Positions 1-43,623 of a DNA stretch of 43,623 nucleotides are shown here, piece by piece. The DNA is from a virus, in IMG/VR virus record IMGVR_UViG_3300005471_000028, positions 1-43,623 of that record; one strand, written 5' to 3'. The translations under genes were made by a program, and so were the position numbers. Position 1 is the first letter of the stretch. Each line of letters begins with the position of its first letter. The notes under the pieces were generated by a model. The model saw only the letters and a list, made by a program, of their open reading frames with translations, did not search any database and was not told the origin of the DNA.

Positions 1-21
1 CGAGTCCTGCCGGGCGCGCCA
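1..21 (+). tRNA. 3' end of a tRNA gene, cut by the window edge
   Basis: The first 21 bases read as the end of a T-loop, the 3' half of a T-stem, the acceptor half CGGGCGC, a G discriminator and an encoded CCA. They match the end of the complete tRNA-Arg at 155-231 at 18 of 21 positions, so this is probably a second Arg-type tRNA in tandem. The body lies outside the window and its anticodon cannot be read. Confidence 0.75.
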
Positions 22-51
22 AAACTGAGCTTCGCGCGCAAGTTCGAAGTG

Positions 52-126
52 TTAAAGTGCGAAGTGCAAAGTAAGTGGGAAGTACCGCCGCGCTCCTTCG
101 AACTTACTTTGAAGTTTGCACTTTAA
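52..126. repeat. Imperfect long inverted repeat between the two tRNAs
   Basis: The arms at 52-76 and 102-126 pair over 9 and 10 bases on either side of a 6-base mismatch, around a 25-base loop. The tract is built from recurring words such as AAAGTGC, GAAGTGC and AAAGTAAGT. It is an intergenic, non-coding element that could form a hairpin in a tRNA precursor. Its role is unknown. Confidence 0.6.
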
Positions 127-154
127 GCTTCAAACTTTCAGCGAAGTTCTTCTT

Positions 155-231
155 GCGCCCGTAGCTCAGCTGGATAGAGCGGCAGCCTCCGGAGCTGTAG
201 GCCACAGGTTCGAATCCTGTCGGGCGCACCA
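155..231 (+). tRNA. tRNA-Arg (anticodon CCG)
   Basis: A full cloverleaf can be drawn. The acceptor GCGCCCG pairs perfectly with CGGGCGC, the D-stem is GCTC/GAGC, the anticodon stem is GCAGC/GCTGT with one G-U pair, the loop is CTCCGGA with CCG at 189-191, and the T-stem is ACAGG/CCTGT around TTCGAAT. The CCA end is encoded. It reads CGG codons. tRNA-Arg genes are frequent prophage attachment sites and phage-like genes begin within a few hundred bases, so it may mark an attachment boundary. No second copy of its 3' end was found further right. Confidence 0.95.
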
Positions 232-531
232 ATCACAATCGGGCCGAAACTGCACTAACCAAATGCAATTTGGTCCGATCGGCCCGGTTTCCAGAAGTGA
301 AGAACTCCGCACAATTCCGCAGATCTCCGCACCGCGTACGGGGGAAATGTTCTCAGGAAAATGTTCTCAGGCCGCCGCCGCGTACAGCGGGGACGAAGAC
401 CCGTAAAAAGACGCCAGCACGCGTGTCGCGTGAACAATTAGTCGCCGCAGGGCCGACCTTTGTCCGTGCGGCGCTGCGCAGTGGCGCGCACGTTGGTGCA
501 GTCCTCACCCTTGCAGGAGCACCGGGCGAAC
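232..531. other. Non-coding gap with a short tandem repeat
   Basis: No convincing gene was found between the tRNA and the next start. The only structure seen is the 13-base word AAATGTTCTCAGG, present twice in tandem at 345-357 and 359-371. This could be a regulator half-site pair or a simple slippage duplication. Confidence 0.4.
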
Positions 532-909
532 GTGTCTGACGAATCAGCCAAGCACGCGGCGCGCGGGTGCGGGATCGTGGTCCTCGTGTGTGGCCTGCTC
601 TTTGGAGCGAGCATCGCGTACTTCGCGTTGCGCACACCCCCGGCGTTGACGGCGGATCCCGCAGGCGCCTGGAGCGTCTGCAAGCAGTTTGTCACCCAAC
701 GCCTGCGCTCACCCGGCTCGGCGAAGTTCCCCTTCTTCGGTCAGCAGTTCGCCACGCCAGTCGGCGGCGATGCGTATCGCGTCAGATCGTACGTGGATTC
801 GCAGAACGGCTTTGGCGCCTTGCTCCGGAGCGAGTTTACCTGCGACGTCACGTGGATTCGCGGGACGACCAACTGGCGTCTCGGCAATCTGGCGCTTGTG
901 GAACGCTGA
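532..909 (+). CDS. Small membrane-anchored protein of unknown function
   Basis: The protein has 125 residues. The GTG at 532 is preferred because AGGAG lies at 515-519, although longer in-frame reading is open back to 460. Residues about 13-32 form one transmembrane helix. The exported-side domain has CKQFVTQRL, then SPGSAKFP, YVDSQNGFGAL and FTCDVTW, a pattern seen in small conserved phage and plasmid proteins; function is not established. It reads away from the tRNA, and its stop is followed after one base by the stop of the leftward HNH-like gene. It may be host or phage cargo. Confidence 0.65.
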   Translation: MSDESAKHAARGCGIVVLVCGLLFGASIAYFALRTPPALTADPAGAWSVCKQFVTQRLRSPGSAKFPFFGQQFATPVGGDAYRVRSYVDSQNGFGALLRSEFTCDVTWIRGTTNWRLGNLALVER

Positions 910-910
910 T

Positions 911-1333
911 TCATAGCCGCACGAAAATCACCGGGAACGTCGCGTCGATGTAGGTCGCTCCGCCCTTCTTGAAGAACACCGTCCCCTCGATCCGGTACTG
1001 CCCGCGTGTCACGGCGTCGTGGGTCGCAAACGACAAACACAGTCCGTTCCGGACGTCGGTGCGGACCGCCTTGTCGTCCCGGCTCACGATGTGGTGCGCT
1101 TCGGCGCGGAGCGGATCGAGCTGACGAGTACTTCTCACTTTCACGCCGGTTTTTCGATCCTTCCACTGGTCGCGATCTTTCACCGCGAAGGACCAGGCGC
1201 GGAGCTGTTGCAGATCCAGGAGGCGTGCGGCTTTCTTCGCAATCGCACGCGACAGCCTGGTGGAGGGTTTCGGGGTGGCGCGGCGCGTCGCCTGCAGGTC
1301 GGTCAGGAGCGGGAGCTGCTGGAAGCGGCTCAT
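911..1333 (-). CDS. HNH-like nuclease
   Basis: The protein has 140 residues. The recognisable part is the C-terminal half, where AHHIVS (about residues 79-84) and NGLCLSFATHD give the H-H...N...H spacing of a beta-beta-alpha-metal HNH fold. No zinc-binding CxxC pairs are present, so the metal-stabilised subtype is absent. The start overlaps the stop of the upstream gene by ATGA, so it is the last gene of a coupled four-gene leftward cluster. HNH enzymes in phages act as homing, packaging or defence nucleases; which applies here is not visible. Confidence 0.6.
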   Translation of the reverse strand: MSRFQQLPLLTDLQATRRATPKPSTRLSRAIAKKAARLLDLQQLRAWSFAVKDRDQWKDRKTGVKVRSTRQLDPLRAEAHHIVSRDDKAVRTDVRNGLCLSFATHDAVTRGQYRIEGTVFFKKGGATYIDATFPVIFVRL

Positions 1334-1566
1334 GCGACCTCCTTCTTGACGGCCGCCGGCCGTCGGGCCTTCGCCATGCGGATCTCGAGGGCCGTCGTGT
1401 GCGCGTCTCGCTGATCACAGCAGCGATCGCAGAGGCCGCCAACGTCGTCGCGCCCTTTCCAGAATGGCTCGCCGCAATCGGAACAGCGCGCGTTCGGCCG
1501 CGGACCGTCGGTGCACATCCCGCAGTGGCCACACCAGGACGAACAGGCGCTGCCTTCGTCGCTCAC
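1330..1566 (-). CDS. Small cysteine-rich, probably zinc-binding protein
   Basis: The protein has 78 residues. Cysteines are arranged as CSSWCGHCGMC near the N-terminus, then CSDC and CDRCC, giving enough ligands for one or two zinc sites. The C-terminus is basic. It overlaps both neighbours by ATGA and lies directly before the HNH-like gene. Zinc-ribbon companions of HNH enzymes are common in phages, so a nucleic-acid-binding role is a reasonable guess but not shown. Confidence 0.6.
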   Translation of the reverse strand: MSDEGSACSSWCGHCGMCTDGPRPNARCSDCGEPFWKGRDDVGGLCDRCCDQRDAHTTALEIRMAKARRPAAVKKEVA

Positions 1567-1820
1567 TTCGCACCGTCGATTTCGCGCAGTTGTCGCTCGT
1601 GCTTGTCGAGGCGCCGCACGATTTCGACGAGCCGCTCGTCGACATCGCGGTACCGCTCCTCACGCGACGGCGTCAGACGGACGGCCGCGTTGATGATCTC
1701 GTCGACGGCTTCCCCGATTTCCATCGTGTAGTCGGGATCCCATTTCATCCCGGCCTTTCTCGCGATGGCCTCGAAGTAGTTGACGAGCAGCACGACGGCG
1801 CGATCGCGATGCGCGCTCAT
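1563..1820 (-). CDS. Small hypothetical protein with C-terminal coiled coil
   Basis: The protein has 85 residues. The N-terminal half contains a hydrophobic helix (VVLLVNYFEAIA). The C-terminal 30 residues are highly charged, with a heptad-like pattern from ERYRDVDERL to KHERQLREI. It is coupled to the genes on both sides by ATGA overlaps. I do not recognise a family. Its position suggests a subunit or accessory of the same small cluster. Confidence 0.6.
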   Translation of the reverse strand: MSAHRDRAVVLLVNYFEAIARKAGMKWDPDYTMEIGEAVDEIINAAVRLTPSREERYRDVDERLVEIVRRLDKHERQLREIDGAK

Positions 1821-1981
1821 CGGGAAACCTCGGGTTTCCTATTCGCTGGCACGAGCACGACGTCGACCACGGGCGACACCGGCGCCTCGGGTGACGCGGG
1901 TTCGATCGTCACGTCGACGACCGCGGGGAGGCGGCCGGTCTGGAGGACCTGCGCGTAGCGCTTGAGAATATCGTCGGTCAT
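1817..1981 (-). CDS. Very small hypothetical protein, first of a coupled cluster
   Basis: The gene encodes 54 residues. The ATG at 1981 follows AGCAGG at a normal distance, and the stop overlaps the next start by ATGA. The N-terminus (TDDILKRYAQVLQTGRLPAV) is helical; the rest is rich in Val and Pro and probably extended. It is the promoter-proximal gene of the leftward cluster and starts from the divergent region that carries the hairpin at 2066-2100. No family was recognised. Support comes mainly from the overlaps and the ribosome site. Confidence 0.5.
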   Translation of the reverse strand: MTDDILKRYAQVLQTGRLPAVVDVTIEPASPEAPVSPVVDVVLVPANRKPEVSR

Positions 1982-2065
1982 GGAGAGCCTGCTTTCGCCG
2001 GATGGCGAGGCTCCCAGCTAGAATCTGGCAGCCCGCGAGCCGAGTAACCTTCGGTGAACGGGTCA

Positions 2066-2100
2066 GGCGTCGGTCGGTGCTAGTAACACTGACCGACGCC
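2066..2100. repeat. 14-bp hairpin in a divergent promoter region
   Basis: The arms at 2066-2079 and 2087-2100 pair at all 14 positions, one as G-T, around a 7-base loop. The flanking genes read away from it on both sides and there is no T-run, so a terminator is unlikely. A dyad operator for a regulator of both small clusters, or a structured leader, fits better. Confidence 0.65.
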
Positions 2101-2149
2101 GCTTCTGGATTACCCTCGTACTTTACCTTACCCCCTAACGTGTGTCAAG

Positions 2150-2338
2150 ATGCAAGGCGTGACGCGCAAGCTCTCTGAGGACGCACTCGACTATTTTCGA
2201 AAGCAAGGCGCCAAGGGCGGGACGATCGCCGGACAGTCCATGACCCCCGCGCAGCGGAAGGCTCGCGCCACGAAAGCCTCCCAGGCTGCGGCCATCGCCC
2301 GCACGAAGAAGAAACGCGCGAAGAACGAGAAGGGCTGA
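2150..2338 (+). CDS. Small basic protein, possible nucleic-acid binder
   Basis: The protein has 62 residues with a strongly basic C-terminus (ARTKKKRAKNEKG). The middle, AKGGTIAGQSMTPAQRKARA, resembles short GG-rich, Lys/Arg-rich proteins found scattered in soil bacteria and their prophages, whose function is unknown. No clear Shine-Dalgarno precedes the ATG at 2150. It opens a rightward three-gene cluster, divergent from the 1981 gene across the hairpin. Confidence 0.55.
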   Translation: MQGVTRKLSEDALDYFRKQGAKGGTIAGQSMTPAQRKARATKASQAAAIARTKKKRAKNEKG

Positions 2339-2355
2339 TCGCGGAGATCACGACC

Positions 2356-2511
2356 GTGCAGAAGCCGCAACTACCATCACTGAAAAATGGACAACTGAAG
2401 AAGTGTCCCCATTGTGGCCGCGTGATGCCGTGGGACACCGAGGTTGGCAAGCACATTCAAAGTTGTCTGCGAACGAAACACGCGAAGAACGGGAAGAGGG
2501 CTGATGCCTGA
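2356..2511 (+). CDS. Mini zinc-finger protein (C2HC)
   Basis: The protein has 51 residues and starts at GTG 2356, nine bases after GGAG. Ligands are CPHCG at residues 17-21 and HIQSC at 33-37, so CxxC...HxxxC, a single C2HC finger of the type used to bind nucleic acid or a partner protein. The tail is basic. Its last eight bases overlap the start of the following 377-residue protein, which supports a real coupled gene despite its size. Confidence 0.6.
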   Translation: MQKPQLPSLKNGQLKKCPHCGRVMPWDTEVGKHIQSCLRTKHAKNGKRADA

Positions 2512-3637
2512 GTCCCGCGTGTCCCCTCCCGGATCCGCCCTCGTGGAGAAGCTGATTGCGGAGATGCGAACGCAAGTGAAATATGCACAGGCGCGAACAG
2601 CGACATCGGAGCAATTCTTTGCGCACAAGATTGACGACTGGGCGAATCGACTGGAAGCTCTCGCGGCCCTCTCCGGAGCGGAGATCGCCCGATTGCAAGA
2701 TTTGATGCGTCAGCAAACCGACCTAAACACCAAGGCAATCAATGACGCAATCGCGGCTGAAGCCGAGTGCGCCCGCCTCCGCCACCGCGAGTGCACACCA
2801 ACTGAACATGCTCCGTGGGAAGGACGGTCGCACGGCAACTGTATCGTCTGCAATGAGACATGGCCCTGTGAGACATCTACACGCGAGAGCTTGGCACACC
2901 AAGAAACACGATCCGCCCTGGTGCCGTGCGCCAACTGCGGGCACAGCGATCCGCACGATGGTCCGGCTGGTGACGTGGCTGATGCCTGCACGCACCCCTT
3001 GTGCAGTTGTGGTTTCTACGTGCCAGCCCGTGCCCCCGGATCCACCCTCGTGGAGAAGCTGATTGCGAAATGGCGCGAGGCTGCGTGGACCTCCAATGAG
3101 GAAGGTCGGCAGATCAACAGGACGGTTAAGGGCATTACGGACGCTGAAGAACGCTGTTACGCACGCGCGCAGGTATGGGTGAAATGCGCAGACGAACTTG
3201 AAGCCCTCGCGGCCCTCTCCGGAGCGGAGATCGCCCAGTTGAAAGAAGAACGAGACGCATTGCGCATCGAGGCGCTTCAGCAGCAGGAGCGGCTTGTAAA
3301 ACTGGGCGGGTTACTGGAGGCATTGTCTTTTTGGCCGTCGCCAAATGCCGATCAGAATCTCGCGCGCGACTGCGGGCGACTCCTGCAAGGTAAGACGCCA
3401 GAACGGTCGACAGGGCTGGAAGAAGAGTACCGGCTATTCGGTGGGCCGGTCCTGCCGATGAAGATGCGCGCAGAAGCGGCTGAAGCCGAACTCGCCCGCC
3501 TCCGCCAGTTGTGTGCGGAGGTGTATCAGGTGGCCGGCACGCTCGGGGCCGAGGCTCGCGTACTGGACAACCTGAGGGCTGCCGCGGACGGACAGCCCCT
3601 GCCGCGCGCGTCACTGTTGCCCTATCCGACGCGTTGA
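2504..3637 (+). CDS. Internally duplicated coiled-coil protein
   Basis: The protein has 377 residues with the start at ATG 2504 inside the end of the mini zinc-finger gene. It is made of two tandem modules. Each contains LVEKLIA, then LEALAALSGAEIA followed by a charged coiled coil, then an AEAE.ARLR segment. Between them is a Cys-rich linker (CIVCNETWPC and CANCGHSDPH), probably zinc-binding. At the DNA level a 31-base stretch is identical in both modules, so the duplication is recent. Function is unknown. Similar modular coiled-coil proteins occur in the early regions of large-host phages. Confidence 0.7.
   Translation: MPESRVSPPGSALVEKLIAEMRTQVKYAQARTATSEQFFAHKIDDWANRLEALAALSGAEIARLQDLMRQQTDLNTKAINDAIAAEAECARLRHRECTPTEHAPWEGRSHGNCIVCNETWPCETSTRESLAHQETRSALVPCANCGHSDPHDGPAGDVADACTHPLCSCGFYVPARAPGSTLVEKLIAKWREAAWTSNEEGRQINRTVKGITDAEERCYARAQVWVKCADELEALAALSGAEIAQLKEERDALRIEALQQQERLVKLGGLLEALSFWPSPNADQNLARDCGRLLQGKTPERSTGLEEEYRLFGGPVLPMKMRAEAAEAELARLRQLCAEVYQVAGTLGAEARVLDNLRAAADGQPLPRASLLPYPTR
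2660..3236 (+). repeat. 31-bp direct repeat inside the coiled-coil gene
   Basis: Bases 2660-2690 and 3206-3236 are identical over 31 positions and encode LAALSGAEIA in the same frame. Flanking blocks (around 2536-2565 and 3043-3072) are also near-identical. The pair marks an intragenic duplication of about 546 bases. Confidence 0.85.
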
Positions 3638-3731
3638 AGAACGCGCCGAGCTCGGTGAGATGCGTCCCGAACCCGGCGCGGCGTTACGAAGAAATCCGTC
3701 CGACAACAGACGGGTGCCCCCGCCGCAGATT

Positions 3732-4025
3732 CTAAAACAGACGACGCAGACAATCGAACGGCGTGTGGAGGCCGCGCGGATCGGCGCAGTCGACGTGCCT
3801 CACACACGGCATGACGCCGCCGACGATCACAACGCAGATCGGACTCCCTGGCAGGAGCGGTTCGAAGCAGGCGATACACGCGGCGCCGTCGGTGGAGCCG
3901 GGGGCGTAGCGGCGCCGCGATCGCGCGGGGCTCGGGACCGGGTCGACATCGCCGCCGCCCATCACGTCGCGCTCATCCGCCGCGGTCTCTTGTTCGTCCC
4001 CGTCGAGCGCGCGGTCGTGTCTCAC
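3732..4025 (-). CDS. Hypothetical protein with a C-terminal Cys/His cluster
   Basis: The protein has 97 residues and starts at a GTG that overlaps the upstream stop as GTGA. The N-terminal third is acidic and probably disordered. The second half carries CIACFEPLLPG, then PCVRHVDC, which could hold one zinc ion in a treble-clef-like or ribbon site. It is the last gene of the leftward pair with the two-helix membrane protein. No family was assigned. Confidence 0.5.
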   Translation of the reverse strand: MRHDRALDGDEQETAADERDVMGGGDVDPVPSPARSRRRYAPGSTDGAACIACFEPLLPGSPICVVIVGGVMPCVRHVDCADPRGLHTPFDCLRRLF

Positions 4026-4402
4026 TGGTCGTGGCCCTTCCGCGCGAGCTCGTCGGTGCGAGCGTTGGCCGCCCGGCGCCCCTCGGCGCGCCCTTCCGCC
4101 ATCCCCTGTTCGTGCGCGGCCTGTCGCGCGTGCGCCAGCAGCGCATCGAGCCGCCCGTTGACCGACTGGTGGGTCTCCGCGCTTTTCATAAACGCCAGCA
4201 GCGAGAACGTCGTCGGCGCGATGAACCCGATCACGGTCGCGAGCAGCGCCGTGTTCTCCTGGTCAGGGCGGACGATCGTAATGGCGACGACCGCCAGCAC
4301 CCCGAGCGCGACCATCGCGACCACCGCGATCACGTAGGGCACATTGTTCGAGGCGACCACCACCGACTCGCGCCGGTCGTAGAACGGGTCAGGGGTGCTC
4401 AT
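4022..4402 (-). CDS. Two-helix membrane protein, holin candidate
   Basis: The protein has 126 residues from ATG 4402. Two transmembrane helices are clear (residues about 22-45 and 52-72), followed by a charged helical tail (SVNGRLDALLAHARQAAHEQ and AEGRAEGRR) facing the cytoplasm. Small phage proteins with this layout are common, and class II holins share two helices and a charged C-terminus. No endolysin gene is beside it, so holin is a candidate call only. It is divergent from the PAP2 gene. Confidence 0.55.
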   Translation of the reverse strand: MSTPDPFYDRRESVVVASNNVPYVIAVVAMVALGVLAVVAITIVRPDQENTALLATVIGFIAPTTFSLLAFMKSAETHQSVNGRLDALLAHARQAAHEQGMAEGRAEGRRAANARTDELARKGHDQ

Positions 4403-4453
4403 TGTCTGCTCATGCTTGGAGCATCGGTCCCGGCGCGCCGGGCGAGGGCTAGC

Positions 4454-4483
4454 GGTAGCAGGGGGCCACGGGTAGCAGGGGGC
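4454..4483 (+). repeat. Two 13-bp direct repeats with 17-bp spacing
   Basis: GGTAGCAGGGGGC occurs at 4454-4466 and 4471-4483, start to start 17 bp. The pair sits in the 130-base divergent region between the holin-like gene and the PAP2 gene. It could be tandem regulator sites for the rightward PAP2 gene. Confidence 0.6.
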
Positions 4484-4581
4484 AGTCACTAGGCGCCGAC
4501 GAACGCCCGTTCGCAACCGCGGCACGAATCTCTGTGCAGCGCACGCCGTCCCTTGGCACGACCTGCGCAATCCGGTCGCGC

Positions 4582-5604
4582 ATGCACACGACGGTTGTCA
4601 CCCATCGAGGCCACGCGCACATCGGCGATCGTCCCCGTCCCTGGGCGCAGCTCGGGTGCCATCGCCTCGGCGGGATCCTCGTGAGTCTGGAACTCGCGCT
4701 GCTGGTGGCGACGGCGGTCGTCTTTCGCGCGTACGGTCTAACCTGGTTCTGGCCCGCCGCCGTGCCGATGATTGGCCTCGGGCTCGGCCTCGTCGCCGCG
4801 TGGGCCTATTTTGTCTGGGTGCCTGGCACGCGATCCGCGGACTGGGTGTATGCCGAAACGTTTTTTCTGCTGGCGCTGTTAGTGCTGTTCGGGCAGATCG
4901 CGGGACCGAGCCAATATGCGGCGGCGGTGCTGCACCGCCCGCTCGTCGATGCGGCGTTGGCCGCCGCGGATCAGGCGCTCGGTGTGGATGTGCACACCTG
5001 GGTGCTCTGGACGCGCCAGCACCCGTGGGTGCTGCAGACCGTCGTCGCGGCCTATCGGACGTTGCTCCCGCAGTTGTTTGTCCCGCTCCTGGTGTTGGGG
5101 TTTTGGTATCAGGACCGCACGGCGCTGTGGGAGTACATGTGTCACTTCCACGTGTGCTCGCTCGGAACCGTGCTGTGTATGGCGCTCTGGCCCGCGCTCG
5201 CCCCAGGCCCCTTTGCCGGATGGGACGCGCTCCTGAATCAGCAGCGGTTCGTGCATCACCTCGCCGACATCCGCTCGGGCGTCCTGACGCTGATCAACCC
5301 GGGCGACGTGGAAGGGTTGGTCTCCCTACCGTCCTTTCACACGGCGGGGGCGCTCATGGTGACCTGGGCCTTTCGCCGTCGTCCCCGCTGGCTGTGCGTG
5401 CTGGTCCCCCTGAACCTCGCGTTGATTGCCGCCACGGTGTTGACGGGTGTGCACTATCTCGTGGACGTCCTCGCCGCCGTGGCGTTATTCGGCGCCAGCC
5501 TCGCGATCTATCACCGGACGATCCGTCACCAGGCGAGCGAGAGCGCGGGGAACGTGGACCCGGCGGCCGCGGTCGGCGTGCGCACCAGGGGTCCGGTCGG
5601 GTAG
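4582..5604 (+). CDS. PAP2-family membrane phosphatase/phosphotransferase
   Basis: The protein has 340 residues from ATG 4582; GTG 4681, just before the first helix, is an alternative start, and neither has a strong ribosome site. At least six membrane helices are visible. The C-terminal part carries SLPSFHTAGAL and GVHYLVDVL, the two histidine-bearing motifs of the PAP2 active site in the inositolphosphotransferase-like (Aur1/PAP2_3) branch. Such enzymes move or remove phosphate on lipids such as phosphatidate or undecaprenyl pyrophosphate at the membrane. The gene faces opposite to the phage late genes and its end overlaps the LamG gene by 79 bases. It is probably cargo altering the host envelope. 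Confidence 0.8.
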   Translation: MHTTVVTHRGHAHIGDRPRPWAQLGCHRLGGILVSLELALLVATAVVFRAYGLTWFWPAAVPMIGLGLGLVAAWAYFVWVPGTRSADWVYAETFFLLALLVLFGQIAGPSQYAAAVLHRPLVDAALAAADQALGVDVHTWVLWTRQHPWVLQTVVAAYRTLLPQLFVPLLVLGFWYQDRTALWEYMCHFHVCSLGTVLCMALWPALAPGPFAGWDALLNQQRFVHHLADIRSGVLTLINPGDVEGLVSLPSFHTAGALMVTWAFRRRPRWLCVLVPLNLALIAATVLTGVHYLVDVLAAVALFGASLAIYHRTIRHQASESAGNVDPAAAVGVRTRGPVG

Positions 5605-6299
5605 AACATCCCATACGGGTCCACGAAGAGCTCCGCAGCCTCGCTGGGCGCGAGCGCCCGGTTCCAGAACCGCATGTACTCCATGGCCCCGTCGTACGTT
5701 TCCGAGGAAGCGTCGTTGAACAGCGTGTTGATGCTCCAGCTGCCAACCCCCGCATGCGTGCCCGAAAAATGCAGCCGGCCGTTGAGATACGTGCGCGCGA
5801 TGCTGTTCTGCCAGGTCACGACGACGTGCGTCCACTTCGCGGTCGGGAGCGCCACCGTCGACACGATCACGCTCGCCGAGCCCGTGTAGAGGTCGAGCAT
5901 CCCCGTCGAGCGCAGATACAGCCCTTTCCCGTTCCCGAGGGTGAGCAGCGCCTGGAAGTTGTCGGTTAAGGACGTCGGCCTGAGACGCGTCTCGATCGTG
6001 AACGGCGACCCGCTGGCGATCGCGGCCGCCAAGCTGAAGGTCGCGGCGCTCGCGCCGGCGTTCGCGACGTCCTTCAGACACAACCCACTCGCGCCGGCCG
6101 ACCAGGTGATGTTCGTGGTGTCGGTGATCGTGAGGCCCGAGGTCGAGAGGCCGGGCCGTACCAGGTTCTGGACGTTGGCGCCTTTCCCTTCGTTGAAGAG
6201 AAACGCGATCCGCAACATCGGCGCGAGCGGATGGCCCCAATTGATCATCGTGCCGCCGGGCGGCTTCCGCTGCTGACCGGTGAGCAGATGCCGGCGCAT
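5526..6299 (-). CDS. LamG/concanavalin-like tail fibre protein
   Basis: The protein has 257 residues. From about residue 45 it is a LamG jelly roll: FTIETRLRP, LYLRSTGMLDLY, WTHVVVTWQNS and ARTYLNGRL are the usual strands, ending with MRFWNRALAPSEAAELF. This fold binds cell-surface glycans and is frequent at phage fibre tips. The motif MINWGHPLA near residue 18 is a common start of such phage proteins, so an internal start at that Met is possible. It is the most distal late gene and converges on the PAP2 gene. Confidence 0.8.
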   Translation of the reverse strand: MRRHLLTGQQRKPPGGTMINWGHPLAPMLRIAFLFNEGKGANVQNLVRPGLSTSGLTITDTTNITWSAGASGLCLKDVANAGASAATFSLAAAIASGSPFTIETRLRPTSLTDNFQALLTLGNGKGLYLRSTGMLDLYTGSASVIVSTVALPTAKWTHVVVTWQNSIARTYLNGRLHFSGTHAGVGSWSINTLFNDASSETYDGAMEYMRFWNRALAPSEAAELFVDPYGMFYPTGPLVRTPTAAAGSTFPALSLAW

Positions 6300-6302
6300 C
6301 GC

Positions 6303-6749
6303 TTACCCGTTGAGATCCAAGTTGTAGGTGATCATCTTCACGTAGGAGCCGCTCGCGGCGAGCGTCGGGCCCGACTGGTTGTCGGCGACCACCTTGAACG
6401 AGCCCGGCGGCAGCATCACGCCGCGCACGATCACATCCTGCGCCGCGGCCGTCGTGTCCAAGATGAACGAACACAGCAAGTGCTGCGGCTGGTTGCGCAG
6501 CACGCTACCGGTCGCCGACGGATACGTCGAGCCGTCGATCGCCTCGAGGATGTAGAGGTTGATGTAGGGGGCGCCGGTCGGCGTCAGCGACGCCAGGTGG
6601 AGCCAGAAGTCGGCATAGACATCGAGGTTCGTCTCGTTCGCGATCGCGCTGCTCGCGGCGCTCGCCGTGTTGTTCGCCAGCGAGTTGAGCTCGGTCGTGA
6701 GCAGCGACACGACACTCGACGGCGCCTTCCATTTGCCAATGTTCGACAT
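6303..6749 (-). CDS. Virion-associated protein of the fibre region
   Basis: The protein has 148 residues. It opens with a helix, SNIGKWKAPSSVVSLLTTEL and LNSLANNTASAA, then becomes beta-rich (LDVYADFWLHLAS, INLYILEAIDGS, SFKVVADNQSG). This layout is typical of a conserved phage structural protein found beside tail fibres; its biochemical role is unknown. It sits three bases upstream of the LamG gene and nine downstream of the fibre gene at 6759-7529, so all three are presumably co-expressed. Confidence 0.7.
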   Translation of the reverse strand: MSNIGKWKAPSSVVSLLTTELNSLANNTASAASSAIANETNLDVYADFWLHLASLTPTGAPYINLYILEAIDGSTYPSATGSVLRNQPQHLLCSFILDTTAAAQDVIVRGVMLPPGSFKVVADNQSGPTLAASGSYVKMITYNLDLNG

Positions 6750-6758
6750 GCGACTCCC

Positions 6759-7529
6759 TTACCCGTGGTTCTGGCTGATCACGGCCAGATAGATCCCCGC
6801 GGTGTTCAACCAGATGAGCGTGACGAGGTCGTACTTCGCCGCGGTGACCGTGATCGTCGGCGTCGTGCCGGCGGGCCACTTCACCGTGCCCGGCCAGGCG
6901 ACCGTGAACGCGCCGGCGCCGGTGTCGAACACGAGCACGTAGCGCCCGCCGTCGACCGGATTACTGAGCGTGAGCGTGACGTTGCCGGTGAGCGTGAGCA
7001 GATGTTCGTTGCCGGCGTTCCAGTCGATCGTCTTCGCCGTGCCGCTGTTGCCGTCGGCGACGAGTGGCGAGAACGCCTGGCCGACGACCTTGAGTCCCGC
7101 CGCCGCATCCGCCGCGGCGCCGAGGCCCAGCCGCGAGAATTGCGGCGTCGCGGCCGTGTGGATGTTCTGCGGCGTCGAGAGCGTGACGGCGGCGCCGGCG
7201 CCGCTGTCGGCGACGACGATCTGATTCGCGGTACCGGTCAGGACGCGTTCATTGGGCAGCGTCGCATCGGCGACCAGGGCGACATACTGCGCGCCGATCG
7301 GGGCCTGCGCGGCGGCCGCGGCCGTCGCCGCATCCGAGAGCACGACCGCGATCGTCTTGCCGCCGTCCTTGATGAGCTTGCCGGTCGTGCCGTTGTAGAC
7401 CGCGATCCGGTCGGCGGTTGCCCCGGCCGGTCCGACGACGTCGCCCGTACCCGCATTGATGGCGACTTCGCCCAGGCGCTTCTTCAGCGCCAGGATCTCG
7501 CGGAGCAGCACGCCATCGTTACCGTCCAC
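6759..7529 (-). CDS. Tail fibre protein
   Basis: The protein has 256 residues with a GTG start at 7529. A short N-terminal coiled coil (LLREILALKKRLGEVAI) is followed by GDVVGPAGATADRIAVYNGT, a motif that recurs in phage tail fibres and appendages. The rest is Gly/Ala/Thr-rich beta structure, including HLLTLTGNVTLTLSNPVDGG and a terminal VTLIWLNTAGIYLAVIS strand pair typical of fibre tips. It probably forms a trimeric fibre. Its first codons overlap the end of the zinc-finger gene. Confidence 0.75.
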   Translation of the reverse strand: MDGNDGVLLREILALKKRLGEVAINAGTGDVVGPAGATADRIAVYNGTTGKLIKDGGKTIAVVLSDAATAAAAAQAPIGAQYVALVADATLPNERVLTGTANQIVVADSGAGAAVTLSTPQNIHTAATPQFSRLGLGAAADAAAGLKVVGQAFSPLVADGNSGTAKTIDWNAGNEHLLTLTGNVTLTLSNPVDGGRYVLVFDTGAGAFTVAWPGTVKWPAGTTPTITVTAAKYDLVTLIWLNTAGIYLAVISQNHG

Positions 7530-7773
7530 GTGTCTCTATCATCGCGAGCCGCTGCTCAAACGGCACACACGCGGCACACTGAGGGCCGCAGACCGGGCCC
7601 ATGCACCGCCGACAGAAGCCGCGGATCCGTCCCGATCCCCGCACGACGGCCCAGTGCGCATTGCAGTGCACGCACTGCAGCGTGTCGGCCACGGTCGCCT
7701 CCCCGATGAGCATCTGCCCGGACGGCTGGCGGACCGCCTGCGCGTCGGCGTAGGGCGTGCGGAGCCGCGTCAT
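7519..7773 (-). CDS. Small zinc-finger protein of the fibre cluster
   Basis: The protein has 84 residues from ATG 7773, which overlaps the upstream stop by ATGA. Ligand pairs are CVHCNAHW, then CRRCMGPVCGPQCAACVPFE, giving seven cysteines in a pattern seen in small proteins among phage tail genes. The C-terminal CVPFEQRLAMIE is typical of that group. It may act in fibre assembly or simply travel with the cluster; function is unproven. Confidence 0.7.
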   Translation of the reverse strand: MTRLRTPYADAQAVRQPSGQMLIGEATVADTLQCVHCNAHWAVVRGSGRIRGFCRRCMGPVCGPQCAACVPFEQRLAMIETRGR

Positions 7774-8213
7774 TCCTCGAAGAAGAACGTCGTCGCTTCG
7801 GTGAACTGCGTCGAGACCGCGATACACACGCATGCGATCCCGTCCCCTGCCAGCGCAGGAATCACAAACTCCCACCCCGGCCGCGCCCACCACTGCACGG
7901 TCGCCCGCTGATGGTGCCCGAGCTCCAAGAGAATCTCGTTCGCGGTCAACGTCGGCTCCACCGTGTAGGTGTGCTTCGACGTGCTGTACGCAACGGGATC
8001 CGCAAAATCCAGCGGCTTCGGCGTGACCGCCGTCCCCGTCCCATCGGCCGAGAACCGCTGCAGATAGAAGTGCGCGTTGTAATCGTTGGGCGCCGTGGAC
8101 GAGCTCAGGGTGATCCCCGCGATGCGCGGGCGGATCGTGGTCGAGGCAATAACGCTCAGCGTGCTGTCGGCCGCAACGAGCGCCATCGTGCCGCGCGTGG
8201 AATATTTCGCCAT
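7770..8213 (-). CDS. Conserved phage structural protein
   Basis: The protein has 147 residues; ATG 8213 is chosen because CAGGAG lies nine bases upstream, although reading is open to 8372. It is a beta-rich protein (MALVAADSTLSVIASTTIRP, YNAHFYLQRFS, ATVQWWARPGWEFVIP) with no named domain. Similar proteins lie after the tail tip in siphophages and are probably part of the fibre or adsorption apparatus. It is the first gene after the tail-tip gene. Confidence 0.65.
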   Translation of the reverse strand: MAKYSTRGTMALVAADSTLSVIASTTIRPRIAGITLSSSTAPNDYNAHFYLQRFSADGTGTAVTPKPLDFADPVAYSTSKHTYTVEPTLTANEILLELGHHQRATVQWWARPGWEFVIPALAGDGIACVCIAVSTQFTEATTFFFEE

Positions 8214-8239
8214 GTTGCTGTGTCTCCTGTTTGTTAGCC

Positions 8240-11200
8240 CTACACCGGCAGATCGACCGCGGTCATCGACGTCATCGACGACCAATCCTCCATGCCCGTC
8301 GTGACTGGATCCGCGATCGCGGCCAAGGCCTCCCCCGCCGGCGTCCCGTCGTAGCCGAGCAAGTCTTCGCAATCGAGCGCTTCGATCCGCACCCGGCGCG
8401 CGCCCACCTGCACCTGGTGCCGCACGACTTGCGCGAGGCGAATCGACGCAGGCCCAGACGACACGCTCGCAAAATGTCGATAGCGGAAGTAATCCCCAAG
8501 ATCGAGCGACGCCAACGTCTCCCCGCGCTCATCGACGACCGGCGCTTCGAACACGATCGTGCGGGGTGGATGGGTCGTCGTCAGCAGTTCCAAGCGGGCG
8601 AGGTGGTACGCCATCGTGATGCCTGGCGCGAAGGCATACTCGCGCTGTTCGCCCAGGAGCTCGCGGGCGTAGTTCGTGATCGCGTCGAGGTCTTCCGCGA
8701 CGTCGGTCGTGGTCCAGACGCCGGTCGCGTGGTTGTAATCGGCGCGAAACGGAATCCGATTGGCCTGCTCACTCCACCGCACATGCGTATCGAAACTGCC
8801 GGCCAGGATCTCGGTCGCGTCACGAATCAACGGCGCCGCGGCTTTGATCGCGGCGGTCGGATGCAACATGCAGATCCGGATCTGGCCGAAATGCGTGATC
8901 CCGAACCGCACACCGCACGACCGATTCCACGACGCGATCCAGCGACGCACCCCGGCCCGATCGCCGGCGCGCGCGCCGATGACGGCGGCGCCGACATAGC
9001 CGGCCGGGGTACCCGAGCCGTCATCGAAGAACGGCAACCGCTCCACCCCAATCGCGGAGCAGGCGTCGAAGCTGGCTTCATCAATGACCGGGACATCGCC
9101 ATCGAACAACGCCCAGGAGGGCGTCGTGAGCCGGGCCCCAGACTGATACCCGTCCGGTCCACGATGGGCGACGTAGTTGATGAGAAAGTCCTCGTACTGC
9201 AGGATCCGGTCGGTGATGGCGTCGCCGGTCCCGTCCCCGTTCGGTTCGATCCCTTCGACTTCGACGGTCAACTGCTTGTGCCCCAACGCACACGCATCGG
9301 GGTCGGTCAGGGCCGGCGCCGCAGCCTCGAGATCCGTGACCAGGCCGAAGATGAGCGAATACCGGCGGTCGTTCCCATACGTCGAACTCGGGAAGTCGAT
9401 ATAGGGGGCGCCGAATTCGGTGTCATGGCCGGTGTGATGGGGGACCAGCCACTGCGTGCCTTCATCTGCAATCACGGAGACGGTGTCGACCCGGATGTCT
9501 GGCACATCGGCGCAGGCATGCGAGGCCAGCAGCCAGACGTGGAAATCGTCGCCGCTGACATCCATGATCCCGAGGTACGTGGGCGTGACACAGAACCCCT
9601 GCGGCGAGGCCGGGTCAATGCCGGGGACGCGCCGATGGATCCCGTAGATGATCGGCTCGGGCGTTTCGCTGTCGAGCGAGTCCGACACCACGGAGAGCTG
9701 GTCGAGACAGCCGTCCCGGATCAACCGCCACGGCAGGAGCCCCTGATCGTAGAGGACGGTGTGCGACACGATGTCCCCGAGCGTCAGATCCCACGCCAGG
9801 GGCTTCGTCGGCGTCGCGTCGATGATGGGCCCCACGAACGGCGTGTACGGCGTCCGCAACGTCGCCCGCGCGGCGCGCGAAATCATCCGCACGGTCAACG
9901 GCTCGGACCAGTACCGACCCGTCGGACTCGCGAAGCGCTCCCGAATGGATCGGTCGTAGTCGGAGAGCTGCAGCGAGAACGTGGAGCCGGTCCAATCGCC
10001 CGTCCACGGATGCGACAAGGCCCGATCGGCGTTGCCGAACGCGATCACGCGCGCTTCTTTGAAGCCCCCGTAATAGCTCCCGGGGCACTGCATGTCCTGG
10101 TCGGAATAGAAATTCGTCGTGGCGGTCGGCACGATGCGCGGCCACTCGACCCACGCATGCGGCCCCATCCACCCTTCTGGCAGGGACGACCGGGCGGTCG
10201 GGATGGCCCCGATCACTCCGCCGTCAGGGGCGCCCGTCGTCGGGGCGTATTGCATCACCGCCCAGTTGAGGAGCGCGATCGGTCCGGTATCGCCGTTCAC
10301 CAAGCCGATGTCCCAGGTATCACTCGATCCGATGGACACACGGGAGAGGAGATCTGGCGGCGCGTCGCCCTCGGTGACGGCGGGTTGTGCGGGCGTCGTC
10401 ACCGTCAGCGCCGTCGCGGCGCTGTTCCGGCGCACGGTCACCACATGCGGATCGGTGCCGGTTGCGCCTGACCAGATATGCGCGTGCAGGTTCCGGAGTT
10501 CAAACGTCTCGAGTCCCCCGAGCACGGTCGCATCCGCCTCTGCGGCCACCTGGTTGTACTGGCGCGGCGGGCTGTAGCGCGTGCTCAGACTCGCAAGTGC
10601 TTGCGCGCCGCCGGGAGACGTAATGATTGACGCCCCGTCCAGCGCCGTCTCAAACCGATACGCCATCCGGGCTTCGGTCGGCGCGGCCCCGGCGCTCATC
10701 TGCGCTTCCACGTGAACGCGGTGCCCCTCGACGACCGCAATCGCACACGTGACCACCGCTGACGTGGCCGTGCCGCTGACCGTCAACCCGATGCCGGTAA
10801 GCACGTCGTTCACGAAGACGTCGAACGCGATGGACTTGCCGCTGCCCGGTGCGGTGGTGACGTTCACGGCGACGCGCGTAATCGTGCCCGCCACAGGGAC
10901 GAGGTTCCGGACGGAAACGGATCCGACCGCGCCCCACCCATTCGCACCGAAGACGCCTTGCTTGTAGACGAAGGCATCGCTGACGAGCACCGCGCCATCG
11001 ATCCCGCCGCCGTAACACGACACGAACGACTCCGACCCGTCGATCACCAGACTGATACGGCCATCCGTGATCGAGGGCGACCCCGCGGGCACATGGGCCA
11101 GGCTGACGAGATCCCCGTCGGCAATGGCCACAGACGCCACGATAGACGCGGCGGTGTCCGTGCCACTGATCGTCAGGGTGAGCGCGGTATCGACGCCATC

Positions 11201-11404
11201 GACGCGGAAGGCAAAGGTGCGCGACTTCCCCACACCGGGCGCCGCGTCGAGCGTGACCCGGAGCCCCGTGGCCCGCGCCTGCCCAAGCCATTGATGCGAC
11301 ACGACCGCTTCGGTCGTCGACGCCGCATCCAGAATCCCGGGCGAGAGATATTCGGTGGTCGCCGCCAGCGCCGTCCGCGTCGTGAGAATCTGCCGGGTCG
11401 GCAT
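8240..11404 (-). CDS. Tail tip / baseplate hub protein
   Basis: The protein has 1054 residues and follows the distal tail gene directly. The N-terminal 340 or so residues hold three related beta-sandwich units; two share GKSRTFAFRVDG / GKSIAFDVFVND followed by LTISGTDTAAS / LTVSGTATSAV. From about residue 440 the protein becomes a hub-like region with repeated DY.R..R, LGD and LTVEVEG segments, ending in a strand-rich domain (FEAPVVDERGETLASLDLGD, VRHQVQVGARRVRIEALDC). This matches the size, order and C-terminal style of siphophage tail-associated proteins. Likely role: closes the tube and carries fibres. Confidence 0.8.
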   Translation of the reverse strand: MPTRQILTTRTALAATTEYLSPGILDAASTTEAVVSHQWLGQARATGLRVTLDAAPGVGKSRTFAFRVDGVDTALTLTISGTDTAASIVASVAIADGDLVSLAHVPAGSPSITDGRISLVIDGSESFVSCYGGGIDGAVLVSDAFVYKQGVFGANGWGAVGSVSVRNLVPVAGTITRVAVNVTTAPGSGKSIAFDVFVNDVLTGIGLTVSGTATSAVVTCAIAVVEGHRVHVEAQMSAGAAPTEARMAYRFETALDGASIITSPGGAQALASLSTRYSPPRQYNQVAAEADATVLGGLETFELRNLHAHIWSGATGTDPHVVTVRRNSAATALTVTTPAQPAVTEGDAPPDLLSRVSIGSSDTWDIGLVNGDTGPIALLNWAVMQYAPTTGAPDGGVIGAIPTARSSLPEGWMGPHAWVEWPRIVPTATTNFYSDQDMQCPGSYYGGFKEARVIAFGNADRALSHPWTGDWTGSTFSLQLSDYDRSIRERFASPTGRYWSEPLTVRMISRAARATLRTPYTPFVGPIIDATPTKPLAWDLTLGDIVSHTVLYDQGLLPWRLIRDGCLDQLSVVSDSLDSETPEPIIYGIHRRVPGIDPASPQGFCVTPTYLGIMDVSGDDFHVWLLASHACADVPDIRVDTVSVIADEGTQWLVPHHTGHDTEFGAPYIDFPSSTYGNDRRYSLIFGLVTDLEAAAPALTDPDACALGHKQLTVEVEGIEPNGDGTGDAITDRILQYEDFLINYVAHRGPDGYQSGARLTTPSWALFDGDVPVIDEASFDACSAIGVERLPFFDDGSGTPAGYVGAAVIGARAGDRAGVRRWIASWNRSCGVRFGITHFGQIRICMLHPTAAIKAAAPLIRDATEILAGSFDTHVRWSEQANRIPFRADYNHATGVWTTTDVAEDLDAITNYARELLGEQREYAFAPGITMAYHLARLELLTTTHPPRTIVFEAPVVDERGETLASLDLGDYFRYRHFASVSSGPASIRLAQVVRHQVQVGARRVRIEALDCEDLLGYDGTPAGEALAAIADPVTTGMEDWSSMTSMTAVDLPV

Positions 11405-12172
11405 CTACGGCCAGTCCAAGCCCCGCGAGCATTCCTGCACGCGGAACTCAAAGCTGCTGTACGTGGGGACCAGATACGAGCGCCGCCCGACCGGCTCGAC
11501 CCACCGCACGATCCAGGGATCGGTCCCGTTGGCATGGGCGGGGATCATCAGGAACGGCCGCTGCCGTCCGCCGCAGACGCGCCGGAGGTTTTGCAGGATC
11601 ACCGACTGCGCATCCAGGGCGCCCATCTCGGCCTCCAAGGTGCGCCGCGGGCCTTCGAGCTGGTAGATCGTTTCGACGCCGAGCTCGGTCGCTTGCTCGA
11701 TCAGGCCGTAGCCTTCGGACTCACTGAACGAGCTCGTCCAGCGAATATCTTTCGTGAACGTCCGCAGCGCGGTCAGGAGCATCACGCGGCCGATCTTGAT
11801 GTTCTGGCTGTTCGCCGCGCCAAAGGTCAGCGTCCAGGTCGCATGCGTCGACGAGAAGGTCGTCGAGGCGCTGGTGGTCCAGCCATCCGCCCGCGCGGCC
11901 GGAATCGTGATCGCTTGCGAGAACCCGCCGCCGTTGGCGATCGTGACCGAGCCGAGTGCGGCATCGAGGTTGTGATAGAGCAGGATGCACCCCACGATGG
12001 TCTGCGACGACGGCAGCGTGATCACAAACGATCCCGTCGGCGTCGTGAGCTTCGCGGGTTTCGCGGGATTCTCGGTGCCGAGGTTCTCCGCCGCGTAGTC
12101 GGGATCTTCCGCGCTGGCGGTGATCGTGCTCGCACTCAGGGTCGCGTCGTCCGTCGGGAGGGCATACTGCAT
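11405..12172 (-). CDS. Distal tail protein with discoidin-like N-terminus
   Basis: The protein has 255 residues and starts at ATG 12172, overlapping the tape-measure stop as TAATG. Residues 1-130 resemble a discoidin/galactose-binding sandwich (YAAENLGTENPAKPAKLT, FVITLPSSQTIVGCILLY, HATWTLTFGA). The remainder (DIRWTSSFSESEGYG, FLMIPAHANG, SFEFRVQECSRGL) is the kind of tail-interface part seen in Dit-like proteins. Position between tape measure and tail tip supports the call. The sandwich may bind host surface sugar. Confidence 0.7.
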   Translation of the reverse strand: MQYALPTDDATLSASTITASAEDPDYAAENLGTENPAKPAKLTTPTGSFVITLPSSQTIVGCILLYHNLDAALGSVTIANGGGFSQAITIPAARADGWTTSASTTFSSTHATWTLTFGAANSQNIKIGRVMLLTALRTFTKDIRWTSSFSESEGYGLIEQATELGVETIYQLEGPRRTLEAEMGALDAQSVILQNLRRVCGGRQRPFLMIPAHANGTDPWIVRWVEPVGRRSYLVPTYSSFEFRVQECSRGLDWP

Positions 12173-14265
12173 TACGTCTCCGCCGCGACGCGTTTGATGT
12201 TCGACGCGAGAAAGCCTTTGTTCGACCGCAGCGCACCGCTGACCGCGTTCGTGAAATGCGGGGATTCGACGAAGTCGCGCACGCCTTGCCAGTCGATCGT
12301 CGAGATGTGGTTGTGCACCGACACGCTGGAACTGCCCCCGCCGCGCCGCATGGCATCGGCAGGCACCGCCCCGGCCCCCGCGGGATGCGCGAGCGCCGCG
12401 TCGATCCCCGCCGTGGCGGCGTTGAGCTCCTTCATCGTGTCCGCGCTATTCAAGGCGGACATCAACGCCGCGGCGCGCTCGCCGCCGTAGCCCGCCGCCT
12501 CGAGCGCGGCGGTCGTGCCAGCGAGGTGACTGCCGCCGTATTTCTGGTCGCGGGCGGGATTGACTTTCAGCGCTTCTTCGCCCCCGCCGTACAGTTTTTT
12601 CAGCAGCAACCCGCCACCGATCGCGCCCGCGATCCCAATCGTCCAGGGATTGGTCGCGAGGGCGCCGAGGGTTGCGCCGAGGCCACCGCCCGCCGCCGCC
12701 CCGCCCCCGAGGATTGAGGCTTCGACCCCCGCCACTCCCCCGGCCGCGCCGGTCCCGCCGGCAAACAACCCGCCCAGCAGGCCCGCGCCCCCGCCCCCGA
12801 GCGACGACATGAGGACGCCGCTGCCACCGCCGAGCATGCCCCCGCCCCCGCCGCCGAGGCCGATCATCCCCATGAGCGAACTGGCGCCCGCATTCATCAC
12901 GGCCCCGCCGAGGCCGCCGAGCAGCTTCGCGGCCCAGGACGGCATGAATCCGTCCAGCCATCCGGTCAACGTCGATTCCAGTTCGGAGAGCATCGAGCGG
13001 ATGGAATTCTGGACGGACGCCGCCATGTTGCTGAACGCGCTCGCCACAAAGCCCGTCGCCGAGATGGTGGGCGCGACCATGACGCCATCGAGCTGCGCGA
13101 AATGCTCATCAATGCCGCGCACCATGTCGGGGACGTACGACCCGCCGACGACGGCGTCGTACATCCCTTTGAAGTAGCCGGTGACGGCGTCGATCTTGGC
13201 TTTGATGGCGGTGACGACGGCCGCGAACTTGTCATACAGCCAGGTCTTGATCGCGGCGTAGGTCGCGGCGACGATCGCGGTGATCTGATCGCCCCACTTG
13301 TACCAAACGAGGCCCACGGCAATCACCGCGAGCGCGATCAATCCTTGTGGACCCAGGAAGGCGAGCACCGTGCCGAACACGGCGGGCAGCGTCGTGGTAA
13401 AGAAGGCAATCCCCCCGGCGAACAACGCGGGCAGCGTCGCCGTGAAGAACCCGCCGAGGGCGGTGCCGGCGGCCATGAGCGACCCCAACGCCGCCGTCGG
13501 GCCCCCCGCCGCCAGAATCGCGATGCCGATACTCGACAGCGACGGCATGAATGCGAGCAGCCCCGCCGTCGCGACTTGCACGCCTTGCGGGAGCAAGGTG
13601 AACGCGTTCAAGAGGGGCAACAACGCTTCGGCTTGCAGATTGGAAATGCGCAGCTGCATCTCGTGCCACTTATCGCCCGTCGCGTCCGCGGAGGCGATCA
13701 TCGCGTTCGACATGATCGGCGCCGCGCTGGCGATGTCCAGAATGCCGGCCTTGATCGCCGGCAGCATTTGCTGGGCGCCGCGGCCGAAGATGTCGACGGC
13801 CGTCGCGCTTTGGAGCAAGGGATCCGGGATCGCCCGGATGGCGTCAGCGATGGTGATGAACGCCTGATCCGGCGTCATCGCCTGCAGCTGCTGGACCGAC
13901 AGCCCCATATCCTCGAGGGCCTTCGGGAGTTTGCCGTCGTTGAGGCGATCCGCCATCACGCGGATCGAGGTGGCGACCGCGTCGAAGGAGGACCCGCTTT
14001 GCGAGGCCGCAAACTCTAACTTTTGTACGGCTTCGGCGCTGATCCCAACACGCTCGGCCATGTCCGCGATCCGGCTGGAGGCTTCGATCGCGTGCTCCGC
14101 GGCGGACGTAATCGCGTGGACGGAGAACGCCGCCGCCACCGCGGTGCCGACGTTGCGCAGCCGTCCGCCGACGCCGGTGACCGCACCTTCAACGCCGGCC
14201 AGGCCCTTTTGGACGTCTTGGGCGTTGACGCTGACGCGCACCGCTAAATTGGCGACAGTTCCCAT
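12172..14265 (-). CDS. Tape measure protein
   Basis: The protein has 697 residues. The N-terminal part is helical with ADMAERVGISAEAVQKLEFA and MADRLNDGKLPKALEDMGLS, typical of tape measures of the TP901/lambda-H kind. The middle is hydrophobic with several membrane-like segments (about residues 230-330). A Gly-rich stretch follows (about 455-545). At the usual 0.15 nm per residue it implies a tail near 100 nm, which is inference. Its start overlaps the gpGT extension stop as TAATG, and its stop overlaps the distal tail start the same way. Confidence 0.9.
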   Translation of the reverse strand: MGTVANLAVRVSVNAQDVQKGLAGVEGAVTGVGGRLRNVGTAVAAAFSVHAITSAAEHAIEASSRIADMAERVGISAEAVQKLEFAASQSGSSFDAVATSIRVMADRLNDGKLPKALEDMGLSVQQLQAMTPDQAFITIADAIRAIPDPLLQSATAVDIFGRGAQQMLPAIKAGILDIASAAPIMSNAMIASADATGDKWHEMQLRISNLQAEALLPLLNAFTLLPQGVQVATAGLLAFMPSLSSIGIAILAAGGPTAALGSLMAAGTALGGFFTATLPALFAGGIAFFTTTLPAVFGTVLAFLGPQGLIALAVIAVGLVWYKWGDQITAIVAATYAAIKTWLYDKFAAVVTAIKAKIDAVTGYFKGMYDAVVGGSYVPDMVRGIDEHFAQLDGVMVAPTISATGFVASAFSNMAASVQNSIRSMLSELESTLTGWLDGFMPSWAAKLLGGLGGAVMNAGASSLMGMIGLGGGGGGMLGGGSGVLMSSLGGGGAGLLGGLFAGGTGAAGGVAGVEASILGGGAAAGGGLGATLGALATNPWTIGIAGAIGGGLLLKKLYGGGEEALKVNPARDQKYGGSHLAGTTAALEAAGYGGERAAALMSALNSADTMKELNAATAGIDAALAHPAGAGAVPADAMRRGGGSSSVSVHNHISTIDWQGVRDFVESPHFTNAVSGALRSNKGFLASNIKRVAAET

Positions 14266-14543
14266 TAGTCCTCAGTGCGCGATCGCTTTCGACCCAGCAA
14301 TTTGTCGACGCTCGGGGGCCGTTTCCCTTTTTTCATGTGAATCGCATAGTGATGCGTGATCATCCACGCGACCCGTTCCCACTGCCGCTCCTCACGTGCG
14401 CGAGACGCCTGGAGAAACCCGAGGAATTCGGCGGGCGTCATGCGCCAGAATTCCCACGGCCGCAACCCGGCGTCGAAGCCGCGGATCAGCGCGGCGTCGC
14501 AGTACTGCCGGAAGCGGCGTCCGTCACCGCTTCCGGCTGCGCG
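14265..14543 (-). CDS. Tail chaperone frameshift extension (gpT-like)
   Basis: This is the -1 frame continuation of the tail chaperone, 92 residues if entered at the slippery site, giving a 200-residue gpGT-type fusion. The conserved part is FDAGLRPWEFWRMTPAEFL, then ERVAWMITHHYAIHMKKGK, resembling C-terminal halves of tail assembly chaperones that contact the tape measure. It has no convincing start of its own; reading is open back to 14651 but the extra residues are low-complexity. It ends in the TAATG that starts the tape measure. Confidence 0.8.
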   Translation of the reverse strand, partial: RAAGSGDGRRFRQYCDAALIRGFDAGLRPWEFWRMTPAEFLGFLQASRAREERQWERVAWMITHHYAIHMKKGKRPPSVDKLLGRKRSRTED

Positions 14544-14866
14544 TTTCCCTCGTCCACCACCGCCGCCTTCTTCTGCGTGAGCCCGCCGCTCTCGAGCGCC
14601 TCGAGGAGCACATCCGCGAGGTCGTCGAGCGTGTGGCCGGTCTCGATCCAATGGTCCTGAATCAGATCACCGGCTTTCACGGGCGTCATCGTGCGATCCA
14701 TCCAGCGGAGGCCGTAGGACAGCAAGGTGCGGGCGCCGTGAAACTGCATCCCGACGAGGAGGTCTTGAAACCCTCGCCCGGTCGCCTGTTCCATGTCCGC
14801 GATGTCGTTGTGGCGGTAGCGCAGCTTGCGCGGTTTGTCGAGAACGATGTCCACCCATGCCGGCAT
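14486..14866 (-). CDS. Tail assembly chaperone (gpG-like)
   Basis: The protein has 126 residues. The N-terminus (PAWVDIVLDKPRKLRYRHND, IADMEQATGRGFQDLL) and the following helices match tail-tube chaperones that coat the tape measure before tube assembly. The C-terminus after the slippery heptamer is a disordered Ala/Thr tail, as expected for the unshifted product. In lambda and many siphophages the G:GT ratio is set by frameshifting. The gene lies between the tail tube gene and the tape measure, the usual place. Confidence 0.85.
   Translation of the reverse strand: MPAWVDIVLDKPRKLRYRHNDIADMEQATGRGFQDLLVGMQFHGARTLLSYGLRWMDRTMTPVKAGDLIQDHWIETGHTLDDLADVLLEALESGGLTQKKAAVVDEGNAQPEAVTDAASGSTATPR
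14543..14549 (-). promoter_or_regulatory. -1 ribosomal frameshift site GGGAAAC
   Basis: On the minus strand the heptamer GGGAAAC sits in the correct phase (G GGA AAC) of the gpG frame at codons for Gly-Asn. A -1 slip continues as CGC GCA GCC in the gpT frame without a stop. This is an X XXY YYZ slippery site, one base different from the GGGAAAG of lambda G/T. Confidence 0.85.
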
Positions 14867-14900
14867 CCCGTGTACCCTCCCGATCCCCGAAAGAGACTCA

Positions 14901-14960
14901 TTCGGCTGGCAGCACGAGTCGGGAGGCTCGTGACGCAGGGTGCCCCCTGTGCCAGCCGAA
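14901..14960 (-). ncRNA. Three-way-junction RNA element after the tail tube gene
   Basis: An 11-bp perfect closing stem (14901-14911 with 14950-14960) encloses two hairpins: 14913-14918 with 14927-14932 (6 bp, 8-base loop) and 14936-14940 with 14945-14949 (5 bp, 4-base loop). It lies between the tail tube stop and the chaperone start. It may act as an attenuator, RNA-processing site or stability element lowering chaperone expression. There is no strong T-run, so simple intrinsic termination is uncertain. Confidence 0.6.
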
Positions 14961-14974
14961 GCGAACGGGCCGCC

Positions 14975-15400
14975 TTACCAGGTGGTCACGGTGATGTTGC
15001 CGCTCACGTGCAGGCTCGCGCTCCACGTGGTGAGGTCTTCCGCCTCCGTGGGACGGTTGTATTCCGTCAACACGCACTCGCCCAGCACCTTCACGTACCC
15101 ACCCGTGGATCCCGCGGGGCCGTATTCGAAACTCGCGGACGTGAGGGTCCCGGCGCGGAAGGCCGCCGACAACCCGGCGAGAATCCCGTCGAGCGTCGGA
15201 TCCCAGATCCCCTCGAGCTTGATCTCGCAATCGCCGAACGACACGAGGTAGCTGTGATTCGTGGATCCGATCGTGGTGGTCTTCAGCTCGTCGATCGATT
15301 CGGAAAAGTCGATCGAGGTGATGTACGTCGTGACGGTCTGCAGCGATCCGGCTGCGTTGTCGAGTTTGAAGACCGCAAATTTGCCAGCGGTAAACGCCAT
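14975..15400 (-). CDS. Major tail (tube) protein
   Basis: The protein has 141 residues and an AAGGACAAGG ribosome region before ATG 15400. It has the beta-rich plan of siphophage tail tubes: ITSIDFSESIDELKTTTIGS, SYLVSFGDCEIKLEGIWDP, SASFEYGPAGSTGGYVKVLG, then EDLTTWSASLHVSGNITVT. The segment that avoids the tube lumen and the terminal strand pair fit the lambda gpV/phage tail tube fold. It should be one of the most abundant virion proteins. The RNA element at 14901-14960 follows its stop. Confidence 0.85.
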   Translation of the reverse strand: MAFTAGKFAVFKLDNAAGSLQTVTTYITSIDFSESIDELKTTTIGSTNHSYLVSFGDCEIKLEGIWDPTLDGILAGLSAAFRAGTLTSASFEYGPAGSTGGYVKVLGECVLTEYNRPTEAEDLTTWSASLHVSGNITVTTW

Positions 15401-15430
15401 GGGCCTTGTCCTTTGTGCTGAACGAAACGG

Positions 15431-15838
15431 TTAAAACGTCGCCCCCGTCGCGCGGATGTCGATGTAGAACACGCCATCCGTCGTCAGGCTGTAGCCCAGC
15501 CTCGTGATGTAGTTCCCGCTGCCGACGTCGGCCTGCAGACCCACGCCGCCGGCGGTCGTGTGCACCCAGTAGTGAATCTTCGCGGTCGTCGCGCCGATGT
15601 TGATGGCCGCCCCATTCGCGGCTTTCAAGCCAGGCTGTCCGGCCGCGCCGCCGGTCAGCATGACCCCGGTCGCGGCGGCTTCCGCGGCGGTGCCGTCGCT
15701 TTGCGCCAGCCACGCCCGCCCGTCCGCGGCCTTGGTGTACACGGCCTGCCCCGCCGTGACCGTCTCGCCGATCACGACTTGCTCGACGTTTCCGCTGACG
15801 AAGGTGACGTTTGTTGCTGTGACTGACAGAGCGGCCAT
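15431..15838 (-). CDS. Decoration/capsid-cement-like structural protein
   Basis: The protein has 135 residues. It contains EQVVIGETVTAGQAVYTKAA and GTAAEAAATGVMLTGGAAGQ, the hallmark of small beta-barrel cement-type proteins (DUF2190-like). Unusually it lies just before the tail tube gene rather than next to the capsid gene. A C-terminal part (NYITRLGYSLTTDGVFYIDI) resembles beta-sandwich ends of such proteins. It could decorate head or tail tube; the location favours the tail, the family favours the head. Confidence 0.65.
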   Translation of the reverse strand: MAALSVTATNVTFVSGNVEQVVIGETVTAGQAVYTKAADGRAWLAQSDGTAAEAAATGVMLTGGAAGQPGLKAANGAAINIGATTAKIHYWVHTTAGGVGLQADVGSGNYITRLGYSLTTDGVFYIDIRATGATF

Positions 15839-15842
15839 TCGC

Positions 15843-16094
15843 TTATCTCCCTAGTTCAAGTCGTTCCTGACACCCCACACACACCGTCACGCCGCCCATC
15901 AGCGGCCGTCCCGCGTCGGGATCGCGGAGCACGCACCGCTCCTCGGGGATCCCAACACAGCGGTCCGGGACCGACGGCGCACTCGTCGCCGGCGCCGGGA
16001 TCGTGAGCGCATGCCGTGCGGCCTCCACCTGCGCGAGGAGCAGCTGCAACGAGGCCGCGATCGCGTCGAGATGCTTCGCGAGCAGCGCGCTCAC
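15843..16094 (-). CDS. Small hypothetical protein with four cysteines
   Basis: The protein has 83 residues. An N-terminal amphipathic helix (AKHLDAIAASLQLLLAQVEA) is followed by a Pro/Ala linker and a Cys part (RCVGIPEERCVL ... VCVGCQERL) that may bind zinc. Its start overlaps the tail-terminator stop by ATGA. No known family; it may be a chaperone or minor factor in tail completion. Confidence 0.55.
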   Translation of the reverse strand: MSALLAKHLDAIAASLQLLLAQVEAARHALTIPAPATSAPSVPDRCVGIPEERCVLRDPDAGRPLMGGVTVCVGCQERLELGR

Positions 16095-16507
16095 TGATGC
16101 ACCCGCACGCGATACTCATCGACCAGATGCCGCGTCTCGATCTTTTCGATCGCTTCCACCATCACGCGACTGGACTCGAGCGCCACTAGCGCCGTCGGAT
16201 ACCCCGTGACCGTCAACGCCTGAAAGTTCAGCAAAGCCGCGATCTGTTCGGAAATCTGCAGCGCTTCGGTCTCGCCCTGATACCGGCTGTAGATGTGGAG
16301 CCGGATGATCGTGTTCCACCCGATCCCACTGCTCGCCCCGCCGCAGGTGTGCCACGGCACCACGCTCGCCCGGGAAATCAGCACATGCGGATACGCCTGC
16401 CCGTCCGGGACATCGTTGTGAATCCCGCCGGTCGCCAAGGCCGCCAGCGTGCTGTCCGCGACCAGCACCGCATAGATCGCCGTCTGCACGACGCGAATCG
16501 CCGACAC
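16091..16507 (-). CDS. Tail terminator / completion protein (DUF3168-like)
   Basis: The protein has 138 residues. It shows the DUF3168 pattern: an N-terminal helix (VVQTAIYAVLVADSTLAAL), IHNDVPDGQAYPHVLI, then IIRLHIYSRYQGETEALQIS and LNFQALTV. Family members cap the tail tube and join it to the head-completion complex, like lambda gpU or SPP1 gp17. The neighbours (gp10-like, adaptor, connector) form the usual neck cassette in the expected order. Confidence 0.85.
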   Translation of the reverse strand: MSAIRVVQTAIYAVLVADSTLAALATGGIHNDVPDGQAYPHVLISRASVVPWHTCGGASSGIGWNTIIRLHIYSRYQGETEALQISEQIAALLNFQALTVTGYPTALVALESSRVMVEAIEKIETRHLVDEYRVRVHQ

Positions 16508-16950
16508 TAGACAGTCCCCGCGCCGCCACTGAGATCCCGATCCATCCGCTGAAGCGCCTGCGTCACCCGCTTGCGAAAGTCCGCGTCTTCGTCTTCGGCC
16601 GCCGGTCGCATGAACGGCTGCGCGTTCGGGCGGTATTCGTTGAACACCGCCACATCCGCGATCGAGGCCTCGGAGCCTGGCGCCGCGGGCTCGGTCGCCT
16701 CGATAAAGCCCACCATAGCCGCCTGGCCGCGCCGCTTATACGTAATCGCCTGCTTGACGTGCGGCGCGTCCGGGCCTTCGGGCGCGAGGTGCCGCATCCG
16801 GTTCGCCATCGAAAACGCCGTCTTCTCCACCGCATCCGCGAGATACGCCCGCGCGATCCGCGGCGTCTCTTTCAGGAAGCGCGCGAACGAGCCACCCACG
16901 TCCTCGAGCACGATGCCCCTGCCGCCGCCGATAAACGTGCGTCTCCCCAT
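16507..16950 (-). CDS. HK97 gp10-like neck protein
   Basis: The protein has 147 residues. Helical FARFLKETPRIARAYLADAV and TAFSMANRMRHLAPEGPDAP, followed by ITYKRRGQAAMVGFIEATEP and VAVFNEYRPNAQPFMRPAAE, match the HK97-gp10 family (fold around RxxAP...G.LR..I...FLRPA). It takes part in joining head to tail. It overlaps the tail-terminator gene by one base in TAATG-like fashion at 16507. Confidence 0.85.
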   Translation of the reverse strand: MGRRTFIGGGRGIVLEDVGGSFARFLKETPRIARAYLADAVEKTAFSMANRMRHLAPEGPDAPHVKQAITYKRRGQAAMVGFIEATEPAAPGSEASIADVAVFNEYRPNAQPFMRPAAEDEDADFRKRVTQALQRMDRDLSGGAGTV

Positions 16951-16953
16951 GAC

Positions 16954-17316
16954 CTACGTCTTCGCCGCGTTGGCACAGTGCGCGACGAGGGTTTTGTTCT
17001 TCAGCCCGGGGTTCTCCACCGCAAACACCTTCAACGTCAGATGCGGCGTCACGATCCGCAGCCCCACGCCACTGGTAAACCGCTCGACCACCGCTGCCTT
17101 GTACGGGCCTTCCGCTTCATAGAGCAGCACGGCGTCCGTCTCATTCGGGACAATCGGGACGACCGTCACCTTCGCCCACCACGATCCGAAGATCGTCCAC
17201 GTCGGCTCCGCGCGCCCGCCCATCGCATCCGTGGTCGGGGTCGCATACTGCAAGGCACACCGGACGCCGCGATCCCCGGCAGTTGGCCATGCGGTCGACG
17301 GTCGCGGCTGCGCCAT
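16954..17316 (-). CDS. Head-tail adaptor (head closure) protein
   Basis: The protein has 120 residues. It begins with a Pro-rich segment, then CALQYATPTTDAMGGRAEPT, WTIFGSWWAKVTVV and the barrel strands RIVTPHLTLKVFAVENPG. This is the SPP1 gp16 / HK97 gp7-8 style adaptor that closes the connector pore after packaging. It lies between the gp10-like gene and the connector, where such genes belong. Confidence 0.75.
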   Translation of the reverse strand: MAQPRPSTAWPTAGDRGVRCALQYATPTTDAMGGRAEPTWTIFGSWWAKVTVVPIVPNETDAVLLYEAEGPYKAAVVERFTSGVGLRIVTPHLTLKVFAVENPGLKNKTLVAHCANAAKT

Positions 17317-17317
17317 G

Positions 17318-18262
17318 TCAGAACGCCCGGTACGGCCACAACAGCGCCTCGACGGTCTCCGGCACGACCACGGCGGAGGTGCCGACGCCGACGATCACCC
17401 GCTCGCGATTGAGATACCAATGCCCAATCACCAACTTCATGCCGGCCTTGATCGAATCCGGCACGCTCGACGCCGCCGCCCCGTAGCCTGCGACAAACCG
17501 CACCGTCACCGCGTTCATCTGCGCGCGGGTCACCGGGTAGTACTGCGCGTAGGCCGGCGCGATCCGTGCCCGCTGGCTCTTCGGGCCCGTCGGGAGATCG
17601 GTCTGGTAGTACGCGCTGGACCAGGTCTGCGACGATCCCGCCGTGTCGGTGTAGGTAATGCTCGTCACCGACGACACCCCGGCGACGGGAATCTCCAGCA
17701 CGCCACAGGGAAACGCGTCGAGCGTCCAGTCCCAGGTCTGCGTGAGGAGGGCGCGCCGGCAGAAGCTTTCGACGTACTCCCGCGCCGCGGCGCGCAACGC
17801 AATCAGGTACGGGTCTTCGGTCGTATTCGTGGTGGGCAGCGACGCGCCCAACCCGCTGTCGGCCGTGTTGTCGGTGTAGACGGTGGTCGTGTTGTCGGCC
17901 AGCGTCGTCAGCAGCTTGTAGGAGGTCCCCGCCGCTTCGGTGCGGTACACCTTGCGCGCCGTCACGGCACTGCCGCCCAAGGGCATCGCGCTGAGCGCGA
18001 CTTTGCCATTCACCGCTTTGTCGACGACGGTGACGGCACTGGAGATCGCCCCGCCGTCGGTTTCGCCATCGGCCGTGACAAACGTCACGCGATAGCGATG
18101 GGCCCCGTTGTCGACGTTGCCCGCGATCGCGGGACTGGCGAGCGCGACCGTCGGCGCCCCCGGCGCCGGTTCGCCAAACGCGTCATCCAGACGCAAGTGA
18201 CTTTTGACTTCCGCGATCGTCAGGGGCTCGATCGTGGGTGGTGTGACCAGGGACAGCCCCAT
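17318..18262 (-). CDS. Head-tail connector (gp6-like) with inserted Fn3-like domain
   Basis: The protein has 314 residues, about 120 longer than usual. The connector fold is split: LTIAEVKSHLRLDDAF (about 14-29) and, after the insert, DPYLIALRAAAREYVESFCR, RALLTQTWDWTLDAFP, VTVRFVAGYG and IKAGMKLVIGHWYLNRE. The insert (about 30-148) is a beta-sandwich of Fn3/Ig type: HRYRVTFVTADGETDGGAIS, RKVYRTEAAGTSYKLLTTLA. The core forms the ring under the portal; the insert would project from the neck. Confidence is high for the core, moderate for the nature of the insert. Confidence 0.85.
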   Translation of the reverse strand: MGLSLVTPPTIEPLTIAEVKSHLRLDDAFGEPAPGAPTVALASPAIAGNVDNGAHRYRVTFVTADGETDGGAISSAVTVVDKAVNGKVALSAMPLGGSAVTARKVYRTEAAGTSYKLLTTLADNTTTVYTDNTADSGLGASLPTTNTTEDPYLIALRAAAREYVESFCRRALLTQTWDWTLDAFPCGVLEIPVAGVSSVTSITYTDTAGSSQTWSSAYYQTDLPTGPKSQRARIAPAYAQYYPVTRAQMNAVTVRFVAGYGAAASSVPDSIKAGMKLVIGHWYLNRERVIVGVGTSAVVVPETVEALLWPYRAF

Positions 18263-18265
18263 CGA

Positions 18266-19246
18266 TCACCGCTTGGCCCACGTCCCAAACCGCCGGATCC
18301 CGCACTGCAGCGACGCCGTCGTGGTCGTGTTGACCATCTGGAAGACCGGCTTGTGCGCCACCGTCGTCGTCAGCGCCAGGAGCTTCGTCGCGATGAGCGC
18401 CTTGTCCTGGAAGCAATACATGTTGCCGGCGGTGTCAATCTCCACGCGCAGGCGCGTGTACGTCGCCGCGGCGGGGAAGGTCGAGGCGACATCACACGCC
18501 GCATTCGCCGCCGTCTCGGTCGCCGCCGCATTCGCCTTGTTCTGGAACGCGAACAGTGTCGACGCCGCCGTCATGCGCGAGTCCATGATGAGGCCCGCCA
18601 GGTTGTCGCCTGCCGTGCCGACCGCGCTGAAGGTCAGCGTGGTGGTCAACCCCGTGAGAATCGGATCGAGCGCCTCTTCCTGCGCGCCGTTCGCATCGCC
18701 TTGGAACGCGAGAATGAACGCCCGGGTCACGATGTCGGTGATGCCCGTGAGGGTGATGTCCACGACCATCACGCCGTTGGTGGCGGGTTTCCATAACCCT
18801 GCCGTGCCCCCGAGCCCGAGCGACGACGAGTGATTCGTCTCGTTGGTCGTGCCGAACGTCAGCAGGGGTCCGCCGATCGGATACGACACGGTCATCGCCG
18901 TATCCGCGTCGTTCACTTCAATCCCTTGCCCGAAGTACTTCACGCCGTTGCCGTCGATGCTGTTGTCGGTCGTCGCGGAGCCGGCCCGCCCCGTGGCGCC
19001 GTTCCAATCGGTATTGAGGCCCACGAGCCCCTGCTGATTGAACGTGACCGGGGTCCAGTAGGGCGCGGCCAACGTGCCTTCGTTGACGAACACGACGCCC
19101 GACCCGGTATCGCGAATCAGGCAGCCCGGCGCGGCATAGGACCCGGCGCCCGCGCCCGCCGTGCCCGAGATCGGAAAGCCCGACACCGGCAGAACCACCG
19201 ACATGTCGCCGTCGACCTGTGCGGTCGGAACGTTCAGATGTGCCAT
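18266..19246 (-). CDS. Large beta-rich structural protein
   Basis: The protein has 326 residues. It opens with VDGDMSVVLPVSGFPISGTA and a Gly-rich region, continues with beta-rich stretches (VMVVDITLTGITDIVTRAFI, TYTRLRVEIDTAGNMYCFQD) and ends in CGIRRFGTWAKR. No named domain is evident. Its place between the capsid and connector genes suggests a head-surface or head-fibre component. Similar two-gene insertions are uncommon in HK97-type cassettes. Confidence 0.6.
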   Translation of the reverse strand: MAHLNVPTAQVDGDMSVVLPVSGFPISGTAGAGAGSYAAPGCLIRDTGSGVVFVNEGTLAAPYWTPVTFNQQGLVGLNTDWNGATGRAGSATTDNSIDGNGVKYFGQGIEVNDADTAMTVSYPIGGPLLTFGTTNETNHSSSLGLGGTAGLWKPATNGVMVVDITLTGITDIVTRAFILAFQGDANGAQEEALDPILTGLTTTLTFSAVGTAGDNLAGLIMDSRMTAASTLFAFQNKANAAATETAANAACDVASTFPAAATYTRLRVEIDTAGNMYCFQDKALIATKLLALTTTVAHKPVFQMVNTTTTASLQCGIRRFGTWAKR

Positions 19247-19257
19247 CGGTCAGGCTC

Positions 19258-19731
19258 CTACAGGATGGACGGCAGGCCGCCGTTGCTCGCGTAGCGCGGC
19301 GAGACGATGACGCCAATCGAGATGTTCTGCGTCGACGCGCTGCCCGCGATCTCGAGCGTGACGTACGGCGTCGCATCGGCGATCGCCTGGGCGTCGATTT
19401 CGACGATCAGGAGCTTGTGGTCGTAGGTCGCGGCCGTCAGGGTCAGCCCGGTGCTGGCGACGGCCACGGCCGCCGCTTGCGTGTCGGACAGCGCGACGGT
19501 CGTATCCGCGCCGGCCAACCGGTAGCTGAAGGCGATCGCGGTCGTCTTGGTCGCCGTCGCCGCCCCGACGTACACCTTGAGGGCGTCGTCGGCGGTGATG
19601 CTGCCGAAGTTCAGCAGGAAGCACATCTCGTGCACCTTGCCGGCGTGGATGGACTTCGTATCGACGCCGGCCGTCGTGACGTCGGCCGACTCGGTCAGCG
19701 AGAAAATCTTGTACCGTTCACTGAATCGCAT
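19258..19731 (-). CDS. Beta-rich structural protein after the capsid gene
   Basis: The protein has 157 residues. It looks like a virion component: FSLTESADVTTAGVDTKSIH, KVHEMCFLLNFGSITADDAL, TTAIAFSYRLAGADTTVALS. The pattern of an Ala/Thr-rich sandwich resembles small phage proteins that bind the head surface or form knobs. It directly follows the major capsid gene with a nine-base gap, so it is likely produced in quantity. Confidence 0.6.
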   Translation of the reverse strand: MRFSERYKIFSLTESADVTTAGVDTKSIHAGKVHEMCFLLNFGSITADDALKVYVGAATATKTTAIAFSYRLAGADTTVALSDTQAAAVAVASTGLTLTAATYDHKLLIVEIDAQAIADATPYVTLEIAGSASTQNISIGVIVSPRYASNGGLPSIL

Positions 19732-19740
19732 GTCGTCTCC

Positions 19741-21087
19741 TTACGCTCGGGTCTGCAGCACGATGAACGGCGACTGTGTGCCGGTGCCTTTGAACGGCGT
19801 GATCGCCGCGCGCGGGACCGGTTGCCCATCGACGCGATAGAAGGCGCGGAACGCCTGCTCGCCTTGCGCGAAGTAGACGTGCATCGAGGACGCCTGCTCG
19901 ACCCCGCCTTTGCGAATCAGGCGGTACTGCTTGAGGTCGGTCAGCGAAATGTCACCGACGGTGCCCAGCGCTTCGGCGTACTCCACGGTGACGACGTCGG
20001 CGCCGTACATCGAGAGCACGTTCTTGGGCCCGTAGTTCACGAAACGCGGCGTAACGCCGGACGTGCCGACCGGCTGAAAGAGGTTGTCGAGCTGCGTGCG
20101 CGTCTCTTTGTTGACGAGCCAGACCGCGGTCGCCTCTGAGGCATCCGGGAGGCGCGCCCACATCTTCCCGAGGTTCGCGGTCACGATCGTCGCCGCCGTC
20201 TGACCGCTCTCTTTGGCGATCGAGATCAGGCAGGGCGCATTGAGGAACCCCAGTGGGGCACTCGAGCCGTTCCCGCGCACGATCTTGTTTTCCACCTGGA
20301 AGACCAGCTCGCGTTCGAACGAGGCCTCGAGCTCGCCGCCCAGGCCGATCGCGTCGCTGATCAGCTCGTCGGTCATCACGCCCAAGGCGCCGACTTTGCG
20401 GAGCTTCATCTCCATCCGCGCCAGCTTGAACATGCTGGCCGTGGGCGCCGTGCCCTCATCGACCCAGTACCCGAGGACGCCGCCCTGGCGCGAGCTGTCC
20501 GCGCGCGAGGTTTCGTCGAACAGGTTGTAGGCGATGGAATTGCCGGTGATGGACCGCGCGTCGACGCGGCTGAGAATCTTGCCTTGCTCGAACATGGTCC
20601 GCTCGATCCCCGGCGCGACTTCGCGCGGGACGGCAAACCCGAGGCTCGAATCGACTTGTGTGCCGGCGCCGGTCGCCGCCGCGTAGAGGCGCGGGTCGAT
20701 CTCGTGCGTCGTGGTCGCCGCTTTCACGGCCATCGCAAACGCGCCCAGCGCGGCATGTCGGGCTTCGGCTTTCGCCAAAGGTGTGGCGTCCGCCTCGATC
20801 GTGGGACCCCAAGGCGCCAGCGTGGCATGGTCGGTCCCCGGCTCGACGCGCTGGCCCTGCCGGCGCTCGTCGTCCGCGAACCGCTCGGCGCGGGCCAGGT
20901 CCGTGGCCACGACGGCCGCGGTCGCCGCGAGCGCGTCGAGCTCGGTCTCGAGGGCATCGAGTCGCGTGCTCTGCTCCGGCGTCCGCTTCTCGGCGGCGAT
21001 CGCCATGAGCCTGCGGCCCTCGGCCTTGAGATCGGCCTGCGCCTTGTCGTTGTCGGCCTTTGCCTGCCGCAACTGCTTAATGTTCAT
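19741..21087 (-). CDS. Major capsid protein, HK97 fold
   Basis: The protein has 448 residues from ATG 21087 with AGGAG seven bases upstream; longer reading to 21213 only crosses the hairpin element. Residues 1-85 form a charged coiled coil (delta domain, scaffold) rich in Ala and Glu. The shell domain follows: ILSRVDARSITGNSIAYNLF, ADSSRQGGVLGYWVDEGTAP, ELISDAIGLGGELEASFERE, GSSAPLGFLNAPCLISIAKE, FRAFYRVDGQPV. These are typical HK97-family landmarks. The S49 protease upstream presumably removes the delta domain. Confidence 0.93.
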   Translation of the reverse strand: MNIKQLRQAKADNDKAQADLKAEGRRLMAIAAEKRTPEQSTRLDALETELDALAATAAVVATDLARAERFADDERRQGQRVEPGTDHATLAPWGPTIEADATPLAKAEARHAALGAFAMAVKAATTTHEIDPRLYAAATGAGTQVDSSLGFAVPREVAPGIERTMFEQGKILSRVDARSITGNSIAYNLFDETSRADSSRQGGVLGYWVDEGTAPTASMFKLARMEMKLRKVGALGVMTDELISDAIGLGGELEASFERELVFQVENKIVRGNGSSAPLGFLNAPCLISIAKESGQTAATIVTANLGKMWARLPDASEATAVWLVNKETRTQLDNLFQPVGTSGVTPRFVNYGPKNVLSMYGADVVTVEYAEALGTVGDISLTDLKQYRLIRKGGVEQASSMHVYFAQGEQAFRAFYRVDGQPVPRAAITPFKGTGTQSPFIVLQTRA

Positions 21088-21101
21088 GTCGTCTCCTGGC
21101 C

Positions 21102-21186
21102 ACAAAAGAAAAGGGCCGTGTTCAGCGAGCGTCGCGGCCGTCGCGCATGACACGCGGCTCCGCACCCACTCGATGAACACGGCCCT
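21102..21186 (-). terminator. Long-stem terminator-like attenuator before the capsid gene
   Basis: On the minus strand a 13-bp perfect stem (21174-21186 with 21112-21124), one mismatch and a further 6-bp stem (21167-21172 with 21126-21131) enclose a GC-rich loop. The stem is followed by TTTTCTTTTG (21102-21111), then the capsid ribosome site. This has the form of an intrinsic terminator placed 15 bases ahead of a highly expressed gene, so attenuation, antitermination or transcript processing is likely. Confidence 0.65.
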
Positions 21187-21240
21187 CAACGGAGGTCCGT
21201 CTTCTGGCTCCAAGTATCGGCCCCGCGCGGCCGCGGGGAT

Positions 21241-21423
21241 TTAAATTCCGACGGAAAATCGCAGCGCGAGAATGCTCCGGGCGAGTCGCTGCACTGGAAT
21301 GTCGAGTCGCAGCGCCTCTCGACAGAGCGCGTCAATGAGCGTGACGGGCAAGCGCACCGCGAACCGCTCCATCGGCGGGTCCACGCCGCGGGGTCGGCCG
21401 CGCTTGCGGCGCGCAGGGACCAT
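21241..21423 (-). CDS. Ribbon-helix-helix DNA-binding protein
   Basis: The protein has 60 residues from ATG 21423, overlapping the protease stop as TGATG. A basic arm (ARRKRGRPRG) precedes ERFAVRLPVTLIDALCREAL and RLDIPVQRLARSILALRF, the strand-helix-helix plan of Arc/CopG-type repressors that bind operator DNA as dimers. A regulator wedged between head protease and capsid genes is unusual. It lies just before the hairpin at 21112-21186 and may control that junction. Confidence 0.65.
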   Translation of the reverse strand: MVPARRKRGRPRGVDPPMERFAVRLPVTLIDALCREALRLDIPVQRLARSILALRFSVGI

Positions 21424-22466
21424 CAGAAGCGCTCGAGCCTCCGGCGCCGATCCGCGTCGCCCATGGCATCGAATGCCGTGAACGGCTGCGACCAGACATG
21501 GCACGCAGGCGTGAACGTCGGCGGATCGTCAGGCGACCACCTGGCATTGATGGCGCAGTGCATGGGATTTGTGGTCTCGCAGGAGCAGGAGACGGGCTCC
21601 CCCTGATCGATAGCTTCCCCGCGCAGTCCGGCTGGCTGCTGACGGCCCGTGAGCCGGCCGACCGTCTCGTCGAACGTCGCAATGCGGTCGATCATGCCGA
21701 GCTTCAGCCCCTCGGTCGCGGACACCACGCGGCCCTCCCCATACCCGTCGCGAATGACGGACGCCTTGACCTTGCGGCCGCGGGCGATGTCCGCCGTCAT
21801 CACGGCGTAGGCCTCGTCGACGCGCGCCTGTATCGCGGCCTTCGCCGCGTCACTCAGCGGACCGTACCCTTCATCCTTGAATTTCCCGGCCGAGATCACG
21901 GTCCTGGTCAGCCCGAACTTCGCGTCGGCTTTTGACGTGTCCAGGTGCGAGGTAATGACGCCCAGCGCGCCCACTTGCCCGCTCGGCGTCGACACGATCT
22001 CGTCGGCGCTGGCCGCGATCCAGTACCCCGCGGACGCGGCCAGGGCGTTCACGTGCGCCACGATGGGCTTCCGCCCGCGCGCGGCGAAAATCTCCGCCGC
22101 GAGCTCCGTCACCCCGGCGATCGTGCCGCCCGGCGTGTTGGTATCGATCAGGATCGCGGACACGTTGTCATCGGTGATCGCTTTCCGAAACATCGCCGAG
22201 AACCGTTCGGTCGACATCCCGCCGCTCATCTCCGACATCCCGCCCATCCGATGCGAGATCACCCCCTGCAACGGCAGAATCGCCACGGCGCCGCGCGTCA
22301 GCGACTCGGCGGGCTGCGGGTCGCCCAAACGGGCGCGCAGTTCCTCCGGCGTGAACTTGCCGCCCTCCATGTGGAATTGCAGGATCGCTTCGATCTCGTC
22401 GAGCGTGGATCGTTGAATCGCCCACGGCGTCTCGAGCACGAACCGGGCAACGTGTAGATACTTCAT
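21423..22466 (-). CDS. Head maturation protease, S49 (SppA/ClpP-like) family
   Basis: The protein has 347 residues from ATG 22466, with GAGGAG eight bases upstream and an ATGA overlap. The fold is clear: AVAILPLQGVISHRM, ILIDTNTPGGTIAGVTELA, then ALAASAGYWIAASADEI with the nucleophile Ser near residue 145, and AGKFKDEG carrying the expected catalytic Lys. Family members cut scaffold or capsid delta domains during head maturation. The C-terminal 55 residues (CSCETTNPMHC ...) form a Cys/Pro-rich tail not needed for the fold. Confidence 0.9.
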   Translation of the reverse strand: MKYLHVARFVLETPWAIQRSTLDEIEAILQFHMEGGKFTPEELRARLGDPQPAESLTRGAVAILPLQGVISHRMGGMSEMSGGMSTERFSAMFRKAITDDNVSAILIDTNTPGGTIAGVTELAAEIFAARGRKPIVAHVNALAASAGYWIAASADEIVSTPSGQVGALGVITSHLDTSKADAKFGLTRTVISAGKFKDEGYGPLSDAAKAAIQARVDEAYAVMTADIARGRKVKASVIRDGYGEGRVVSATEGLKLGMIDRIATFDETVGRLTGRQQPAGLRGEAIDQGEPVSCSCETTNPMHCAINARWSPDDPPTFTPACHVWSQPFTAFDAMGDADRRRRLERF

Positions 22467-23152
22467 GCAGCCATCTCCTCGAGGTCGAGTAATCCCAACA
22501 GGTACGCCTCTTCGTCTTCGTTCGTTGTCCCGGTGGCCGTGACACGCCCGATGCGCGACCGCAGCATCGGACAGCCCCGCACCACCGCGCGTCCGTTGAC
22601 CACGTGAGCGTCGTCGGGCTCGGTGGTCGATCTGCCGCGGTAGTGCCGCCACGTCCCGTCGTCGCTCCAGGTGATTTCCGCGACGGGATCCCCCTCCGCG
22701 AGCACCTCGCCCACCGCGCTCACAGCGGCGACACCAGCACTGTTGATGAGCGCCGAGCCCGTGTGCGTCGTGGTCCCGATCGCCGCGGCCGTCGCGACGC
22801 CGGCGACGGCCGTGAGCGCCGTGCCGGTCTGCGTCGTGGTCCCGATCGCCGCGGTCGTCGCCACGCCAGCGACGGCCGTGAGCGACGACCCGGCGACGCT
22901 CACCGTGCCAATCGCGGCTGTCGCGGCGACGCCCGTGACGGCCTTCAGCGCCGTGCCTGTGTGTGTCGTGGTCCCGATCGCCGCGGTCGCCGCCACGCCA
23001 GTCGCCGTCGCGGTGGCGCCACCCGTGACACTCGCCGTCCCGACCGCACACGTGGCGCTCACGCCGATCGCCGCGATCCGCACCTCGATCGGATTGGTGA
23101 GCGCGATGTTGTTGGGGTTCGCTTGCCCCTGACGGAGATAGATGTCGGTCAT
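22463..23152 (-). CDS. Tandem-repeat beta protein of the head region
   Basis: The protein has 229 residues. Residues about 25-155 are five to six copies of a 22-residue repeat of the form GVAATAAIGTTTHTGTAL, giving near-perfect 66-base repeats in the DNA. Such alternating short-strand repeats form beta-solenoid-like fibres in other phage virion proteins. The C-terminal domain (AEITWSDDGTWRHYRGRSTT, HVVNGRAVVRGCP) is different and may anchor it. It overlaps both neighbours by ATGA. A head fibre or spike is a reasonable guess. Confidence 0.65.
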   Translation of the reverse strand: MTDIYLRQGQANPNNIALTNPIEVRIAAIGVSATCAVGTASVTGGATATATGVAATAAIGTTTHTGTALKAVTGVAATAAIGTVSVAGSSLTAVAGVATTAAIGTTTQTGTALTAVAGVATAAAIGTTTHTGSALINSAGVAAVSAVGEVLAEGDPVAEITWSDDGTWRHYRGRSTTEPDDAHVVNGRAVVRGCPMLRSRIGRVTATGTTNEDEEAYLLGLLDLEEMAA

Positions 23153-23490
23153 GGCGCCCCGACCAAGGTGTTGGCTGTCGTCCCTGCCACGTCCGGACTC
23201 CCCGCTTTGTACGCGACTGCGTAGTGCGTCAGCGCGGGCGAGGCATTCACCAGGTAGTTCCCACTGGCATCCGACGTGGTCTGTGCGGCAATCGAGTTAT
23301 CCGCCGTGCGAAAGAGCACGATCGGACAACTCGCGAGCGCCGCGCCGGTCACGTCGCGGGTGACGCCAGTGATCAGATAGGGCAGCTCGAAATAGGGCGA
23401 CGTCGCATCAACGAACGTCCGCACCGTCGGCAGCGTCCGCGCGACGTTGGGAATGCCCGTCTGTTGTGCGCAGCCCTGGAAGGTCGGCAT
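23149..23490 (-). CDS. Small structural protein with a carboxypeptidase-regulatory-like fold
   Basis: The protein has 113 residues; ATG 23490 overlaps the upstream stop as TGATG. The core, GVTRDVTGAALASCPIVLFR and TTSDASGNYLVNASPALTHY, followed by AVAYKAGSPDVAG, matches the Ig-like regulatory/transthyretin-like fold (DVTG..L....V.L.......T..DG.Y). These domains decorate heads or fibres. It belongs to the four-gene block between portal and protease. Confidence 0.65.
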   Translation of the reverse strand: MPTFQGCAQQTGIPNVARTLPTVRTFVDATSPYFELPYLITGVTRDVTGAALASCPIVLFRTADNSIAAQTTSDASGNYLVNASPALTHYAVAYKAGSPDVAGTTANTLVGAP

Positions 23491-24020
23491 CAGTTGCGCG
23501 AGAAGATGCAGACGTGTTGCACGATGAATGAGTTGGTCGTGCTCAGCGTCTTGCGGAACGTCAGATTTCCGTTGATCGTGGTGTCGACCGACGCCTGCGT
23601 GCCGCCGAAGCTGATGACATTCGGGTTCGCCGTGCCGGACGAGACGCCGCCGCCGATGGTCATCAACCCCGTGCCGGTGACTTTCGAGTTGGCCCCCGCC
23701 GCGCCCACCGACTGCACTAGCAGGTCGAAGGCGAGATACCACGCCCCGATCGCCACGGTCACCGTGCCGACAGTCAGGCTCACGCCGAGCGTGGTGCCCG
23801 CCGGCCCCCATTGCGGCGTGATGATCGCCGTGCCGCCGGTGAGCGAGCACGTGCCGCCCGCCCGCACACAGTAGATTTTCCCGGCCTTGGCGTCGTTGGC
23901 GAAGATCGGCGTCCAGGTGATCCCTGGCCACATGTCCTCGATGCTGCTCGACGAGAGCGTCCCGAGCGGCGCGACCGGGGCGTCGATATACGGTCCATCC
24001 TGAAACAGTTGTCGTCCCAC
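23490..24020 (-). CDS. Structural protein of unknown function
   Basis: The protein has 176 residues, beta-rich with Gly/Thr/Ser content: YIDAPVAPLGTLSSSSIEDM, TSLT-type strands, AIGAWYLAFDLLVQSVGAAG, TFRKTLSTTNSFIVQHVCIF. It resembles head or tail decoration proteins that follow portals in some soil phages but no named family is recognised. Coupled to both neighbours by one-base overlap or single-base gaps. Confidence 0.55.
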   Translation of the reverse strand: MGRQLFQDGPYIDAPVAPLGTLSSSSIEDMWPGITWTPIFANDAKAGKIYCVRAGGTCSLTGGTAIITPQWGPAGTTLGVSLTVGTVTVAIGAWYLAFDLLVQSVGAAGANSKVTGTGLMTIGGGVSSGTANPNVISFGGTQASVDTTINGNLTFRKTLSTTNSFIVQHVCIFSRN

Positions 24021-24021
24021 G

Positions 24022-24444
24022 TTAGGTGATCCTCACAAGGGCCGTGGCCGCCGCGGCCGCGGGGAAGGTGACGGTGAAGGTCCCGTTGGTGCTGGTGATG
24101 TCGGATCCGAAATCCAGCACCGCGACGGCCTTGTTGCTGCGCGTGGCGTTGTAGAGGAGCGCGCCACGCGCCGTGATGGTGGCCGACGTCCACGCCGGAT
24201 CGGTCGACCAGTCGAGGTACGCGGTGTCCGTATCCAGTGCGGCGGTGTACCCCACGAGCGTCTGTCCGCCCGCTGCGTACGTGCCGCTGTCGCCGACTTC
24301 ATTCGTCGCGGAGTAGGCCGTCGTGGCCTTCGAGAGAGTCGCCGCGGACGTGTAGAGCGCGATTTTGTACACGTCGGCGGCCAGGTGAATCCCTTGGAGC
24401 GCTTCGGTTTTGAAGCTGTTGCAGACGGCGGCGGTGATGGCCAT
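24022..24444 (-). CDS. Conserved phage virion protein
   Basis: The protein has 140 residues. It shows the signature AVCNSFKTEALQGIHLAAD, YKIALYTSAATLSKATTAYS, then SGTYAAGGQTLVGY and TARGALLYNATRSNKAVAVL. This family occurs in many tailed phages and is annotated as a structural protein; the exact position in the virion is unknown. It starts directly after the portal stop. Confidence 0.75.
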   Translation of the reverse strand: MAITAAVCNSFKTEALQGIHLAADVYKIALYTSAATLSKATTAYSATNEVGDSGTYAAGGQTLVGYTAALDTDTAYLDWSTDPAWTSATITARGALLYNATRSNKAVAVLDFGSDITSTNGTFTVTFPAAAAATALVRIT

Positions 24445-26217
24445 TTAGGACGACTCCTCCACGACGCCCGTGATGTGCCCCTTGCCATCACGCGTCACGG
24501 TTTTCTTCACGATCGATTTCTTCACCGCGGGCGCGTGTACGGTGACCGGCGCCTCGATGGCCCCCTTCGCAATCGTGACGACGGGCGCCTCGACGGTGAC
24601 CGGCGCTTGGTGCACCGTCACGGGTACGTTCAGCGCGCCTTCCGCGATCGTGGTCGGCGCGTGCACTTCGATGTGCGGTTGTGGCGGTGGCTTCGGCGTG
24701 TCCAGGGCCAACCCGGCCAGGTAGTGCGGCGTCCACGACGCCACCACGGCGATCCCGTCTTCGGACAACTCTGCGTATTGAATCGCGCAATAGGCCCGCG
24801 CGGCCGCGGGGTCCATCAGCATGGTCTGCGCGACGAGCTCCGCATGGTCTGCGTAGAAACTGCGCGCCCAGGCATGAAAGGCGGTGTCATCGCTGGCGTG
24901 TTTCACCGCCGCCTTCTGGATGGCCGTGGTTTCCTTGCGTAACACCCGCGCGGAGGATTCGTGCACGATCGCTTCCGCTTTACTTGGTGCCTGGCGCGAG
25001 GCCGTCGCCGGTGGCTTGGGCGCGTTATTGGATCCGCCCGCCACGCTGCCCGTGAGATGCGTCGGATCGAGCGGGACGTCCAGCCCGGGCAGCTTGTTGC
25101 GGTTCTCGAGCTCGCGGACTTCATTCCGAGTGAACGTTCCCGTGGTCACGGCTTGCATGTAGGCCGCCCAGCGCGCCTGGATGTCGCCTCGCACCAGGGC
25201 GTCGCGCGTGAACTCCGCGTAATAGGTCTCGGTCTGGATGATCAGCTGATCCGAGATCGCCGCTTCGAAGAGCGTCAACCACGACCCCAGGCTGTAGGTC
25301 ACAAACTCCTGCCCCTGGTGTTCGATGTTGTTGAAGGTGGCGCGGTCCATTTCCGCGAGCATGTGTGGCGGCAAGCCGAGCCAGCGCGCGATGTCACTCA
25401 CCGAGAACTTGCGCGACAGGAGCATTTGCGCCTGCTCCGGGGTCATCGTCGCCGGGACCCACGTCGTGCCCTGCTCGAGGACGACGGGCTGGTGGTAGTT
25501 CCCTTCCCCCGCGCTCTTGTCCGAGAACGACCGCGCCATGCGCTTGCTGGCGTCGTCGTCCAGAATGCCGGGATGCGTCAGGATCCCCCCGTGCAGCGCG
25601 CCTCGCGAAAACAACGTCCCGGCGTACCGCTCGAGCGCGAGCGCGTGACCGAGACTGTCCCGCGCGTAGTCGAGCACCCCCTTGCCGGCGATCCCGTCAT
25701 CCGAGACCCCTCGCAGATGAAAGACTTCGTCCTGCGTGTAGGTGGTCGTCACCGCCGTCTTCGGATTCCGGACGTCGTAGAGCAACCGGCCTGAGTCGAG
25801 TTGCCGCGGCGTGACCAGCGTCGGGTGCAGCGGCCAGAGCTGATCGAGAAAGCCGCGTGAGCCCTCGACGATCCGGCTGTACCCGTTGCCGTGGTGAATG
25901 AGGTGGCGCATCTGCTGCCGGCGCCACTGAAACGAATCCTGCCAGGCGTTCGGCTTCCGGCCGACCACGTCGAACAGCGTCGTGCGGACGGATTCGCGCC
26001 CGTCCTCCGATCGGCGATACACGCCGAGCGGCAACATCGCGAGCGAGGTCGACAGAATGTCCACGCCGCGGAAGTAGGCGCTGACCTTCTGCGCGCTCTC
26101 GGCGTCGATCCGCACGCCGGCGGAGGTCAGGAGGCCGGTCGGCTGATACCAGAAATCATCGGTCGGCCCAGCGCTGGCCTGCAGCGAGCCGCCGAAGAGT
26201 CGCGCGAGCACATCCAT
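24445..26217 (-). CDS. Portal protein, HK97 family
   Basis: The protein has 590 residues. Family landmarks: AYFRGVDILSTSLAMLPLGV, RRQQMRHLIHHGNGYSRIVE, DEVFHLRGVSDDGIAGKGVL, KFSVSDIARWLGLPPHMLAE, NNIEHQGQEFVTYSLGSWLT. Residues past about 410 are an extension: a helical part and then a Val/Ala/Pro-rich repeat (PVTVHQAPVTVEAPVVTIAK) ending in KKTVTRDGKGHITGVVEE. The portal forms the dodecameric vertex through which DNA enters. Confidence 0.93.
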   Translation of the reverse strand: MDVLARLFGGSLQASAGPTDDFWYQPTGLLTSAGVRIDAESAQKVSAYFRGVDILSTSLAMLPLGVYRRSEDGRESVRTTLFDVVGRKPNAWQDSFQWRRQQMRHLIHHGNGYSRIVEGSRGFLDQLWPLHPTLVTPRQLDSGRLLYDVRNPKTAVTTTYTQDEVFHLRGVSDDGIAGKGVLDYARDSLGHALALERYAGTLFSRGALHGGILTHPGILDDDASKRMARSFSDKSAGEGNYHQPVVLEQGTTWVPATMTPEQAQMLLSRKFSVSDIARWLGLPPHMLAEMDRATFNNIEHQGQEFVTYSLGSWLTLFEAAISDQLIIQTETYYAEFTRDALVRGDIQARWAAYMQAVTTGTFTRNEVRELENRNKLPGLDVPLDPTHLTGSVAGGSNNAPKPPATASRQAPSKAEAIVHESSARVLRKETTAIQKAAVKHASDDTAFHAWARSFYADHAELVAQTMLMDPAAARAYCAIQYAELSEDGIAVVASWTPHYLAGLALDTPKPPPQPHIEVHAPTTIAEGALNVPVTVHQAPVTVEAPVVTIAKGAIEAPVTVHAPAVKKSIVKKTVTRDGKGHITGVVEESS

Positions 26218-26403
26218 TTACGGTTTCCTCACGCGCAGGTACGGCCACGCCCCGATCGCCATCACGAGCAGCCCTGTCACGATGTTTGCGACGGGACGAG
26301 ACAGGGACGACAGCCCCACGTACAGCACGACAAACCCACCCACCATCGCGATGAGGTTGAGGTTCTCCAGGACCTCGCGCAGGACCGCGCGGAGCCTAAT
26401 CAC
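26218..26403 (-). CDS. Small two-helix membrane protein
   Basis: The protein has 61 residues from GTG 26403, which has GGAG five bases upstream; a longer form from GTG 26421 is possible. Helices are AMVGGFVVLYVGLSSL and IVTGLLVMAIGAWPYL, with a basic tail. It overlaps the end of the large terminase gene by eight bases and stops one base before the portal start. Small membrane proteins in this slot have no known function; holin-like is possible. Confidence 0.55.
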   Translation of the reverse strand: MIRLRAVLREVLENLNLIAMVGGFVVLYVGLSSLSRPVANIVTGLLVMAIGAWPYLRVRKP

Positions 26404-28255
26404 CAAGACTCCGCACGCCACGCGTCATGTAGACGCTGCTCGGTTCGAAGGCCGTCACCAGCATCGCCGCGACGCCGTCGACCAGCGCGACGCCGCCGTC
26501 GATCCGCTTGCGTTGCCCGATCTTGATCGGCCGGATCTCCCGCCAGTGGTTCTCTTCCTTCGCCATGTTGCCCATGCACATGTGCATGACGGGATTCCCG
26601 GTGTGCGCCACGTTCCGGCTGACGATGAGCGCTTCCACGGTCTTCGACGGCTCCGAGAGGTGCCGAAAACTCTGCGGGATCTCGGTGACCAGGTCGTCGC
26701 CGAAATGCCGGCGTAAGCGCGTGACGGCCGCCGTCGCCCCCGCCTGGTCGAACCCGATGTGCCGCACGCGGTACTGCTTCGAGACCTGACTGATGATGAA
26801 ATCCACGATCGCGTCGTGGTCGATGATGTCCCCCGGCGTCGAGGTGATGTGGCCGGCCTTCTCCCACTCGACGTACGGGACGTTGTCCTCCTGCGATCGC
26901 CGCACGAGCGTGTTGTGCGGCATCCAGAAGTAGGGCAACACGTCGATCGCGCGGTCCAGGGCGGGCGCGTCGTCCGGCCGTGGCACCTCGCGTTCGATCG
27001 GCCGCGGGAACACGAGGACCACCGACGAGAGGTCGATCTTGTCGGACAGGTCAATCCCGACGTAGCACTCGCGACCCACCAGCGACGCGCTCGAGACCGG
27101 ACCGGCACAGGCCGCCCACTGCTCGAGGGGAATCCAGACGTCGACCTGCTGCGTCCACTGACAAAAGTTCAGCCGTCGGACCGTGTTTCGCTCGGACGGC
27201 ATGGCGACCGCCACCTGGACCTCGTCGCGCAAGTACTGCCAGGGTATCGAGACCCCGAGATTCGGGTTGGCCTTCAGCCAGTGCGGCCCTTCGACTTTCC
27301 AATCGTCACAGTCCGGACAGTCGTCGGAGGGTTGTCGCTTGCCCGCCGCATGGCATCGATCGCACGCGTCGAGATGACAGACGAACGCAAACCACGATTC
27401 ATTGACGAGCGTGCCCTCGAGAATCTGGCAGGAGTGGTCGTAGTACTCGAAGCACACCGACTCGCGATTGAAGCCCGTGTTGGTCGGCAGGAACAGCAAC
27501 GCGTTCGGCCGGCCCTTGATCCCGGCGCGCATCTTCCCGACGAGTCCCCGGTTTGGATGCTCGTGGAGCTCCTCGATCACCGCGCCCTGCACGCGCTTAC
27601 CGGATTGGCTCCGGCTGTCGGACGAGATCGGCCGGATGAACGAGCCGGTCTCCTTGACCGCGAGGTTGTTGCCCGTTTCGGTGATGAGGGCGGTCAGGTC
27701 TGGCGAGGCGTGCACCATCTTCAGACAATCCGCGAACGGGATCAGGGCTTGTTCTTTCATCGCGCCGGCGCAGAACAACTGCGCGCCGCGCACGCCGCGG
27801 CGCACCAGCATGAAAATCAGGATCCCGGCGCCGAGCGGCGTCTTCCCACAGCCCTTCCCGCCTTGAAAGAACGCGATTCGGAAGCGCTGCCGCTCGCGGA
27901 GAGCCCCGGTTTTCTTGCTCACGTGGATCGCGAACCAGCCAAACAGCGACCCAACAATGAAGGCTTGAAAATTTGTGAGGACGAATGGCGTCCCGGCCTC
28001 TGGCGTCACATCGGCGTCGACTTCTTCGTCTTCGTCGGTGTCCGTCTCTTCGGGGAGCGTGAGGCAGGTGGCAAAGAAGTCGATCGCCTCCTGCGCCTCG
28101 AGCGGTTTCCAGATCAGGCCCTTCCGCTCGGCGTCCCGGAGATCATTGAGATGTCGTTGACACGCGAGAATGACCAGGCGCGCCGCCACGATTCGCCGCG
28201 CGACGACGTCGGTCGCGTAGCGAGTCGCCGGATCGAGCTGGGCCCTCTTCGTCAT
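26396..28255 (-). CDS. Terminase large subunit
   Basis: The protein has 619 residues from ATG 28255 (ATGA overlap with the small subunit). Walker A is GGKGCGKT at 132-139, Walker B AVIEEL at 225-230. The nuclease half has VGIDLSDKIDLSS from 399 and HIGFDQAGATAAVTRL further on. It is of the Terminase_1/YmfN type that packages HK97-like genomes. An unusual insertion at 298-316 carries C-x2-C and C-x2-C, a likely zinc knuckle (CDRC ... CPDC) between ATPase and nuclease lobes. Confidence 0.93.
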   Translation of the reverse strand: MTKRAQLDPATRYATDVVARRIVAARLVILACQRHLNDLRDAERKGLIWKPLEAQEAIDFFATCLTLPEETDTDEDEEVDADVTPEAGTPFVLTNFQAFIVGSLFGWFAIHVSKKTGALRERQRFRIAFFQGGKGCGKTPLGAGILIFMLVRRGVRGAQLFCAGAMKEQALIPFADCLKMVHASPDLTALITETGNNLAVKETGSFIRPISSDSRSQSGKRVQGAVIEELHEHPNRGLVGKMRAGIKGRPNALLFLPTNTGFNRESVCFEYYDHSCQILEGTLVNESWFAFVCHLDACDRCHAAGKRQPSDDCPDCDDWKVEGPHWLKANPNLGVSIPWQYLRDEVQVAVAMPSERNTVRRLNFCQWTQQVDVWIPLEQWAACAGPVSSASLVGRECYVGIDLSDKIDLSSVVLVFPRPIEREVPRPDDAPALDRAIDVLPYFWMPHNTLVRRSQEDNVPYVEWEKAGHITSTPGDIIDHDAIVDFIISQVSKQYRVRHIGFDQAGATAAVTRLRRHFGDDLVTEIPQSFRHLSEPSKTVEALIVSRNVAHTGNPVMHMCMGNMAKEENHWREIRPIKIGQRKRIDGGVALVDGVAAMLVTAFEPSSVYMTRGVRSLGD

Positions 28256-28770
28256 GCCCGGGACTTCGTGAACCGATCGAGCGGGTTCACCTTCGGAGCT
28301 TCGGTGGCGTAGAGCTCCTTGCCCATCGGAGCCAACCGGAACCGCGCCCGCGCGGCCTCGACGCGCTGCACCAGCCCGCGGTAGTCCGGCAGGAGCGGAT
28401 GCTTTTTCAACGCGCGATGCTCGATGCCGGCGTCGTCGACGTAGACGTGGACAAACGTCAGGCCGTCGCCGTCGATCTGGGTCCAGAGCCGGCGCATCCG
28501 GACGACCACTTCGCAGAGCTCGCGGAACGATTCCGCCGTCGCCGGCGTCAGCGTGCGCTGCGTCAGCGCGTGCGGGGCGTTCGCCGCCCACACCGCCGCT
28601 TCGGCCTCCAAGAGGTCGGTCGGGACCGGCACGGGCTCGACCGCGGCGATCACCGGCTCGGCGAACGGCAGGGCTCGATGGCTCGCGCCGCCGTCGATCG
28701 ACCGCAAGTGCCGATCTTTTGATTTCCGACCCGCGCCGACGCGCGCACCGCCGCTGCCGCGGCCGCCCAT
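28252..28770 (-). CDS. Terminase small subunit (P27-like)
   Basis: The protein has 172 residues. ATG 28770 is chosen because GAGGGG precedes it and because upstream reading to 28968 is the HNH gene in another frame. The start (GRGSGGARVGAGRKSKDRH) and the body (AVWAANAPHALTQRTLTPAT, SFRELCEVVVRMRRLW, HPLLPDYRGLVQRVEAARAR) match the P27 small terminase family, which recognises the packaging site. Overlap with the large subunit is ATGA. Confidence 0.88.
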   Translation of the reverse strand: MGGRGSGGARVGAGRKSKDRHLRSIDGGASHRALPFAEPVIAAVEPVPVPTDLLEAEAAVWAANAPHALTQRTLTPATAESFRELCEVVVRMRRLWTQIDGDGLTFVHVYVDDAGIEHRALKKHPLLPDYRGLVQRVEAARARFRLAPMGKELYATEAPKVNPLDRFTKSRA

Positions 28771-28783
28771 CGCTAACCGCCCC

Positions 28784-29251
28784 TCATATTTGGATTTGCG
28801 GAACTTTTGAAATCGCGATTTTCTGCGTGAGGGGCCCCGGGCGTGTCCGCTCGCGCTGCTGAAAACCTTTTCCCCCCCCCGGGCTGGGTCTGCTGCGGTC
28901 GCGTTCCTCCAGCCGGCGCTTGGCCGCGTGGCACGTGATGCACAGACTCTGCAGGTTGGCCGCCCCATCGGTGCCCCCGTACCGTTTGGGTTTGATGTGA
29001 TCGACTTGTTGCGCGGCGGTGACGCGTCGCTGTTGCACGCAGACGCTATGGACGGCGTGCGATTGCCCGTCTGCTCGCATGCCGCAGAGCGGGAACCGGC
29101 GGAGGAAGGCGTCGCGAACGCGTCGCCACGGGCGGCCGTAGGTTTCGGCGTCGCCCGCCTTTTGTACGCCGTACGCGGCCGCGCACGTATCGCAGCGCCC
29201 CTGCGTCACACGGACGCGGCAGCACCCCACGCACAACGTCATCTGGGGCAT
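28784..29251 (-). CDS. HNH endonuclease of the packaging region
   Basis: The protein has 155 residues from ATG 29251. Zinc pairs are CVGC and CDTC at the N-terminus. The active site reads VDHIKPKRYGGTDGAANLQS followed by LCITCHAAKRR. In cos phages with P27-type terminases an HNH protein encoded next to the terminase (HK97 gp74) is needed for DNA cleavage, and the location supports that role. The codons for SPGGGKG contain a run of nine Gs (28872-28880) in the C-terminal tail, after the catalytic part. Confidence 0.9.
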   Translation of the reverse strand: MPQMTLCVGCCRVRVTQGRCDTCAAAYGVQKAGDAETYGRPWRRVRDAFLRRFPLCGMRADGQSHAVHSVCVQQRRVTAAQQVDHIKPKRYGGTDGAANLQSLCITCHAAKRRLEERDRSRPSPGGGKGFQQRERTRPGPLTQKIAISKVPQIQI

Positions 29252-29259
29252 GTCGCCGC

Positions 29260-29442
29260 TCACGACTTCCGGGCGCGGCGCGCGAGCGCGGCGTCCATCT
29301 CGCGGCGGATATCCCACTCGGAGCGAGTCGACCAGCGGCGCTCGTGGTCGACGTACGCGCGACGCACCCGCTCCTCGAGCGTCTCTTCGCGCACTTTCTG
29401 CACGACGCTGGTCGCGACCGCGTCTTCAAACTGCGTGATCAC
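29260..29442 (-). CDS. Small helical hypothetical protein
   Basis: The protein has 60 residues from GTG 29442, which overlaps the upstream stop as GTGA. It is almost wholly helical and charged (QFEDAVATSVVQKVREETLE, RAYVDHERRWSTRSEWDIRR) with a basic end. No family. Its position just ahead of the HNH/terminase block is compatible with a packaging accessory. Longer reading to 29586 is the DUF3309-like gene in another frame. Confidence 0.55.
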   Translation of the reverse strand: MITQFEDAVATSVVQKVREETLEERVRRAYVDHERRWSTRSEWDIRREMDAALARRARKS

Positions 29443-29582
29443 AGCTTGCCGGCCACGAGCAGGATGATCAGGATCAGCAGGATGAGGCCGACGCCGCTCC
29501 CGCCGACGAGCGGACCCCCGGCGTAGAACCCGCCACCACCGAAGACAAGGAGCAGGATGATCAGGAGGACTAGGAGGTTCAT
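29439..29582 (-). CDS. DUF3309-like tiny membrane protein
   Basis: The protein has 47 residues and consists of two hydrophobic helices (LLVLLIILLLVFGGGGF and VGLILLILIILLVAGKL) separated by a Gly-rich turn with FYAGGPLVGG. This is the plan of DUF3309 proteins, which are common in Proteobacteria and soil prophages and of unknown function. Coupled to both neighbours by ATGA and GTGA. A holin-like role is conceivable; nothing demonstrates it. Confidence 0.65.
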   Translation of the reverse strand: MNLLVLLIILLLVFGGGGFYAGGPLVGGSGVGLILLILIILLVAGKL

Positions 29583-30184
29583 TCAAATATTCCGCTGGTC
29601 AGGTTCAGGATGTAATAGGCGACGGAGACGCGCAGGGTGTTGTCGTCGTGGCCTCCAGTGAAGTCCAAAGACACACCGTTATTGAAGCCGATCCAGAAGG
29701 ACACATTGGCAACGTCTGCGGTCAGACCGCCGAGATACCCCGCCGCTTTCGACATCGTCAACACGGTAGTCAGTAGATCGTTTTGCCCAGTCGCGAGGAT
29801 GGGATACGACTCTGACTGGCTCTCGGTCCAGAGCGCGTACGTGGCATTCGACACCCCAAGCCCAGAGGTGAAGTAGGCCCCAGCCCCGTCGACGTTCGTA
29901 TAGGCGCCGGCTTGTGCGTCCAAGGTGGCGATCACCACGTGCGGCCACAACATCCGATTCGTCCCCGGCGCTGGCAGGAGTGCTAGAGCCGTCGTCGGCA
30001 GCAAGAGGATCGCGGCGTTATCCAGCAGCACCGTCGCCTGATGGAGGATGGAGGCCGCCAACGCCGTCCCGGCATTCGCCGGCCCGAGCGCGCTATCCTG
30101 CGTCGGAATCGCACAGACGACCCGCCCGGCGGTATCGACGACGTGCACGCGTGACCCGCCTGCATAGACCAGCGACAGACTCAC
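29579..30184 (-). CDS. Tail fibre protein, shorter paralogue
   Basis: The protein has 201 residues from GTG 30184, with a G-rich ribosome site. The N-terminal 45 residues (SLSLVYAGGSRVHVVDTAGR, GPANAGTALAA) match those of the protein at 31205-32263, as do the DNA leader bases before the start. The rest is different: WPHVVIATLDAQAGAYTNVD, TYALWTESQSESYPILATGQ, SFWIGFNNGVSLDFTGGHDD. Shared N-terminus and divergent C-terminus are the pattern of alternative receptor-binding fibres. Confidence 0.65.
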   Translation of the reverse strand: MSLSLVYAGGSRVHVVDTAGRVVCAIPTQDSALGPANAGTALAASILHQATVLLDNAAILLLPTTALALLPAPGTNRMLWPHVVIATLDAQAGAYTNVDGAGAYFTSGLGVSNATYALWTESQSESYPILATGQNDLLTTVLTMSKAAGYLGGLTADVANVSFWIGFNNGVSLDFTGGHDDNTLRVSVAYYILNLTSGIFE

Positions 30185-30215
30185 GGCTGATTGCCCCCCA
30201 CGTGTACTGACACGA

Positions 30216-31208
30216 TCACATCCCGCCCCGACCCACGGAGCCCGCCGTCTGGATGTCGCCGTCGAGGGTCGGGAGCAGGGCGACGCCGATCGGCCAGGTG
30301 TTCGTGCCGTAGGGTTGGTCGTGGTCGCCCGCGGCGCTGTAGTACACCCGCCAGACGCCGCTCGCGATCTCGACGACATAGACGTTTGCTGTGTGATAGC
30401 GATCCCAGGCCCCCGGCACGCGCGACGGCGGGATCAGCACCCGCCCGCGTTGGAAGGGCCCGATCGGACTCCCCGACGCCGTCGCGTAGATTTGATACGG
30501 CTCGATCGCCTGCGTCCCGGCGTCATACAGCAGCCAGTAGGTCGATCCGATCTTCAGGAGCTGGTGCCCTTCGCACTGGAACGGATCCGTGGTGAGGATG
30601 TCGCCGGCGCCGCCCTTCGTCCACGCGATCCCGTCGGGCGACGTCGCGTAGCGGAAGCCGGGCAGAATCCGCAGGCCGTCGCGGTAGGCGTAAATCATCG
30701 TCCACGCCCCGCCCTCGTTGATCACGACGGGGAACTCCACCGAGTCGCCGTCCGTCCGCCCCTGCCCGGTCGGGGTGAGGATCGGGTTGCTGGCGTGCTT
30801 GGTGAAGGTCAGCCCGTCGGCGCTCGTCGCCAGCCCGCACTGGATCGTCGACCCGTTGATCCCCGAGTAGTACAGGTACCAGGTCCCGCCGGCGTAGACG
30901 ACCGACGCCATGCGTGCGTGGTCCTGATCCCAACTGCTGCCCCCGCCCTTCGTGAGCACCTGGCCGATGTAGGTCCAGGTGTTCGGGTCGGCGACCGGCG
31001 CGGTGAACCGCAGAATCGACATCTCGCCGAGTTGCACCGGCGCGGCCAAGCCGGACGCGTACATGATCAGCTGCGTCGCATCCGCCGGATCGATCACGAT
31101 TTGCTGGTCGAACACCTGCATCTCGTACGGCGACCCGACGCCACCGAGCGCGATGATCGGGTTGCCGGCATCGCGGCGCACGGCGCGATCGAAGCGGGGG
31201 ACGCTCAT
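30216..31208 (-). CDS. GH43-like five-bladed propeller, probable polysaccharide-active protein
   Basis: The protein has 330 residues and starts in an ATGA overlap with the neighbouring fibre gene. Blade-like repeats are visible: QQIVIDPADATQLIMYASGL, ARMASVVYAGGTWYLYYSGI, GGAWTMIYAYRDGLRI, QLLKIGSTYWLLYDAGTQ, NVYVVEIASGVWRVYYS. This is the pattern of GH43/GH32/GH130-type propellers that cut or bind plant- or capsule-type glycans. No signal peptide is seen, so a virion-borne depolymerase is more likely than a secreted enzyme. Catalytic acids cannot be assigned by eye. Confidence 0.7.
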   Translation of the reverse strand: MSVPRFDRAVRRDAGNPIIALGGVGSPYEMQVFDQQIVIDPADATQLIMYASGLAAPVQLGEMSILRFTAPVADPNTWTYIGQVLTKGGGSSWDQDHARMASVVYAGGTWYLYYSGINGSTIQCGLATSADGLTFTKHASNPILTPTGQGRTDGDSVEFPVVINEGGAWTMIYAYRDGLRILPGFRYATSPDGIAWTKGGAGDILTTDPFQCEGHQLLKIGSTYWLLYDAGTQAIEPYQIYATASGSPIGPFQRGRVLIPPSRVPGAWDRYHTANVYVVEIASGVWRVYYSAAGDHDQPYGTNTWPIGVALLPTLDGDIQTAGSVGRGGM

Positions 31209-32263
31209 CCCATGATCCCCGCGGTGATGTTGTAGAAGTTGAACTCGGCGCTGCCTCCTGCGCCGAGCTCGACGACGACGAGCTCGTTGAAGCCGAGCGT
31301 GCTCTGATAATCGGCGGCCAGCCCGCCACGTGTCGCGCCGGCATTCACATTCGCGTGCACGGCGGGCCCTTCCAGGCTGGCGTCATTGAGCGACAACGAG
31401 CAGTACGCGAGCAGGGCCAACTCGACCCAGCCGCCGGTCGCAAACACCTGCGGCTCGCCCGTCACAAAGGAGAACCGGTGTGGCCCGCCGACGCCGTTGT
31501 TCCACTCCCGCCAGACCGCCGTCCCGTAAGCGTGGAGCGTCGCCGCTTCGTTGCGTCCCAGGAGGCGCAGCGTTTGGTTGCAGGCACTCCAGACAAACCG
31601 CTTCGCGATGCTGTCCTCAGTGACGTTGCTCCCGCTGGCCCGAAGCGTCCCCATCCAGCGCCGCGTCGTCGCCCCGCTCTTGACGGGAATCCCGTCCTGC
31701 AGCGCGAGGGCATCGGCGCGCACGAAGTCCGTTGTCCAGGCCGCCGACAGTTCCAGGGTCAGGGTTCCGGCGTTGTCGTAGAGGAAGATGTCGTAGTTTT
31801 TCCCGCTCGTCACCGTGAGCGCCAAGCTGCGCTCCGTCGTCGAATAGAGCCGCCACCGCGTGCCGTCATAGAGCGAGACGAGCTTGCCGGAGTACGGGGT
31901 CAGGTAGATCGCCCCCTGTGCGGTCCGGTCGACGGTGCTCACCGGCACACCGCTTTCCGTCGTCGGCCGCAGCTGGCAGATCGACGGCAGCATCTGCCCG
32001 AGCAGGCGTTGCAGGGTGACTTTGTTCTCGACGGGGGTGCCACTCGGGTCGTCCACCGTCAGCAGCAAATCCTCGAGGGCGGGGACGGAGATTTCCGCGA
32101 GCCCCGGGACGTCGAGCACGGCGCCGCCACCCGCGGCGAACGCCGTTCCGGCATTGGCTGGGCCGACGGGCGTGTCCTGCGCCGCGAGTGAACAGACGAT
32201 CCGTCCAGCCGCATCCACCACGTGCACTAACGACCCGCCGGCATAGACGAGCGACAGACTCAC
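31205..32263 (-). CDS. Tail fibre protein, longer paralogue
   Basis: The protein has 352 residues with GTG start 32263, followed by the same N-terminal anchor as the 29579-30184 protein (SLSLVYAGGSLVHVVDAAGR, GPANAGTAFAA). It then has an extended linker (LLLTVDDPSGTPVENKVTLQ) and beta-rich tip domains (LVSLYDGTRWRLYSTTERSL, IYLTPYSG, SFVTGEPQVFATGGWVELAL, AEFNFYNITAGI). Likely a fibre that binds the host surface, with the GH43-like gene next to it. Confidence 0.7.
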   Translation of the reverse strand: MSLSLVYAGGSLVHVVDAAGRIVCSLAAQDTPVGPANAGTAFAAGGGAVLDVPGLAEISVPALEDLLLTVDDPSGTPVENKVTLQRLLGQMLPSICQLRPTTESGVPVSTVDRTAQGAIYLTPYSGKLVSLYDGTRWRLYSTTERSLALTVTSGKNYDIFLYDNAGTLTLELSAAWTTDFVRADALALQDGIPVKSGATTRRWMGTLRASGSNVTEDSIAKRFVWSACNQTLRLLGRNEAATLHAYGTAVWREWNNGVGGPHRFSFVTGEPQVFATGGWVELALLAYCSLSLNDASLEGPAVHANVNAGATRGGLAADYQSTLGFNELVVVELGAGGSAEFNFYNITAGIMG

Positions 32264-32451
32264 TGATCGCCCCCCACCTGCTGTATAGGCGCGTCATTAC
32301 ACGTAATGACACGTGCGCCCGTCGCCGACGCGCGTGGCTCAGGCGCATCGAACGGCAGCAGCCCGGTGCGCGTGATTGGCAGCAGCAGCTTGTTCGCGGC
32401 CGCCTGGTCGTCGGGCATTTCGAACAGCGGGCCCTCGAGGCTGTCCTTCAC
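32260..32451 (-). CDS. Small hypothetical protein of the fibre operon
   Basis: The protein has 63 residues from GTG 32451. It overlaps the upstream stop as GTGA and the downstream fibre start as GTGA. Content: SLEGPLFEMPDDQAAANKLL then LLPFDAPEPRASATGARVI. No domain. It ends just before the fibre start and may only serve translational coupling. Confidence 0.45.
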   Translation of the reverse strand: MKDSLEGPLFEMPDDQAAANKLLLPITRTGLLPFDAPEPRASATGARVITCNDAPIQQVGGDQ

Positions 32452-32837
32452 TTGCGCACCTTCGCGCCCTTCGACGGTTTCACTTCCGCCCAGGTGGAGG
32501 GGTCGCCGGTGTCGGTGCAGTCGAGCACCAACTGCAGCGCATCGACGCGGTCGAAGCCGGCGAGCACCAGGCGCTCGACCAGGCGTTCGGTATTGATCGA
32601 GCTCCGCCCCTTCTGGCCGCGGCGTGTGACGTCGTAGCCGTTGCACGTCACGAATTCCGACGGCGCGAACCCCGCGTCAGCGAGCAGCTTGTCGATGTCT
32701 TTGCGGACCGCCTTCTCCTGCTCGGCGAAGGACCCTTCGTCGTTGCCGAGGAGCGCCTCGAGCCGGCGCTGCGCGCGGACGAGCACGTCGAGGCCGGCGA
32801 GCATCGGGTGCTTCAGGTAGGTGCCGATGTTGATCAC
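32448..32837 (-). CDS. Hypothetical protein of the fibre operon
   Basis: The protein has 129 residues from GTG 32837 (GTGA overlap). Helical regions: PMLAGLDVLVRAQRRLEALL, EQEKAVRKDIDKLLADAGFA; then a mixed domain with FVTCNGYDVTRRGQKGRSS and LVLAGFDRVDALQLVLDCTD. The C-terminus is basic. I do not recognise it; it could be a chaperone or tape for the fibres, since it lies between fibre genes and a regulator-like group. Confidence 0.5.
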   Translation of the reverse strand: MINIGTYLKHPMLAGLDVLVRAQRRLEALLGNDEGSFAEQEKAVRKDIDKLLADAGFAPSEFVTCNGYDVTRRGQKGRSSINTERLVERLVLAGFDRVDALQLVLDCTDTGDPSTWAEVKPSKGAKVRK

Positions 32838-33037
32838 GCGTGCGCCCCGGCTTCGATGATCACGGCGAGCTCCGCAGTCAGCGCCGCATGGACCTTTCGG
32901 TTGGCGTCGGAGCGGTCGCGGTTGTTGGCGATGGCTTCCTCGATTTGCGCGCGGTCGCGCTCGAGCCCGAGCTCTTCGCGTCGACACGCGGAGAGGTCGC
33001 GCACCACCTGGTCGGCCCAGCGGGTGGGGGTGTTCAT
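32834..33037 (-). CDS. Small helical hypothetical protein
   Basis: The protein has 67 residues from ATG 33037. It is a single long charged helix region (DQVVRDLSACRREELGLERD, RAQIEEAIANNRDRSDANRK). The stop overlaps the next start as GTGA. It follows the 17-base hairpin at 33087-33103 by about 50 bases. No family recognised. Confidence 0.5.
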   Translation of the reverse strand: MNTPTRWADQVVRDLSACRREELGLERDRAQIEEAIANNRDRSDANRKVHAALTAELAVIIEAGAHA

Positions 33038-33086
33038 GTGGGTGCGGGGTCCTCCCAATCGACGGACACGGGGCGCGCGAGGCGTT

Positions 33087-33103
33087 CGCGGCTATATGCC
33101 GCG
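33087..33103. repeat. Short GC hairpin
   Basis: CGCGGC (33087-33092) pairs perfectly with GCCGCG (33098-33103) around TATAT. It lies in the 92-base gap between two leftward genes. No T-run follows on the minus strand, so a terminator is not supported. Confidence 0.45.
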
Positions 33104-33129
33104 TCGGCCCTTCCTAGTTATCTGTTGGG

Positions 33130-33498
33130 CTAGAAATCTGCGTGGTTACCCGTAGCGGGGGGGAGTCCAGGCGCCGTTACTCGGGAGAACCTTCGGTGGG
33201 CGCGGCGCCGGTTGACGGGGGCGGCGCGAGCCTTATTTGCTGCCGCGACGGGTCCCCAGAGCCACGCCGTCGTGCGCGTCCTGGCCTCGTATTCGTACAC
33301 CTCGCTGCCGCCCCGCGCGATGACCTCTGCCATCCCGGACCAGGACATCACGCAGTGCGTGCGGCGGGCGCGGTACGGGACGAGCCACGCGGTGCGCAGG
33401 CCAGCGAGCGCCTCCCGCTGCTGCTCGATGGTCGGCCAGGACGAGGGCTTATGCCACGTCGTTTTCTTCCGCCACGAGAGTGCTCGGAGTGCCACCAC
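33130..33498 (-). CDS. Hypothetical basic protein
   Basis: The protein has 122 residues from a GTG at 33498, one base after the preceding stop. Content: WRKKTTWHKPSSWPTIEQQR, EALAGLRTAWLVPYRARRTH, WSGMAEVIARGGSEVYEYEA. The last 35 residues are Arg/Ala-rich and poorly ordered. No family. Membership of the early cluster before the fibre genes is clear from the spacing. Confidence 0.45.
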   Translation of the reverse strand: MVALRALSWRKKTTWHKPSSWPTIEQQREALAGLRTAWLVPYRARRTHCVMSWSGMAEVIARGGSEVYEYEARTRTTAWLWGPVAAANKARAAPVNRRRAHRRFSRVTAPGLPPATGNHADF

Positions 33499-33499
33499 G

Positions 33500-33916
33500 T
33501 CAGGAGCGCAGATGCTGGGCGCGCGGGTCGAGGCGCTGCATCGCCTGCAGCATCGCCTGCAGCGCCATCCAGTCCTCTTTCACGTACTCGTAGGAGACGG
33601 CATGGCCCCAGGCTTGGTGCAGTAAGCGGTTGACCTCGTCCCACGACGGCGGGAGCTCGGCGGCGAGCTCGGGGTGTTCGCGAGCAAACGCCGCCCAGTC
33701 CACCTGCTCGAAGGTGGGAAAGCGTTCGGTGCAGATGCACTGCCGGCGCCGATGCACCTGGTCGAGGAGGATCGCGCCGCGGGAGCGCACGACGCTCGAC
33801 TCGGAGGCGGCGCAGAACGGGCAGGCCATCTTCAAGGCGCGGCTGGCGTGCCGGATGCGGAGGGTGGTCGGGAGCGGGAGGAGACGCGTGCGCGGAGCGG
33901 GGGGACTGCTATCCAT
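33500..33916 (-). CDS. NrdR-like zinc-ribbon protein without ATP-cone
   Basis: The protein has 138 residues from ATG 33916, with AGAAGG upstream; an inner ATG at 33829 has no site. Around residues 30-65 it carries CPFCAASESSVVRSRGAILL and HRRRQCICTERFPTFE, very like the N-terminal zinc ribbon of the nucleotide-reductase repressor NrdR. The ATP-cone that should follow is replaced by a different helical part (REHPELAAELPPSWDEVN, VSYEYVKEDWMALQAMLQAM). It may bind DNA without the nucleotide sensing of NrdR. Confidence 0.65.
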   Translation of the reverse strand: MDSSPPAPRTRLLPLPTTLRIRHASRALKMACPFCAASESSVVRSRGAILLDQVHRRRQCICTERFPTFEQVDWAAFAREHPELAAELPPSWDEVNRLLHQAWGHAVSYEYVKEDWMALQAMLQAMQRLDPRAQHLRS

Positions 33917-33988
33917 GGCGCCTGCCTTCTGGTTGGGCCGTGTTACCGTTTCCCAACTCCAGACGAGCACGCGCATTCCAGACCATTC

Positions 33989-34056
33989 CAGGGGGGGCTC
34001 CTTGCCAAAGGCGGGTCCCCCCTGAGCGTGGCCGTGCCAACACGGGTTAGCACGGC
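33989..34056 (-). other. Two hairpins in a 206-base leader
   Basis: CAGGGGGG at 33989-33996 pairs with CCCCCCTG at 34017-34024, and GCCGTGC at 34031-34037 pairs with GCACGGC at 34050-34056. They sit in the largest gap (33917-34122) among these early genes, ahead of the NrdR-like gene on the minus strand. A structured leader or operator region is likely; no gene is seen here. Confidence 0.5.
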
Positions 34057-34122
34057 TCGAAGTCTAGAGAAATCGGAGGGTTAGGGTGTGTGCAGGACGG
34101 CACAGCCCGTGCCAGGGCGGGG

Positions 34123-34317
34123 TTAGAACCAGGGCTTGCTGATCGGCCCGAAGCTCACGACCGCGCCGTCGGTCATCTCGAGCGGCGCCGGGTTCAGCGT
34201 TCCCGACTTGTAGAGCACGGCCGTCTTGAACTCGTCAGGCGTCGCGTGCGGGAGCTCGAGCACCTTGCGGGTCACGCGCCCGTCCAGGTGCTCGATGAAG
34301 ACGGTGCCGCGCATCAT
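34123..34317 (-). CDS. Small hypothetical protein
   Basis: The protein has 64 residues, or 63 from the second ATG. It overlaps the upstream stop. A beta-rich content (TVFIEHLDGRVTRKVLELPH, VLYKSGTLNPAPLEMTDGAV, VSFGPISKPWF) is seen. I do not recognise the family; it is tightly coupled to the membrane protein gene upstream. Confidence 0.5.
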   Translation of the reverse strand: MMRGTVFIEHLDGRVTRKVLELPHATPDEFKTAVLYKSGTLNPAPLEMTDGAVVSFGPISKPWF

Positions 34318-34460
34318 CGGAACGGGTAGAGCGCGACGAGCGCCGCCGCGGTCGCCGCGGCCAGGCCGGCCGCCACCAGGTGGACGTTAGGCGAGGACGT
34401 CTTCGCGGCCGCGAGGCCGAAGAGGACGAGGGCCAGGAGCAAGAGCAGCGCCACGATCAT
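34314..34460 (-). CDS. Tiny membrane protein
   Basis: The protein has 48 residues with two hydrophobic helices (IVALLLLLALVLFGLAAA and LVAAGLAAATAAALVALY) and a central polar turn. GGGAGG lies six bases before the ATG at 34460. Its stop overlaps the next start. Too small for a functional call; could be a holin-like or superinfection factor. Confidence 0.5.
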   Translation of the reverse strand: MIVALLLLLALVLFGLAAAKTSSPNVHLVAAGLAAATAAALVALYPFR

Positions 34461-34617
34461 CGGGCCTCCCTTTCGCGCGTCGAATCATCGCGTCCATCGT
34501 GCGCACCGCATCGGCGAACGTCACGCACCAGTACATGGCCCGCCGCTGCTCGTGCTGCGCCTCGAGCAGCCAGCCAGGACACGCACGGCGGATCCGAAAC
34601 GGCGCTGAGCGTTCCAT
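34387..34617 (-). CDS. Small hypothetical protein, starts at the 24-bp repeat
   Basis: The protein has 76 residues and starts at ATG 34617 directly next to the 24-bp repeat, with no Shine-Dalgarno. The N-terminal part (PFRIRRACPGWLLEAQHEQR, AMYWCVTFADAVRTMDAMIR) looks like real coding content. The Arg/Gly-rich C-terminus overlaps the next gene in another frame and may be less reliable. If the repeat is a promoter, the transcript would be nearly leaderless. Confidence 0.45.
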   Translation of the reverse strand: MERSAPFRIRRACPGWLLEAQHEQRRAMYWCVTFADAVRTMDAMIRRAKGRPDDRGAALAPGPRPLRPRGREDVLA

Positions 34618-34640
34618 CTACTTCGCTCTACTGTAGAAAC
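34617..34640 (-). promoter_or_regulatory. 24-bp promoter/operator-like repeat, copy 1
   Basis: On the minus strand this reads GTTTCTACAGTAGAGCGAAG and then TAGA. It differs from the copy at 41951-41974 by one base. Inside is the dyad TCTAC-A-GTAGA. A -10-like TACAGT preceded at 17 bases by TTGCGG is visible upstream of this copy. Both copies lie just before leftward start codons. Confidence 0.6.
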
Positions 34641-34679
34641 CTGTCAGGAGGGCCGCAACCTGTGTGTTCTTCGCTGCCG

Positions 34680-34716
34680 ATTGTGCGGTTGACGGGTTGG
34701 TGGAACCCCACACAAT
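34680..34716. repeat. Nested inverted repeat upstream of the 24-bp repeat
   Basis: ATTGTG (34680-34685) pairs with CACAAT (34711-34716), and inside it GGGTT (34694-34698) pairs with AACCC (34704-34708). It fills the middle of the 153-base gap between 34617 and 34771, which contains no convincing gene. It may be a regulator site or a leader hairpin. Confidence 0.45.
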
Positions 34717-34770
34717 TCCCGGCCCTGTCTGCCCCGTCGCATGGATTCAACGACGGCCTGACACCGCCGC

Positions 34771-35094
34771 TCAGTTCCGATTCGCCGGCCCGCTCTCACC
34801 CGAGCGTGTGAAGCCGCGCGATGACGGGTCGATCGGCAGCACGATCGGATCGATCACCGTGAGCGCCGACTCTGGCACCCAGCCGGTCTGGCCGGTGCCG
34901 AGCACCACGCGGAACGACGGCGACCAGCCGCTGATGTTGCCCTCCGCGATCACCTTCACCAGCTCGCCGTCGAGCATCGCGTGAAAGACGGACCCGGGGC
35001 TGAGGTCCCGTGAGTACGTGAGACTGCCCGCTGGGAGCTCCCCGCCGATGGCCTGGTTGGCGCGCGAGCGATAGCGATCAAGGACGCTGTTCAT
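34771..35094 (-). CDS. Hypothetical protein with an SH3-like domain
   Basis: The protein has 107 residues from ATG 35094, six bases after GGAGGGG. The C-terminal half (SVFHAMLDGELVKVIAEGNI, SGWSPSFRVVLGTGQTGWVP, ESALTVID) has the turn-rich pattern of SH3b/GW-like domains that bind cell wall or proteins. The N-terminus is a short helix. It follows the large secreted enzyme in the same operon. A lysis or adhesion accessory is possible but not shown. Confidence 0.55.
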   Translation of the reverse strand: MNSVLDRYRSRANQAIGGELPAGSLTYSRDLSPGSVFHAMLDGELVKVIAEGNISGWSPSFRVVLGTGQTGWVPESALTVIDPIVLPIDPSSRGFTRSGESGPANRN

Positions 35095-35156
35095 ACACCC
35101 CTCCATTCCGAATGACGCGCACGCAGGCTACGCCTCCGGTTGGAGAATGTCACGCG

Positions 35157-38100
35157 TCACTGCACACTCGGCGTCCCCGCCGCATCGAACGTCACGCGCC
35201 GCGCGCCCACCTGGACGCCGCCCGGGATCGCCGTCACGAGCTCCGGCGCGATCGCCGCGGCGCCCGGCTGCAGCACGACGAGATACGTGGCATCCGCCGT
35301 CGCCGCGCGCACCTCGAGCCGATGCGTGGTGGGCGTCAGGTCCGTATCGGAGACGGTGTCATCGAGGCTGACGAGCGTCTGCGACGTTACCGCGGTCACG
35401 ACGAGTCGTGACACGCCAACGGTGGTCGTCGCACGCGAGCCGGCAATCACCCACGGGCCCGCCTGGTGCGCATGGAAGGCGAGCGCCGAGCTCGGCTCGG
35501 GGCCCGTCACCCGCGCCCGCAGGATGCTCGTCCCGTTGGGTAATGTGACCACCGCTTCGATGAAGCGTGCGAGCGCCGTCGGCCCGTCGCCGCGGTTGTA
35601 GGCATCGGTGAGATCCGCCAGCGTCCAGATGGCGAGCGGGCCATCGAACGTCGCCAGAATCTTTTCGGTGCCCCAGTACCCGCCGCCGCCGGTGTAGTTC
35701 GCGTCCCAGAAGGTCCGATAGAGCAGCGTGTTGCCGCGCCAGCTACGCCCGTCATACACCTGCGGATTACCGCCCCACCCGCCAGGCCCCTTCCACTGCC
35801 CGGCGTTGACGAGGAGATAGTCGTTCCCGCGGTGAATGGCGATGTGGCCCGCGCCCGCCGCACGATTCGCGTGCCCGCCGAGAAACTGCGCGCCGGCGCG
35901 CCACGACGTCCAGGTCGCGCCGTCGTCCCACCCGGTGCGCGTCACGACGCGGCCGGTGCCCGCGGCGCGGAACGTCAGCGGGAAGACGCCGGCGGCCTGA
36001 TAGTCGATCGGCGCGACGGTTGTCCCCCAGAGCAGCGATCGCGCGGCCGGGTACGCCATCGGCGCGTTCGCGTTCATGGTCTGCAGGAACTGCTGCGCGT
36101 AGCCCGCATAGGTCGGACTACAGAGGCCGGTCAGCATCACCAGGAGCCCTTGATCCATGATCCCGACGTAATCGCCGGCGTAGTCGGCCTCGTCAGGGAA
36201 GCGCCAGCGGTCAGGTTTCCGATTCGCGATGAGTGACCGCAGGATCTTGTCGGCCATGCCGCTCGCGAGGTCCTCGCCGGTGACGCTTCGCACCGCGGCC
36301 GCGTACTGCAGCAGCCGCGCGAAATGATTGACCCCGTAGGTGGCACCCTCGACGGCTTCCCCACTCTGAAACACGCCGCTCGCGAACGCGGTCTCGACAC
36401 TCGTCCACCGCTGGCGCATCACGTCCGCGATCTCCTGGCCGCGCGGGTTCGTCCCGATCGAGCCCAGACCCCAGAGCCCGAAGCCAAGGAGATGCCCGCC
36501 GAAGTAGTTGGACATCGCCGGGCCGTCGGCATCGAGCACGCGCCCGGCCGCGTAGAGGTCGAACCACGCGTTCCCGCGCGCGATCATCGCGGCTCGCTCC
36601 GTTGCGGTGAAGGCGGGGCCGCACCAGCTGTACGCGAGCGCGAGACTCACGACCAGGTTGCGCGTCGGGTAGCCGCTGTCGGGCAGGATGGCGTCGACCC
36701 CGAGCGCGAGCATCACGGCCACGATCTGCTGCGCGTGGGTCGCATAGCGCCCATCGTGCGACGCCTGGTACGCCAGGCAGAGCACGACCACAGGGCTCAC
36801 GAAGCCGTCACCCGCATAGCCGTAGTCCGGCCCGCGCAGCAGCTGCGCGTCGGCCGCGGCCTTCCATTGCAGCCACAGCGGATAGTCAGGCGAGCTCGCG
36901 ACCGTGGCCGCGGCGAGTGTGACGGGATCGATCCAGAGCAGCCGCCCCGCGACCGGTGGCGGCACGACGACCGCCGTCGGCTGTCCGAACAGATCGGCGG
37001 CATCGCCCGCGCCGATCGCGCCGCGGTCCCCTGGCGTCGCCGGCGTGTAGGCCGTCCGATAGCGCGCGAGCACGTCGAAGACCGACACGCTCCGCTGCCA
37101 GATCGCGGCCTCGTCGATGCGATAAACCAGATCGGGCACGCCGGCGAGTGCCCAGGGTCCGGTGACGTCCCGCGCGCCGGGCGGCGTCGCGACCACGCCG
37201 GCGCCGTAGCGCGGCGTCGCGCCGGCGAGCGGGATATCCCACACGTTCTCGTCAGCGACCGCGACGGATCCCGGATCCCCGCTGATGAGCGCGCCGCCGA
37301 GTGAGCCAGCGGTCGCACTGAAGCCGCGCACGGCGTTCTTCTGAACGACGGAGGCCTTCGCGCCGCCCGTCAGGTAGAGCAACGGCGCGGTGTAGCCGAG
37401 GCTCCCGCCGTCGATCGTGTTGCGCTCGAAGCGCAGGCCTGTCTCGCCCTGGTAGCTCCAGAACATCCCGCCGAAGTCCGACGTCCCGCCGATGTACGCG
37501 AACACGTTGTGGTGAATGTTCGTGTTCGATGCCCACGAGCGCCAAAGGTCATGGCCGCCGTGGTCGACGACCAGGTTGTAGCGGAACTCGCCGCCGAACG
37601 ATTGCACCGGCCAGGAGCCGTTGCGCACCACGTTGTGCTCGGCGAGCAGCCCACTCGACTCCGACGCGAGCAGCGTGAACCCCTGGCTCCAACCGCCGTT
37701 GTACGTGTGATGCAGATAGTTCCCGACGACAGTCGTGGCGGTCGCGCGGCCGAGACTCAGCACGGCGCGTGGCCCGATCAGCACGTTGCTGTCAGCCGGT
37801 GTGCGCCCGCCGATCGTCCAGCCGCTCGCGTTGGTGAAGCTGACGGCACCGCCGCCGGCGTTGTTGCCCGCGAACACTTTCGCGCCGATCGTCGTGCCAC
37901 CGAGATCGAGGAGCGGCGACGCCGCGGGGTCTGCCGAGACGTAGGTCACCCAATCGTTCTCGCGAAACTCGCTCGCGCGAATCGTGAACGGCGCGGTGCC
38001 ATTGACGGCCAGGCGCATCGGGCCGCTCGCCTCGTGCAGCACGCGCTCGAGCGCGATCGCGCCGGTGGTCGTCACATCGACGCCCCATCCGAATCCGCCG

Positions 38101-39002
38101 ACGCCGAAGAGCGCCGCATCACGGATCGTGACGGCGCCGGCGTAGCCCGGAGTCGCCAGTACCCGGAAGCCGTTCCCGCGCACCGTGACATCGGTCCAGT
38201 CGAGCGGCGTCGTGCCACTCAGCACCAGGTCGGCCGCGAGCGTCACCGTCCGCGCGTGGACCGGAGCGGCGTCAATATTTATTGACACCCCCGCCGGGTC
38301 ACCGGGAATCACGCGGCCGCCGGTGCCTGTGAACGACACCGTGATCACATGGCGGCCGACCGCGAGCCCGGCCGGCAGACGCAGTTCCCACAGATTGTTG
38401 TTGGCCGGGTCCGGTCGGATCGTGCCGACCGCGACGCCATCAACCAGGAACGTCAACGCCTGGTCGGGGCAGACGTACGGCGGATGGCCCGGCGGACACG
38501 TCCATTCGTTCGGGTCCTGTGTCTGACCGAAGAAGCGCAACGGTTGCCCCGCGGTGAAGTGCATCCCCTTCGCCGGCGCATTGAGCCGCGCGAGGTAGCC
38601 AGCGGGCGCGATCGAGACTTCCGGCGTCAGGTCGATCAGTCCGAGGACTGGGGACGGCGGAGGTGGTGGCGGAGGAGGCGGTGGTGGCGGCGGCGGTGGT
38701 GGAGGCGGCGGTGGTGGCGGTGGCGGGGGTGGTGGCGGTGGCAGCGGCGGTGGTTGACAGACTGCGGTCAGCTTCTGCGTCGTCGGCGTCGCCGTCACAA
38801 CCCAGCCCCAGGCCTCCAGCTGCACCTGGCGCGGCGTCTTCGGGATCGGGTTGGTGCCGACCATCTTCGTGCCGGCCGGGCGCGTCAGCGCACCGGTGGC
38901 GTCCGGACGGTCATACGTGCAGACCGGAAGCACCTGCGCGCTGGCGCTGGCGCCGACGAGAAGTACCGCCGCCGCCAGGCACCACGCGCGCAGGCTGCGC
39001 AT
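35157..39002 (-). CDS. Large secreted polysaccharide-active protein: beta-helix plus heparinase/alginate-lyase-like half
   Basis: The protein has 1281 residues and starts at ATG 39002 in a TAATG overlap with the coiled-coil gene. Residues 1-22 form a Sec signal peptide ending ASA, with Gln next. Residues 84-116 include 29 consecutive prolines. A small sandwich (to about 235) precedes a right-handed beta-helix (about 240-690; many N/G turns, FRYNLVVDHGGHDLWRS, LRFERNTIDGGSLGYT). Residues about 700-1020 look like an alpha/alpha toroid (YFGGHLLGFGLWGLGSIG near 832), and about 1025-1281 like a beta-sandwich (GGHANRAAGAGHIAIHRG near 1042), the plan of heparinase II/III-type and alginate lyases. 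It probably depolymerises extracellular glycan after export. No catalytic residue is proven. A passenger of the host or a virion spike are the alternatives. Confidence 0.75.
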   Translation of the reverse strand: MRSLRAWCLAAAVLLVGASASAQVLPVCTYDRPDATGALTRPAGTKMVGTNPIPKTPRQVQLEAWGWVVTATPTTQKLTAVCQPPPLPPPPPPPPPPPPPPPPPPPPPPPPPPPPPSPVLGLIDLTPEVSIAPAGYLARLNAPAKGMHFTAGQPLRFFGQTQDPNEWTCPPGHPPYVCPDQALTFLVDGVAVGTIRPDPANNNLWELRLPAGLAVGRHVITVSFTGTGGRVIPGDPAGVSINIDAAPVHARTVTLAADLVLSGTTPLDWTDVTVRGNGFRVLATPGYAGAVTIRDAALFGVGGFGWGVDVTTTGAIALERVLHEASGPMRLAVNGTAPFTIRASEFRENDWVTYVSADPAASPLLDLGGTTIGAKVFAGNNAGGGAVSFTNASGWTIGGRTPADSNVLIGPRAVLSLGRATATTVVGNYLHHTYNGGWSQGFTLLASESSGLLAEHNVVRNGSWPVQSFGGEFRYNLVVDHGGHDLWRSWASNTNIHHNVFAYIGGTSDFGGMFWSYQGETGLRFERNTIDGGSLGYTAPLLYLTGGAKASVVQKNAVRGFSATAGSLGGALISGDPGSVAVADENVWDIPLAGATPRYGAGVVATPPGARDVTGPWALAGVPDLVYRIDEAAIWQRSVSVFDVLARYRTAYTPATPGDRGAIGAGDAADLFGQPTAVVVPPPVAGRLLWIDPVTLAAATVASSPDYPLWLQWKAAADAQLLRGPDYGYAGDGFVSPVVVLCLAYQASHDGRYATHAQQIVAVMLALGVDAILPDSGYPTRNLVVSLALAYSWCGPAFTATERAAMIARGNAWFDLYAAGRVLDADGPAMSNYFGGHLLGFGLWGLGSIGTNPRGQEIADVMRQRWTSVETAFASGVFQSGEAVEGATYGVNHFARLLQYAAAVRSVTGEDLASGMADKILRSLIANRKPDRWRFPDEADYAGDYVGIMDQGLLVMLTGLCSPTYAGYAQQFLQTMNANAPMAYPAARSLLWGTTVAPIDYQAAGVFPLTFRAAGTGRVVTRTGWDDGATWTSWRAGAQFLGGHANRAAGAGHIAIHRGNDYLLVNAGQWKGPGGWGGNPQVYDGRSWRGNTLLYRTFWDANYTGGGGYWGTEKILATFDGPLAIWTLADLTDAYNRGDGPTALARFIEAVVTLPNGTSILRARVTGPEPSSALAFHAHQAGPWVIAGSRATTTVGVSRLVVTAVTSQTLVSLDDTVSDTDLTPTTHRLEVRAATADATYLVVLQPGAAAIAPELVTAIPGGVQVGARRVTFDAAGTPSVQ

Positions 39003-39343
39003 TAGATGCTCGGATCGACCGGAGGATCGACAGGGGCGCCGTCGCTGTTCAACGTCGCGTTGATGTCATCGATCTGCGCGTCGAGCGAATCCAGGTCGGC
39101 CTGGGTCACGGCGGTGCCCGCGGCCAGCTGCGCCTTGAGGTCGGCCACTTCGGCCTGCAGCGCCTCGACCTTGGCGATCCCGTTCGCCTTGAGCGCCGCG
39201 ACGCCGTCCTTGACTTCGACGAGCTCGTCTTTCAATTCCTGAACTGATGCCATGAGGTGTGCTCCCTGATCGAGTAACTGCGCGAGCCGCGCGAGGATCA
39301 GATCGATCTTCACGTCGTCGTGCATGTGGAGGTGAATGTCCAT
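39002..39343 (-). CDS. Coiled-coil phage protein
   Basis: The protein has 113 residues from ATG 39343; a GTG three bases earlier is possible. It is one long helix with heptads (MASVQELKDELVEVKDGVAA, LKANGIAKVEALQAEVADLK) and an acidic Pro-rich C-terminus (APVDPPVDPSI). Similar coiled coils lie in the lysis or fibre regions of many phages; function is unknown. It is translationally coupled to the large secreted enzyme. Confidence 0.65.
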   Translation of the reverse strand: MDIHLHMHDDVKIDLILARLAQLLDQGAHLMASVQELKDELVEVKDGVAALKANGIAKVEALQAEVADLKAQLAAGTAVTQADLDSLDAQIDDINATLNSDGAPVDPPVDPSI

Positions 39344-39396
39344 CACCGGGTAGTGTCTGGCGGCGACGGACGGGAGGAGGGTTACAGGTAGCGGGG

Positions 39397-39636
39397 CTAC
39401 GGACGCGGCTTCGGACGCGGCTTCAGCAGCAGGAACGCCGCCTCCATACAGGCGTCACAGAACCGCGCCTGCCACGTCTCACGCCCGACGTCTTTGAAGA
39501 GGATGAGCGGGACCGTGTCAGGGTCGATGAGGCCGCGACACTTCGAGCAGCGATCGTCCTCGGCGTCGAACCATTGGGTGTACCAGTAGAAGTGACCGTC
39601 GAAGTGAATCGGCGGTGCCTTGCGAGGCCCAGGCAT
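39397..39636 (-). CDS. Small zinc-ribbon-like protein
   Basis: The protein has 79 residues. It carries CSKCRGLIDPDTVPLILFKD and FCDACM, a four-Cys ribbon. The N-terminus has FDGHFYWYTQWFDAEDD, and the tail is Lys/Pro-rich. A GAAGGGTG ribosome site precedes the ATG at 39636. No assigned family; a nucleic-acid or assembly role is possible. Confidence 0.6.
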   Translation of the reverse strand: MPGPRKAPPIHFDGHFYWYTQWFDAEDDRCSKCRGLIDPDTVPLILFKDVGRETWQARFCDACMEAAFLLLKPRPKPRP

Positions 39637-39639
39637 TGG

Positions 39640-39870
39640 TCACACCCTTCTCTGAATCCCGATCCATGGAAAGCCGAGCTGCACGCGCACCACGTCCGGA
39701 TCTCGTTCGAGTTGCGTGAACAGGCTGGCGCGTTTTGCCGACGCCGTCGCCTCGAACACCGAGAAGCGCCCGGACTCCAGCACGCGCGCCTTCACGGCCT
39801 CGTAGGTCAGCGCCTTCCCGCGCAGGTCCATCGTCCCGCCCTCGAACGAATCGAGGAACATCCCTTTCAT
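39640..39870 (-). CDS. Small hypothetical protein
   Basis: The protein has 76 residues and overlaps the upstream stop by ATGA. Content: LRGKALTYEAVKARVLESGR, FSVFEATASAKRASLFTQLE. It looks like a compact alpha/beta domain with a basic end. No family recognised. Confidence 0.5.
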   Translation of the reverse strand: MKGMFLDSFEGGTMDLRGKALTYEAVKARVLESGRFSVFEATASAKRASLFTQLERDPDVVRVQLGFPWIGIQRRV

Positions 39871-40193
39871 TTCACAGCGACTCCGGGTCCTTCCGCCGAC
39901 TCAGCGCCCGCCTCCACGTCGGCCGACGGTGCCGCGTCACCACGGTCACGACGCCGCTTCAGCACATGAAGAGACGCCGGACTCGAATCGAGAATCGCGG
40001 CCACTTGCGCCCGGGAGAATCCCACGCGCTCCAGCATCGCCGCATGGTCGGCCGTCAGCTGATGCCCACGCGTCTCGCGGAGCTCGATCAGAATGAGCGC
40101 CAGCAGGTGCTCAGTCGTCGTGATCCCGGCGAGGGCGTCACGTCGTTGTTTCGCCGCTTGTCGCTCCGCGAACGTGCCGATCGGGCGTCCCAT
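39867..40193 (-). CDS. Sigma-region-4-like HTH protein
   Basis: The protein has 108 residues from ATG 40193. An N-terminal basic segment (GRPIGTFAERQAAKQRRD) is followed by TTEHLLALILIELRETRG and then GFSRAQVAAILDSSPASLHV with LKRRR, which is the spacing of a sigma-70 region-4 / LuxR-type helix-turn-helix. Small phage proteins of this kind act as activators or anti-sigma-type regulators. Its position ahead of the late operon makes a late-gene switch plausible. Confidence 0.65.
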   Translation of the reverse strand: MGRPIGTFAERQAAKQRRDALAGITTTEHLLALILIELRETRGHQLTADHAAMLERVGFSRAQVAAILDSSPASLHVLKRRRDRGDAAPSADVEAGAESAEGPGVAVK

Positions 40194-40300
40194 CACAGCG
40201 CCTCCACGTCGGCCCACCGGTACCGGCGGCCGCGCTGCTTGACCTCCCTCGCCGCCACCGCACGCTGGATCGCGGTAGCCGTCCTCGTCCAGCATTCCAG
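40193..40300 (-). CDS. Possible mini-gene with CTG start
   Basis: The only open frame here ends in a TGATG overlap with the sigma-like gene. It encodes 35 residues if started at CTG 40300, ending TATAIQRAVAAREVKQRG and RRYRWADVEAL, which reads like part of a helix-turn-helix or excisionase-type protein. No ATG, GTG or TTG is available in frame after the upstream TGA. It may be a remnant or may use a rare start. Confidence 0.3.
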   Translation of the reverse strand: MECWTRTATAIQRAVAAREVKQRGRRYRWADVEAL

Positions 40301-40322
40301 GGTCGTCGTCTGGCCCTTGCAT

Positions 40323-40595
40323 CTAGTCGATCCCTTTCGCTTTCAGAACCCGGTCCAGCGTGCGCTCGCATTCCGCCCACGAGATTTCGTGGCCGTTCGC
40401 AGCGAAGAACGTCTCTGGTGAATCCTTGCCGCCTTGCCCACAGCGGTCGCACCACGTATGGACCAGGGTGGCCCGCGGTGGGTCGTACTCCCCTCGCAGC
40501 GCATTCGACACTTTGCGATGGCAGCGCGGACAGAAGACGTGAATGCGTCCCTTCCGCAACGGCGCGAAGCCGGCCCACGGCAGCACGTCGTTCAT
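40323..40595 (-). CDS. Zinc-ribbon protein
   Basis: The protein has 90 residues. The pairs CPRC and CDRC around residues 22-25 and 49-52 (HVFCPRCHRKVSNAL, TWCDRCGQGG) form a four-Cys ribbon. The C-terminal helix (SWAECERTLDRVLKAKG) is amphipathic. Such ribbons in phages usually bind nucleic acid or act as adaptors. ATG 40595 follows a TAA without gap. Confidence 0.6.
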   Translation of the reverse strand: MNDVLPWAGFAPLRKGRIHVFCPRCHRKVSNALRGEYDPPRATLVHTWCDRCGQGGKDSPETFFAANGHEISWAECERTLDRVLKAKGID

Positions 40596-40877
40596 TTAGT
40601 GTGACCGCCGCACCGGCTCGTCGACCTCGGACGGGCCGCCCATGGCCCGCGCGAACATCATGCGCTGCTGTTCCATCACGGCCCGCGACGTCTCTTCGAA
40701 CGCGAGGCGTGCGACCAGGACGCGCCGACTGTATTCCGCGAGCACGCTCGCCCCCGCTACCACCGCCGCGACGGCCGCGGACACGCCGGCCGACGTCGGA
40801 TTCCCGTGCAGGAGATTCACGAACGCCATAACCAGGTTGACCACGACCGCGAACGCCGGCAGCACGCGCGCAAGCAT
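40596..40877 (-). CDS. Small two-helix membrane protein
   Basis: The protein has 93 residues from ATG 40877, which has GGAGG upstream; longer reading to 40988 is less likely. Helices: VLPAFAVVVNLVMAFVNLL and AGVSAAVAAVVAGASVLA. A cytoplasmic helix follows (EYSRRVLVARLAFEETSRAV, MEQQRMMFARAMGGP). Holin-like or superinfection-exclusion proteins have this form; nothing specific is seen. Confidence 0.55.
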   Translation of the reverse strand: MLARVLPAFAVVVNLVMAFVNLLHGNPTSAGVSAAVAAVVAGASVLAEYSRRVLVARLAFEETSRAVMEQQRMMFARAMGGPSEVDEPVRRSH

Positions 40878-40911
40878 GATCACAGTGCCTCCAGTTCGCG
40901 TCGGCGAATCT

Positions 40912-41172
40912 TCATCGTTCAGTCCGGGAAATAACGAGCAGGCCGCCCGCCGTTCGGTGTGGGCCCAGACCGAGATCGCGGTCCCCATACATCAGGGTGA
41001 AACTCGGCACCACGCACTGACAGCGTCGATAGTGCCGGTCGCACGTCGTGCACCACTTCATCGCGCACTCGGCGCGCCCCGCTTTCAGCCGGGCATCGCA
41101 ATCGGGACACCGGCAGGTCTCCAGCGGCAAGCGGCACACGTCGCACGAGAGGCCGAGTCCGGCGTCGACCAT
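40912..41172 (-). CDS. Cysteine-rich zinc-binding protein
   Basis: The protein has 86 residues. Clusters CDVCRLPLETCRCPDC and CTTCDRHYRRCQC supply at least eight cysteines for two zinc sites. The C-terminus is less ordered. ATG 41172 has GAGG nine bases upstream. It is downstream of the double-HTH gene and could modulate it or bind nucleic acid. Confidence 0.6.
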   Translation of the reverse strand: MVDAGLGLSCDVCRLPLETCRCPDCDARLKAGRAECAMKWCTTCDRHYRRCQCVVPSFTLMYGDRDLGLGPHRTAGGLLVISRTER

Positions 41173-41730
41173 TCACAGCGCCTCTGAGTCCTTCCGCCCC
41201 GCCGCGAAGGCCTCGACCGCGCTGCGCCGTACAACCGCGCGCGGCCGCGCCGGGGTGCCGATGTAAAAGACGTCGCCGAGCTTCCCCTCCTCCATCAGTT
41301 TGAGTACCACGCGCCGCGGCCATGTCCACGCCCGCGCGACCGCGTACGGCGTCATCCACGGATCCTGTGTCGCACCCGGTGTCGCACCTGTCACACCAGG
41401 TGTCGCACCTGTCACACCCGCCGCGAGCGCCGCGCGCACCCCTTGCAGGACGTCGAACAGCAGGGCCTCGATGGGCGTCGGCGCGTCCCGGTGATGCGCG
41501 ATCGCCCCGTGCCCGTTCCCGTTTGGGGTCGGACTCGCCGCCAAAACGCCCGTCCGCGTGGCCCTGGGTCGCGCCTGCGCCGCGATCTCGACGTCGACGG
41601 GGTCATACAAGGTCGGAAACCCCGGACGCGCCTCACAGCCAATCGTGCCGGCCCGCACCAGACGCTGCAGCGTGCGTTTGTCGACGCCGAGCCGGGCCGT
41701 CGCTTCCTGCCACGTCAAGCCGCCCGTCAT
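41173..41730 (-). CDS. DNA-binding protein with two HTH-like domains
   Basis: The protein has 185 residues from ATG 41730; GTG 41781 in frame is an alternative, neither with a good ribosome site. The N-terminal part, TWQEATARLGVDKRTLQRLV then RAGTIGCEARPGFPTLYD, is a MerR/excisionase-like winged helix. The C-terminal part (WTWPRRVVLKLMEEGKLGDV, RAVVRRSAVEAF) repeats the plan. Between them is a GVTGATP repeat coded by TGTCGCACC/TGTCACACC iterons. Three more iterons adjoin its start, so autoregulation or a role at a replication origin is likely. Confidence 0.65.
   Translation of the reverse strand: MTGGLTWQEATARLGVDKRTLQRLVRAGTIGCEARPGFPTLYDPVDVEIAAQARPRATRTGVLAASPTPNGNGHGAIAHHRDAPTPIEALLFDVLQGVRAALAAGVTGATPGVTGATPGATQDPWMTPYAVARAWTWPRRVVLKLMEEGKLGDVFYIGTPARPRAVVRRSAVEAFAAGRKDSEAL
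41368..41418 (+). repeat. Intragenic iterons TGTCGCACC / TGTCACACC
   Basis: TGTCGCACC occurs at 41368-41376, 41380-41388 and 41401-41409, with TGTCACACC at 41389-41397 and 41410-41418. The 21-base unit GGTGTCGCACCTGTCACACC plus one base repeats in tandem and codes for the 7-residue repeat GVTGATP of the double-HTH protein. Confidence 0.8.
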
Positions 41731-41780
41731 GGTGCGACACCGCGACAGGTGCGACAGCGGGAGGGGTGCGACATGTCGCA
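41731..41780 (-). promoter_or_regulatory. Three phased iterons and a palindrome at the HTH gene start
   Basis: GGTGCGACA (minus strand TGTCGCACC) lies at 41731-41739, 41748-41756 and 41765-41773, exactly 17 bp apart. The last merges with the 14-bp perfect palindrome TGCGACATGTCGCA at 41767-41780. The first abuts the ATG at 41730. This is the layout of an operator or iteron origin bound by the adjacent protein. Confidence 0.75.
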
Positions 41781-41806
41781 CGTTCCACGTGGCACAGCGA
41801 GCTCAG

Positions 41807-41938
41807 TCACGGCAGCATCCAACACGCAGCGGCGGTGACACTCGCCGCGCCGGCGAGCGCCGCCAGCAGGGGCCAGAGCCAGTCTCGCGCCGTGTTTTCG
41901 AGGAACTGATTCCGTCGATGCGAGGAGTGCGTGCGCAT
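41807..41938 (-). CDS. Tiny membrane protein after copy 2 of the repeat
   Basis: The protein has 43 residues and starts at ATG 41938 with GGAGGGTC upstream. A short basic N-terminus (THSSHRRNQFLENTARDW) leads into one hydrophobic helix (LLAALAGAASVTAAACW). It is the first gene after the 24-bp repeat copy at 41951-41974. Function unknown. Confidence 0.5.
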   Translation of the reverse strand: MRTHSSHRRNQFLENTARDWLWPLLAALAGAASVTAAACWMLP

Positions 41939-41950
41939 CCTGACCCTCCG

Positions 41951-41974
41951 TCTACTTCGGTCTACTGTAGAAAC
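41951..41974 (-). promoter_or_regulatory. 24-bp promoter/operator-like repeat, copy 2
   Basis: Matches 34617-34640 at 23 of 24 positions, including the dyad TCTAC-A-GTAGA. Here it is followed by a clear ribosome site GGAGG and the start of the tiny membrane gene at 41938. The conserved length exceeds a simple promoter, so regulator binding is likely. Confidence 0.6.
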
Positions 41975-41979
41975 GCCGA

Positions 41980-42198
41980 TCACACCGGAAACAGCCGCCC
42001 CTTGAACGGCACGCCGCGCGCCGCGAGCTCCTCGAACACCAGCCCGTGGCGACGCGCGACGTACTCCTGCCGCTCCGGCCCGTCGCGATACGCCTCCGGG
42101 TAGTCGCGCTCGAGCGCCTCCGCGTACGCGATCAAGTGCGCCGTCGACGCGCCGCGGTAGAAGTCTTTGAGCCAGCTGTCGGTGACAACGTCGGCCAT
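41980..42198 (-). CDS. Small hypothetical protein
   Basis: The protein has 72 residues from ATG 42198. It reads as compact and acidic-helical: WLKDFYRGASTAHLIAYAEA, LERDYPEAYRDGPERQEYV, then RGVPFKGRLFPV. No domain is recognised. It precedes the promoter-like repeat. Its first 67 bases overlap the end of the basic protein gene at 42132. Confidence 0.5.
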   Translation of the reverse strand: MADVVTDSWLKDFYRGASTAHLIAYAEALERDYPEAYRDGPERQEYVARRHGLVFEELAARGVPFKGRLFPV

Positions 42199-42401
42199 AC
42201 AAACAGCACCCTCGCACGCCGGGACCAGCCCGCCGGCAGCTGGCGTCGTGCCGCCGCCGCCGCACGCCTGGTCGGAAAGACGCGCGCCGGGTAGTGAAAC
42301 AGAAACGCCACCGGCAAGCGCACCGCGGTGAACCCGCAGACCCGATGCAGCAGTACCGTGTCGGCTTCGACGAGCACCACATAGCGACGGCGGCGCCTCA
42401 C
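42132..42401 (-). CDS. Small basic hypothetical protein
   Basis: The protein has 89 residues from GTG 42401, overlapping the upstream stop as GTGA. Start RRRRRYVVLVEADTVLLHRV then GFTAVRLPVAFLFHYPARVF look like folded content; the end is Arg/Ser-rich. Because it overlaps the next gene by 67 bases one of the two could be spurious; the GTGA coupling argues for it being real. Confidence 0.4.
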   Translation of the reverse strand: MRRRRRYVVLVEADTVLLHRVCGFTAVRLPVAFLFHYPARVFPTRRAAAAARRQLPAGWSRRARVLFVWPTLSPTAGSKTSTAARRRRT

Positions 42402-42532
42402 CGCGGATGCTTCTCGTAGAACTCGCTGTGCGTGGATTCGTAGTATTGCTGCAGCCATTGCGGGGACACCTGCCCGAGACACCGAGGCCGACGCAGGTAC
42501 CGCCAGAACCGTCGCAGCACGCGGCGCACCAT
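42398..42532 (-). CDS. Tiny basic protein
   Basis: The protein has 44 residues from ATG 42532 with GGAGGAGG eight bases before it. Basic N-terminus (VRRVLRRFWRYLRRPRCLG) and a short C-terminal helix (VSPQWLQQYYESTHSEFYEK). The strong ribosome site and couplings support expression. Unknown function. Confidence 0.45.
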   Translation of the reverse strand: MVRRVLRRFWRYLRRPRCLGQVSPQWLQQYYESTHSEFYEKHPR

Positions 42533-42536
42533 CGGT

Positions 42537-42629
42537 CTATCCTCCTCCGCGTCGACGGACCACGCCCCAGATCAGCATCGCCAGCCAGACGCCGAACGGC
42601 AGCGCGAGGATCCAGTCGTTGGGACTCAT
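42537..42629 (-). CDS. Tiny membrane protein (30 residues)
   Basis: The 30 residues form one transmembrane helix (WILALPFGVWLAMLIWGVV) and a basic tail (RRRGGG). The start at 42629 overlaps the upstream stop as ATGA, and its end holds the GGAGG used by the next gene. Too short for a functional call. Confidence 0.45.
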   Translation of the reverse strand: MSPNDWILALPFGVWLAMLIWGVVRRRGGG

Positions 42630-42916
42630 CGTGGTCGGTGCGCGACGCCGGCGTCGTGTCCGAGTTGCCAGTAGGCGGCTGAGGCGCCGCCGCGCGCGTA
42701 CGGGTTGAGGCCGTCGCCGGTCGCGCGGGGATCCTGCGCGCCCACCAGGTAGCCCCGAAAGAACGCGCGGTGCATGTTCGGCATCCGGCTGCGCGTGATC
42801 GCCGCCCAGGCCTGGTCAACGGCGTCGCACCGCCAACAGACCGCACTCGGCCCGAGGCGCATCGGGCTCTTGCACCACCGACACTGCCGCGGCCGCACGT
42901 TGATTCGCTTGCCCAT
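42626..42916 (-). CDS. Small zinc-finger protein
   Basis: The protein has 96 residues. CRWCKSPMRLGPSAVCWRCD near the N-terminus is a four-Cys zinc site; the C-terminal part is FFRGYLVGAQDPRATGDG and GGASAAYWQLGHDAG. Coupled to the tiny membrane gene. Belongs to the Cys-rich early cluster. Confidence 0.55.
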   Translation of the reverse strand: MGKRINVRPRQCRWCKSPMRLGPSAVCWRCDAVDQAWAAITRSRMPNMHRAFFRGYLVGAQDPRATGDGLNPYARGGASAAYWQLGHDAGVAHRPR

Positions 42917-42926
42917 GGCGGCATGA

Positions 42927-43181
42927 TCACGCCGCGAGCCTCGGATGTCGCGCGCTTTCGAGCTCCGGGCTCAGCGAGTGCAGTTGGTTGTGTCGGTGCG
43001 CATCGACCCACGGCGCGAGCTCCAGCAGCCAATCGGTGACCACATCCGCCGCGTCCCGCACCTCGCCCGGTACGTCACGGTGGTGCTCAACCACTTTCGT
43101 CACTAGGACGCGGGCCGCATCGTAGAGCGCGAGCACTGGACTCGCGCAGACCGGGCATTGCGTGTGGCGATCGAGTGTCAT
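42927..43181 (-). CDS. Small zinc-binding, helical protein
   Basis: The protein has 84 residues from ATG 43181 with GGAGG upstream. CPVCASP provides one Cys pair; two helices follow (VLALYDAARVLVTKVVEHHR, AADVVTDWLLELAPWVDAHR). Only one Cys pair is seen, so zinc binding may need a partner. Unknown function. Confidence 0.5.
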   Translation of the reverse strand: MTLDRHTQCPVCASPVLALYDAARVLVTKVVEHHRDVPGEVRDAADVVTDWLLELAPWVDAHRHNQLHSLSPELESARHPRLAA

Positions 43182-43195
43182 CGGTCCTCCTTGCT

Positions 43196-43483
43196 TCAGT
43201 CGGTCCACCGTTCGACGCGATAGAAGTCTTCCGCTGTGCCGTAGCCACGGCTCCACGCGTAGCGGTCCTCGGCGGTCTTCACGATCGGTTCGGGCCCGCG
43301 CGGAATGGGCGGCGCCCAGGTGAAGCACTCGCCGATCGCGAGCTCGCCAAAGGTCAGCCCAGGGCCGTGATACGCGATCTGCGCGGCGATGTTGCGCACG
43401 CGCTGCATGGCCGCGACCACCCCTGGTCGCCGGTCTATCGCGGCTTCCTCCTCGGGTGTCAGTACGCGGAGTCGGCGGCTCAT
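43196..43483 (-). CDS. Small hypothetical protein
   Basis: The protein has 95 residues from ATG 43483 with GGAGG upstream. Start SRRLRVLTPEEEAAIDRRPG, then ECFTWAPPIPRGPEPIVKTA and AWSRGYGTAEDFYRVERWTD. No domain recognised. It is coupled to the truncated gene at the window edge by ATGA. Confidence 0.5.
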   Translation of the reverse strand: MSRRLRVLTPEEEAAIDRRPGVVAAMQRVRNIAAQIAYHGPGLTFGELAIGECFTWAPPIPRGPEPIVKTAEDRYAWSRGYGTAEDFYRVERWTD

Positions 43484-43623
43484 TGCACCTCCTCGAACGG
43501 CAGACAGGCCGGCACTTCCGCGCGGTGATACGGCGCGTGGTTCCGGCAGTAGTCGCGATTGCGACCGGGGACTGACAGCGCGCACCTCGCACAGAGCGGC
43601 GCGTCACAGGTGCGGCCGTCGCT
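43480..43623 (-). CDS. C-terminal part of a zinc-binding protein, cut by the window edge
   Basis: The last 47 residues are visible: TCDAPLCARCALSVPG, then YCRNHAPYHRAEVPACLPFE. The Cys pattern with CARC suggests a small zinc-ribbon protein of the same early array. The start lies to the right of the window. Confidence 0.55.
   Translation of the reverse strand, partial: SDGRTCDAPLCARCALSVPGRNRDYCRNHAPYHRAEVPACLPFEEVQ

Follow-up and report, generated by a model that had tools for sequence, protein, structure and literature searches.

A soil phage genome, the IMG/VR virus record IMGVR_UViG_3300005471_000028, carries in its late-gene block a gene for a 1281-residue protein whose C-terminal 592 residues are confirmed by sequence homology as members of the heparinase II/III superfamily, with a toroid and a beta-sandwich. 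The window, i.e. the whole stretch of DNA analysed, comprises 43,623 bases. In the C-terminal half the core acid/base residues of the superfamily survive, while residues of the metal site and at further conserved positions are changed. We give an even chance to the reading that this is a Sec-exported, soluble polysaccharide-lyase-type protein, which would cut a uronic-acid glycan of the host or of a biofilm. The coordinates of all features are collected in Table 1.

Table 1. Features of the 1281-residue protein gene and its surroundings (window coordinates; counts refer to chromosomal relatives).
Feature	Position	Strand	Remarks
Whole gene	35157..39002	-	1281 aa, ATG start
Coiled-coil gene, 114 aa	39002..39346	-	Upstream of the 1281-aa gene; relative in phage contig L013
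Sec-type signal peptide (predicted), residues 1-22	38937..39002	-	AxA cleavage site, no lipobox seen; rule-based scan
Small two-Cys domain (CxY...P.G...WGW...C), residues 24-85	38748..38933	-	Related to a domain of phage G009
29 prolines, residues 88-116	38655..38741	-	Mixed CCA/CCG/CCT/CCC codons
Probable Ig-like linker domain, residues 119-245	38268..38648	-	Big_3_5 E 0.034, below cut-off
Probable right-handed beta-helix, residues 246-680	36963..38267	-	Pfam Beta_helix below cut-off
Alpha/alpha toroid, heparinase II/III superfamily, residues 690-1000	36003..36935	-	Homology and helix-only prediction; boundary approximate
Beta-sandwich, heparinase II/III superfamily, residues 1001-1281	35160..36002	-	Homology and strand-rich prediction
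Asn832, catalytic Asn position	36507..36509	-	27/30 in relatives; role from PMC12088678
Tyr889, catalytic Tyr position, with Glu885-Gly886	36336..36338	-	28/32 in relatives
His1044, equivalent of heparinase II His406	35871..35873	-	30/32 in relatives
Asn1046 and Ala1048, replacing metal-site His and Asp of HxHxD	35859..35867	-	His 30/32, Asp 28/32 in relatives
Gly1090, replacing metal-site His of the HN motif	35733..35735	-	26/32 in relatives
GH43-like protein, same slot	30216..31208	-	PF04616 E 7e-8, just above cut-off; signal peptide not detected in rule-based scan
HNH endonuclease and terminase small subunit, closing the variable cargo slot	28252..29317	-	
Terminase large subunit	26396..28591	-	True start probably near 28252

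The gene belongs to the phage and has a coiled-coil gene upstream and the terminase genes downstream. The plus strand of this interval is full of stops, and the GC content at the three codon positions of the minus-strand reading frame (0.68/0.56/0.86) resembles that of the other coding genes of the window. At its start, the stop codon of the coiled-coil gene overlaps its initiation codon as TAATG, which is read directly in the DNA. Downstream, on the same strand, follow the genes of a tailed phage: HNH, terminase small subunit (TerS), terminase large subunit (TerL), portal, head protease, major head protein, head-tail adaptor and tape measure. Both the overlap and the placement of a 1281-residue gene within a phage operon had been proposed in a preliminary description of this DNA, and both were borne out. 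The codon-usage distance of the gene (0.092) falls inside the range of the core phage genes (0.060-0.104), which makes a very recent arrival from a foreign source unlikely unless the donor had an identical bias. On either flank of the interval there are genes with matches in TerL-related phages: 40912-41172, for instance, matches phage L006 at 84%, and the HNH-TerS-TerL block is matched in many of them. The TerL relatives are mostly IMG/VR contigs, with identities of up to 83%; the best one in sequenced species genomes reaches just 43%, too low to identify the host. Promoter and terminator scans gave counts at chance level.

The assignment of the C-terminal half rests on remote homology. When 297 genomes of Acidobacteriota and 398 of Pseudomonadota were searched in six frames, relatives appeared at E-values of 1e-17 to 1e-7; blastp gave 5e-18. 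These relatives match PF07940/PF16332, and one of them (L120) passes the cut-off of PF07940, the Pfam family for the heparinase II/III C-terminal part. Searched alone, the C-terminal 592 residues gave no match reaching the Pfam cut-offs, and the whole protein gave no PHROG match and no meaningful phmmer match in the PDB. A five-row profile (A3) compared with the PDB matched heparinase II (1e-44), oligo-alginate lyase (1e-12) and heparinase III (2e-9), and was matched in 41 of the 396 Acidobacteriota genomes searched with it. Against a profile built on 32 chromosomal sequences, from which the window protein was left out, the C-terminal 592 residues scored 172.6 bits and the best of 500 shuffles 10.1. 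One protein occurs twice among the 32 sequences, and the profile used to collect them had the window sequence in it, which introduces a mild bias. The single-sequence AlphaFold model of this half (pLDDT 39) is too poor to be read as a fold, and its sole agreement with the superfamily is the order of about 300 all-helical residues followed by mostly strand. The heparinase-like toroid and sandwich anticipated in the preliminary description are upheld by homology.

By profile homology, the protein shares its toroid and sandwich with heparinase II (PL21, PDB 2FUQ/3E7J) and with PL12, PL15, PL17, PL35 and PL39, and the superfamily likewise has multi-domain members. By contrast, it is phage-encoded, it has in addition a polyproline rod and a probable beta-helix, and its identity to the relatives used is 15-26%. 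For the C-terminal half, which is related to enzymes of soil bacteria, the nearest relatives detected are L121 (26%), L119 and L120 from Acidobacteriota and L122 from Pseudomonadota. Heparinase II proper (PL21) was considered and rejected: the residue after the Asn is a Tyr (NYF), the metal site has disappeared, and the NCBIfam HepB score is 13.4, with a cut-off of 600.

Catalysis in the superfamily depends on a Tyr, a His and a third residue that is either Asn or His; in heparinase II these are Tyr257, His406 and His202 (PMC12088678, PMC7904915). Aligned with the chromosomal relatives, the window protein gave a divided result. Like the superfamily, it has the catalytic Asn, the Tyr and the first His of HxH, with Asn832, Tyr889 and His1044 aligning to conserved columns; His1044 aligns with the heparinase II residue that we take to be His406, a number deduced from the chain numbering and a 23-residue offset. 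Glu885 (27 of 32 relatives) is also kept. On the other hand, the metal-site His, Asp and His are replaced by Asn1046, Ala1048 and Gly1090, and so are three near-invariant residues: Asp792 (31/31) by Ser, Arg1149 (32/32) by Glu and Asp1163 (31/32) by Ala. The column equivalent to Asp421 is too variable among the relatives to judge. All four closest relatives differ from the window protein in having HxHxD, and three of them have the HN His, which is Asn in L121. A few chromosomal relatives also deviate at the metal site, which is therefore a frequent feature of the superfamily but not a strict hallmark. In the PL35 enzyme GAGase II, Ala mutants of the metal residues His403, Asp405, Asp421 and His457 are fully or largely inactive (PMC12088678); these were paired with the window columns by motif rather than by structure. 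Activity is in doubt chiefly because the metal site and the other conserved positions are changed. The glycan-degrading exported enzyme of the preliminary description thus keeps its phage gene, its export signal, its operon placement and a toroid with catalytic Asn, Tyr and His; since the protein lacks a metal site that a studied relative cannot do without, the degradation itself is something that we infer. The missing ligands would indicate either a metal-independent lyase or an activity that has decayed into binding.

The N-terminus carries n-, h- and c-regions and an AxA site, as expected for Sec export, and in our rule-based scan the predicted signal peptide (MRSLRAWCLAAAVLLVGASASA, with cleavage before Q) had the top score among all open reading frames of the window; the preliminary description had likewise named a Sec signal peptide here. 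Neither a transmembrane anchor nor a lipobox was seen in the sequence of the protein. The proline run, previously described as 29 residues long, counts exactly 29. CCA makes up 12 of its 29 codons, a far higher share than the 23 of 257 counted in ten further phage genes; the run thus does not just mirror the proline codons that the phage normally uses. In a search with the whole protein, the N-terminal region was matched in one of 22 TerL-related records, IMGVR_UViG_3300018083_000033 (G009; TerL 64%). There, a 96-aa coiled-coil ORF is followed by a 269-aa protein (L114:1435-2241) with a signal peptide, an Fn3-like stretch, 13 prolines and a CxY...C domain, which aligns to residues 24-85 of the window protein at 32% identity with both cysteines kept. 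The two proteins are alike in following a coiled-coil gene, in having a signal peptide, a polyproline run and related two-Cys domains, and in belonging to phages with related terminases; they differ in that the G009 protein is shorter, has another domain order and lacks an enzyme domain. A two-sequence profile of the two-Cys domain had no match in 49 further records, many being fragmentary. Chromosomal matches of the G009 protein were left aside; they are mostly short and fall on its Fn3/polyproline stretch.

Between the proline run and the toroid, residues 119-245 are likely Ig-like. The composition and rhythm of residues 246-680 resemble a right-handed beta-helix, which we consider probable for this region. 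The Pfam Beta_helix match stays below threshold for the whole protein (E 0.24) and for the domain alone (E 0.019), a regular expression for an asparagine ladder did no better on the middle region than on shuffles, and the single-sequence AlphaFold model of the region (pLDDT 35) is unusable as a fold. Searches of 199 genomes of Acidobacteriota and 349 of Pseudomonadota turned up no relatives of the helix. Among the four elements named in the preliminary description, the beta-helix is thus the one that went unconfirmed, plausible as it is.

The contents of the interval between the helix-turn-helix/small-gene block and HNH-TerS vary among the TerL relatives: tail-fibre-like genes in L006 and, in the equivalent position, L004; an apparent Ku gene on the opposite strand in L002; methyltransferase-like and other accessory genes in G009. 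We read this interval ahead of HNH-TerS-TerL as a variable cargo slot. Near the 1281-aa gene lie two genes (29579-30379 and 31205-32263) that share an N-terminal module and resemble fibre or decoration proteins. The layout of coiled-coil gene, signal peptide and polyproline run occurs in two related phages, which hints at a modular slot for exported proteins but does not prove it. A more far-reaching proposal, which we regard as speculative and rather unlikely, is that these soil phages possess a dedicated slot for exported cargo, in which a coiled-coil gene precedes a protein with signal peptide, polyproline rod and interchangeable end domains; here it would hold a metal-independent branch of heparinase II/III lyases that the infected cell would secrete to strip exopolysaccharide before or during lysis.

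Direct searches of IMG/VR, bacterial genome contigs, phage records and plasmids returned no relatives of the toroid or the helix, the contig scans requiring exact short peptides and so being prone to miss distant relatives. The detectable relatives of the enzyme domain are all chromosomal, in bacterial genomes, and none of the four examined in context lies in a recognisable prophage, as judged from the beginnings of the neighbouring ORFs only. The preliminary description had held that finding the gene mainly in host chromosomes outside prophages would refute its reading; such a location applies to the enzyme domain, but not to the gene, which sits between phage genes. No close relative sharing the full architecture was found, nor, within the limits of our searches, did any phage record or publication combine a signal peptide with a following heparinase II/III toroid; searching the literature for phage enzymes of the heparinase type turned up nothing relevant.

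In the reading to which we give an even chance, the protein would be produced late, through translational coupling at TAATG with the phage late genes, and exported or released at lysis, reaching the periplasm and the outside. The proline rod would keep the N-terminal domain apart from the glycan-active part, which may cleave by beta-elimination a uronic-acid exopolysaccharide or capsule of the host or biofilm; the putative beta-helix may likewise bind that glycan or cut it. Such cutting could free progeny phage or expose neighbouring cells. Alternatively, the protein could be exported yet catalytically dead, a heparinase-fold glycan binder that sits at the surface or serves as a decoy and would keep competing phages from adsorbing or hold lysogens in the matrix. 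The replaced metal-site residues and the three further losses point that way, as do the inactivating single mutations at the metal site of the PL35 relative (PMC12088678) and the exported G009 protein that is wholly without an enzyme. However, the retention of Asn832, Glu885, Tyr889 and His1044 together would be unexpected for an idle active site, and L121, the closest chromosomal relative, also has a partly altered metal site. We hold this alternative to be rather unlikely.

Two other explanations concern where the protein acts and whose gene it is. It might be a virion-associated tail spike or decoration depolymerase with a merely signal-like N-terminus, its beta-helix trimerising as in other spikes. 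The probable beta-helix, the two fibre- or decoration-like neighbours with their common N-terminal module, and the tail-fibre-like genes that occupy the slot in L004 and L006 would all fit. Nevertheless, the signal peptide is the strongest predicted in the window and has a clean AxA site, the sole related N-terminal module likewise stands behind a signal peptide, and no PHROG structural match or fibre N-terminal anchor was seen. The G009 protein, which follows a coiled-coil gene and has a signal peptide and a polyproline run but no enzyme, favours export of cargo over a spike, which we judge unlikely. The last explanation is that a host gene, or a join made during metagenome assembly, stands beside phage genes by chance. 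In that case, the exclusively bacterial genomes of the detectable enzyme-domain relatives, the lack of any relative in the sampled phage or plasmid records and the TerL relatives without the enzyme are what one would expect. Against it stand the start/stop overlap with a phage-type coiled-coil gene, the matches of both flanks to TerL-related phages, the phage-like codon usage and the recurrence of the N-terminal module in another phage, and we consider it highly improbable.

Phage polysaccharide depolymerases are known as virion-bound and as soluble forms, the latter released at lysis, and a lyase mechanism is established among them (PMC5380687). The window protein resembles them in its phage-borne, proposed glycan-cutting role; by contrast, the well-studied ones are mostly tail spikes, the same review makes no mention of signal peptides, and we found no heparinase II/III toroid among them. 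The soil viral chitosanase V-Csn, a carbohydrate-active accessory gene product of demonstrated activity (PMC9485262), is also a soil-virus gene product, but it is a single small enzyme with a different fold and substrate. Phage depolymerases, soluble ones included, and an active soil-virus carbohydrate enzyme are thus already known, and the most informative new observation is the loss of the metal site beside retained catalytic residues, which offers a sharp test of the metal-site requirement across the superfamily. If the export reading is true, the infected or lysogenic cell itself would secrete a glycan-active factor, which would bear on escape from biofilms and on the effects of soil viruses on extracellular carbon.

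The GH43-like propeller protein encoded in the window resembled beta-1,2-mannosidase models weakly, and its phage matches were only three, all weak. Its gene is flanked by two fibre-like genes, whose products share an N-terminal stretch and differ in the bodies that follow. This stretch is a module common to the two, which look like exchangeable decoration or fibre-like proteins. Elsewhere in the window, the zinc-ribbon gene, which lacks the remainder of NrdR, is located in the phage late region. The tRNA-Arg may belong to the phage itself or may mark an attachment site; among the tested window ORFs, no integrase was recognised.

Features of the window and of related phage contigs
Feature	Position	Strand	Remarks
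tRNA-Arg (CCG)	155-231	+	near the record's left end
Imperfect tandem repeat, 66/132 bases	22747-23065		directly before head protease domain
Protein pair with common N-terminal stretch	29579-30379; 31205-32263	-	SLSLVYAGGS.VHVVD.AGR.VC
GH43-like propeller protein	30216-31208	-	PF04616, just above cut-off
NrdR-type zinc ribbon	33500-33976	-	PF22811, E 2e-11
Second signal-peptide protein of G009, 230 aa	L114:2509-3201	+	includes ...AEAQDPVALRFYIVPKAGTG...
Putative Ku-type DNA end-binding protein (MARATWKG...)	L002:6473-7306	-	pre-terminase slot
Putative Ku-type DNA end-binding protein (MARATWKG...)	L013, near position 1	-	pre-terminase slot

In the TerL-related phage G009 (contig L114), the second signal-peptide gene lies a short distance downstream of the polyproline gene, and a search for a phage match to its product returned none. 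In the related soil phages (contigs L002 and L013), the same pre-terminase slot as in the window encodes the MARATWKG... protein, apparently a DNA end-binding protein of the Ku type; in L013, its gene comes after a relative of the window's coiled-coil gene.
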